Shown here: positions 1 through 64,000 of the stretch, in pieces
Numbering within the stretch: position 1 is the stretch's first letter
How the letters are laid out: each line of letters begins with the position of its first letter
From: Nymphaea colorata
Taxonomy: Eukaryota > Streptophyta > Magnoliopsida > Nymphaeales > Nymphaeaceae
DNA: 64,000 nt
Direction of reading: 5' to 3'
NCBI RefSeq assembly: GCF_008831285.2
Contig: NC_045142.1
Span: 2,423,001 to 2,487,000 of the forward strand
The notes under the pieces: generated by a model
Seen by the model: only the letters and a program-made list of their open reading frames with translations
What the model was told of the DNA's origin: nothing
Database searches by the model: none
Program-made: the position numbers and the translations under genes

Positions 1-2850
1 CAGATTTAAGAAGGGAGATATTACAGCATTTGAATTTTGAATTAGGGATATATGTCAATAAATCCGATTCAGATTGGATATTTGACCTGACTGCTTCAAA
101 GAAAAATTGAAATGAAAAAAAAAAATTAACATGCAGTTAAGGGATCAGATTGGATTCAGGTTAAGAAATGACATTCAGTAGGATTTCTTTTTGGATTCCA
201 ACAAATATCCAACCAGATTTAGAGCCAGATACTGATCTACTTTTAAATAAATAGCTTATGCTAATACCAAACCATTTTGAAAGTTGGTTTCTAATATATC
301 CTAATACGACGAGGATTCGGCTTAAAAGTCAGATTCAGATACAATCCTGAGTTTAAGAATTGAATTTTGATTGGGAATTCAGGCTTGGACTCCGATATGG
401 TTTCAACTTTGCTTCATTCATATTTGAATCCATATTCAAACCTGAATATCTGAAACATCCAATGACGTGGATACGGTAGAAAGTAAAGCTGATTTGAATC
501 TGATTTGCTGACATCCCTAACTTGAATAAAGTAGAACCAACACCTTTATATTGTCACAAGATAGTAAGGCCCATTAAAATCCCATCAAGTGTAGTGAAGT
601 CCACTTAATGCCCATTATTTTATAGAGAATGTTACAAAGGCTAATAATCATGTTAATTTCAACATGCAAGGGATGTTTTTTTCATGCGTTGAGAGCCACT
701 TTGGTTTTGTTTGAGGGGATTTTTGCCTTTGCCGAAAAAGTTAGCAAACACAGTCTGGTGGAGGTTGTCCATTGGAGCCAAACAAATTTTTGATTGAGGG
801 GCACTAGTGCATAGTAATTCAATTTTAAACATTTCAAATATATCTTAAATTTCTCCAATACATAATAAAATGTTCAGAGACAGCATTATCTAATAAGTCA
901 AAATTGAGTTTAGTTGGGGCAACTGCACACACAAACCAACATGTGGCTCTGCCCACTAGATTGAAACTTTTTTGTTCCAGGTTTAATGGAAGGTTAACAA
1001 CCCACTGCTTGAAAATGAAGTCTGAAGGACCTCCCACTCCCAAGTCTCCCAGCTTCCAGAGTCCTGGGTTGCATCGGGGCTTGGGTGGGTGGCCGGCCGC
1101 CTTAAGCTCGATGGCACACTTTCGCTTTTTGCAGCCCATAAGAGTAGCACCAATTGGAACCGAAGCAGGGATGTACACGTCTACGTAGCCCCTGCCCCAA
1201 TCAGCTATGGTACGCCACTTGAGACTATTGAATTGAAATTGAAGGAGGCTCAGAATTCAGAATTCTATTGTGAAAGCAGCTCCTGGACTAATTAGTTAAG
1301 GATTATATACCAAATCCCGCCTTTGCAAAAAAAACTCCTATGCAAACACATGAAGCTTGAGCTTCTTCCGGTGAAGAACGAGATGCACTTCTCATGGAGG
1401 GGGAATTCTCCATGGAAAATTGTGAGCAGCCCCATTTCATTCACTGCGGACTTTTGACCCACTTAAGCAAATTTAGCTTTCTTTAGTGATACGATGGATC
1501 ATTTTCCCTTGACTTTGATGGTGAAGGTGGGTTCGAAGTTAGTAGCAGATGAGAAAATCAAAGGGCACAAACTGGTGGTGTTAATTGTTCACCATTAATT
1601 AAACATCATCATCACAATAGAAGCACGAGGCACCACTTCGAATTGGGACATCAATGATAAGAAAGAGTTGGAAAAATCAGTGTTATATATATTGGTTTTC
1701 ATTTCATATCGTAAAGTTGATGGCTTAGACACATTTTGCCAAAACTATATTAAGAAATTGCAACGAACCGCCACTTTTTCTTTCTCGAAAAGTGCAAATC
1801 GACCCTATTTTTAGATGCTTCGACGGCATTTTGAATCCAGTTTTTGGCATCTGATTTGATGCTAGAACAAATCAGATGTTTCTTTCTATGAACCATAAGT
1901 TTAACAATCTTTGGCGCCGTATATTTCACACGCTTTCGGCTTTCCAATTAAATGTGATTATTTTTTACTAACATAATAATGATAATAATAGCAGTGATAG
2001 AAATAGGTAATGTCAACATAAAAAAAAAACAAAGGAATTTTCTTATCCTTTAATGCTAAAATTCAATTTCAGCTCCACCCATATAATTGCATTTTGACGT
2101 TAACATTCAAGAAAGTTCTTATTATTTACGATTGCAACAAACGAGGCCATACAGCTCTTAAGACCAGATCTCTTTTGTATATTTGACAAACAAACAACAA
2201 ACTTTTTAGTGAATATTAAAACATGTCGAGATCTCATTTCATGCTCCAGCTTCAAAATCTAGTTCTACTTAACCGCCAACTTCGCGTGACATACACCCCG
2301 ATTTAAGCGGCTAAACGCAAGGTACAGAGAGCTTTTCTGTTAGCTCATCAAAAGTTGAGAACCTTTCTGTGAGACATTCGCTTCTATTCCTTTTTGGGAT
2401 AAGCGAGGCCAGCAACGACTACGAGGGAATCATTGAACGCGAACCAGTCATTTATGAACGCCATTATTAAGAAACGAGCAAGTGGAAGGAGAGAGAAGAT
2501 CATTCTCACAAAAGTGATGGCATCCCGCAACACAATCTATTAAAAGGAGGCCAAAATCCACGAGCCTTTAGGAATTAAGTTCTCAGGTGGGGACAAACAA
2601 GATGACCGATGGTGTTGGCTCACACCATCACATCGAAAGGGTCATACTCCAACCCCATGAAGCTGAACTGAAGCTCGCTTATTAAAAAAAAGAAGTGGGT
2701 TCTCTTAGCATGAAAAGAACAAAGTAAGTTCAGATTAAGGAGAAAAAAGAATACAATTGGACACTTCCGAGAAAATTTGAGTTTCGGGCGATTCAAATTT
2801 TCTCTTATAAGTAGTAACAAAGAATTATTACAGATCGAAGACAGGGCCAC
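1..2850. other. Gene-free left flank with dispersed repeats
   Basis: No coding region with recognisable family motifs is visible. About 100-420 is AT-rich sequence built on variations of a ggattcagatt word, and it resembles 9650-9900, so it is a dispersed repeat. Near 884-955 lies a copy of a short repeat containing gggcaactgc and ctctgccca. Short open frames on both strands at 834-1295 overlap each other and match nothing I know. The part from about 2850 upward probably belongs to the 3' end of the Rab gene transcript. Confidence 0.5.
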
Positions 2851-3086
2851 ACTTTTACAAGAATCAATTCATGTGTCTCCACTCATTTACAGGTTACTGG
2901 AGAACCTGAGAAAAGGTGAGCCATCATTTTTCTCCACCTAACTATATTCTTAGAATCATGCTGCTTGTACCCTAAATGCTAGCGACACTTCTAACAGACT
3001 AGAGGTACTCTACAATGGGTTTTCATGAGTTCTTCATGGAAAAGCAGGGGAAAAATGGAAAGAAGAGGAGAAGGGGTCCAAGAAAA

Positions 3087-6000
3087 TCAGTAGCAGCAAT
3101 TTTTCTTCACTGCTGAAGTATCAGAAACGTTAATGGTGGTACCTTGAATGGGAGGCCCAGCTGAGGCAGCCGCCTCCTGAGCAGCAAGTGCCTTCTTGCT
3201 TACTATATGATAGATCTCTGTGAGAATGGTCTGAAAAGCCTGCTCGACATTTACTGCTTCCAATGCAGAAGTCTCAAGGAAAGAAAGGCCCTCCTTTTCT
3301 GCTAGTACCTGACCATCTTCCTCAGAGACGGCTCTCAGATGCTTCAAGTCTGACTTGTTTCCAGCCATCATGATCACAATGTTGGAGTCTGCATGATCTC
3401 GCAGTTCACGAAGCCACCTCTGGACATTGTCAAATGTCTGCCTCTTTGTTATGTCATAGACCAATAAGGCACCGACGGCACCTCTATAATAAGCACTTGT
3501 AATAGCTCGATACCTCTCCTGACCAGCTGTGTCCCAAATCTGTGCCTTCACTGTCTTGCCATCTATCTGCACAAAAGGAATGACATTTTTGTGAGAAAAG
3601 GACACAGAAGCCCTGCCTTGAAACGAGCATAAGATAAAATGTATTCAATCTTAATTCTCATGTTGCAATGAAATATGGACTTGCCTTGATCACCTAAGGT
3701 TATTTGAGCTTCACACGAGAAGTATTGTCAGACAGATGATTATTGACTAAAAAAATACATCCTGTGATATGGATAATATATGCATACACATGAAAGTTTG
3801 AGAACTAAATAGTTGTGATCGAGAAAGAACTAATAATTTGGAACAAAACGAACCGTGCAAAAATTTTATCAGTACCAGCACTGGCACTAGGCTAAGGTTG
3901 GAAGAAAACAACTTACAAGGCTTAGAAATTTAGAATAGTTCAATATTTTTAAGCAACAAAGGATTCATGAAAAACCTTGTAATAAAAGAGTAGAGTAGAT
4001 AATACATTACATGTTGATGTATTTTCCTTCTAGGATTTTTTAGACAATAAGAACATTGATAGCCTAAGGGTTCCACCGTGAGGATTGATGCAGAATGAGA
4101 AAGGATAATATTGGCCACTGAAATAAATCAGATGCACATCGAAGGCATGTTGCAATTAGTTTAAAGTGACTAGAAACCACAGTTACGGCTTTCTTATACC
4201 ACAAAAATATGTCCAAATGATGTGAAATAATTCAGGCTTGATAATACCTGAACAATAATCAATGGGTGGTCTTACTGTCTTTTAATAGCGATAATCTCAA
4301 TGCCTAATGTCATATTGCAATATCTCAAGGTAACTTCTGTCGAGGGTTCCAACATTATTATCTACTAGGGGTCCTGACCATTTCAGGAATTGAAAACTAA
4401 AAAAGTCAAACAATTAAAGAAACATAATTTGAAATAATCCCTCCAATTTAATATAAACAACCTCCAGATGTTGGATTCCTCTAAGCACACATGCATCTAC
4501 TTCCTCTTGCTTAATCATATGATAATCACTTCACCAGCTATCATAAAAAATCAAATGTCCTAACAAATCAGGTAACAGGAAAGGTAACCAGGGAGAAGAC
4601 AAATTTGGGGACCTTGACCAGGTGGCTTGTGAAAGTTTAGTTCATGGACATGGAAGGAAGAAACCATTTTTAATTAACAAAGAACCACTCATTTTCAAGA
4701 AGGGAGAAAAAGGACCTTTTGCACTATGAGAACTGTGGCAATTTTACAGTTTCATTAAGAAACAAAAAAAGGTTCAATTTCACAGAAATATTTAGGCAGG
4801 TCTGCCAAAGAAGACTAGAAAGAATCATATACTGTAGGGCTGTAAGCCATGATATATTGAATGTCAACCAAGGAACTGCAATACTTCAGGTGGATGCATA
4901 ATTTCTCACAATGTTGAACAAGGGAATTTAATACCTAAGATCAGCCACAAATTTCCTTAGAAAAACAAAGATTAACTTGAGGACATTTAGCACCATCACA
5001 CACAAATTAATGACAGCCTGGCATCATAAAACTAACATACCAATAAACTTAGAATAAATTACATTCTTTAACTTTTAAACACGAAGCATTCAACCTCACA
5101 AGTACCGCCAGATCAACTGGATACCATGAGCATTGCATATAGAAGAGACCAACACATTCACCCAATTCTCATTGCACACTCAGAATTGACCAGAGACCAA
5201 ATCACAAATTATTAGTTAAGGGACAACCAAGACAGCTACCTCTCACAGTTCCTGTAGGTTAACAACCATTTGCTGAAAACAAGCCCAAGCTTCAGTACCA
5301 TCTAGAACGAGGCACTCAAGTCACTGCCATAGTTTTGCACAATCATTTCTCATGCAGTCATCCTGCAGATTATGGCCACAATGCGTAAGTGCATCTGGCA
5401 GCAAGTCATCATACATCCTCTTGTATGTGGTAAGCCAAGGTCCAACAACTATGTCACTTTTCAACTTTCACAACTATAGCCAAGCATATTAGATACTTGA
5501 TATATTCATTCTGTCAATGCTGTTTTTATATTTACAATAAATGGAACAAAAGTATAGGACATTTTGTGTTAGGAAAGCATAATTGTTCAAATGTCTGATT
5601 CCATGAGAAGCCGTGATAATTCTCATAATCAGACCATAACAATTGGATTCCCCACCTGTAGAATGGAATGACAGAAAAGGACATCCTTGATCAGGAATAC
5701 AACCAAGATGATTAAACTTTAAAAGTATGAAACACATTATCATGTGATCCAGGCATGCGAGCACTGCAATTACCAAGTGCACATGTACACACACATACAA
5801 AAGTGTGCAACTGAAAAATGTTTCATAACCTATATCAGTTAGATTCAGAATTGAATATGTACTGAAACATAAACTGACATACTGCAGCACACATAAGTTC
5901 TGTAAAAAATAAAATTAAAATTAAAAACAAAACAAAAAAGAGCAGCTAGAAAACTTTTTGAAAGAAAAAATTCTAGGAGAAATGACTGGAGCTAAAATAA

Positions 6001-8060
6001 AACTATACCATAAAATACCAAATAACTAGGAATTATAGAAAGTATTGAATAAGACAGAAAATGTATCTGCAACTGGAATGCAAATTTCCAGAAATTTGAA
6101 AAAAACTTAAAAAACCTACTGTTCCATAATGCCAAACAAATTTGAATAAAAACAAGTATTAATGCTAATAATGTACTGTATGCTATAAATCCTTAAATGT
6201 GAAAACTCTTCTTTTAATCTCCCTGGAGGATGATTATAGGCTCCCATGCTAGAAAACCATAAGAAAGTGAAAACCCTTTCTTTTATGTAGGAACCAGCCC
6301 AAAAAGGTGTCTTCTTCCGCCCCAAATGTGCACGGGGACTAGAATAACTGATGACACTTAAATAATCAGACCCAAGGGATTGTATAGGTCCTCATCTATT
6401 TAATCTGTACAGTAAGATACACCCAGTTGACAGGGATGAATCATAAGATCCACCTAATGCTATAAACTTGGGCCAAACTAAAAGGGTGTACATATTGACT
6501 TTACCTGTAGCAACAATGTGTACAGTGTTCACATGGTGAAGCTTTTTATATTATGTGGTCACCATTATAACATGCACTTCTTGTTAAAATAGCATTCCAA
6601 TTTCATGCTTTACTAATTATGGGAAGCCATTGAACACAGAAACACTGAATTGCCAAGAATAACAGAAGTCATGTATTGCAATCAAACAAACAAAACAACT
6701 CACTTATAAAAGAGGACTAATTTTGGAATCAGTTTGTATTTAGTAATCATTTTTCTACATCCAATATTTCCGAACTCCTTACTTTGCAACTTCTCCTGGT
6801 GCAGGCTTTTAAAACCATGTCAAATAATAGCATAGAAATAATAACATTTGTTGTTCTTACCGACAAAAGTTTCGCATGCTAAGCTGTCAGACAAAAGGAT
6901 AAACAAAAGAAAAGGATATTAAATAATTTTTGCAATAACTAACAACTTCAAATGCAAGTCTGCTCAACATGATTTCGGTGATTTCCTAGGAGCATGAACT
7001 TGGCGAAGGAACATAATGAGATGGGAATATTCCATCAATAACTAGAAGAGTGGACGTCAGAATATCAGCTCTGGTTCGGATAGAAGGTTTAATAATGTCC
7101 ATTTAGTTGGATTCAGTAAAGCATCCCGGATCCAACAACTTGATGCCTTGGACTTGGCTCCAGTTATCTTACATCAGAAGTCCAAACATGACATCCAAAT
7201 CCAAATAGCTGACCAGGTGTAGTTGATTCCAGGACAGTCCACAGCCTTCCCCATCCATATATGAATCTGACTCCAAATCAGATACATCCAAATCTTGAAT
7301 TAGGTACTCGCCCGCCCCAACAACCCCTAACCTCTCCGCCCGACAAAACAAAAACCAGAAGTTAGGAAGCAGAGAATATTCCAAACATCGTGAGAAACAT
7401 GAAACTGCCAACCAAAAAGGCTGCATCCACAGATCATTCAGGAAGAGAAAACAACGAGAAACGGGAGAAACGAAAGGTTCCAAAGCACAAAAGTGATAAG
7501 AAGTATCGCCCAAAAAAGCATCAAAGTGCAAGAAAACAAGGCCAACAGAAAATTCTTCATCTACTAGGACTAGTTCAGTCAGCCAACAATATTTCGTTTA
7601 AAATGAATGAACTGCTTTCACGCACAAAAGCCGATCACAGAGAAATAGGTACAGAAAATAACGATGATGCTCAAAAATAACCAATAGGAAAAGAAAGAAC
7701 AATTAAGAATAGAAATCGGGAACTAATCATTCTTAGGTCAGTGATTAACAAAGAAAACCGACAATAACAAATTAATCGACATCGTAGGGTGCAAGCCGCG
7801 AGAGGTTATGCAGAAACAAGAAGATGCATTAAAAGAAATTCAAATTTCCAGGAGACTAAAATGGTCGAGGGAGAGATAGAAAGCGAGAGAGAGACCTGAA
7901 GCGTCCTTGTCGCGAATTCAACTCCGATCGTCGACTTTGATTCCAGACAGAACTCGTTCCTAGTGAACCTCGACAATATGTTGGACTTCCCGACCCCGGA
8001 ATCGCCGATGAGGACGATCTTGAAGAGGTAATCGTACTCGTGATCAACCCTATGCGCCAT
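3087..8060 (-). CDS. RABA2-like Rab11-class small GTPase (two exons)
   Basis: Small GTPase of the plant RABA (Rab11) group. By family knowledge it works in membrane traffic at the trans-Golgi network and toward the plasma membrane or cell plate. Exon 1 is 7896-8060 and exon 2 is 3087-3566, joined in phase 0 across a 4.3-kb GT-AG intron, giving 214 residues, the usual length. Visible motifs are the P-loop GDSGVGKS (residues 19-26), WDTAGQE (66-72), NKSD (125-128), ETSAL (153-157), and a C-terminal CCY suited to double geranylgeranylation. The [13 protein letters not shown] switch region and the ALAAQEAAA tail fit the RABA2 clade best; RABA1 is less likely. The start at 8060 gives the family N-terminus [11 protein letters not shown]. 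An in-frame ATG at 8078 would add six residues, but it may lie in a 5'UTR intron (donor-like GTAAGTAT at 8301, pyrimidine-rich tract before 8080). Confidence 0.93.
3567..7895 (-). other. Large intron of the Rab gene
   Basis: This 4.3-kb intron separates the P-loop/switch I exon from the rest of the GTPase. It begins GTCTCTCTC and ends TTTTGTGCAG. It is AT-rich and I see no clear transposon ends or coding domain in it. Short open frames inside it, including a lysine-rich plus-strand one at 7390-7680 with no ATG at its start, have no recognisable motifs and are most likely chance. Confidence 0.7.
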
Positions 8061-8067
8061 CCCTCCC

Positions 8068-8430
8068 TCTGCTTCCATCCCGGCAATTCAAAACAGCGTA
8101 AGCAAGAAAAGAAAAGAAAAAAGCAAAACAAACAAATAATCACGCACAGGAAACGCCTAGAAAGAGTTTAAAGAAGGGGGAAATCCGATAAAGCATAGAA
8201 ATTAAAACTCGTCTCGAAACACGTAAACCTTTCCTAATTCATAAGATCCGAAATATCCTCCGACATTAAAAGCAAAGGAGAGATAGAGAGAGGATACTTA
8301 CAGATTATAAAAAGGTTGGAAAACGAGAAGCAGGAGATGATCGGAGGCGCGCTGTTCTTTTCTTCGCCTGCTCTTGAATTATTTTTCAGGCTGAATGAAT
8401 TTTTCTCCCTCCAGAGAAGAAAGGCTTAGA
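8068..8430 (-). promoter_or_regulatory. Probable Rab 5'UTR with intron and promoter-proximal region
   Basis: Upstream of the Rab start the minus strand has a strong donor-like sequence (CT followed by GTAAGTATCC, GT at 8301-8300). A T/C-rich tract (about 8100-8130) is followed by AG dinucleotides just before the chosen ATG. This is the layout of a 5'UTR intron, common in plant Rab genes. The exact acceptor cannot be fixed by eye. No clear TATA box was identified. Confidence 0.4.
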
Positions 8431-11408
8431 TGAGAGCCATGGAGAAAGAGAGGGGGAGGGAGGGAAGACGCCGAAGACGGCTTCAATGGTCGATTTCTTT
8501 GGCTAAAAAGGTGGGCCGAATGAAGGTAGCGCCAATTCCGAAACCGTTTCATTCCCTCCCCTCCCTCTTCCCACGAAGCAACGGCGAGCGTCGGAGAGAG
8601 AAAGATGGTGGGAAAAAAAAAACAAAAATCTCATCGTCCTCTTTTTTTTTTCTTTTTTTTCTAAGAAAACTTTTGGTCAGCGCAATTATTTTATCCATAA
8701 TCCGAAAACAAGCCCCATATTTCCGATTCTACCAAGCTACTGCCTTTTTTTCACATTTTTCATTTTTTCGGGTGTTCAAGGCCGAAGAGCGAATTAATAA
8801 GGAGTCATAAAATTATGTCATTGTTTCATGCATTTAATTAAAAATTAATTAGCTTTATAAGACACTTTAAAAGATGTTTTACGAACCTATACCACCTTCT
8901 AAGACAAATACATTGAATAGTAAATGTTATTGTTCCTAAACAACTTCTAAAAGTAAGTTTTTCCATAAAAACATCTCTCAATGGGAGCCTAGACTTTATG
9001 TACACTGCATCATGGATGCCCCACTCAGTTGCCTGCGTAATGCAATTGTTACAAAAGTGAGGCGGTTTTCCAAATAAAGATATAATATGTGGATTAAGTT
9101 GCAATATTTTTCTTCTCGTACCAAATGGGTGGGAAATTTTCAAAATAGCGAGGAGGCATTGTTTATTTTTTTAAGTAGCGAATGACGTCATTGTGTTCCA
9201 AAGAATAAGGCGCCGAGTGACATTCTAACAAGAACCCATACTCAAACGTGGCGTCGTCTAATTGGACCCTTGACCTTCAGGACTAACACTTTCGAGGCAT
9301 AATCCAAAGTTGACCGACCGGAGTAGTCCACGAACGCATCCGGTATAAATTGGATCGGGTCGATTTTCATTTTACAAGACCCGAAAAAGGTGCAAGAATT
9401 TTTTTTTCATAAAAAAATCTCAAAAATTTTGACAAAAGCTAAAATATTATTTTTTAAAATTTTTATACGTAAAACATAATTTTTTTTAAATTTATATGTA
9501 AATTTAAAAAAAATTGAAGCCGTGGTTGAAGCCGCCATGTTTGGACGAGTTTGCCTCTTTCCTTTCATACTTAATCACTTAAATATAAAGTATCTCGGTG
9601 GATCCAATTTAGATCAGAATATCTACCCCGAACTTGAAAATTAATCACTTAACATCCCATTTAAGAAATCAGACTGGATTCAAGTTTAAGAAATGATGTC
9701 GGACCTGGTTCGGTTTTTAATAATATATGATTGGGTTCGATTTGAATTTGGATCAGATTCATTTTAAATAAATATCATATACCAAATATCCATAAATTCT
9801 GAAAGTCGGTTTTTAATCTATCAAAATGTAGGTTTGAATTCGTGAAGGTATAACTCAGACTAAGATGTGAAAATAAAAGTCGGATTCAAATTGGCAATTC
9901 AAAAAAATCAGATATGATAATGTGAACTTCCGACAAAAATTGGATAGGATAAAAAGTACGTTTGACAAAAAAAAAAAGTGTGACGTTTTTGCAACACAGG
10001 ATTGGATGGCCCGTGTTTGCGTCGCTGAGAGGTGGAGTTAGAAATTTTTGTTTAAAATCCAGTAATAATAAATTTTAAATGTTTAAATAGCATCAACATG
10101 TAAATGAGAAAAATTACTTTGAAATGTCAATACAAAAATAAATATTTTTTTTGAGTCCCTGTAGGCAATTGCCCACACATGCTGACCTCCGCCCCTACAA
10201 CGCCCACCCATGTCAAAATAAGCTCTTGTTTGTGGCTCATCCTCCTCGAACTAAAATTGTTTCTAGAGATACATGAGTCTTCTAAGACCATAAGTTTCCA
10301 CGGGAGTGGGTGAGGTCAAAACCTAATGCCTGAAAACTAACTTAGTGAATTTTGGTTTCAGAGTCAATCATATCCAGACAATGAGATTTGAAGGAACCCC
10401 AGGCACATGACTTTGATTGTTGATTTTTTTTATTTTGTATTTTTTTATTTTTCATTTGAATTAAAATGATATTTTAAATTATAATTCTCTCATTTGAAAC
10501 CAACTCACCTCAAAATTGGATTTCTAAGGACTTTTTCTTTGAATTTGGGAGTTCAAGGAAAGGCCAGGTTAGTTCACCATTTAAAAGGACCTGCCAAGAA
10601 CAGTTGAGGGGGTTGGAGGGGACCCCAATGAAGCGAAAGTTTCTTCATCTTTTTCTTTTATCTTCGAGGTCCGGAGTTGCTTTGGAATCTAAGTGGGGAT
10701 CGAGACTCTCATCGACTAAGCATTGGGTGGATCTACCATTTGCAGTTTGAAGGAGTAGCAGTAGTGCTCACGAGAATCGAACCAGCCCGACCCGCTACAC
10801 TTCTAAGATGGGTTTTTTTGTTTCTTAGTCTAACCAAGATAAGTGCTTTTATAATTTGATTGGAGTTTTTTTCTTCTTTTTTTTCTTTTTCAACGGCTAA
10901 GACCACTCAAACACAAGGCACTCATTGGACCTCAGACTCCATAGGACTCGTAAATTGTTCAGCAGCAATGTGTCAGGATCTGAATCACATTCAAATATTC
11001 TATTTGTTTAAGTGCAATGTGGTAATAGAAAATGTACATCCACCAGAAACCGAAAAAATTTATATCACTAAAATAATCAAGGCATAAGACTCCCCAGAAG
11101 CGGAAAAAAGCTGGTTTTAATTTATTCATTGGAGCCCCATTTTCTTTTTCAAGCCCATGTTAGACCCTCGAGTGGCGTGGGCTTGATGCCTCCAAGGAGG
11201 CGAAGCTCTTTCATGTCTTCGCTGTTTTGGGTCCAAGCGAGAGAGACATTGCACCTGTCAACTTGAGTGTCGTCTTTTTCATTGTTTGCAGTCCAGAAAT
11301 ATAACCTTTACTTTACGAAAATTGAATTGACAACCAGACTTTTACCAGCACACTAGCCCCACAAATAAAAGGTCGCTCTCCCTCAATAGCAGTTTTTTGG
11401 AAAGTTGT

Positions 11409-11446
<38 letters not shown>

Positions 11447-11598
11447 TTTTCTTTGTTTTTCTTTCTCCCGATTGCCAATGTTAATATGTGCAGTAGTTTT
11501 AATGCAGTAAACACTTAAGAGGGCGTTTGATAACAAGAATGTTGCATACTTTACAATGCTGTATTTTTACTATTGTTTTATGTGAATTGTGGACACAT

Positions 11599-11752
11599 TT
11601 AGGGCTTGTTTGGCAAATGAAACTATTTGTCATTGTTTTATAAATCGGCCTTAAAATTTAAAGCAGATTCCTAAAACACTTCTGAATATGAATCATCCCT
11701 ACTTTGGGTCGTATTTATGAAATATTCTCTTGTTTGCCAAACATGTCCTTAG
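11599..11752. mobile_element. MITE-like element with TTAGGGCTTGTTTGGCAAA ends
   Basis: The left end reads TTAGGGCTTGTTTGGCAAA. The complement of the right end reads CTAAGGACATGTTTGGCAAAC, so the two ends are imperfect inverted repeats around about 110 bp of AT-rich filler. There is no coding capacity. I could not see a clear target-site duplication, partly because the next element starts immediately after it. Confidence 0.5.
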
Positions 11753-11949
11753 GGGTCGTTTGACACTAGGAACAATAAGTGAGCATTGTATGAATCTACC
11801 TAAAAATTGGAGTAGATTCGTAAGTCACTTGTTCAAATGTTCTATGTACTTTCTTGAAGGCAGATACATGAAACAATCACATTTTTTTCCAATTGCCAAA
11901 CAGTTTCTTTAAGGAACATTGTGTTCTAAAGAACACAAACGCTCTCTAA
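11749..11949. mobile_element. MITE-like element abutting the previous one
   Basis: Starts TTAGGGGTCGTTTGACA and ends with the complement of TTAGAGAGCGTTTGTGTT, an imperfect terminal inverted repeat of about 18 bp. It has no coding capacity. It abuts or shares its border with the 11599-11752 element, suggesting insertion next to, or into the end of, a related copy. Confidence 0.4.
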
Positions 11950-12904
11950 TCTCTATGTGCATGATATCTACCTAGAAATTGTCTGTCATTGAAAATATTT
12001 GCATCAATAATGGAGCCGTCACACATTTCTTATTTTCTCAATAGCTAATATAGATTGGGTGTTTGAGAAACGACAAGATGGTCGTTAAAACCGGTCCTTT
12101 TTTCTTCGTGTTTGGCGTTCAGTTCACCTACTGAACATCATGAACATCAATGATAGGCTAATGGGCCTGTGAGTTGTTACATTTCAAAGTTCTGATCTAC
12201 GGCAAAGAAACCAAATTCACCTGAGAGAGGGAAGTAGGCCGTGGGATTTCTTTTCCCTCTTTCAATGAGAGTTTAGAACCAAGTTTTCTCAGATTACATT
12301 TTTTCAGCAAGAACTTAAAGTAAAAACGAAAAAAACAAAAATAAGTCTGTTATAAAATTTTTATATGTTCTTTTAAGAAGCTATTGACCATAGTTTTGAA
12401 TTCAGGGAGTTGCGTTATGCTTGATATGAATACCAATTATATAGAGCTAGAGGCCACATCTCAAAAAGAATAAACTAAATACCAACCTTTACAATGCAAA
12501 AAATTTAAAATAAGATTCTTAAGTATGAATATTAGGTCTGATAAAAAATCATTAGTTTGGTGAACCATGAATTTTACTATAAATCTTTTACCACAACAGT
12601 AGCAAATATCACTATAGATCCACAGCAGATCCATGGATTTCAAATCCGAGACTATAAAACGCCCCCTAAATTATTCTGAGAGATTGTTTGGCTCTATACT
12701 ACCACTTATCATGGCTTGCACACATTCATTTGCGAAGAACCAACCATTGGGGTTAACCTGAAACCATGTTTAACATGATTTCTCTGCGATTTCAAGTTCT
12801 GAAGTTGAGTTTAAAATGATTTTCCGGCCATCACAGACCGTCCATTCTTTATGAATGATTAAGAAGCTCACTTTTCCGACGTCAATGCACAGTCGAGTGT
12901 GTGC

Positions 12905-13012
12905 ACACACGCAAAGGGTGACCAATTCCTATTAACAGTTTGAGCGTGAGCTTGTGGACTTGTTTTTGTTTTGTTTCATGATTTCTTCATTTCTTTGCAT
13001 TATCTTTTGAAA
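12905..13012. repeat. Dispersed repeat, copy 1 (partner at 22606-22704)
   Basis: About 105 bp beginning near cacacacgcaaagg and including gaccaattcct and gatttcttca closely matches 22606-22704 in the same orientation, with scattered substitutions and small gaps. The family is not recognised. Confidence 0.6.
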
Positions 13013-13035
13013 TTTGGCCATGTGCATGAGTTCTC

Positions 13036-13037
<2 letters not shown>

Positions 13038-13100
<63 letters not shown>
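13038..13100. repeat. (TA)n microsatellite
   Basis: About 60 bp of almost uninterrupted TA dinucleotides with one internal GA step. Open frames across it give only Ile/Tyr repeats and are not genes. Confidence 0.95.
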
Positions 13101-13102
<2 letters not shown>

Positions 13103-13318
13103 GACTTTGACTATCTAAAATTACTAAAGTTACTCAACCATTCAATCAAGGCCGTTCATAAAAATAGAGGATAGTTGTCAGAAAAAACTAAATGACAAAA
13201 ATACCCTTTACTTTTTTTCATGATTCTTCTCTAACAATTCATTATGATGGGTCTAACAGTCTTGATTAGATAACTTTGATTAGATAGCTAGATGACTCTG
13301 AAAAATCAGAGACACTAT

Positions 13319-13331
13319 TATATATATATAT

Positions 13332-13404
<73 letters not shown>

Positions 13405-13417
13405 TGTGTGTGTGTGA
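13319..13417. repeat. Compound (TA)n(GA)n(GT)n microsatellite
   Basis: A TA run changes directly into a GA run and then a short GT run. The same TA-to-GA arrangement recurs at 23242, 58102 and 62657. Confidence 0.95.
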
Positions 13418-14162
13418 AAGAGTCGAGCTTGCTGTGTTTAATACTCTAATTTTATAAAGCCAAACCGCCAAGAATAACTGGTAAACAGATTCCTGCTAGA
13501 ATTTTTTCAAATCTAAAGCTCATGATTATGTTATAAGAAGGACTTTTTTTTTCATAAAGAAATGATGGGAGTTTCTATTCAAAACGTAAGCCTAATCTTA
13601 AATGAGTTCACCTAACAATGGTCAAAAGTATTATTAACCTTTCGCAGGAAGCACATGACGGCTCGTCTTGCCAGAGCATATAACGAGTGAGGAAGCTATT
13701 CCATTTATGAAAAAGAGAAGACCTTTCAAGAACTTTAACATTGAATAAAAGGGGAAGGCATTGACCAACTAAACTAAGCAGCAAAAAACAAACAGAGTGG
13801 ACCCAACAGGTGCACTAACTTGTAATGTTCAATTATGAATCGAACCACCAAGTTGAGGTGAGATGCCGTGTAGGCCAATGCCTTCCCTCTAGTGGCCACT
13901 CTTTCCTGATAGTGAGGTGCCCTTTTAGCTGTGCAGAAAGTTCTTCACTTTCATGATGATAAGGACTGGCTCAGTATGGAGGATCCGATTCTTATAGGGA
14001 TCAAATTAGGGATTTAGTTATTTTATCTTTCAATTTATGTAGTAGTTTAGGGGCTGTTTTTTTAAGGATCACGTTAGTTTATTGATCGAGATTAATAAGA
14101 GGTTAGACCTACTTTCAGTTTTTCTTTGCTTTTATAGCTTGTTCTTCCATTCATGGCATTTC

Positions 14163-14240
14163 TTCTTCGTTCACTTTCTTTTTGTTGTATTCTTTCATTT
14201 GTTCTTCGTTCACTTTGTTTTTGTTGTATTCTTTCATGGA
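14163..14240. repeat. 39-bp tandem duplication
   Basis: Two head-to-tail copies of a unit starting ttcttcgttcacttt, offset by 39 bp and differing at only a few positions. The sequence is T-rich and has no coding signal. Confidence 0.8.
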
Positions 14241-15912
14241 GATCCGGTTAGAGTGAGGAGCTCTAATGAATACGTCATTCAGTTTTGGTTTTTAATAAAA
14301 GAATAGCAAAAGGGAGAAAGAACAACCTAGCAAATCGGGATATAAGTAATTCTGTCTGCTCAGTCTTTGTTTAAATGGGTAAAAGACTTCCTTAAAGCTC
14401 TCTCTCTCTCTAGTTCTCTAGGAGATCTTTATATAAGTTATCTCTTTGAGAATATGTCATGATATTATGGGCATAACACATTAATTGCATCATCGTCAGC
14501 AGATGCCTGCATGGCTTTGCATGTAATGAAATTATTAGTCACCAAACATGTCAAACCAACTAAGTTGATCAGGGCCATTGCAAGAACATCGGTTTTTCAT
14601 AAAGAGTGGGAAAATAAAAGAAAAAATAAAAAGAAAGAAAGGAATATGCCATAGCTAATTGGACAACCAGCAGGTAGAAGACAGACACAGAGAGACCAGA
14701 TGAAGAACAGATAAAGCCAAACTGGCACCTCATGGGTTCTGGATTCCACTTCCATTACTCTATAATAGAATATAAAAGAAATGAGCTTAAAAGAATGCAA
14801 CTTGATATGGCAAATCAAAAATGTAAAAGGGCATATTCACATGGTTTAAGCATATCACCCAGAAATGGAAGGGGCTACCACTAAACTGCCGCTTAATCAA
14901 TTAAAATGATCAACTTCCTTAACAGCAATGGCATTCTCAAATCCAAATAACTGCATTTGGAGTGATATCTGGAAAGGATACCTCAAAAAATTTATCACCA
15001 CCAATATACTCTCTCTCACGAATGTATGTGCGCAGAAAAACCTCACAAAATAATCTACTCCATCTCATGCAGGATCATTCTCCCCCATACACATTATGAA
15101 AAAAGAAACTTGCCAACAAATGTACTTCTTAATGATTTCTACTGCTCATGGTAAGCCAAATTCAGAGTTTAAACTAGAAAAGGTTTTTCAGAAAGTTGAA
15201 AAAACTACGCTGGAGAAATTTCTAAGAAAGCAGCTATTTCATTGCTATTTCCTAGTTTAAATGCTTAACATGCCAACTTGGTTTTCAACTTTCTGTTATA
15301 TCCCTATCTCTTATCGATTTCATCAGGGAGAAGAGCTGCTTCTCTATGCATAGGCTGAAGAGCCATATGACAAAAAACAGAGATGACTGCTGATCAGTAA
15401 ATGCATCATATACCAACTGATAATGCAGAATAGAAGCAGATCTTACAAAACATGTCTCCAGGAAAAATGATTTTATTAGCTATGGGCTATGGCATATGTC
15501 AAAAGGTTGAAAACACGAGTACGCTAGCAATTTTAGGATTTGAAACTACCGTTTACTGCAATTAAACATGAAATTCCCATTGGAGGTGAATGTGAAAATG
15601 GCTGCTCCGTAAACATAAAATGCCAATATCCTTAGCCCATGAAAGCAAATCACCGCCTTTTAACTAATTGCTGGGCTTACTTTTGTCACTGTATTTCCGA
15701 AATACAGAAGATGAAACAGGACTCCTCGTGAAATAAGCCCCTAAACAAGATAATCGTGAAGCAATAATAAGGAAATTCTTATTTGGTTACTAACAATATT
15801 TCAAGCCAATGCTTTTCAACAGGCAACATGCCATTTTTACATTGCAAAAAACGGAAAGACAGAATAAGAATAGACATAGTTGTTTTAAAAAGAAAAATTT
15901 TAAATTCTCCTA

Positions 15913-18372
15913 TTACTTACTGTACCTATAAGCTGCAACGCCAAGAATTAAAGAAGAAAGAAAGCAGACAACGCCATCCCTGGAGAGCACAAATTCTCTC
16001 CATGTTAATGGCTTCCTGATTTGAATTAGCACATTACAAACTCTTTCTTTTGTTTCCTCTAGGGAGTCAGAATTATCAATCACAATATCTGCCTTCTCCC
16101 TCTTCTCGTCCAATGGCATTTGTGCATTGATCCTATTCAGAGCCTGCTCCTCAGATATCCCATCTCTTGCCATCAACCTTTGAAGCTGTGTACTAGGATC
16201 TACCCACACAACAATAACTGGTTTTGTCATGCGATTCATCTTAGTCTCAAACAACAGTGGGATGTCAAGAACAATAACTTTATAACCTTTCAACCAAAGT
16301 TTCACTATTTCCCAGTGGATACCAAACGCAATATATGGAGCAAGCAACCTAGGAAGAGAAATTGGTGAAAAGATTAGGAACAGAAACAATACAAACTACA
16401 AGTCTACAACAATATAAAAAGCTGGATAAAATTGTACAGATGCATTTTTTTTTTCCATATTTCACATAGATGTCATGGCACTTTCACCAACTCACCAGAA
16501 CATGAAAGCTATCTACACAATACATTGGCAGACTAGGTAGTTTCAACTTCTTCCGAGTGATGATCATGTTCTCACAGCAAACAGATCCTTATTCATTGAA
16601 GAAGCAGAAAAATATGTTTCAACCAAAAAAAAAAAAAAAAAAGTCAAGGCTGAGAGTTGGACTACTTTGCAAATATATTGAATATGAGAATCATTTGATT
16701 CTCTTTATTTAAGCTGATTGCCTTTCCCCTCAGTTTCTAATTAAAAGAGGGTTGTATGCTTTTAAAAATGCAGAGTATCCAACGTTCACTCTTTAATTTT
16801 GGATATCTAGAAATCAAATTTGGTAAGGACTACCCATGCAAAACCTGAGGTTTGTTAGTTTTTTAAAGGATGAGGTTGAACAGGTTTGTTAGTTTTTTAA
16901 AAAATGAGGTTGAATTAAGAAACTTGAAATAGCTAATCCCATTTTAGTGGTTCGATGGGTTAGACATAGCAAACATGAGTGCACAATTGTAATTTCGAGG
17001 TTGCACCACATGAGTGGTGCGCCCAACTTTCATGAAGAACAATGCCATAATACTTCAGTATAATAGCCTAACTATGCTTTGGAATTTAATGTAAGATGTG
17101 AGTAGTCTCTCTTCGCAAGTAAAAAAGATCTGTTATAACTCCATAACATCATCAATAGCATCATTCACAATTTCAGGGACTATCTTTCAATCTCCTTATA
17201 ATTGTCTGCTTGTTTATGGATGGCAATTAATTGCATAAAGCAAATAACCTATTTAGTGTTTGCTCTATCTATGCAATATACTGAGTGTGATCTATTTGGT
17301 GAAAACTGATCAAGCATCCTAATTTATAAGAGCAATAAATATACTTGATTGGTGTCATCCATCTTTAGAGTTTAAAACAAATAGTATTCTTCTAATCAAG
17401 AAACTTGTATCCTCAAGCGACAACTCTGAAGCATAATCTTTCAGTCTTCTCCACAAAAGCATAGAAGTAACACATACATCACAATGTCACAAACTCATAC
17501 CGGTTAAGAAGCTGACGCTTAGTGGGATCAGAAAAGACAATCTGCCCCAGATATGCCCTATTAACTTCCCCATTTTCTAACAGAATAGTGTTCCCAAATG
17601 CTTTTACGACCTTCTTCCAACCACCAGTACCTCGTCTCAAAACATCCTGCCATAAATGCAAAAAGTTAAAGTACAATAAAATAATTAGAACAACAAAAGA
17701 CTCATCCAAGGAGTAATAAAAAATTTCTCCTGCCATATTCTACCAAAAAAAACTTGTATATGAAATAATTTTGTATTAAGCATTTTGAATAACATTCCAT
17801 AGGGTAGTTGCACATTTGATTGACTGCACAGTGCACGTGGAGATGTAATTCAAACTTTGAGCATTAAAAAGAATTCATCGTTTACTCTTTATGACAAAGG
17901 CAAGGGTAATTTTATATTCCTTGATAAAAAAGGAAGAGAAAGATAAGAAATCATTTTATGGCTCTTGAAGAAACTTCTTCATAAGTCTAATATCTAGGAT
18001 AAACAATGAAAAAAAGTTGCAAATGATTGTAATGTCCTTTAGATTATTTAACAAAAACATGCTGAACTTTTCAGGCACTTTTGTATGATATTCATTTTCC
18101 TATCATCTTTCATTGTCTATTGACTCTAAACCAGGCCGCTTGAGAAAGTTACATCTAACATGTGAAATTTTGGTTGACTTCCATTTTGATTCCAATTACA
18201 GATAAAGACAGTTCATATGTGAAGCCAACATAACGGCTGAAAGCATTGAAGAAACAGAAGATACCCTTGCAATGACATCTGCATCAACAACTGGAATGTC
18301 ATTGGCTTTGAACATGTTAGAAACTGTGCTCTTCCCAGAAGAAATGCCTCCTGTCAACCCGACAATTCTCAT
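15913..18372 (-). CDS. COAE: Dephospho-CoA kinase (three exons)
   Basis: Catalyses the last step of coenzyme A synthesis, ATP-dependent 3'-phosphorylation of dephospho-CoA. Exons on the minus strand are 18265-18372, 17501-17646 and 15913-16348, joined by GT-AG introns, giving 229 residues, the usual plant length. The protein opens [16 protein letters not shown] with a Walker A loop (residues 8-15), then a DAD motif (30-32), VLDIPLLFE in the middle, and the [10 protein letters not shown] and QMPLDEKR lid-type segments. The last ~20 residues are hydrophobic ([15 protein letters not shown]), a predicted C-terminal membrane anchor of the kind seen in plant and animal relatives but not in bacterial CoaE. 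The start is the first ATG and lies directly before the P-loop strand. Confidence in function is high. Confidence 0.95.
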
Positions 18373-18385
18373 CTTCTTTCACAAC

Positions 18386-21300
18386 TATAAACCAACCAAA
18401 GATTTATGAGAATTTCATATGCTTCACCAGCCATATGTAAGAGATAAAACTTGTACTAATGAACGAACATATCGCTAAAAAAATATGCGTGTGAGAATCA
18501 ATAATAATGACACTCCACAATCAGCATGCAGTTTCATACATTCAGACAGTTCATCTTAGCATTTCTTGGATGGACACTGACCAGGGTGACATAGAGCCTG
18601 TAAAGACATACCATTTACAACAACCAACATCAAACGCAACTCATTAATCAAATCAAGTACCTGCAAATGTTAAAAAAATGCAAAGCATTCTTCGATGAAG
18701 TAAGAAAAGAAAACACTAACATTGGCATACATCACAGAAACCAACTATTATGAAAAATGGACCAACTTATTTCACTAGAATTACCTACAGAGAGAAACCC
18801 ATAAATAGGTTAACAAAGAAAAGGAAACTCATAGTTTATTTTACTATCAAAGCCTAAAGAATTATTTCACAGACAGAAGAACTTTCTGAGAACGAGCAAA
18901 TAAGTATATTAGTACAGACGAAAACAGATATATAGTTTCTTTCTGGAAGGATATGCAGCTGCGAATGGCTTCAAGAGTTGAAAATATAAGATAAGGTGGT
19001 AAGAGAATGTAGATTGTTATGTTACCAAATATTGAACCACCTATTTTAACCCTTATAAAATAGTTACATTGTTGACCTTTACGATTCTGACGAGAAAAGC
19101 TCAAATTTTGAGATTTTGCCTACTTAGGAGTCAGTGATGTACATTAACAAAAAAAAAAAATCTTTTCTTAAGATCACATCGATAATTTCATTTCATGAGA
19201 GACAATTTCTGAAAAGCCAGAAATAATTGCATCATCAAATAATTGGAAGATTCATTCTTCCAGAATAGAAATATCATGTGACCAAATTTGATTGAACATA
19301 AGTTCAGAAAAGAAAAAGCAGAGATTTTCTCTTGGTATATAACGCGTATGCCAGACCTCAAGTCAGCTTCCTCTTGGAATCTTGTTACCAAAATGTTTCT
19401 CACCATCGAAGTCATCTAATTGTCCACTTTCTGGGTTGTCAAAAAGACCACTGGAAGGTGGTCAGCTCCATAAGGTCGCCATTCATGCGAACTCCCTGAG
19501 CCCATCCACCTCTCATATCCAACAACCTCTCTCATAACATGGTTGGCTAACGTGCACGAAAAGATCACACACTATTAAGTTCAAAAAACCACCCTGTGGA
19601 ATATTAAGTAAGAAGGAACCTATATGATCCTTCTCCAAATTATCTGTGACCAGGACTCTAGAACCTTGTGTCCTTATTCAACAAAATACTAGTCTATATA
19701 GAAAAAATATATAAAACAGTTGTGAACTACACTAACCATTGTTTTTTTTTTAAAAAAAAATAAGTATGCTTCAAAAAACATATAGATTGAAAAGTACATA
19801 TCGGCAATACTTTGTCTTTGTTCGACTTTCTTATCACAACATAATCAGCAATCTTATTTTTTAACAGTCTATAATCACCAAAATATCTAATTTAACAAAT
19901 AAATGACACCAACATATAGTAAACACAACAGTGTACATTGTGCAACAATTTACAGTCAATAGTATATATCATTCCAAGCATAAGCACTAAGCCTGGGCAC
20001 CGGGCGGCCTGGGCCCTGGTTCGGAAAATAGGGCACCCGGCCGGCTTGGGTGGGCCTGATAAAAAATTTTAACATTTATTTTATTAATTTTTATATATGA
20101 TTATAATATTTTATTACAATTAATTATATTTGAATATTATTTTATATTAAATAATATATATTTAATTTAATCGTGACGGGCCCGAGCCGGGCTCGGTTTT
20201 TAATTTTCTAGCCAGGCCCGGGCCCGGGTTTTGGGTGTTGGGCCGGCTCGAGCCCGACTCATTAGCGGGCTAGCCGGCCAGGCAGGCCCGATGCCCAGGC
20301 TTAATAAGCACCAGCATACTTCCTGTAAAAATACATAGTCAATAGTCTATTTTGAGTGATAGTACATCATCAATCGAATATTTCTTGTTGCTATATATAA
20401 TCCACAAGGTACTTTTGTGACAGTTTATGAAGTTAATAATCGACAAAAATTCTGTAACCTTAAGCTAAGCTCAGTCTTATCCTAGATGCAAGACAAAAAT
20501 AAAATGCCCATCAAAATGGACCAATTTCCTGAAAAAAATGCATTTTACATTATCAAATATAAGTTAGAACAGTTGTCACAAATATTTCTCTTGGGTTTTT
20601 GTCAGCGAGAATTTTCTTGAATATTAATCAGAAAGTTTGTTCTCCCTAAAAAATTTCAGGAACTTAAAAATTTTAAGAACAGAAAAATATGATGTTTGAT
20701 TTTTCTACTAGTTTTCTTCAGGAAACATTGATCAAAATTCAAAATATTTAATATTATGTTAAAAGAAAGCTCAAAAGAACCAAGTATACTAAAATCATCT
20801 TTTCTGAAAAAAACGCAACAAAAATTCTCTTTTTCATTTTGGTTTTTTTTCAAAATTCTGTGATTATTTCCTTTTTCCTTTATTTTCCTCTTCTTTTAAA
20901 AAAACTGTCAATATTTGTTACCGTGGTTAGTCATAAACATTGTTAGAAACATAAAAACCCGCATTAACATATAAATTATTAAAAAATCAGAAGAAAACAA
21001 AAGAACACAACCATTATAAAAATCTACTGATAGTGACAGATGAACTAAAATTATAAAGGACAGAGGACAATAGAGTCATAGACCACTATTGGTGAATGAA
21101 CAAGTGCGAAAAAAAAATCAAAAGAATATCAGCCATTTATCATTCATAAATCGAATGGCTTTGAGCACGTAACCAATGCAAAGTGGTATCGACCAAGAAG
21201 ACACACTTAAGGCATCAAGTAAAGAAGGTAAAGTAAGAAGGCTTCAGAATCGTTCAGATCATGCTACTTCAATGCAGAAAGATCCTCACACATTTAATTA

Positions 21301-21884
21301 TTGACTGGAGTAAATTTCTAAGCAAGAGAAGCTCTCCAAAAATAAAAAATCCCTACTAATCCCTAACAAATAACAAGAGATAACTGCATAATCTGAAAGT
21401 AGAGAAGAAGTTAATCGAACACGACATTGCCTTTTGAAGAGAGGTCTAAGGTGAATCTAAAGCAGCAAGGGGTGGAAAGGAGACAAGTTGGCTAGGTGAA
21501 TCAATATAACAAACAGTTGGTATATGGCTCAGATTTGGGCTTGGGCACTTAGGAAAATGATTATCGGTATGGGCTACGATAGTCAGATAGGTTTAGGTTT
21601 CGGGGGGCAGCTAAGACGTGGGATGAATTAGAAGGACGTAGCTAGGACTACCGGAAAACGTTCGGGATCGCCGGATTCCGGCAAGGGGAATTAATAATCC
21701 AGCATTGGGGAAAATGCCCAAATCGGATTGTTCTTCTCTAATTGATGATTTGGATGAGTACATTAGAGGCTGGGAATCACATTCTAAATTCGGCTGGAAA
21801 TCCAAAGGGAATCCAATGGGTTTTGGCCGAAAAAACAGAGGTTAGAGGTATCGGTAGAGAGGGAAAGGAGAAAACAGGGCCTAC
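18386..21884 (-). other. Putative 5'UTR intron of dephospho-CoA kinase
   Basis: Just 13 bases upstream of the start codon the minus strand has an acceptor-like TTTATAG. A donor-like TTTTCAG followed by GTAGGC lies at 21884-21883, next to a GC-richer stretch (21,885-22,170) that could be the first, non-coding exon and promoter. This would make a 3.5-kb leader intron holding the hAT-like element at 19,988. It is inferred from splice signals only. No coding exon was found inside. Confidence 0.35.
19988..20303. mobile_element. hAT-like non-autonomous element with 8-bp target duplication
   Basis: 316 bp bounded by inverted repeats: left TAAGCCTGGGCACCGGGC, right the complement of TAAGCCTGGGCATCGGGC. 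Directly flanking 8-mers are identical (ATAAGCAC on both sides). An 8-bp duplication is typical of the hAT superfamily. The ends are strikingly GC-rich (gcccgggcc words) around an AT-rich core. It has no coding capacity. Confidence 0.85.
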
Positions 21885-22170
21885 CTGAAAATTGATATGG
21901 TGAATCGGGGAGCGTCACCTCTGGTCGCCGGAAAACGACCGCTTGTCCATCGGTTGCCACCGACGTGGCTGCTGCTTGCCGGAATTTTCACCGGAAAGTT
22001 GAACCAAGTGAGTTATGAGGCGTGCGTGAGAGAGGGTGCGTGAGAAGGCAGAGCTGCAGCTACAGTTGCACGAGAGAGAGGGCGTGCGCTTGCGTTCGTT
22101 CGATGCTTCCCGGATCAGCGCGGAAAGGGTTAGACTTTTACACCTCGGTTCCGAGTCCAACGTTTGCATT
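21885..22170 (-). promoter_or_regulatory. Candidate first exon/promoter of dephospho-CoA kinase
   Basis: This stretch is clearly richer in G+C and CpG than its surroundings and ends in a donor-like sequence on the minus strand. An 84-codon minus-strand open frame across it (21915-22169) has no recognisable motif. A second unassigned minus-strand open frame lies at 21611-21805. Both could be chance frames within a leader exon. Confidence 0.3.
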
Positions 22171-22357
22171 GGCTACGCGGAAAATGGAACATGGTGTTCT
22201 ACCGAATTCCAATGCTTAAAGCAGCAGAAACCTCATGAAAACAAACTTATCGGACACTGACACTAGAAATGAACCTTCTTTTTAAGTGTCTTTGCTTTCA
22301 AACAACTGTCTCAATAACTGTAATTATTCTTGTGGTCTCGAGGAGGAGTCATTTAAG

Positions 22358-22581
22358 CATAGTTGGTAAACCCGTGACTCAGACTTAGATTCGCATATGA
22401 CTGAATCACCGGGTCAACAAGTTGACTCATTGATTCATTCAAGTTTTAAAATAGTTTGAATCGGGCAAGTCAGGCTGAGCCAGGGGCGAGCTGAGCCAAC
22501 CTTGACTCGTGGCCAAATTTTCTAGTGGTCCAAACTAACTCGGATGAATCCTGAGCCAATCCGGCTAATCAGCCAACTATG
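22358..22581. mobile_element. Small hAT-like element ending CATAGTTGG
   Basis: 224 bp starting CATAGTTGGTAAACCCG and ending with the complement of CATAGTTGG. The flanking octamers are CATTTAAG and CATTAAAG (7 of 8 identical), consistent with an older 8-bp hAT target duplication. The interior carries gactc and gagcc words and no coding capacity. Confidence 0.65.
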
Positions 22582-22605
22582 CATTAAAGAGTAATGAGTT
22601 ACCAA

Positions 22606-22704
22606 CACACACGCAAAGGCTGACCAATTCCTCTTAACAGTGTGAGCATGGAGACATTTGTTTTTTGTTTTGTGATTTCTTCACTTGTTTGCATTATATT
22701 TTGA
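22606..22704. repeat. Dispersed repeat, copy 2 (partner at 12905-13012)
   Basis: Starts immediately after the small hAT-like element and matches 12905-13012 in the same orientation over about 100 bp (cacacacgcaaagg, gaccaattcct, gatttcttca). The family is not recognised. Confidence 0.6.
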
Positions 22705-23241
22705 TTCAATTACTAAATCAGCTGATTCACTGAACTGGCAACTTGGCCGGTTCTATTTCAAGCCCGGTTGATGTAAAAGAGCCAAAATATTTGGTTCGCG
22801 AGCATCATGTGGTGCATACTTCTAATCTTCCCATGCAAAAGTCTGGTGGCTTTGGATCATATTACCTTATGCTGGTACAAGTTCTTTCTTGAATCGACGT
22901 ACTAATCAAATGCCTCGTCCCATAAGCATGTACCATTTCTGTTCTTTGTGAAACCATGTTAGTAGGTTCAACCATCTTCTTTAATCATAAGATTTAAGTC
23001 TTGATATGCAAAATCAATGTATGGGTCAGAATTCATGAATATGGAAGTGTGTCCGCATAACTGGTCAGACCAATGACTATTAGCCGGCCGGCTGCTTGTT
23101 TGACTATTCCTGTTAGGAGGGTGGAGTTCGGAACTTTTTATTATGGTAATCGAACTATAGTTTTAAAATTTTGATAGGAGACAAAATATAATCTTTCAAA
23201 ATTCTACATTATACTAAATATTTTGTTAATTAATTAATTTG

Positions 23242-23273
<32 letters not shown>

Positions 23274-23293
23274 AGAGAGAGAGAGAGACAGAG
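23242..23293. repeat. (TA)n(GA)n microsatellite
   Basis: A TA run followed by a short spacer and a GA run, the same order as at three other places in the window. Confidence 0.9.
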
Positions 23294-23802
23294 AGGTGGT
23301 CCTTTATTGATAGGTAATATTCATACATGTTCTGCATACTGCAGTGTTCTTACATATGCAGTCTGTAGGAAGATGCTTGCCAAAGTTCACATCTGAAGAC
23401 CTTTTAGTGCAAACCCTCCTGCTAGGGCATAGTATAAGCTGCACAAAATACATGAATTCAGTGTACCACACAGTGATTAGTAAAGCACATGTGAAAGTCT
23501 CCAAGGTTGCGTTTGATAGATTCGAAGCTACATTAAAAGGTGTGTTTTAAGAGATCTTTAGTTTAAATGAATTGAGGATCTCAACAACATGAATTTTAAA
23601 TTCATGCTATATGGTAAAAACAATGGATTTAAGGGAAAAACTTTCCAAGAATGACACGCATTATGTCCATTTAAGGAAGTCCATCGCAATATGAATAATG
23701 ATCCTGAATCATACTTAGATTGCTCACTGGCATTGATTAATTAGTTGAAAACAAGGCTCTTTGGTTCTCATAATTGTGATTCCAATCAATAATAGTGATG
23801 AA

Positions 23803-23935
23803 GCCAGAAATTTGTTGCTAAAGACCACTAATATGAAACACTATGTGCAGAAACTATTATGTAAGTAAAATAAATTATGTTAGTCCGTATGGGCAACTGC
23901 CTACACAAGTCCATAGCTCCGCCCCTGGCCAGTAG
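23803..23935. repeat. Short dispersed repeat of the gctccgcccc family
   Basis: Runs from gccagaaatttg to tagctccgcccctgg with tatgggcaactgcctacac near the right end. Similar sequences occur at 884-955, 10028-10197, 43120-43240 and, in reverse orientation, 44333-44430. The ends are weakly inverted, suggesting a MITE. No target duplication was seen. Confidence 0.5.
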
Positions 23936-24109
23936 GCGTGCAAGAGGTCCAGGGCATTGGTAGTCTCTTGAGTCACTCTAGACTAATAAGATCAAGAGCT
24001 GGTTAAAGGCTCATGTTGAGTTAGCTGCCACCCAAAAATGAGTCTGAAAATGAGTTCTACAGATGAACCAGGCACCATTGGTGATGAAAGAAAAGAAAGG
24101 GCAATGCCC

Positions 24110-24454
24110 TTAACAGAAGAACCAACCTCCACATTTGTAACCAGTTGGCCTGTTCGCCAGATTGCAGCGCTTGGGGATGGTGATGGCGACCTCCGGCCGG
24201 ACTCCGGCGTCGCGGGCAGTTCGAGACAGCATCACAGCACATAAACATGCAGGGTTCTGCCCTATTGTCTTGACCTGAAAGCAGCATGAACTACTTACTT
24301 GGGCTTTTTCATCTTGTCCAGCACCGGCACAGGGAGCCAGATTGAAGGCCTCCATCTCCACAGGAGTCCTTCCACATTCACTGGCTCCTCTCACCATGAC
24401 ATTCACAGTCAATAGGACAAGAAGCAGGGGAAGGAGTTTCTCACAGTTTGCCAT
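24110..24454 (-). CDS. Secreted lipid-transfer-like protein (eight-cysteine motif)
   Basis: Single-exon gene for a 114-residue protein of the plant non-specific lipid-transfer / seed-storage superfamily. It has a hydrophobic signal peptide at residues 1 to about 24 (KLLPLLLVLLTVNVMV). The eight-cysteine pattern follows: C27, C42, C57-C58, C70-x-C72, C97 and C108. The ITIPKRCN and NRPTGYKCG segments are typical of the DIR1-related subfamily. There is one extra cysteine, C114, as the last residue. The expected role is binding a lipid in a hydrophobic cavity in the apoplast; the ligand is not predictable. The start at 24454 sits at the signal peptide. An in-frame upstream ATG at 24490 lies only about 10 bp past the TATA box and is unlikely to be transcribed. 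Confidence 0.9.
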   Translation of the reverse strand: MANCEKLLPLLLVLLTVNVMVRGASECGRTPVEMEAFNLAPCAGAGQDEKAQVSSSCCFQVKTIGQNPACLCAVMLSRTARDAGVRPEVAITIPKRCNLANRPTGYKCGGWFFC

Positions 24455-24498
24455 TTCTTTGGCTCTCACTTGCAGTGTGATCCTTCTCATGGAAGGGG

Positions 24499-24506
24499 TT
24501 TTTATA
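24499..24506 (-). promoter_or_regulatory. TATA box of the lipid-transfer-like gene
   Basis: TATAAAAA on the minus strand, about 45 bp before the start codon, implying a very short leader. It is the clearest core promoter element in the window. Confidence 0.65.
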
Positions 24507-25202
24507 CCAAAGCTAGGCTGTTGTATGCAATAATGTTGCACTATAATAATGTGTCGCGCGTCTTGCAAAACGACACCTGTCCGATAATATGAAATTACAT
24601 CGCACTCATCCGGCCGCGGGTTCGACACTGTGACCTTTCTTCTGCACTTAACAATCCACTATGGAAAGTTAAAGGCAGCACCATTGTGTTTTGCTGATGT
24701 AGATCTTTTATATGTTTAGTGGAGAACAAGTAGTGGAAAGATGTTAGTTTTATGTTGGTGGATAGTAGACAGTACATTGGTGCTAGTGGCTTGATCATAA
24801 ACCTGAGAAACTCATCTCTTATTTGATATAGTCATGCATATCAGCACCATATCTTTGAAAATGTGATAATATATGAGGATATTTTGAAGGCTATACCATG
24901 AGATATTGCCAAGAATGTGATATTTAAAAATGAAAAGTATTCATCTCAACATATTCATCAGAAGTTAAAGCAACTTGTAAGTATATTTCATAGGTTAGTT
25001 AGTTGGAATATGACTTGGAAAGGTGCATGTTTTGCCTTAGTGGAATGTGATCATGCTATTGATTAAGGGGGAGATGATCTCCCCAAAATTTTTAAATGAG
25101 CTGCATGTCTCCGCTGCTAGATGTCCTTTCCTATAGGCTGTGAAAGTTAATGTAAAGAGCAATTATATTAGTTTCAGAAGTAGTATTACAGAGCAAAATT
25201 TT

Positions 25203-25640
25203 CCTTAAGAGGTGTTTGATAAGAAATTGTAGAAAATTTTGTATCGTAAATAAACACGAAGTTCTTGTTACAAAATGCATGCCCTCTAAACAACATTATG
25301 GTTCTCTTTTTAATGTAATATTTACTAATGATATCTTGCCCAACATAGTTATGTTTGAAATTTTTCTCATGGTTGAAGGAATTATCTCCCGTTAAGAATA
25401 ACTCAAATGCACCTCAAGCGACCCATCTTTCCCAAGTCACTATCCATATTCTCCAAAACATTCTTAGGAAGCTAAATCCTTCCACATATGGCAGCTGATG
25501 CATGGAATATTTTGTGAGTGTTTTCATGCATCTACTTTAATTCATAAATACCTAGTTCTAATGTGCCATGAATTTACTTCAATATTTTGAATAAATTCAC
25601 GAAACACTCAAGTTTTTGAACTACCAAATGATCCCTAAGG
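25203..25640. mobile_element. MITE-like element with CCTTAAGAGGTGTTTGATAA ends
   Basis: The left end CCTTAAGAGGTGTTTGATAA and the complement of the right end, CCTTAGGGATCATTTGGTAG, form an imperfect inverted repeat. About 440 bp, AT-rich, non-coding. A related element follows within 155 bp. Confidence 0.4.
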
Positions 25641-25792
25641 GTCTATTTGGTAAATAAAAACAGTAACATGAATATGACCCATAGATTGAGGTTGATTAAT
25701 GAAATGCTTTAAAAAAAACATTTTATAAATCTGCTTTAAATTTTAGGATATATTCATAGAACAATTACAAACTATTTTATTTGTCGGGCAGA

Positions 25793-25938
25793 CTAAGAGT
25801 TCATTTGGTAGCAAGGACGCTCTGTGAGTATCCCAAGCCATGAAACACTAGAATTAAAACATTCCATGAACCAGATACAATCTTAAGGACATATTTATAG
25901 GCTTTTATAAAATATTTTGCCACCAAACGACCTCTAAG
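25793..25938. mobile_element. 146-bp MITE with 22-bp inverted ends
   Basis: The left end starts CTAAGAGTTCATTTGGTAGC and the complement of the right end starts CTTAGAGGTCGTTTGGTGGC. They match at 18 of 22 positions. The core is AT-rich and non-coding. No clear target duplication is visible. The ends belong to the same loose GTTTGG family as those near 11.6 kb. Confidence 0.65.
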
Positions 25939-28250
25939 GGAATTAGGATTAGGTAATCTCTCCTCAAAGAAGATTGAAATCAGGTTAAGAATGTCGCCGT
26001 GAAATTTGGTTCTACCAGGTTGTCCAAGTTGTCGATGCATGTACCAACAATAAGTAGTGAAGCTACCTTGTGGCTAGCATGGGCAATGGCCCACTCCAGC
26101 CTGAGCAAGCACTTAAAAAAGTTTTAGTATGATAACGCTGGACTCAGACCGAGCTATATGCAGGGCCCACACCAGACTTAGGTTGCTACTCTGTAGTCCA
26201 ATATGTACCCAACCCATTGCAATAATCTTAACTAAAAATTCTAGCTCCACCACTGCCAACAACCTTCTGATTGAGCAAGATGAGAAGGTGAATAGGTGCT
26301 TGACCTTCGCCTGCATGAAAGGTTGGTGCACTGGGTTGAACTCTGCCTGTCATGGGAAAGCAATTCTTAGGAAACAAAAGATGTAAGTCTGGTGAACATA
26401 TTACTCTGTTTAAGAAGCATTATGAAATGACCACCATAGTTGGTTAAAGGGTAACCAAGTAATGACCTTGAATCAAGTTTCAATTCTAGCATTTGTTACT
26501 TAAGATTTTGTTAAGTCATGTTGATCTAGTAAAGCTTGGTTGTTGTTGAGGCTCATTTTCTAGTTAAACTAGAAGCAAAAAAGTTATAAAGTATAAGTTG
26601 CAGTTTTTTTTTTCTTTTTCCTGAAAAGTAGCTCCATAAAGCAACCACTATTCACTACTATGCCTTTTCAAAATGAAGGCTAATAACAAGGATGGATTGC
26701 CATGGGTGGAAGGAGTTGGCTTCCTAAGAATGCTTTTGGAGAAAAATGAGATTTGAATCTCAATAGATGCATATTATTGATCTGGAAAGTGACATTGATA
26801 CCTAGATTGGAGATTTGGACTGGGTGGGTTGAGACTCAGTTAGTACTTGTGTGACCTGGGCTCGGTTCAGTTTTGAACTTGGTATTTCATGTCGTATATG
26901 TTTTAAAAATAACATATTCTTTCTTCAAGAGATGTATTGTGATTATGTCCAGTATCTGATCGGTCTAACTTAAAAACAACATTTATAACTATATCATGTT
27001 CCTTAGGATAAGAACATGTGTATTGAAAACACGAGGTTCCTCTTATCAAACGCTTTCTTGAACTCACGGTCTTCCTCGATACTGTTCAGATCAGACGGTG
27101 TCTGGGCAAATCTAAGTCGAACCGAACCCTTTTTTTCACCAATTGGAGCACTGGGCATTTCATTTTTTTAATTGTTTATTCTCAAATTTTTCTTATTTTC
27201 GTTATTTTTTATCTATTTTTTACATTCACATACAAACTTAAATTTAATCCGATTCATAAAAAGATTGTGGTTCTGATTGGACTCAGTCGATTTTTTTATT
27301 TAAATGAAGTTATTGACCGATTCAATTTCTTAAAATTACCTCACAAATTATAGATGGCTTATTACTCCACATAACGGTTCTACTTTTCATGGATTCCCGA
27401 GGATTTTTTTTTTGGTAAGTGAGAGGAAATCCTTTTATTCGAGGTGATGCTCTTGCTATACTTCAACTTGTATATCAATATTCTTTCTACAAGACATTAT
27501 AAAAATCCGAAACGATGACCATCAGCGCACCAAATACACTTAGATTCTGATTAGCAGTTAAGAGATTAACAAGGGGCGGTTACTTGGATCTTCAGTTATC
27601 CATACCCATAATAATTAGTGCACATTTAACTATGATTAATTAAACTATTTCCTAAACAACAATTTTCTCATGTTAAATTAAATAACTCCTATTCTTGGCT
27701 AACGTAGTTTTTCTTTATTATTCAATTTAAGACAGACAAGTCTGATCTTCCCACACATGTAAATTTGTCAACCGTATCCGCAGCCTAAATATCTTGGCTC
27801 ACAATGAGTTTGTTTGACTTAATAATTTAATTTATGACTTATTAACTTTGAGTTAATTTATTATTTTAGAATATAGTATAATTTTGACTTGATAATTTAG
27901 TTTCAACTTAATAAGCCTTAGTAGTTAACGTATGTAACATCTCATATATAAGTTTAGTCCTGCATTAAATATTATTAAAAATTTTAAGAGGCTTATAAGG
28001 GTATATTGCCTTTGTCGTAGTTTTTTTACGCTAAAATTTACATGGTTCATCAAACAAGTCGGATCTTTTACATTTCAGAATCAAATTCCGGTACAATAAG
28101 ATCGGGTATGAATTCCACCCGTTTAGCCACGAACCGGGCGTGCATCTGAAATACGAAATGTCCGTAGCAAAAATCCGAATTTTGGTGAAAGTATAAGGGG
28201 TATCTTGTAAAATAATATCATTTCCACCCTAGTGTCCAGACACAAAAGGA

Positions 28251-28266
28251 GGGGGGGGGGGGGGGG
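28251..28266. repeat. G16 homopolymer upstream of CysRS
   Basis: Sixteen consecutive G residues about 140 bp before the CysRS start codon, in the likely promoter or 5'UTR. Its exact length is probably unreliable in sequencing. It could form a quadruplex or simply vary in length. Confidence 0.9.
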
Positions 28267-28407
28267 CGCGTGATTCGGCGCGTACTTCCGTTACTTTTTC
28301 TCTCTCTGGGTGCCTGCAGAGGAGACCACAGGGGACGAAGGGAGGGGCTGGAAGAAGGAGGAGAAGCACGAAGGAAACTCAGAGCGGGTCAAGCTGCAGA
28401 GAGGGGG

Positions 28408-31400
28408 ATGGAGGGAGAGGAATTCCAACTCCACAACACAATGACGAAGCAAAAGGAGCCTTTCCGCCCTAGGGTTCCGGGGAAGGTCGGGATGTACGTC
28501 TGTGGCGTTACGGCCTACGATCTGAGCCATATCGGCCATGCCCGAGTATACGTCGCCTTCGACGTCCTCTACAGGTCCTTCCTTTTTCTCTTCTTTCCGG
28601 ACAGTCGAATCCCTTGAAATTTTTCGGCGGTCAACATTTTGTGGAGTTTATGGTTTTGAACTTCGCTGTTTGCTTTTTTTTAATGCGTTTTTTTTTCTTG
28701 TTTGGGGAAAGCGAAGGTGATTTGTCATTTACTTGCTCTTACTTCTCCTTTCTACTCCTCCTTTAAAGAAATTGAAAATTGATTTTGTTCTATTGTAAAG
28801 TTTCTAAAAATCATATGCTTCAGACAAGCGGTGATGGTTGTGCTTCTGGCTGAGCAAGTATCAAAAAGCGAAGTTGATTATGAGTCTGGGTTCTCTCTGT
28901 TTTGGTATAAATGTTGTGGCATGTGAAGTTTGTGAGCGCTGGATCTTAGTGTTGGTTGCTTACTAATTAGTTTATTTGTGATGATGCTTGTTTTTACAAA
29001 TTTCGACTGCTTTTTTTATTTGCCAATTGTGAGAATTTAGTGGTCGTTCACCTGGTCGACGTTTAGTCCTAATAGAATCTTGTTCTGTATTGGATATCGA
29101 GGAGCAGATATCTCAAGCATTTAGGATATGAAGTAAATTATGTGCGTAACTTCACAGATGTAGATGACAAGGTAAGCTAACGGAACTTTTCTTTTTTTTT
29201 GGTTCATTAAGATCCATGACATCTTTGTGTTGAATGATATTCCTTATTTTGTTGTTCTCAATATAGAGGTTTTATATACTGTGTAAAGAGGTTTGTTAGT
29301 CTGATTGGTTGACGGAGCAATTTAGGTAATCAAGGCCAACCGGAGGGAATGATATTTTACATTCATATGAAGTTTGATACGAGGGTCACAGTTCCTCAAA
29401 CAGCTGCCTGACATTTAATGCGTTTATTGTTTATACTAGAAGTGGGACTTTCTTTGTGACATTTTCTAACAATATCACCTACAGACATTTACCGTTAACA
29501 CAAGTTATTTTCTTTTGAACTTGATGCCTCTAGGTAGAAGTGCCTTTGGAGCCTTTAGTACTCTTTCTTTTGGCTAGGAGCCTAGGATGCCTAATAGGGA
29601 ACATGATGTTGCAACAATTCTGACTGTGATTTAGAGAGCATTGCCAATGGCCAGCTTTATTGCCTCTATGCATTGTCACATTAAACGGGTACGGGTATTA
29701 TACGGCGAAGAAAAAAATGGGTATAATACGGCAAAGTTATATATCTCGAAAATAAAACGGGAAAAAGACGGCAAATTTTTAAAAAATAAATAAAAATCCT
29801 GATAATTATATAAAAAGAAAGTAAATGAGAAATTAAAAAAAACAGTGAAAAATCACTAGATAAGCAACAAATTAAAATTAGATAATGAAAACTAACAGTC
29901 TAACAAATGCATAAGCATAACTAACAAATGCATAACTAACAAAATGACTAGATAAGCAACATGCATTGATGCATACGGCAACAAGAAAATGCAGGGGAAA
30001 TAACTTAAAGTCTTAAAAAGAGAAAAAAACAAACCAAAACAGCTAAATAGAACATGGAAAGAGAACCTGTCACCGTTCGAATGAAAAAGAGACTTCAACC
30101 GAATGAAAACGAGATGGAGACAAAGGAAGTCGAATCTTGAATGCCCTCCTCTGCAGCCGGATGAAAATGAGAAGAAGACGATCAGACCAGACGAAACCAG
30201 CCGAATGTCGAATGCCCTGCTCTTTAGAGTTCAGATTCTTCAGAATAATCTCGAACGCCTCTCTGTCTCGAACGGTCGAAGAGAAGACTCACGAAGAATG
30301 ACGGAAGAAGAACTCAAAACGTCGAAGACTCACGAAGAAAACTCGTCGATTTCAAGTTTTTAACCCTAAGCCCTCTTTTGCTATGTGAAAATACTCTTTT
30401 GCCACTAAAAGGTCGAACAAGTTTGAAAAAAAACAAATGTTTTAAACAATATTACAACTGTGCCATTTTCATTCTTGGACCGTTAAAGGAAAACGCGAGA
30501 CGCGTTTTATACGCGTTTTTTAAAATTTGCCGTTTTTTTTAAAAAGACGCGTTTTATTCCCGTTTTTTTCGGCTGAAGTGTTTTTAGCATATAATACGCG
30601 TTTTTTTCAATATAACGCCGTTTTTTGTGACAACTATGCATGGTATCCTTTGAGACCTGAGCCTCTTTTCCCACAGAGAAACAATTATTCATGCATGACA
30701 TAAGCCTCTTTCGTGTCATCTACTTACTCTATAACTTGTCATGTTTCAAAGCAACCGTGATCTGAGGCTTCCATTCACGTGCAGGCCAGTTAACAATCAA
30801 GTCAGCGGAAGATTAAAAATGTCTCCTTGATCCAAATTATCTAAACTAAGAAAAAGTTAAAAAATCATGTGAATAAAGGTTGTAGTTCATGTTTATTCTT
30901 ATAATTATCTATAGTCATGATTCTTCAGTGTCTGTTAGGCCAGTAGAGGAAAGCTAATTGATTGAGTCCATTGCTATCCAGCAATTTATTCAAGCTTGTT
31001 GAATCTAGGACTGATACATTCATGAAAATTTGGACCTGTGAAATCATTTAATTCTTTGTAAATGGTTCTCTATGGAACCAAAATAGCATACTCAGGTTGC
31101 ATAAGTTGATAGCATGTGTACAAAATAGGACTGGGAACACCTCTAGTCAGACTCTGACCTAGTCAACATAGAACTGATGGCGTATTTTTGTCCATGACAC
31201 CTGAAAATTAACAGTCAAATCCAGGTCAGATATTCAACAGAAATGATTCTTAGTTGTCCAATTAATAGTAGTACTGATTCTGTAAAAAGTTTCCATAATA
31301 TTTCCAAAAGTTGAATGCATACCATATCTCAAATCCTGTGGATTTCTCTCTGTCCATTTCGTTTAAACCGCTTAAGCACATAATACATAGTTTCTGAGAT

Positions 31401-34400
31401 GCCTTTTTGAGCTTTTAGTATATCCCTCATTATATTTATGCCCATTTGACTCGCGATTTGATTAAACAGTGAGTTGAGTTAGAGAAAAAGATGAAATATT
31501 TTATATGGTTGATAGCCTAATTGAGCTGTGAGAACATGGATGGGGGTTGGTGGAGTTCTCTCACAATATCACATTTGAGCTATAATAGAATTCTGAAACC
31601 AAGTTAAGTTTTGATTCAGTAGGGTGGTCATTTTGAAGCAATCCCGCAAATGCATTCTTTCTGAATATGGAATTTGCCCATGTCTGTGAGAAAAATAGAA
31701 TATCAGTTAAACAGAATGCAATTCAAGGTTCTATAGAGTTTTTTCCCCTTAAAGAGAAGGAATATGTGTACCTTTAGTTGTTTTGTGGCATCACTTGCTG
31801 GCAGTATTTATTGATCTACTTTATCACCTTTTCTAGTTAGCTCCTCTATATACATTTGAAGAACATTTTTGTAGCATATTCTCACAGAATGTGCTTATGC
31901 AAAACTATATGTCCAATTATATTTTGGGTTTAACTGTTTTCCTTTTTCTTTTCTGAAATTGGTCTTGCTTGTTGTTGTCTGTAAAGGTAGTAGGATATAT
32001 TCTTCTTGTGTCTTCTTCCTGAGTAGCTCTGACATTGTTTTTTATGGGTGAGATTCATCTAATATTTCTCAGTGCTCTTGACTATGTTTAGTTTTCATGG
32101 TGCACATACTGCTGTGTTTTCCTTGATGATCAACCTCATCTGTGAAGGTTAATAATTCTATAGATAATCCGAAGGGCAAATGAGCTAGGTGAAGATCCAA
32201 TAAGCTTGAGTGCTCGGTTTTGTGAGGAGTTTCTTCTTGATATGGCTGACCTTCAGTGCCTGCCTCCTACAGTCCAACCTCGTGTATCTGATCACATACC
32301 TCAGATCATTGAAATGATACAAAAGGTACTGCACATTGTAATCTATTGTAATTCAATTGAAATATGATTACGACATTTCATATCTGGGCAAATATTGGAT
32401 ATCATACGATCTTTTTAACCTTTTAGTCCAGAATTCTGTTGGATGTACTTTGAAACATGCTTTTAATTCTGTCACTGGTGCTGTATGTGTGGTCTGAAAG
32501 AGGGCATACAAAAATTTGGGCTCTCTTAATTTTGAGTTGTTTATTTGCCTTTTCACTGGGTAGCCAGCATATGCTTGTTTAGCATAAGTATTCTACTTCT
32601 CTCAACCACTGTTTTAGTCTGAGTAGCAGCTATACGTGTAGGCAATTAAATTTGTAGCTTTTATGCCAGCTTCATGCATGTTGACGTTGATTTCTTTTAT
32701 CATTTTCTTTGAGCCTTTTGAGATGTTGCTCTCTCAGTCTTTTCATTTTTTTCCCAATGAATGAGTTTATGAGGTGAGCCTACTCCCTCCGAATTTCAAC
32801 ATCAGGCTAACACACTTATTTAATGAAATGAGCAAGCTTGAGTCTAGGCTTATCCTTGTTTTCTCAAGAGTGTCATGTTTGACAGTTCGACCTAAGCATC
32901 ATAATCTCATTAAAGTTCATGTTGTTGTAAGTATGCACAAGAACTTGTTAATGTATATTTCTCTTGACACAGTTATGACTTGCATTGTCTTATATCAAAC
33001 TAAAATACAGGTACTTCTTAGTTTATTCATTGGGTAAAGTTTGTTGAATCAAGCTTGAGCTTAGCTGATCTAGCAAAACTGGTTCTGCTTAGGTATATGT
33101 TTCCCAACCAAGTCTAAAAAGCTGGTTGCATGTTAACATCAAGGTTGCTCATAATGTTGCTAATGTTCTTCTTTTGGCAGCAAAAAGTAGTTGCTGGCCA
33201 TTTAAGGGATGTCCATTATATATACTTGGCCAAATTTTCAATTGAAAAATGCTTGTTCTGATGGGTATAAAAGTAGGTGCTCTTTGGTTTCCCTATTCAG
33301 TATGCAATATCTTGTTACTGGAAGTTGTTTTTTATGATACTTGTTTGTTGATAGATCATCGATAATGGATGTGCCTATGTGCTAGAAGGGGATGTGTATT
33401 TCTCCGTTGACAAGTCTCCTGATTATGGTCGGTTATCTGGGAGGAAACTAGAGGATAATCGAGCTGGGGAACGTGTTGCTGTGGATGAAAGAAAAAGAAA
33501 CGCTGCTGACTTTGCTCTGTGGAAGGTAGGTTACTCATGGCAGTAATTTCATTTATGTTTTCAATGGAATTTGTAATCTGGCTTTCATGTTGGATAATTT
33601 GTTTTGAATGCCAAATTATCTTCAATCATTTCAGTCAGCAAAGCCTGGTGAACCAACGTGGGACAGCCCTTGGGGACCAGGTAGACCAGGGTGGCACATT
33701 GAGTGCAGCGCCATGAGTTCTCAGTACCTGGGCCATGCTTTTGACATCCATGGTGGTGGGATGGACCTGATATTCCCTCATCATGAAAATGAGATTGCTC
33801 AGAGCTGTGCTGCCTGCCCAGAGAGCAATGTTAGTTACTGGGTGCATAATGGTTTTGTCACTGAGAACAAGGAAAAGATGTCCAAGTCTCTGGGAAATTT
33901 TTCACGATTCGTACGGTAAGGTCAAATTTTCTAGCTGATGAGAACTAATATTATTTCTCTGCTTATGTCCTGCCATGTCTCCATGCATAAAGTTTGTAAT
34001 GTATCTGTTAAATGTGTAGGTCACTGAAAGATATCATCCACTTGCTCTGAGGCTTTTCTTGATGGATACTCATTATCGCTCTCCTGTTAATTATTCGGAA
34101 GCTCAACTAGAAAGTGCATCAGACCGTCTATTTTATATTTATCAGGTATATTGCATTCTTATCATTGATTATGACCTAGAATCAACTCCCTTTGGGCATG
34201 AGCCAGCATGCATTATGCATGCCTGCATGTTATGGCTTTTGGAAGTCTCAAGTATGTGTTGTTTTCAGACATTGCATGATTGTGAAGCAACTTTATCGCA
34301 ATTTCAAGATAAACCTCCCAATGGGCGTGTTACACCTGATACAAAGAATTGCATTGACAAGTTCCGGAGGGATGTTGAGTCTTCAATGGCAAATGACCTG

Positions 34401-34964
34401 CACACAAATGATGTGTTAAAGGATCTTTGGGACCCACTTAAGGCCATGAATGCTCTTAACTCGGGCAAGGTATGTATTGTATCACTTGATTCTATTCTCT
34501 ATGTTCCTAGTTTAGGTAATTCAATCAGCTTCACTTGTATTCAGGGAGGGCAGAAGCAGCAGGCTTCTCGTATCTTGTCCCTGATCGCATTGGAAAAGGA
34601 AGTGAAGGACGTTCTGACCATCCTTGGACTGATATCGACATCACCATGTGAGGTATGCTACATGCTTGAGGAATTACGAAAGGCTGATTTGCTTCCTGAA
34701 ACATGATCAAAATTTTCTCCTGAAATAAAACAGGTCTTACTGCAACTGAGAAACTTGGCACTCAAGAGGGCACAACTGACAGAAGAGCAGTTGCTTCAGC
34801 GAGTTGAAGAAAGAGTTGCAGCAAGAAAGAACAAGGAATATGAGAAGTCTGACAAAATAAGGAACGAATTGGCAAAGCTTGGGATAGGCCTAATGGATAA
34901 CGATCCAAGGGGAAGAATCTGGATACCGATTGTGCCACCTGAAAAGGAGGCGGCTGCTGCTTGA
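28408..34964 (+). CDS. Cysteinyl-tRNA synthetase, organelle-type (nine exons, frame break)
   Basis: Class I enzyme that charges tRNA-Cys with cysteine. Exons: 28408-28574, 29108-29171, 32164-32325, 33355-33525, 33635-33915, 34020-34145, 34269-34469, 34545-34652 and 34734-34964; about 503 residues. Visible motifs are C32 and HIGH (41-44), WHIEC with C212, PHHENE (H237, E241; with C32 and C212 the expected zinc ligands), and KMSKS (269-273). The text [18 protein letters not shown] and VLTILGL resembles the plant organellar enzyme more than the cytosolic ones. Two oddities: no AUG-initiated transit peptide precedes residue 1, and exon 5 appears one T short in a T run (33898-33902). The frame therefore does not join exon 6 with the obvious donor at 33916, though a weaker donor at 33911 would keep the frame. 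Identity is firm; the exact product of this allele is uncertain. Confidence 0.92.
29172..32163 (+). other. Large CysRS intron 2
   Basis: A 3.0-kb GT-AG intron between the DVDDK-encoding exon and the exon beginning IIRRANELG. It hosts a 961-bp transposon (29,673-30,633). The rest is T-rich intronic sequence without other features that I can identify. Confidence 0.85.
29673..30633. mobile_element. 961-bp non-autonomous element with 7-bp target duplication
   Basis: Begins TTGTCACA and ends TGTGACAA, an 8-bp perfect inverted terminus, flanked by CTATGCA on both sides. Both ends carry sub-terminal acggc/acggg words next to A/T runs (tattatacggcg on the left, taacgccg on the right), so the inverted similarity extends loosely inward. 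An 86-codon plus-strand frame inside (30103-30363) has no known domain. The superfamily is uncertain: a 7-8 bp duplication fits hAT, and a longer one would suggest a Mutator-like origin. Confidence 0.7.
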
Positions 34965-36970
34965 ACACACCATTTGCTCCATTTGCAAGAGCCCGTGTTT
35001 TCTAGTGCTCTTCCACAACCATCTGATGTCCATTTCAGTTGGCTTCCATGCATAATCACAAGGAGGCTTGTATTCTTACACAACCTGATTTGTACTCCAG
35101 CCATAATCCCTCATTTTAAGCACATTACAGTGGGAAACCATACTATGATAGTGTCATTTTTGCTAGGCTTCCTTTTTTAGTTGGCACCATGATAGCATCT
35201 TTTATTCAACTATTAGTGTTAAAGAAAACGAGGGTGTTTATTGTTTTGACCTCTGTCCTTGCTGAGCGTTGTTTTGGTACATTGTCATTTTTAGTATGAC
35301 ATACAATGTAATCTACTGTTTCATCCTATAACTTGAGCAGCCATCTGCCAAGATATCTATATAAGTTTGCGCATGATGCCCTTTTTTGCTTTGGGTCAAC
35401 ACTATCTGTGTGAATCATATGCTTGAACTGTGACGCCTGACAATTTCATGGTTGCCGTTGAGGAAAGGAGTTCTATGAAGCAGTTTAAGAAATCTGATGT
35501 TGCAGATGTTTCTCAGTAGTCTACTAAATTTAGTGATTTGTAGTTTAATGTTTTCTCCTTCTTGGTTGGGTAGATAAGGTTGAAAGCATATCTTTACAAG
35601 AATATGTTGAGAGATGCACCATTGGTATCAGAAGTTGGATCTTGGTGCAACTGCTTTATCAAATTGTCGCCGGTCTCAGATACTGATGATTTGGATCAAC
35701 CAAGACCCAACTGATATCTTGTATGAGCACACTTGCGGTCATGTACTTGCGCAGCATTTGCTCCAGGCTGCAAGCGGATTCAGATCGCCCGCTTTTGTTC
35801 AACTGGGTATCTAAGTTACACTCAACCACACTGCTGGATCCATGATTGTGAACCAAAATGGCAAAACTCAAAACTCTTTTGGAGCTAATGCGTGATATAG
35901 GCCAGAGTACTGGCTTCGCAAACTTGACTACGACGAGGTGAGACATCCAAAGAATCTATAAAGGCCAAAAGTTGGATGTTCAAGTGGGTATCCTTTTCTG
36001 CAAAGCCTAAGGAAAGAGAAAACATTCTATGGGGGCAATACAGAGACCTCTCCTGAAACGACGAAGTCACACATTGGTTTACCCAGGTAAAATTAAACAA
36101 AACAAAAAACAGAAAAAGAAAACCCCCAAAAAGAAAGGCTGGGTGCACGGATCATTTTGGAGCCAAAACTGTACAAGCCATCCCTCTGCTCTACTCCCAC
36201 ATCTCAGAACCATACCCAACTTTTCAAACTCGATATAAGAATTTCGCGGCCCAGAGGTTACTAGTCATTCTTAGTCCAGAGCCCAGAAGTAGAACCCATG
36301 ACAGTTGGTTCTAAAAAGTTTGAATATTGAGGTAACTGACCAACAGATGAGGAAATGGACCCAAATGTTCACATGGGGAAGGACCAAATGGTAATAAAAG
36401 CACTTGACGCTTTGAATGTGAGCAATTGCTCTATCATATTCATCCATGGCTTTTAATGCTGTCAGTGCACTCTCATCACCTGCTACTGCTAATGAATGAA
36501 CTTCTCTTTCATTAAAAAAAAATGCTGTCAGTTCACACTTTAGCTTTCATGATCACTGTTCCAGAGCAGAGGCAACAACAACTGCAGCCTTGGGCATTCA
36601 TTGTGTACAACTTAGAACAAGCAGTGCGCATTCAGATAATCATGTCAGCATGATCATGCTACTGAGGTCTAGAGTTTAGGTCTAATCAAGCAGCTCAAGT
36701 CCCGAGACATTTAAAATCATTACACGCGGATCCTCCAACACCGAGATTAATGGATTTGTTAGAAACAATACAAAAGTAAGTAAACTCTCATCTATTTGAT
36801 TAAAAATTAAGGGAGACAACTCAGCCTATGTACACAGTAGTTGCTGTCATGGCAGCCAGCAAAGGCCTGAACACCAAAAAGCAACCCTTTCATACCATGA
36901 ATTCGCGGGCTCCCAGCAAAACTCTTGAGATCTCAAATTCATGGCCACCAAACAGAAAAACAAGGAATTG
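34965..36970. other. CysRS 3' flank and tail-to-tail intergenic region
   Basis: The first ~250-350 bp probably form the CysRS 3'UTR, and the last stretch before 36975 the RopGEF 3'UTR, since the genes converge. Between them I see no gene, transposon ends or RNA gene. Confidence 0.5.
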
Positions 36971-36974
36971 TAGT

Positions 36975-39469
36975 TCAGTCACGAGATGTTGGACCAACTG
37001 TTTCCTTCCGGCTTCCCACATTTTCATTTTTGCTGCTGGTGGTGTTTGGAACATCTACATTGTTGTTCTTGCCCTTGGCATCGACACCAAGATAATCTGT
37101 CAAAACCTTCTTCACACCAAATCCTCGAGATGGGGCCTTGTTGTGGATGAATGGGGAGTTAGGTCCCTTTGCAGGGCTGATTAGTGGCACCGGTGAGAAG
37201 CTCGGCGTCGTGAAAGCAGTTGCATATGGGGTAGAAGACACAGGCACAGGGTAGGGCAGAGAGACCTTCTTATGCGCCAGAACACTAACTGTAGGTACAG
37301 ATGGGTACTGATCGGCATGTTTGGTCATGTCATCTACATAGAGAACATCATCTATTCGAGCAATGATGTTGAATGACAAGCTCTCTAGAACCCTAGAGTA
37401 GCTCTCTAGAATGGACTGCCCAACATCCTACCAATTCAAGTTACATGTCAGAACTGATAACAATCATCGTTCAGAATCCAATTGCAAAACGTAAGTAAGA
37501 AGTAGTTCGTAGAAAAGATGGACACCTTGTTATACTGAATTTTGCTCATATCCAAGGTAGTTTGTGAAAGACCAGGGAATCTCTGCTTCAAGCAAAGCAA
37601 GAGGCTTTCAGCTCTTCCTGCAAGTAGTCCTCGTTTATCTGCGTCCAGCATCAGGTCTCGAACCATGTCCCATGAAGATCTTGAATTAGAACGATTAGTG
37701 GTGGCTGCAGGCTTGGTGCTTGTCCTTTTTCTCCATACATAAATGGATGTCTCGACACGGTTTGCAATTTCAAGCGCTTGGTGTTCGGAAGACAAGTCCA
37801 AGCAATCAAGAAGGCACTCGGGAGAGAACTGGTCCGAAGTAATATATCTATGGATTACATCTCCTAGACTTGATCTTCCATTCTAGAACAAGAACAAGCA
37901 ACACTGCTCATTAGCATAGCCCACTAAGCATGCTTGATGACAGAAGAAGCCAAATGAAATAACCTCATTGGATACCTTAGGAAGAGATTCTAGATAGCTT
38001 TCAGGAATCTCCATTTCAGCAAGAGCGCTACTGTTTATAGACATGGCAGCTTTAAGTATCTGGTTTGTGCATTCACGTCTGTGCTGCAATTCCTTCCTTG
38101 ATTTCTCATGAAGACCACAAGGAGGAACTCTGGGGACAGGTAGCCACCATTTCTCCTCTTGGCGTCTGCCAGATCTTGGGTAAGATCCGGAATTATCATC
38201 AGGCGCTACAATACCTTGATCAACATACCAGAATTCCGTGTCGCTGAAACTGTCCAGTATTTCCTGTCATATTAGAAGTTTTCAGAACCATGCAAGCTTG
38301 AAGACTGGGGACTAAGAAACAGTTTGGAGGAATCTTACAAGCAGCATATTGTCAAGTTTCTTCAGAGCAGGAAGATTCATATAAAGATCTGAACGCGGCC
38401 TGCACGTCATTACCTAATCCATAGAAACCAAATCTTAATCTACTACCAGCAAGGTCTAACAGCGACAAGATAAAACAAGAATCATCACTGAGAAAGACGG
38501 ATGAGCCGTCAGGAGACAGTGTCCCTCCAACTAAGACGAGCATATAAAGGAAAATATGAGGAACTTTTGGAAATTCAATTACCTCCAAATTAGTTCCATC
38601 AGGAAATGTTTGCCAGGAAGGGATTAATTCAACAATGTGATCGCTGACACAGACAAGCCACTCCATTTCTCTGCGCCACATTGATTTTTTCTCAGGAGAC
38701 AGCGGTTCTAATCGCCACAATTGCCCAAAAATAGTAGCTACAAGACCAAAGTTCAACCGAATTCAGACTAGGAGAAAGGCACTAGAACAGTCACTGCCCA
38801 ATTTTACATAATCCCCACAATCAATTCCGTAGAGGAAGTTAAAAAAAAACCTACCACAAAGATTCGTAATGGCATTGGAGATAGCCAGAGCGGTACAAAC
38901 ACCCTTTCCGCTACCTGACATGTCTTCCCCGAGCAGTAATTTTGAAAATCTTTCTTTCATCATCTCAGTTTCTGCAAAAGAAAAAAAGGAAGCACAGTTA
39001 TGCCTTCCCATAGCAGGAAAGCGATACAGGAACCGTTCATCTTTAACTACATTTTTCTCATCATCTGAATTCCAGTTGAAGTAACGTGTTGCCCATGTGC
39101 AAAGCGAACTTCTGGGAAAATGGGTCTCATCATTTTACATGATTTCATGGAAAACATTAACAGAAGAAATGGAAGAACCATGTTACCTGAAATTTTCTCA
39201 TCAATCTTCTCTTTCTTTTCTTCTGAAGCATGAATCTCCTCTTTCTGTCCAACACCAACACCAACCGAGCCACAGCTTGCTTCAGTCTTCCCGATTGGCC
39301 ATCCTATAGGGGGCGACTCCTCCGAGCAACTCTGCTCCTCACTAGTCCCACAACACGTCGTTGAGCTCTCACAGCTAGACCCACTCTCTCTAAATTCATC
39401 ACTCCCATTAGACACCGACATACTTCTCCCTCCCTCGACTTCCCCCTTCTTTTCTACCAATCCATCCAT
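36975..39469 (-). CDS. RopGEF with PRONE domain (seven exons)
   Basis: Plant guanine nucleotide exchange factor that activates ROP (Rho-of-plants) GTPases at the plasma membrane in polar growth and signalling. Minus-strand exons: 39187-39469, 38855-38971, 38583-38737, 38339-38413, 37976-38263, 37526-37882 and 36975-37427. All join in frame by GT-AG introns to 575 residues. The N-terminus (1-94) is variable, Ser/Glu-rich, with PPIGWPI. The PRONE domain (about 97-460) shows [11 protein letters not shown] (109-119), WRREMEW (154-160), MTCRPRSDL (187-195), [23 protein letters not shown] (249-257) and [10 protein letters not shown] at its end. The C-tail is Ser/Pro-rich, ending with [13 protein letters not shown] (527-539), a short conserved block seen in pollen-type/KPP-like RopGEFs. 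The frame is open upstream of 39469, so an upstream ATG (for example near 39.7 kb) is possible; the chosen start resembles the length of relatives. Confidence 0.92.
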
Positions 39470-39892
39470 TATAGTAAGAGGATATCTTCGCAGACCACTT
39501 GAGCCCGCCTTTCGGACGTTAGCTGAGGCGAAGCTCCGTATGACAATGGCGCTATTTCTAGACAAACAGCTAGTGCCACAAGCAAAAACCCGAAGAAATC
39601 TGGCTACCCAGAAGCCAAAGCTCGACGAGGGGCTTCGATCAAGAGTCCTATAAAAGACCAATGCAGAACGACCATCAAATGGGCATCTCTCCATATGACA
39701 GCAACCATTTTTCAGACTCCACAGGATGTTGCATTTGTGGTATTTAAATGGAGAAAGGAGATACAACGGATTGGACAATGGCAGCGTGAAGTGAAGGATG
39801 CCATCAATACCACTCAAAAGAAAAAAGGAAGAAGGTAAAGAAGTAACGGAAAGCCTCTCTCAGCCTCCTCGAACATATGATTTTGGAGGTCG

Positions 39893-39940
39893 GATCCTCT
39901 CCCTCTCTTTCTCTCTCTCTCTCTCCCTCTCTCTAACACA
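39893..39940. repeat. CT-rich tract in the RopGEF upstream region
   Basis: A run of ctctct words read on the plus strand (GA-rich on the transcribed strand) about 430 bp upstream of the RopGEF start. Such tracts are common in plant leaders and promoters. Confidence 0.6.
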
Positions 39941-40358
39941 TGACATGAAAATGGAGGGGTGAGGACTGAGGAGCCTACTTGTTGGTGAGAGAATTCATGC
40001 GACGGACGACTGCTGGAACCGCGCCTCCTCCGATGGATGCTCTGAAATGCCAAAGTTACCCTCACTCTCCTCAAAGCCCGAGAGGTCTCTACTTTTTTCA
40101 TATCCTGCGTCTGGGTTTGTGTTAGTGTCTCATAGTCATCTGTAAACTTGTTTTCCTTTTAGATTTTTCTTCCCGACTTTGCAATACTTTCTTAAATTTG
40201 ACCATTGATGCATTATTGTCCAAAGCTTTTTTTTCCTTACACTTCACATATCCATTTTTTCATTCACTGATAAATAAGGTTTGTAAGAATACAGCAATGC
40301 TTCATACTTTGCATTTGGTTCCATTCAACATTGAGGCCCACCATGCTCCTACACACCA

Positions 40359-40523
40359 AAACCCTTAGTCTCAATGATATCAGTATCGACATCCAGATGA
40401 ATCTTTTCACACAAAAATTGCACAAAATTTGGATTGTTTCGGCCCCAAAAACCTTAGTGTCATCAGTATCGACATCCAGATGAATCTTTTCACAAAAAAA
40501 TTGCAGAAAAATTGGATTCATTC
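40359..40523. repeat. Tandem duplication of about 85 bp
   Basis: Two head-to-tail copies of a segment containing tcgacatccagatgaatc followed by ttttcacaaa and attggatt (copies about 40359-40440 and 40447-40523). They lie in the RopGEF upstream region, with no coding signal. Confidence 0.75.
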
Positions 40524-43119
40524 AGCCATGTATAGTAGCCATATGTTTGTGTCCATTAAACATATTTCATTCTTAAATCATATCTTGCCAAATAATGAAG
40601 GGATATGGTCTGAATCGACATATTTCTAAAACCCGACTTGTTGGATCTCTCAGTTGCCAACATTAACTCCTATTTCTTTGCAGTAGCATGTCAACACAAT
40701 GCCTATCAGCTGATAGAGGCAAATGCACACAAATACTGATAACATTTGCTGCAAAGTTAAAGCAAGAAGAATTTCATGAAGGCAATGAAGTCAGCCTGGA
40801 TAAACTATTCTAAGCCAACTGATGCAGTCGCCAATATGAACTTAAAAAAGAAAAAATCTTCTTCTGCTACCAAAACTAAGAAAAACTAGCTCAACAAGGG
40901 CATTTTAGTCATAAACTCATTAAAAGTGAGTTAAATCCTTGTATTTACCCGAGGTAAGGTGAGCCCGTTCTGTAATTTTTGCTACAACAGAGGTCACATA
41001 TGATCAGCAGGTTTGAATCAAAACCTTTCCTTTTTTTTTTTTTTCTCCTGTTTTGTTTAGTGCTGCAAGCTAAGGAGGGCCTTTTAGGGCCTGACAAGGC
41101 TTGGAAACCCGAGCCTTGACTCATGCGTTTGTAGAGTCACGCAATGAACAAAAAAAAAAAAAAAAACTTCGCCTGAATCGATGCGCCCTTGAGATGGCTC
41201 GGCCGGCGACTGATCAGGCCATCAGGGCCTGGGTCCGGTCAAGTTCAAGGTCAAAATGGTCAGGACACGATTATATTCTTTTTTCTTCTATTTTCGGCCC
41301 CTGCAGACTCTCAGAAGTTTCTGAAAACCCATAAAAGTAGTCACATCTTTCAGTCTCAATGCTGTTCGTACACTCCACTTGGGAATAAAATAAGCTTATT
41401 CAAATCACCAATTATTCATTTAATTATTTCCTCTTCATTCTCATTCTCCCGAAGGTACTTGTTCCTGTCTCTGCCAACAAGCAAGTTTATAAAAAATATA
41501 TCTTCCTGGTTGAGTTGAAAAAAGCTGTACCCTAAAATGTTTACCAAGAGCTCGTCATACTCAAAGAGCCAAAACGAAAAAAAAAAAATTTTGCTAAATA
41601 CCCATTAAAAAAAGTACATTTATTCTTTGTCAGCCAAAGAATTTAAGGTTAAAACGTCCTTTGAAGTTATAAATAAACATCCCATTAATGAATGTCACTA
41701 ATACTTTTAATAGGTTTTAATTTTGGCCATTTATAAAACAAGGCATGATAAACACGATTTTTTTTTATGAGTATGAAGTTAACAAGCAAGATCTCAAGAT
41801 CCCTCTTCTTCTGTTCTTCTATCTGGGCCTTGGAGGATAAGGTATATTTGTCGACTAGAGCATCATAATCTTACATTTTATGATCAAGTAAAGTAACACC
41901 CACATGAATAAATAGAATATGGATGCACTTTCTATGTGTTTGCCTACTCAACCAACTATAATATATCATTTCAAGCGATAAAACATGCTTTTAATTAAAG
42001 TTGGGAGTTCATGGTTTTACTCATGATACAGAAAATTTTAGTATGAGAGAATGGTGGTTGAGATTGATCTATCATCCTAAAAAAAAAACAAAACATCTAT
42101 GTACCCGTCAAAATTTTTTGCATCTTTTTAGCTCTATTTTTTTCCTTCCCTTAAAAGCTTAGCTTCTTTTCAACCCCACACTCTTGGTGGGGGTGGTACG
42201 GTCGCCAATGGAGGTTTTTAGCTTCGCTTGTCCTGTTGTTTGGTGGCTTTATTATGGCGTAGGAAGGGGGCAATCAAATTTCAAAATCTCTGTGATTAGT
42301 AGCCGTTGGTTAGGTGCTGGTATTGAAGCATTTACCTTGCGGAACGGGGAAGGGCAGCGTTTGGTTCTATGCGTTCCCAAGTTCCTAAGCTCAGAAAACC
42401 AATTCAAAATTTGAACTTGGATCTCTCAGAAGGAAGTAGAAGAAAGAGCTCTGAGCGGGGAATAATGCTGCAAATAGCATCTACCTTGGTGCTGTCAACT
42501 GCCATCATGTTGAGAGCAACTCTGAAAGTGAGTCAGGTGAAACCAGACCCAGTGGGCCAGCTTGTTTGCTGGATCGGGTTCGGCGAACGAACCCAGTTCT
42601 TCGTTTGAGTCCATGACCAAACCAACTCTTATCCAACCTCTCCAAATCAATCAACTTTAAACAAAACAAATAACATGAGCAAAATATACCAGCAAAGGTT
42701 GAGGATTTTTGAAGGACAACAGCCTTTGAAAAGGAAAAAGAGCTAAGAAACGAAGGATGGTAGTGCTGAGACTTGATCCAAGATCTTATTTTTTCTTTCC
42801 TTTCTCGATAAGCACCAAGCCTACATGTTTACTGAGTGGAATATATAAATATACACCACCATAGCTTCCAAAATGTTGTTGTTATTAATTTATTAGACAC
42901 GTTTGATGCCCTGGCAGTATATCAGAACTTTCAAACATGCCTTTAAAGCCAAGAAGGTGCCCTTCACTGTGCCCTTTATCTTGCTTTTGCCGAACACTCA
43001 TTGCCACCCTTTTTTCTGCACCCAAGCCGGGTCAGCCAGCCCTTTGCACCTTTGAAAATCCAAAACTACTTCGAACACAACGGCATTTGTAGCTGAAGAG
43101 CACTAATATAAGCAACCTT

Positions 43120-43240
43120 AGATTTGAGCGTAAGTAATGTAACAAACAAAATTAGTTGAACAAGCCAATGTATAGGTAAAATAATTTGTGTGGTCCGTGT
43201 GGGCAACTGACCCTACGAGCCCACACCTAGCTCTGCCCTT
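43120..43240. repeat. Short dispersed repeat of the gctccgcccc family
   Basis: Contains gtccgtgtgggcaactg and cacacctagctctgccc, matching 23880-23933. An inverted relative is about 1.1 kb away at 44333-44430. Confidence 0.5.
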
Positions 43241-44332
43241 GCTGGAACCGAGTTGACTTGTGCCTGAATCCAATTCAGGCACTTTTTTAAAGCTGAAGAC
43301 AGCACAAATTGGCCCAATGTGGATCCCAGCAAAATCCAAAAGCTGGTACACTTTGTCAAAGTTCTATAGATTTAGACAGTGTGGAGTGGACCAGCTTGGT
43401 CCCCCAATCGATAGGCATCAATTGCCTTTGGCCAGATGCCCAGAAAAAATCCGATGGCTTTGTACTATGATGAGTGTGAGGTGAGGAAGTTGCACACTCT
43501 TCCCTGCTTTCTCGTGAACCCATATATCTTATATCATCTCCCTGCCTTTCTTTTCTTCTTTCTTTCCTAAGGTGGGTTCAAAATAAAATAAGAGGTGAGC
43601 TTGTGTTCGCATAAAATTATATTAATATTTCATTAGATTGTTATGTAAGTTAGTTGTATCAGTGATTTGCTATTTTGCATTGCATATGAGGAGCTTAAGT
43701 TAGTTTTTTTTTTTTCTACATCACATGGGTGAGAGTGGGGGTACTGGTGTGGGTGGGGATGCGGATGCGGTAATTTTTTTAAAAAAATTAAATGCAGATG
43801 CATTGAGGATGTATATTTATGTATGCATAGATGCAATTAGGATGTATATTTATGTATGAATATATATGTATACATAATTATTTAACTATTTAGTAGTCTT
43901 ATTTATCAATATTTACATATAAACTTTTTATATTAGAGATAGTTTAGTTGTCTCATTTAAAATGGCCAGTTCTTCATGTCATGTGTTGTGTTAGAGAAGC
44001 ACCAACACCAGTTCCAGCATCGATACCAATGCAGCAGCCATTTAGAAGCACCCATGTAGCATATCATTCAATGAGACTCAACAAGAAATCTAGGTCTGAA
44101 CTGAACCTCTAATTTTTTAGGTCAGCAATAGAACTTTTAGCTCTACCTCCTTGACTTGTGTAGGCATACACCCTTTGCAAGGAGTAACACTCTAGAGCGT
44201 GTTTGCCTCCTGAACACCTTGTTCTACGTTCACACTGGGGCGAAGTGGTGAGGAAAGGACACCCCACAATAACGTGCAGGACAATCAAAACGAGCAAATT
44301 AACGTTCTGCATTCGGTGTTTGCTTTGATGCT

Positions 44333-44430
44333 AGGGCGGAGTTAGGTGTGGCCTTGTATGGGCAGTTGCATAATTTAGTTCCTTTACATAATTTAGTTTG
44401 TTACATATTAGTATTCCTCGCAATAAGGGC
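44333..44430. repeat. Short dispersed repeat, reverse orientation
   Basis: Reads gggcggagttaggtgtgg and tatgggcagttgc, the reverse complement of the right end of the family seen at 23803-23935 and 43120-43240. Confidence 0.5.
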
Positions 44431-44639
44431 TTGCTGGGGGATGCGGCCCCCTTTCTTTATTAAACAAAATTATCTGTACAAAAGGATAACAACATAGAAT
44501 CTGCTATCCTTCGTACACAATATAATCAAAGGCTAACTCAGCGCTTCCAAAAAAACAGATGTCATATTGCAAAAATACAAGAAAAGATTAAAACCAAGAT
44601 CAATTAACCTGAACACAAAATTACATCCCTCCTCTCCTT

Positions 44640-45080
44640 GATGTGGGAGGTAATGAAGGAACCAAAATCAACTGTAGGATAAACCATTTCAACTTTAATA
44701 TTGTAATGAAAGTCTTTTACGAGCCTCTCGAACTCCGGCCAAAGTCTATTTCCATCATAATGATGCCGTATCCTTCAAACGCAGGGTGGAACCCTGGTGC
44801 ATATTGATATACAACCTCCATACTCCTTAAGATACATGAACATCTTATCCAGCACCTCCAACTCGCCTGCAAGAACTGTACAACATATTAGTAGTCCTCA
44901 AATCTAAAATTTCTTATATTAATGCCCCTCAGCCATAAGTTTGTGTCTCTGCCATTGATCAATGTGAAAGACCCAGCCTTCCACTTAACGTTTCGTTCTG
45001 CATATTCAATCAAACACTTAGGTCTTGCATGGTATGTACACCTAACTCTGTCGATCAACGTTTGCAATTCCAGCACTGTT
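44640..45080 (-). pseudogene. Degraded protein-coding fragment, family not recognised
   Basis: On the minus strand 45076-44888 encodes LIEYAERNVKWKAG, then LINGRDTNLWLRGIN. After a stop, sequence in shifted frames continues with protein-like text: LEVLDKMFMYLKEYGG, then HPAFEGYGIIMMEIDFGR, then WPEFERLVKDFHYNIKVEM and VDFGSFITSHIKERRD. The composition looks like a real globular protein broken by several frame changes, not like chance. I do not recognise the family and give no function. Confidence 0.4.
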
Positions 45081-46831
45081 TGTCAAACGACGAACACTGA
45101 GAATGCCTCCTTTTGTTCTTGAAGAACAATTATTTCCAAGTGTTTCAGCTGTAGTCGGGGGTTCTGTTCTACCAATCAAAACAAGCTGAAAAAATGCATA
45201 GAGCTTCGTAAAGAGTACATGAAAGCTGAAACTTTAATCACAGACCATGACACATCAATAAGTTTTAAGGGAATTTCCCACTTTTTTGGCCTACTTTTTG
45301 CTCATAATTGGAAAGCATCGGTAAGAGCGATACTTTTCATGAAACTGTGAAATAAAAGCATACTGTGGATTTTCGTCAACCGGAAAGCAAAAAATGATTC
45401 ATAGGTGATAGAGGGCAATATTTGGAAAAAAATTGGCTAATGTTTTCCTTTTTCTCAAATTAACCAGAATTCACCTTACAATTGAAAATGAAAATTTCAC
45501 GAAATTTAAAGTAGGGAAAATACAAGAAGATGGTAGTGTAGTTTCATTCAATTTAATGCTTTTGGAAAAGGGTAGAAATGTGCCTATATGGCGCTTCCAT
45601 GCGGCTTCATGACTGGCTGCAGATATTTTCTGGGTTTTTAGCTCTTGATGTTCTGTCTGCACCTGTCACTTGTGTTTCATGGGTAAGTGATCTTAAGTTG
45701 TTGGTGTTTGATTCAACTTTGCTTTAAAATTGACCTCTAGCTGCAGTTTCACCAGACCAATCTCTTTGTAGTTTACATATCTGATCATTTAGAAGTGGGT
45801 AGGCCATATGATCTCTGAATCACTTTTTCGGAGAAATCTGCCATGCCCACTGACAGTTACTTCTTTTAAGGGTACCACTATTATGAGCACCAACGATGCG
45901 TTCTTGGTGAGCTTTACTGTTCTTGTTGAAGGTAATTCGTCGAAACCAACTGAAGAGGACGATGGAGAATCACTCACTAAGATAAATACATCATACAACC
46001 AGATCTGCTCTTTCATTCTGTAAAAAAGGAAAAAAACAAAAATAACAAACATCACCACTAACGATGAGTCACATAAATGCATACATTTTATTCCGTTCTT
46101 TGGTTTGTCTTTTCTCACAAATCGACTCAAAAGTAGACAACCCTGCCACCTCTAACAGTTAAGGTTCTAATCTACATGAACGACTCCAAGTTAACGGCTA
46201 ATTTTTTTGTAATTAAACCCTTAGCGGTTTGTAGATCTAAACGCAAACAACATTCTTCTCACGATTCTCTGTGTGTAACGGCTAATTGCGAAAAGGTTTG
46301 GCCAAAAAAGAAAGGGACCACAGGAGGACTTTTATAGTGACACTAGGGTAATGGAAAGTAACCATTAATTTCATATGCCCTCTGTGGGCCAATGTAGACA
46401 ACGTTCACATTTAATTCTCTAGGTTTCAATAGAAGAACTGTCTTTTGGCCAAGACAATCTGTGGCCATTGAAGTTCCTCGCCTTATCTTCCAGAAAAGGA
46501 TACCAACTTTGTGTTTCAGTAAAAGACTTCTCTGTTCTAGCAAAGTTCATTACTTCATTCCGTGGCTTTTTAAGCTATCTGCTAGATCCTTGAGTTACAT
46601 AATTTGAACTCTGTTTAATGCAGTTTTGTAACCTCTTTTAGCATTGGCTCAATTGCCCTGGGGTGCAAGATCAGCTCAATAGATAGGGTCAGACTTTGCT
46701 TTATGGAAAAGTTCTATGTAATAGATCTTTGGATAACAAGATTTGCTCCAGGGTGAACGATCATTTGACAAGTTGGATTACATTGGCACGAATTCTTTTT
46801 GAAAGATGCAAGAATATGTCACATAGTATCA

Positions 46832-47521
46832 TCCTATTTAAAAATTGGTGTCTGTTACCATAAACAGGTGTGACAAAATATTTGCTTTCCAATGCCAAAG
46901 AGCTGAAGTGCCACATTCTGTTTACTTGAGCAGCCAGTCAGGTGAGGACAGAGCAGTGGATTGTCAAAGAAGTTGATGATAATTTGGGTCCCTGCTCTCA
47001 GACTGATGCCGCTGATGCCCATCCTGATGATTTAAGCCAACTCTTTTGATCCTTTTTGGTTCTGCTTTTGCCTGTTCTCTGAGTTGAAACTTTCAAACAA
47101 GAATTTAAGGAATACTCAGACCTAAACTGAGGGGCAGTGGTAAAGATCCTGTGGCACCAAGTAAATCTTGCTTTGTCCTATTTAAAAATTGGTGTCTGTT
47201 ACCATAAACAGATGTGACAAAATATTTGCCTTCCAATGCCAAAGAGCGGAAGTGCCACATTCTGTTTACTTGAGCAGCCAGTCAGGTAAGGACAGAGCAG
47301 TGGATTGTCAAAGAAGTTGATGATAATTTGGGTCCCTGCGCTCAGACTGATGCCGCTGATGCCAATCCTGATGACTTAAGCCAACCCTTTTGATTCTTTT
47401 TTGTTCTGCTTTTGCCTCTCCTCTTAGTTGTACCTTTTAAACAAGAATTTACGGAATACTCAGACCTAAACTGAGGGGGCAGTGGTAAAGATCCTGTGGC
47501 ACCAAGTAAATCTTGTTTGTC
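46832..47521. repeat. 344-bp tandem duplication
   Basis: Two adjacent head-to-tail copies (46832-47175 and 47176-47521), about 94% identical by eye. Each copy holds a short plus-strand frame (QWIVKEVDDNLGPC near its middle) that stays open to a stop at the same place in both. This may be a duplicated exon fragment. The origin is not recognised. Confidence 0.85.
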
Positions 47522-48710
47522 TTTCATAAAGAATAGCCTTCATGAAATTCATACGGCAACTACCCATCTGATGGCAACAGCCTGCTTTTCTTTGCGAATT
47601 CCCTTGGGTCGCTCTTCGATGTATTGTTGGCTACTGTAGAACCTTGAATTAAAGGTACCAACAGTTCGCAACGTCACGTTTTCTTCTGTAATCATGATCT
47701 TCATTATCACCATTAATAGAAGAGTGAATTGTCTACTTATGAAGGCTGGGCACATTCCCAACATAAAAGTCGAAGTTGACAGGAAGTCGTAAGTTTGAGA
47801 TCCACAGGTAGCTTCATTTACCACGAGAACAGATTTAACGCGTTTCCTCGGTTGGTGAGGAATGTCATGGTTGAAATGGAAGGCATGATATTCTGCCGTA
47901 TTTGCAGAAACTCATAAACGATTATATGGTTTCCGTTCCTGTCTCATGATAACACTGTGGTTCGCGGCTTGGAGAAGTTATCTAGGGTGCCCTTATCTTG
48001 CGTAAGATCTGCAGGGGTGTTTGATGCTTGGATAAATTCATTGGGAAAGAATGGACACGTTGATAATGGAAATGGCTTTCTTCTGTCATACCCAGTGTAT
48101 GTATATGTGTAGAAGGATGCGTGCATCCTCGCAGTCAGTCAAGGCAAAAACAATCAGTAGTGACTGGGCTGTTTGAGAGGGCATATGTAGGCACAGTGAC
48201 AAACAAATCACTGTCAAAACTTTTACAGGTGTAGACAAAATTTTCCTCTGCTAGCACACAGACAAGCTTGACAGCCAAACACCCAACTAGAGATGTGAGT
48301 CCACACTTTGCACCATGTCCATCTGCAACCAGCAGTTTTTCTCTGATTCATTTTACTGCCTCTCTTATTCATGAAACACCACCACCACCATACATTGCTC
48401 TCCTCGGAAAACCAAATGAGGGTTGGGGTCATGTACTCGAGTCGAGTACCACCCTGTTGGGTACCAGAGGGCTCATTTGACACCACGTCCCCTAATTGTA
48501 GCAAGACCCACCCCGCCTCTGTGACCTGCTGAGATGGGTCATTGTTAAGGCAGGTACTCGATCCGAAGAAAGGATCACAGTCACTCTGCCGATAATGTAT
48601 AAAGTATTCCAACTCTAAACCAGTTTGGCATAGGTGGTTGGGCCAATGGCTAGAAAAACGAAGTTTCTTGGCCGGTTGGCCTGTTCACAATTTCCTCGAG
48701 TCAGATGCTA

Positions 48711-48735
48711 AAATAATAATAATAATAATAATAAT
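48711..48735. repeat. (AAT)n microsatellite
   Basis: About eight consecutive aat trinucleotides. Confidence 0.95.
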
Positions 48736-51700
48736 CAAAAGAAAACTGTAGACAAACGTGTTCAATTTTTGCAGTAAGTTGCTTGAATGAAGCAACAAAT
48801 TGTCTTCTTTTGCAAGCATGGATTTTTGGTTGTATTACGTAAACCGCGTGAATCTTAGCAATACGGGAAGGGTCTTTAAAGTTGGGCACTGCAGTGCAGT
48901 GCCATGCATAGGATTACGTATGAAAGCAGATCATGAATGAAAACAAATTCTCATCTGGAGACTGGAGCCCTATATATGCATCAGTTTCTCCTATTTCGGC
49001 TGACCCAGTATGAAATGAAACGAGACTTGGCTCCGGGTATTTGTTTTATGCTGTATTAAGTCAAATAGCTTATCAACTAATTTATTTTAATGCCATTTGG
49101 TTTCGTGTCCAAACTCCAAACTGCTTGTGTCTAATTTGGTTGCATGTAGTGCATGAAAGTATCGAGTGTGAAGTTTACGGACTTTGAACGATAATAATCG
49201 AATCTAAATCAATGATCTGCTGTACATTGAACGGTTTGCATTCATTTTGGTGGTGAATATCGAATTGAATCCGGTGATTCTATTTTGTAGATCTTCATGT
49301 TCATTTTGGTCACTGTCGTACCCAACCCTTTGCACAGAGAAACAGAGAAACAGAGAGAGAGAGATGTATCACACAAACGACTTTCATGGGAAAAGTGATC
49401 ACCTAGCGAGATATATAACTTGTAACAGATGCGAAAGTCTTTCCCGACACGATTTATTTCTTTAAGACTTGGAACCATGTGAAATTGAACCACTTTCTCA
49501 CCTTCCTAATGTAAAAGGTGGTGTCCTCCTGCTTCTGGAGTCCACTGCACTCCACTACCAACGCACTATACCCCACATGAATTCAAACTCGTCATCATTT
49601 GTCCTTAGGGCTAAAGCAATCCCCGTTGTCCTCTGCATCTTAAAATGATCATAAGACACGGTTTAACTTAAAAAGTTAACAACTAACCGCTTATGTTTTC
49701 GTATACATAACGAGTTTGAAAAGAAAGTCTGAAGACTTGAACCCTCTTGAATCCTAGGCTGTGTACGGCACCCTCTGATAGCCCGAGGAGGGAATTTCCA
49801 TGGGAACTGAAACATGACTACTCTAAGAATTAACAGCCATAAGTAGTGTAAGAATCGGAATGTTGACAGCATTGCAAATGATCATTGAAGAAATGAATGT
49901 AAAACGGTAGGAAACAAAGTGCTAAATAAGTGCAAATCGGAAATGATGAAGTTCATATTTGAGATTGAAAAAGTATAAGCTTGTTATGAAGTTGTGTATA
50001 TGAGGATTCACGTTATTAAGGTTCAAGCTTCAATCTGAAAGGCAGATATGCTGACTGCTTCCAGTTTCAATTTGTACAATAGGGATTGCTGCTCAGTTAG
50101 CGCTTCTCCTCTTGAAATGTTCACTAATGAGTGACCCTTATCCAGATTTTTCCAATTAAAAGCGCCTACTGATTGCCTACTGGTCGAAGTGTTTTGTTAT
50201 CAGAAAAATATTAGGCATATATTCCGTGAGCGCAGACAAGCTCAGCTAGGTAGATGGCTGGCAATGGTGGTACAGTTTTCTCTTTTATGTCTTAGTAGAA
50301 GACAGTATGTTATGGTGGTACAGTTAGTTCTTTTCAAAGATGACAATGGCAGCAGAAACCTCAGCTATGACAAATATTTACCTACTCACATGTTGATCAG
50401 TGCTTGAAGTTTCAAAACAAAAATTGACTGCCAAGTAGAATTCTGCTTGCCCCACTAGGCCAGAAAGATGCTGCCCCTACCATGTAAGTCTGTTTGACAC
50501 TCGACAGTGTGGTTTTGAAGCAGATGTGAGTCAGACCAGCAGTCAAAGCATGAATTTCACAGAAAACACCAAGCTGTGTGATGGTTGAAATCTTGCAAAT
50601 GAACCAAGTTTGAGCTGAATGTAAGGTGTTCAAGCTTTATGAGCTTGGTGCTTGGTGCTTGGCGCATGCATATGAACACGCAAGCTCCGATCAGGCTTGG
50701 ATCAAACCAAGCTTTAGCCAAGCTCAAGTCTGGTCAGCTTGGTTTCCTGCATATAATATTTAAAGCACTAGAAATTAAACATGGAAAGGAGATTGGCTTT
50801 GCTTGCAGGCAGCGTAGGAGGTCAAGCTCAGAACTTGTAAAAGGGAGACCAGGAACGACCTCCTTCCCTAACCATTCTGCTAGGTGTTTCGAATTATCTC
50901 GCCATGCGCCTATAGTGAAGAAAGTTCTGAAAGTTAGCCATTCGCCAAATCATTCTTCATTTATTTTCTTGTGAAACTTATGGAAGAAGAAAGTTGGAAA
51001 AATACAGATACCATCTCCTCTTTTTTCTCTCAAACGTTTATCTTGGAAAGATCAGTGGCCAATTATTTAAGGGCTTCACCCTCTTGGGACTAATACTGAA
51101 TGTTATGATGGAAACCAGCGGCGAGATTGATCTCCCGAACCTTTATTCAATTTTCTTTCCTTCCTTTTCCTACTTGCTGCCCAGTGCCACTATATTTTCG
51201 TACTTAGTAAAAAAAAGATCAAAGAGCGCATAAGCAAGCTGCCAAATCACATCCTTAGAAAAATTGAAACTGTCATCATCTAGGCAATAACTACTATGGG
51301 CACCAAGGCCGCATCTCCTATTGAGAATGGTTAGATGTGGATAACTGGTGTAAATATGTCAAATCTATTTAAGAATGTAATCTGGTAAATGACTAGGTCT
51401 GAACTCAACACAGTTCATTAGCACAAAATCAAACGATTCAGTATATTCTAAGTCTAGAATTGACGAGGAACATTCTGTACCGAATGTTAGGAGTAGCTTC
51501 CCACGTGACAAGGAACATTCAGTTCTAATTCAATCTCGTGGAATGAAGTGTATTAATGGTAGTTTAGATGTGTTCGTTAATAGTGTAATTTCGCATCACA
51601 TCCATTACGGTAAAATATGTCTGCTAATACAACCACCATACTAGGCTCGTTCAAATGAAGATCCAGTAAAATATGCCTGCTGATACAACTGCCATACTGT

Positions 51701-52476
51701 AATAAATTTTCTATTCATCTTGATGAATTGAATTACTTCTAGTTAAATAGTTCTTCGAGTGTTATGCTTCGTTTGGCTGAATAAAATCCTGATGGCACTT
51801 ACTATGAAATTTAATCATTTTGAAGGTCCAAACCTAATCAATGATCATGTGCTCAACTGGCCTGTAAAATATGGCCTATCTTATAAAGTAGAACAGAATC
51901 CGAAAGAAGCCATTTACGATATGTTGCATTCAAATACATTCCTGAGAAAATAATTTTTTTTACTCAAGAACTACATGACCCGAGCATGCTGATTCAATTT
52001 AGTCTTGTCTCTCACAAAAGAAGATCAAAAGCAGACACTTTGGGAAGCCTTTTTTCACAATTAAAGTTTATAGTATATGCTCAATTTTATATGGGCTTCT
52101 TTGATCCGAGCTGATAAGATGTTATTATTACTATCGCTTCGTTATTACTGGTACTTTCTTTTGGATTGGCAATCTGAGATTTTGAGGGACCCCTTTCATT
52201 TCAATCTTACCTTGAAGGTCTTGAGTACAAGCCCCTAACCAAGCACGTATTTGAAGCTCTAATGGCCCATTGCTTCATTTGTATATAATTATATTAGAGG
52301 AATTTTAGACATTTTCACCACAATTCAAAATATGTTGTAATTGATACATTTTCACCTGAAATTGAGTCAGACCATTCGGCCTCTTGTATTGTGACGAACT
52401 TTTTACCGTGGGAGTTCAAAATTTAGGGTCCTGAATTTTGACTAAACTGCAAACGAGAGCCTTCTGATTTTTCTAA

Positions 52477-52869
52477 TCAAACTTGCCAAAGAGGGGTGTA
52501 TGTTAAATCAGAGAACCACCTGAGACCGATTAAGTTTCTTGACAAACCTGCTAGTTCTGATAAAAGAATCGGCAACATTAGTAACATTTGCTGCCAGCCA
52601 TCCTGATAGAAATTGGCCGGAAAACCATCCGGCCCTGGGGTGCTTTGCGCTTTCAGGATCATAAGTGAATATGGAGGAGAGGCATTGAGGGCTATCTCCA
52701 ACCTCCAGCCCAGAACCATTTTTTTGAATGTCTCATCCAGACGCGACCTTAGAAAATTTGGGAAACACTTTCTAGGTAAATCGTAAAGCCCACGAAGCAG
52801 ACCAAATGAATGAAACAAGCCCTGGACATTCCTTCTCCTTTTTGGCTGTCGATGTGCAGTTACTATCAT
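52477..52869 (-). mobile_element. LINE (L1-type) reverse transcriptase fragment
   Basis: The minus-strand frame includes LPRKCFPNFL and then LKAQSTPGPDGFPANFYQ, which corresponds to the PGPDGFP motif at the start of plant L1 reverse transcriptase, followed by a Trp-containing segment. Only about 130 codons remain, and neither the catalytic domain nor a 3' tail is visible. It is a dead 5'-part remnant lying 300 bp past the 3' end of the universal stress protein coding region. Confidence 0.75.
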
Positions 52870-53161
52870 AATATAAGCACCACGAGATACCGTAAAGATA
52901 TGCTCTGCTGCTGATCGCTTCTGAATGTCTGATTACACAAAATTCGACATAGACCATCATATTCCATTACATTAAAGTATAACAACAATACTCCACATTT
53001 TGATCTGCTATACATAGAGAATGAACCGACCATCAACAATCTGAAGAATGCTACAGATGGACGGCTTATTATGTACTGCAATCAAACTGTCCAAATGAAA
53101 TTTTAAAAAAACCATATATTTAATGATTTATTAATTGTCTTCTAAAAGCAAAGTCAATCCC

Positions 53162-56100
53162 TCATGGCTTGAACTTAGGATCCTTCACTATGGTCACAGG
53201 GCATGATGCATGTGAAAGAACAAAATTTGTCACACTTCCCAGCAAGATCCTGTAAATTACAGAAGCAACCATTTAGTTAACTTGTTGGCATCCTTCATTT
53301 CTGGAAAATATAGTCAACCAATTGCCAAGGAAACAAAACACTACCCAACAGTGCAACATCAAGAAAGGTTACCTACTTTCATCATAAAATTCTATACTTC
53401 TCATCTTGTTTTGCCAATATTATACAAAGCCTACACAGACATAGTCATAACCTACTCTTTTTTAATGGGATCAGTCAAAGATATTGAAAAGAGATTGCAT
53501 CTGTAACTCAGAATGATATATTCCAGTGTTGAACGAAAAATAAACAATGATTTATCCTTGGGAATATTCAAATGTGACACCCAGGAGGAAGAAGACGATT
53601 CAATCAACCCACGATATCTTGCATGGTCAAAGGAACTTACAGATCTGCTTGCACAATTTCGTTTATATCGAATCTTGCTAGCAGTCGTAGCATCAAAAAT
53701 AGCTAATATGGACATGATTCAATGAATCAGGTCCACTTAATTTTTCTCTCCATTTCCCAATATATTTCGAGTGCGCAAGAACAACGTGCAATGACACCAA
53801 ATAGTCAAATACATGAAGTTAATAGTCATCATATTATGTGAAATGGGGAGAAAAAGTAAGTAGACCACATTACCAACTTTTCTGACACACAAGGAGACAC
53901 TGTTGCGATCATTACCTGTTTGATGAATCTAGGGCACTGCCTGTTAAGGTGGAACAAAATGACCTAATTCAATAAGATCCATCTTTTTCCAGGTAGCACA
54001 GTCTTATGATAGATACACAAAGTACCAGCTAATCCACTAACGAGCATAATTTACATATTATACAATCATAAGATTGCTTACCTAATTCAAGTCCATGTTT
54101 TCCAGGTTACACAGTCTTATGATAGATATATGATAGATACACGAAGTACCAACTAATCCAATGACAAGCATACTTTACATATTATAGAATCTTTAGATTG
54201 GTTTTTCCATCCCCAAATAGGCTAAATACCTCAACTTTTCTATGTTGGCATCACAATCACCGTCCATGAGATCCTTTGTGAATATTCCATGATTTTCGTC
54301 AGATGAACATGAATGGTCAATTTTGTCATCACCATTGACCACAACTGACAAAAATCATGCACTATCAGAGCATCTATCAAACAAGCCTGCCTTCTATTAT
54401 TAACCATGTCTTCATTAGTTGATATCATGACTGCCATATTATTTACCTGAAATCAACCATGATTTCCATGGTCACCCTCATTAACCACCACCAATAACAC
54501 CACACCATTGATCATCTACCAGTCTCTATTTCTCCATCAGTTCATGTGCAAAAGGGGAAATGATCTGATCATTCAGGTTAGATGATAAAGCCATGGACCA
54601 ACCTAGCACACTGAACTCATTGGTCTCCTTCCATAACTAGCTCGTGGAGAGCACCCTCTATGTATCGCATTCACAGGGAACAGGACAGAGCAAGGTTCTG
54701 TCATAGTGTCGTTTAAGTTCACTTTATATGTGGACATCCAAAGTTAGAAAGAGATGACGAATGGGACCTTGAATGAATACCCGATACGGATAGCTACCTC
54801 TTCAAAGCTGTTGGTCTACTGGCATCTGGGCCCCATGAATCAATACCCGAGCTACCTCTTCAAAGCTGTTGGTCTACTGGCACTTGGGCCCTCTTTCTAT
54901 TTCGTAAAATTGGATGTCCAAATTGGAAGAGGTGAAAAATGGGACCAATACCATAACTCAACATGCTATGTAGCTCCTTTTCAAATTTTTGTGCTTATCT
55001 CTTACACGTATCACTCTCTGACGCATTAAATTTACTCGACAGTCTACAGAATTGTGACTGCAGTATATCTACATTTAGTGCTTTTTAAAACTAAATACCA
55101 AGAAGATAATTGGAAAAATGGGAGCTGAATCGTGCATATAAACTGAAACAGCAAATGTATTAGATTGTAGGAATTAAGAGTTGATGCATCGTCTCATTAA
55201 TTTGGCACACCATCTTAGACAAGCGATGTTATAATGCTTTTCTATCTAAAAAGCTATTCTATCATCCACGCCACTCTAGCTACATTCAACGGAAAAACTA
55301 CAAATAATATCATATCAGAAAAATTATTAATTCCTATGAGGTGTTGTTGAGCCATCAGAACTAGTAAATAAGCTAACTCACGATCTGCAAGCTGAATAGC
55401 AGCAGACAGAAACTTGAAATGATCACTCTGATTGAACTAGCTGACCATCAATTGTAAATATTATCCACGCCTATAGCAAAGTAATTCCTTCGTCTTCTCC
55501 TAGATGCACGGAAAACCCACCTGTACAGTTGTTCTAATCCCTTCCATTTGTTAAAACTCTGAAACTAACGACCGACTCTCACATATCATACAGAACACAA
55601 GCTCAAAGGAAAATCATACACTGCCGAAACTCATTCTCATATCTAATGCTTTGGTTTGCCTCACAAGAGATCAGCAACCGCTTGGCCACACTCTAGTCAG
55701 TAAGACGTCTAGATGAATCAACTTTCCAGGAAATCAGGTCAAGCAGGGAAACTACGATGTCAATTTGAGGAGACTCCAGCTTTTCTGACTATATAGGTGC
55801 ATCCCAATTTCCCAAACACCAACATTTCACTTTTTTATCAGGAGGAAAAGAATCAGGTCAGTTTTTTTCATCTTTCGTTATTCTTTCAAGTATACACGAT
55901 ACCGACCAAACAAGATTAAAAGTTAACACCAAAGTTGACCCCTCATCTACTCTATCTTTAAAGCAGAAAAAGGAAATGGTATATATCGGTTGGTCTCACC
56001 TTTGGATCGGTCCAAGCCCTCGACTGCCCATCACCAAGGAATCGAGCTTCAGGTCCTCCACAGCCTCACACAGTTTTTCCCTCGCGTCGCCCCAATATAT

Positions 56101-56596
56101 CTTCGCCAGTATTGTCGCCTAAAAAACACCACAAAGGCAGAAACCACTACCCATCAACCAAAAACACAAAAACCAAAAAGAAAACCACCTTGATGAAGGA
56201 AGAAAAGAACAAAAAAATATAGAGTGAAAGAAACATGCCTCCTTTTGCCTTGAAGCAGTATCAAGCAAGTCCAAGACTTCTGCATCAGATTCGACTTCAT
56301 ACTGTTTCATGGAAGCCGGTTCCCTGAACTCGCTCAGAGGAATCAACGCTGCACAAGAAGGATCAAGTGTTGATACCAAAAGAGAGAGAAAGAGAGACAG
56401 AGACAGAGAGGTGGTGCTTACGAGAGCCGGACTGCAACCACATGGTGTTGCGAACCTCTTCGCCCTTGCCGTGCTTGACGTGAAGGACGTACAGCGTCTC
56501 CCCCTTCTGCAGAAGGTTGTCCACCGCCCACTGCAGCGCCACCTTGCTACTGCTCGAGTAGTCGACCGCCACGCCAATCTTCCTGTCACCCCCCAT
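53162..56596 (-). CDS. Universal stress protein, ATP-binding type (four exons)
   Basis: UspA-domain protein of 163 residues. Minus-strand exons: 56422-56596, 56239-56348, 56000-56118 and 53162-53249. The N-terminal strand is [23 protein letters not shown], followed by a plant-specific insert [17 protein letters not shown] and the [11 protein letters not shown] helix region. The C-terminal nucleotide motif is G-x2-G-x9-G-S (GSRG at 126-129, GS at 139-140), so ATP binding is expected. The precise role is unknown; relatives are linked to hypoxia and abiotic stress. Intron 2 begins GC rather than GT (GAG|GCATGT), and only that donor keeps the frame. Intron 3 is 2.75 kb and holds tandem duplications. 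The start is the ATG before GGDRKIG; an in-frame upstream ATG at 56701 would add 35 basic residues and is less likely. Confidence 0.93.
53963..54199. repeat. 118-bp tandem duplication in stress-protein intron 3
   Basis: Two copies starting cctaattcaa (53963 and 54081), both with cacagtcttatgatagat and tttacatattata. They differ by point changes and a short extra atgatagat unit in copy 2. Confidence 0.8.
54793..54890. repeat. 58-bp tandem duplication in stress-protein intron 3
   Basis: The segment gctacctcttcaaagctg followed by ttggtctactggca occurs at 54793 and again at 54851, nearly identical, so the duplication is young. Confidence 0.85.
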
Positions 56597-57342
56597 CTCT
56601 CTCTCTCTCCTTTGCTTCTCTCTAAGCAATGAAGACAGTAGAGAAGTTGCTTGTTCTCTGGATCTCCTCTTCCCTTCTCTCTCTGTCCTTCTTTTTGACA
56701 TTGAAGACTGGGATGACAGATCAAAAAAAAGGCAGGCGAGAAGTCAAGATTTCCGCGGACGAAAATGGGCACAAAATTTCCCACGCTTGACTCGGATGGC
56801 GGAAATTGCACAAGTGCCACAGCCTGGACGGTCCGGTTATTCTGGAGAGCTGGATTCAGATCCGAATCCTGAATTCAACGGGTAATTGGCGACGGATAAT
56901 TACTAGCTTTAACGGCAGTCAACGACCTCATTTTTCGACGAAAACTACCTTGCCAGGGGAGCGGCCGTGCCATGAATGAACATGGCTACCAATGGCACTG
57001 TAAACTAAAATGAAGTTGCAGTGTTATTCATAACTTAGACTACACATTTATTTTAATAAAGAGTTCTTCTAGTTATTATTCAGTGCCAGAAATTCTTTGT
57101 GAAGAGGCATTAAATACATGGTAACTCAATTTTTAGAGTCTCGATAAAAGTTCAGTTCTTTTAATTGCTGAAAAAAAAAATGATTGAATCACATTAAAAT
57201 GAAACAAACAAATTAGTTCCATAACAATCAAATGACATGGTACGTGAACGTGTGATAATACGATCTCTTCTTGACACCTTTAAAGAAAGCTGCCATGTGT
57301 GTCCCTAGTCAAGATTCCTTGCTAGGCCTTAAGGGTGCCTTC

Positions 57343-57420
57343 ATTGTGAAGCTTTCCCGTCACCAACATGAATATAAAGCACAATTGTGAAGCTTTCCCG
57401 TCACCAACATGAATATAAAC
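57343..57420. repeat. 41-bp tandem duplication
   Basis: attgtgaagctttcccgtc followed by accaacatgaatataaa occurs twice, at 57343 and 57384, essentially identical. Confidence 0.9.
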
Positions 57421-58101
57421 TTGTTTAGTTGTTATTCCTTGTAATTCAGTATTGATTGTGTAGTCAACTCGTACTCAACTCGTTTAACATTTCAAGCGTA
57501 TATTTGAATTCTAGTTCTAACTTGCTTATAAACGAGTCCGGTTTGAGTAAGTTTTAATTACCGACCTTGACCCTTGGTGCAGTGGTATGGCACCAAAGGG
57601 AGTGACGAAAAATGGATTAAGTGGAGCTCATCAAACCGGATCCAGTGTGGGCAGGGTCCGGCAACTGGAAGGACGGTTCTGAAATATCTGGAAGAAGCGA
57701 ATGCATTTTGGTTCGGGTGTCTGCCAACTGCAGGTCAAAGTGTCAACGGGCACGTGCTTTCTGCATGTTGCCCCATCTCGTCATCGCCGGCGCGCAGTTG
57801 CGAGGTAACTGTCTCTTTTGGTTTCGGGTCGGGTCTCAGTATCACCAAAAAGGAAATAATAGAACCGCTTCCAAACACGCCAGATGTCAAGATTTTTTCT
57901 TTAACAAAAAAAAAAAAAACTGATCATCGGAGTCAGGTCCAAGATTTAATAAAGGGAATTTCGAAAAAAGACATAAATAAAAAAAAAACCCTCACTGACT
58001 GCCTAGATGCTGCGCAGATTCAAATGTTAGAACGAAAATGGGAAGTTCACTTTTTTTATAGGGTTGGATTTGAAAATGAAAAGACTGGAGGGGAAAAAAC
58101 T

Positions 58102-58152
58102 TTATATATATATATATATATATATAAAGAGAGAGGAGAGAGAGAGAAAGGG
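58102..58152. repeat. (TA)n(GA)n microsatellite
   Basis: A TA run followed by aaagagagagg and GA repeats, the same arrangement as at 13319, 23242 and 62657. Confidence 0.9.
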
Positions 58153-59719
58153 GAAGAGAATGGTAGTTGCTGCACATAGATGGTATACGAGATCTGAGCC
58201 CTCGATCTTTTTTCAAATTGGTGGATGAAAAAATGTGTAATTAATATTAGATGATAAAAATACTTTATCATTTTTAATGATCGTCAATCTAAACAAGATC
58301 GAGTGATTGTCTAATATTTAAGTGTCTGTCAGTTTATTTTACATATATTGAAATCAGCCAGCTAACTTTATGTGGATTGATGGTTTTTTTTTTTCAATTT
58401 TATGTCATTTGTATTAATGATGGTCAATTGTATGATCCTGATTTTTAGCAATGGAACGCATCTTGCATATCTTTGTAAGCTATAAAATAAAAAAAGTCAT
58501 CCCACGATACGATAATAGTAGTCAATTGATTTTATTTTTCTTATATATATATATAGTACTTTATATGATATATAATATAGGTGAGATATCAAAAACACAT
58601 GGAACCTTCGATCTACAAGCCTTGTCACCGCGCAACTCTACCTCCTTCATGACTTAATGATGTGAAAATTAGATGGCTCCATCTAACAACAAAGAGCAAG
58701 GAACAAAATCTATTTGCCGAAACGGTGGGAAGACTCAATCTATTTGCCGAAACAATATTTCTTAAACCCTTTTGTTTCTCCTTTTCTTCTTTCTAAATGA
58801 GTAGGAAGAGCATCATCTTAATGTCCGATGGAGAGCTGAAGCTCCCACCTTTCACTCCATGGTGCCGGACCTTCTTTCAATCTGCCTGATTGCCTCTCCT
58901 ATCTCTTTTTTATAAAAATATTTGGCTTTAATTGAGTACAATGTGAAGATATGAATATACTATAATTACATGAATATGTGCCAAAGATTGAATAGATCGA
59001 TAAAATAATATATATAAGAATCTATTCCAACCTTTAGCATAGATTTATAAAATACAATATTAATATTATTCTTACCGACTCCCCTAATAAATAATATGGT
59101 TTCCAGGGCAACTACCTCATGGGTTGCACACCACCCTCTCCAAGACTCGCCGTCAGGATTAGTCACCGACACTACGTTGCGGTTGGAATGACACGTCAAT
59201 TCAGCCAAAGCTTGGATAAGATCTTGAAAGTTCAAACAAAATATTTTGATGTGAAAATGATATGGTAGTTGATTGAGTATAAGAATACAGCACATATTAT
59301 GTTGATTTTTTCTAGTTTTGAATGTGCTTGCTAAGCCATTTACCACAATGAACTAAAATCAAAATAAATTGAAAATTTGTTCTGTAACAAATAAGAAATT
59401 AATGATAAACACCTTTTTGTTTGTTTCTTATACAATAAAACTGTAATGGGGCCGAGAGAATTGTTTGCTTTGCCCGATAATATGAATGGTATCCCACACT
59501 TTGGTCTGCTTTTGGTGGCCGGCTGATGACCACAGAAATTAAACCCAATGAAGTGTTTGCTGAATAAAACACATTAAAAATATATCGCTAATGCACCATA
59601 AACTATGGCTACAAGCTGCATGATTAATCACTTTTGCACCATAAACCACCATTAATGTTGTTATGATAATTGACTACTAGTCATACATCATGATGGATGC
59701 TTAAGAGAAAAGCAAAAGC

Positions 59720-59930
59720 CTTAGCTTATTTACCTGAACACATCTATAAAGCTTTTCCGTCAAAAATTCAAACATATTTACCCGAACACATTTGTAACGC
59801 AAAAGCCTTACAGATTTGAATAAAAGCCTTACACATGTGTTCAGGTAAATATGTTTGAATTTTTGACGCAAAAACGTTGCAGATGTGCGAAGGTTAACAT
59901 GTTTGAATTTCTGTTAGGCTTTTGCGTCAA
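59720..59930. mobile_element. Foldback-type inverted repeat cluster
   Basis: The arms at 59759-59797 and 59829-59867 are inverted copies matching at 37 of 39 positions around a 31-bp loop. Further copies of parts of the same motif (ttacctgaacacat at about 59730; catgtttgaattt and aggcttttgcgtcaaaa at about 59899-59930) flank the hairpin. No coding capacity. This may be a foldback element or a MITE rearranged within itself. It could also be transcribed as a hairpin RNA. Confidence 0.6.
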
Positions 59931-60365
59931 AAAAAAAATTGTTGCCATCCAAAATAATATTAAAAAAAAAAGGTGTCAATGTACTTTTTAGAGTTAACAT
60001 GTGGTTTGGTAGGGCCCTTTCATGTTTCTTTATTTTCGCATTAACATTTATAAAATATTTGCTCCATCAGATATATAAGTGCTCATTCGAATATAAAAAT
60101 TTGTAACTGAGGCCCCTTCAAAAAATGTTTATTCGGCATTACATTGTAGTTTCAACTTAAAAGCTGGAACCCTTTATGAAGATGAAGAGGCAATTTTTTA
60201 AACTTTAGTTTAGTCAATAAAGAACGAGGGCTCGAAATTGCTAATATTAAAATCATGTATTTAAAAAAATTATTTAAACCCATACAGTAAGGTAAAAGTA
60301 GGGAAAATAAATGGCAGATAAAGCTCTATGCTTCGAGGGACATAACCTAACCAGTCAGACTAAAG

Positions 60366-60710
60366 GCACAACAATGGCGCATTACCTCTTCGATTGGAGT
60401 AGGTGCTATGCTCTTGTGCCATATGGTTACTAAGATGAAAGCATACAGTCTCTTACCAAGCACCACATAGCCCTTGTTAGGGGGGCTTCCGGCAGTGGGT
60501 CATATCTAACATACGGGAACTATGAAATTTCAAGCTCATAAGGAGACTGAGGTAGACATCAGCTTTTCGATTCCGATGAGTGCTATGCTATTGTGCCATA
60601 TGGTATAGTGCACGATACCAAGATCAAAGTATATCGTCTCTTGTCTCTTATCAAGCATGATAAAACCCTCGTTACGAGTAGGCTTCAGTCTTTGACTGGG
60701 TGGCGGATCT
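60366..60710. repeat. Diverged direct duplication
   Basis: Two units share gtgctatgct, ttgtgccatatggt, an agtctctt/cgtctctt segment followed by accaagca/atcaagca, and a final gggcttc/ggcttc-agt block (about 60366-60510 and 60560-60710). The copies have diverged considerably. The family is not recognised. Confidence 0.5.
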
Positions 60711-61518
60711 TAATTCTTAAGATAAAGTTATACATGATCAATTAGCTGAAAAGTGAGTTTAATATATCAATACTATAGATTCGTAAGTAGAGTGATTTTC
60801 AAGCTCATAAGAAGATTGAGGTAGAAGAGCTTATGGATGGTTATGGCACTTAATACAAGACTATGAGTATACGAATTTAAGCACCATGGTTATCGAATCA
60901 ATCTTTAAATGACTTGTTTAAGAAAACATATAAAATATTTGTAGGTGAAAATGTAATGACTTTCGAACTTCAATTTTATTTTAATTGTTAAAAAACATTT
61001 TAACAGGCTGTTGTCGTTTTGGACCTTATTGTATACTTTTTACCTTGAAAAGATATTAAATTGTTGAATACTGAGCATGTATATGCCCAGCCATTATGCT
61101 TCTAGATGAAATTAAGTATAGCTTTTCGCAAGTCACATCATGAACACACGACAATTATGCTTCTAGATGAGATTTAACTTAGAAGATAAGAAAACGAGTA
61201 AGCAACAACTTTAGGAAAAAATAATTTTTACCAAAAAAGTTGCCTGACTTTCAGCTAAATCGCAGAAGGAAATATTTGGGGTACCAGAAAAGAAAGATTG
61301 CTTCTTTTGTACAAAATACAAAATATATCAAGGGTGGAGTCATCAGAATTTTTTTTTATAAAGTAATTAATACATACTTAACACTTAACACCGAGGTCCA
61401 TTCATATCTATAAAGCAGTGACCCTAGTTCCGTAGGGCAGCCCCATATAACTTAACCCATGCCAACCCTGGTCCAAGCACCGAACCAATGGTTTAAATTT
61501 GGTTTAGTGGGGCATGGA

Positions 61519-61939
61519 TAGGGCTGCGCACAAAGCCGAGTCGAGCCCGAGCTTGGCCAGCTCGATCTCGACTCAAGTTCGACTCGACTTCACAAATTTG
61601 AGCCCAAACTCAACTCATTTAACTTGTCCAAGCATTAATTCGTTTAGCATTAACTCGTGTAAGCATTAACTCGTTTAATTTGTGTAAGCGTTAACTTGTG
61701 TAATTCGTTTAACTCGTGTAACTTGTGAAACTAGTTTTGGCAATATTATAAAGAGTACCGGTTTATGAGTTGAGTATAAACAAGTCGAGTTCCTGAAACT
61801 TGAACTCGACTCGTTTATCATTTCGAGTATCTTTGTAAGCTTGAACTCAGCTCGTTAATAAACAAGTCAAGCACGAGCCGAGTTTTTTTTAGTGGGTTTG
61901 AGTCGAGCCTGAGCTGACTCGGCTAGTTGTGCAGCCCTA
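61519..61939. mobile_element. hAT-like non-autonomous element with exact 8-bp duplication
   Basis: 421 bp with ends TAGGGCTGCGCACAAAGCCG and, on the right, the complement of TAGGGCTGCACAACTAGCCG. The flanking octamers are identical (GGCATGGA at 61511-61518 and 61940-61947). The interior is made of gagtcgagc- and ttaactcg-type words and is non-coding. The perfect duplication makes the boundaries certain. Confidence 0.9.
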
Positions 61940-62653
61940 GGCATGGAGACCCCACTTACCTCCACCCCCGAAATATACCTTATTTTAAGGGGCTAACAGC
62001 AAAAAAAAAAAAAAGTAAAGATGAGTATTTAGGTTATTTTAAAAAGGAAACTTAGTTCTTCCATTTTTACCCTTGTAAAAAGATATTTTATTGGGAAAGT
62101 ACAAGGACATTTTTGTCATATACAACTTCTTGTATCTTCCATGGAAATAAGGCAAAAGAACAAAAGGTTGGACGTGTAAAGGGTAGAAGACAAATTTCCA
62201 CTTCAGTTTAGTCAAATATCTCCAACTTCATCTCTGGATTTCTTGTCCCATTTGGGTTGGATCTAGATTTTACAGAATTTGAATTAATTGGATTTGATTT
62301 ATAAAAACTTAGATTAAGGCTTCGGTTTTACTTCTAGAAACCGATGTTTTTTTTTTTAATTTATTCGCTTGGGTCAGATTTCTATCGATCCTAGTCGAGT
62401 ATCAAACTCGGGTTTGGACTCAGTTGTCAACTTGCATACAAAATCCAAAATTGAAAAATAATCCGTTCTGATATTTTTATCGCATGCATTAAGCTGTTCC
62501 AGAGATCGGATTAGTATATCAAATCCATTAACAACTCCACCGTTGTTTGTTGATGGTAAGGAAGATAAAATCCTGAATACCATTGAAGCATCTGAAAGTT
62601 TTCTCCCCTGTTTTAAGGAAGATCAATCTGATTTTTTTTTGGGTATCCGTAGA

Positions 62654-62656
<3 letters not shown>

Positions 62657-62739
<83 letters not shown>
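62657..62739. repeat. (TA)n(GA)n microsatellite
   Basis: About 60 bp of TA with a single CA step, then about 20 bp of GA. Open frames on both strands across it are Ile/Tyr/Arg/Glu repeats and not genes. Confidence 0.95.
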
Positions 62740-62740
<1 letters not shown>

Positions 62741-63689
62741 GTTTTGTATAATCCCCGAGTCCATGCCCGATGCGTAGAATCCGGCACTTAGATATACTTT
62801 TTTAGAATAAATTATTTGTATGCATTAAATTCTCTACAGTTGGCTTTAAACCTTACATTAATAAAGTTAAACAGTTACATTTCATAATGGGACGTCCCAA
62901 AAAGTAAATTTCATGTAAAATCAAACACCAGAGCATTGTTTCAAACATAAAGCAGAATGCGCATTAAAATTTCCATATGAGAACATTTAGGTACCATAGC
63001 GGCCACCGGTTTAATTACTTTCAATTTATTTAAAATTCTGAACTATAAAAGAAAATCAACAGATCGTAAGACATAAAACAAAGTTTCAAAATTCATTAAT
63101 ATAAATAGTATAGTGATGTAAATATGAGATAAAGCTAAGTTTTATATCATTGGGAGATGCACTGCTGTTATAAGTTCTGAGATATATCATACAATGAAAA
63201 AGATATTCTGCCAGTGGGGTGGGGTCGGTGGTAACAGGTTCATGGAATTATTATAGAATAAGCTCCAAAATCGAAATATATAAGAAAAATGATATTATAT
63301 CCACGCATGTGAGGTGGAATAGGGGCCGAATGGTTATCCAATCCTCCCCCAATTGAATTTTTTCTCATAAGCATCCATTACTTAGAGACAATTTCAAAAT
63401 TTTTGTTCATTTATTATAATTGACAAATTGGTGCTCAAACCTTTTTAGCTTCAACAATTTGATACTCTAACAATTCCACTACCAAATCACAAGCTTACAT
63501 ATGAAGAATGGTTTATCCCATATTATAACTTATTATTTTATTTTCTTGCTAGGCTGTTTGCATTAGATTTTGTCACAAAAGAAAAAATATTTCATGATAA
63601 AGTTTAGCTTCATGCATTAATTTCAAAATTAGTTAACTAAAAAAAAAAAAGAGATGAATTTGTTAATGACAAGATTTTGAGCACGGGAA

Positions 63690-64000
63690 TGTCAAGTTCA
63701 TATAATGGAGGAACACGCACCAACCATCGCGTGGGGTCCAATCATGGAGAGGGGAGAGAAAGAAGGGAACGTGCTCTGGATTAGCTCCAATTTTCCAAAA
63801 GGGAGGCAGACCCCGTCGGTATAAACGTATCACCTTCTTCCCCAATGGGTAAATGCTCGTGTCATTATCATCACCATCCCCTGCGTTTATTTATCACGTT
63901 TACCGACGTCTGGTCGCGGCTGACTGTCAATGGTCGGTTTCCTTCTCCTTGGAGTCAGAGAGTCCATGGTGGCCTTTCTCCATTTTTGTTGGTGGTCGTA
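63690..64000 (+). promoter_or_regulatory. Possible promoter/leader of a gene beyond the right edge
   Basis: Base composition becomes more even, a TATA-like tataaacg lies near 63821, and an ATG in a good context (ccatggtgg, 63965) opens a frame to the window end. Too little is present to identify a gene. This could also be ordinary intergenic DNA. Confidence 0.2.

Follow-up and report, generated by a model that had tools for sequence, protein, structure and literature searches.

The Cysteinyl-tRNA Synthetase Gene

The window, that is, the stretch of 64,000 nt of contig C5 of the Nymphaea colorata genome analysed here (2423001-2487000; the genome comprises 407.8 Mb in 783 records), contains on its plus strand a gene for a cysteinyl-tRNA synthetase (CysRS), which extends from 28408 to 34964 and consists of nine exons. 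Exon 1 (28408-28574) encodes no transit-peptide-like extension and ends at a donor of the sequence GTCCTT; it is followed by exon 2 (29108-29171), exon 3 (32164-32325), exon 4 (33355-33525), exon 5 (33635-33915), which holds the KMSKS codons, exon 6 (34020-34145), exon 7 (34269-34469), exon 8 (34545-34652) and exon 9 (34734-34964), the last three letters of which (34962-34964) are the stop codon. The translation carries the class I signatures HIGH and KMSKS as well as the stretch HIECSAM. When exon 5 is ended at 33910 instead of 33915 (see below), the resulting model scores 508 bits against the TIGR00435 (cysS) profile, for which the cut-off is 340, and covers profile positions 2-463 of 466; the truncated product of the canonical splice reaches 420 bits, and a paralogue on contig C3 538 bits.

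Two introns have features of their own. The donor of intron 1 (28575-28580) is unusual at positions +3 to +5; it nevertheless scores 6.97 bits when left out of our small donor matrix, because the exon ends in CAG. Within intron 2 (29751-30569) there are inverted arms about 730-750 nt apart, with 29762-29785 and 30516-30539 (24 nt) being 92% complementary, and the longer arms 29751-29786 and 30534-30569 75%; they may mark the two ends of a mobile element that has decayed. Elsewhere in the window, an open frame on the minus strand (52477-52932) contains words resembling a LINE reverse transcriptase (TPGPDGFPANFYQ), as read by eye.

The Frame Break in Exon 5

Directly after the KMSKS codons exon 5 carries a run of five T (33898-33902), as the original prediction had stated, and in its own frame EKMSKSLGN is followed by FSRFVR and a stop codon whose last letter is 33919. 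The continuation that had been expected if the run were one T longer is indeed present in the shifted frame, where the letters 33901-33915 read FTIRT. Joined translation bears out that the splice from 33915, in front of the canonical donor GTAAGG (33916-33921), to 34020 runs into a stop nine codons into exon 6; no uninterrupted frame was found in this gene with the canonical splice. Also correct was the statement that the frame is restored if exon 5 ends at 33910, in front of a candidate alternative donor GTACGG (33911-33916): with this bypass the real letters of the nine exons form one open frame up to the natural stop. A third join restoring the frame had been missed; it uses the canonical donor together with an AG within exon 6 (34029-34030) as a possible acceptor, so that the exon would begin at 34031, 11 nt further in. 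The break in the T run is the only lesion seen in the gene; the remaining exons join in frame. It is more than chance, because exon 5 is 281 nt long here versus 282 nt in the paralogue, exon 6 being equal in both (126 nt). The coding exons contain just two single-base runs of at least five, the T run at 33898 and AAAAA at 33492.

The original prediction further held that known families continue with NFFT(I/V)R. As a tendency this is right, but as a rule it fails, because, of the 75 prokaryotic loci whose KMSKS can be read, 35 have exactly NFFTIR or NFFTVR and 48 have F at the second position after N, among the best 80 of at least 592 loci. This set of 80, which serves for all prokaryotic comparisons below, is biased to close relatives and includes two archaeal members by title.

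A Second CysRS Gene and the Cellular Location of the Products

When the genome was searched with the profiles PF01406 and TIGR00435, only the best candidates being scored, exon matches appeared at two CysRS loci, the window and contig C3 (23764636 to 23769701), where nine exons are all open. By eye, from the junctions and the protein alignment, the eight introns of the window copy correspond to introns of the C3 gene. A match on contig C6 was discarded as a third CysRS; the long open frame around it appears, on reading by eye, to encode a leucyl-tRNA synthetase of the cytosolic type.

At its N-terminus the C3 protein carries an extension, some 75 residues long, which is basic, rich in S and T and poor in acidic residues (7 basic and 0 acidic among the first 40), as would be expected of the transit-peptide-like sequence of an organellar precursor. 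Thus, the second intact organellar CysRS gene that the original prediction had proposed to look for is present on C3, as far as sequence can tell. The window gene, by comparison, starts six residues ahead of the conserved QLHNTM, and upstream of its start codon (28408) no further in-frame ATG occurs as far as a stop at 28213, so that an extension could come only from a spliced upstream exon or a non-ATG start. An N-terminal transit peptide, the mark of an organellar CysRS, was not found in it. The label “organellar”, which had been given to the window gene, is therefore probably wrong, and organellar identity is rejected as the likely one, since the window copy has no extension whereas the C3 copy carries one; for the same reason the window gene is most simply regarded as the cytosolic copy, which it probably is. 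It is the sole CysRS without an extension found in the genome.

Constraint and Decay

With the lesion stretch left out, the window and C3 products are identical at 223 of 276 residues before the break and at 122 of 219 after it. For this pair of copies pN/pS amounts to 0.117/0.792 up to the lesion and to 0.294/0.739 from exon 6 on; pN is below pS on both sides, which indicates that replacement changes have been held down 5′ as well as 3′ of the break. As pS is near or at saturation, the duplication is old and the copies were constrained for most of the time since, although a pairwise pN/pS is blind to recent relaxation.

Conserved columns were taken from 72 of 79 prokaryotic CysRS proteins (7 were dropped by length) from the best 80 of at least 592 loci, and in this sample the window copy departs from the consensus at 2 of 88 columns conserved to at least 95%, 6 of 110 at the 90% level and 13 of 142 at the 80% level, the corresponding figures for C3 being 1, 3 and 11. 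Where the two plant copies differ at columns with a prokaryotic majority, 11 are changed in the window copy and 8 in C3, with 20 matching in neither (again among the best 80 of at least 592). The window copy has a mean identity of 0.442 to the same 72 proteins, drawn from the best 80 of at least 592 loci, and C3 one of 0.447; the window copy is the nearer of the two to 21 of the 72. Because conserved columns are nearly all kept away from the lesion, the window copy is no aged pseudogene, a possibility which the single lesion seen and the 2 of 88 changed columns (versus 1 of 88 in C3) exclude. Changed columns 3′ of the lesion number 6 in the window copy and 2 in C3, few sites from the best 80 of at least 592 loci, and this split leans slightly against reading the gene as functional.

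Frame Breaks Elsewhere in the Assembly

No frame break was encountered in ten open frames selected from the window's other genes, nor in the small exon of a PRONE-type gene. The families matched by the ten frames include a Rab-type GTPase, the C-terminal half of a dephospho-CoA kinase, a lipid-transfer-like protein, a PRONE RopGEF and the first part of a universal stress protein; they were scanned as single frames. The PRONE-type RopGEF gene lies on the minus strand (36975-39134), its small exon, seen by eye, is present and open, and with this exon added the pieces tile the domain; PRONE is plant-specific according to Pfam.

HSP70 served as a yardstick for the genome. Among 65 matches there are 14 that span, in a single frame, at least 350 of the 599 profile positions; a stop is absent from 13 of the 14. 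Of several places where matches abut, two were looked at, and neither shows a simple homopolymer slip. One HSP70 gene (L112; C5:882400-884700), which lies among a series of HSP70 matches, has one frame break, between QRQAT and GTIAGLN and outside a homopolymer, where by eye several bases are lost; outside its break it is open over 447 profile positions. A further HSP70 place (L113) is in pieces. With no break in the scanned pieces of other genes and no clean homopolymer break in the HSP70 matches looked at, such errors are not rife in this assembly, which tempers the explanation given next.

Origin of the Break

The frame break is probably an assembly indel in a short homopolymer of an ordinary, functional and probably cytosolic CysRS gene. 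The assembled T run would then be one base short just 3′ of the KMSKS codons owing to a consensus error, while the living plant would have an intact exon 5, splice at the canonical donor at 33916 and make a normal CysRS; the reads would be expected to disagree with the assembled run. Several lines of evidence favour an assembly indel: the break is the only defect seen in a gene whose eight introns have their counterparts in the C3 copy, conserved columns show no decay and constraint is found on both sides, the break falls in one of only two coding runs of at least five, and a loss would leave no extension-less CysRS among the copies found. It is favoured as well because the genome is a long-read assembly, and residual homopolymer indels are typical of those. 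The procedure is given as PacBio RSII, Canu, Arrow and Pilon in the assembly's description (PMC7015852), and for bacterial assemblies such residual indels are stated in PMC8812927. On the other side, error hotspots are typically longer than five T, conserved columns are changed slightly more often in the window copy than in C3, and a very young real mutation would look alike.

Such a mutation, a very recent real null allele that is either fixed or heterozygous in a collapsed assembly, comes second and is in our view unlikely. The early stop lies 5′ of further exon junctions, which would leave the mRNA open to nonsense-mediated decay, and the enzyme would be supplied by the C3 gene or by the other allele. 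This takes the assembled sequence as it stands, an intact second CysRS does exist on C3, and with a young lesion the gene would otherwise be whole, as observed. A DNA search with 33636-34150 for a second haplotype copy returned only the window itself and the C3 gene (69% identical), so no such copy is in the assembly and heterozygosity is possible. However, a null allele would mean losing the only extension-less CysRS found, and the C3 product, with its transit-peptide-like extension, would have to serve the cytosol, too. That CysRS supply matters in plants is illustrated by the Arabidopsis mitochondrial CysRS SYCO, for which a deleterious point mutation is described as causing defects in the fusion of polar nuclei (PMC3073945), though this concerns the organellar gene, not the one in the window. 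A tolerated null in the sole extension-less CysRS found is, in our judgement, less likely a priori than an assembly error of this kind. Still less probable is a break that is both real and fixed, with C3 alone charging the tRNA-Cys of cytosol, mitochondria and plastids, or with recoding at a slippery heptamer.

The remaining explanations, alternative splicing and -1 frameshifting, are unlikely. The original prediction had listed the right options in assembly indel, null allele and alternative donor, the first of which we favour, but its forced alternative donor is unsupported. Rescue by another splice site, whether the donor at 33911 (giving NFSRF-VTERY) or the acceptor for an exon from 34031 (NFSRFVR-YHP), has a very small probability. 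Either join leaves the frame open to the natural stop, the donor-33911 product still clears the TIGR00435 cut-off of 340 with its 508 bits, and the replaced residues are not invariant, given NFFTIR or NFFTVR at 35 of 75 of the best 80 of at least 592 prokaryotic loci. Yet in a small matrix made from 15 other donors of the window and C3 genes, with the two contested donors outside it, the donor at 33911 has a background score of -2.61 bits (rank 198 of 384 GT sites), by which it is rejected as likely, versus 5.79 bits and rank 20 for the canonical one; the window gene's other used donors, seven in number, take ranks 1, 2 and 4 to 8, which are flattered because these donors are in the matrix. 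The weakest used C3 donor scores 1.49 bits when left out. Counts of pairs with U1 (canonical 6, alternative 5, and 5 to 9 for 16 used donors) do not separate the two. The products speak against both joins: the spacing from N to LRLF is 15 in 67, 16 in 5 and 10 in 1 of the 73 prokaryotic proteins showing both motifs (of 79 looked at, from the best 80 of at least 592 loci) and 15 in C3, whereas it would be 13, two residues short of the usual, with the donor at 33911 and 11 with the inner acceptor. The inner acceptor, moreover, would be expected to lose to another AG, which lies 11 nt upstream of it. Least credible of all is a -1 ribosomal frameshift at A AAT TTT (33895-33901), by which the conserved residues would be restored from the mRNA as assembled. 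Read in the zero frame, the heptamer conforms to the slippery pattern X XXY YYZ, and FTIRT follows 3′ of it in the -1 frame; but such a heptamer follows automatically from N-F-F codons and a missing base, and a pseudoknot-free model found no stable stimulatory structure 3′ of it, the downstream RNA showing no stability beyond that of shuffled sequences (in all 20 settings of spacer and length z lay between +0.2 and +2.2). We know of no plant housekeeping gene that works by -1 frameshifting.

Should the break be an assembly slip, its only importance would lie in correcting the gene model, which automated annotation could otherwise call a CysRS pseudogene or furnish with an invented donor at 33911. 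Were it real and fixed, one organelle-type CysRS would have to serve all three compartments.

Comparison with Known CysRS

No paper naming Nymphaea colorata together with cysteinyl-tRNA synthetase was found in a full-text search for that pairing. With exon 5 ended at 33910, the window gene is a full-length match to TIGR00435, the profile of the bacterial-type CysRS, yet the frame of this copy is broken after KMSKS. The same model aligns over its residues 7-488 with the E. coli-type CysRS structures 1LI5, 1LI7 and 1U0B (E 1.3e-117), but with a two-residue gap within NFSRF, just 5′ of the donor-33911 join. Duplication of CysRS genes of organellar origin is reportedly the subject of a study by Peeters and colleagues (2000).

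Among the Arabidopsis CysRS genes, At5g38830 and At3g56300 are predicted to be cytosolic and At2g31170 mitochondrial and plastidial, as tabulated in PMC7564348 (Table 1). The Nymphaea genome likewise has copies with and without a transit-peptide-like extension, and the introns of its two copies correspond. The likeness is one of predicted location, and unlike Arabidopsis with its two predicted cytosolic enzymes, Nymphaea has a single extension-less copy, which is broken in the assembly.
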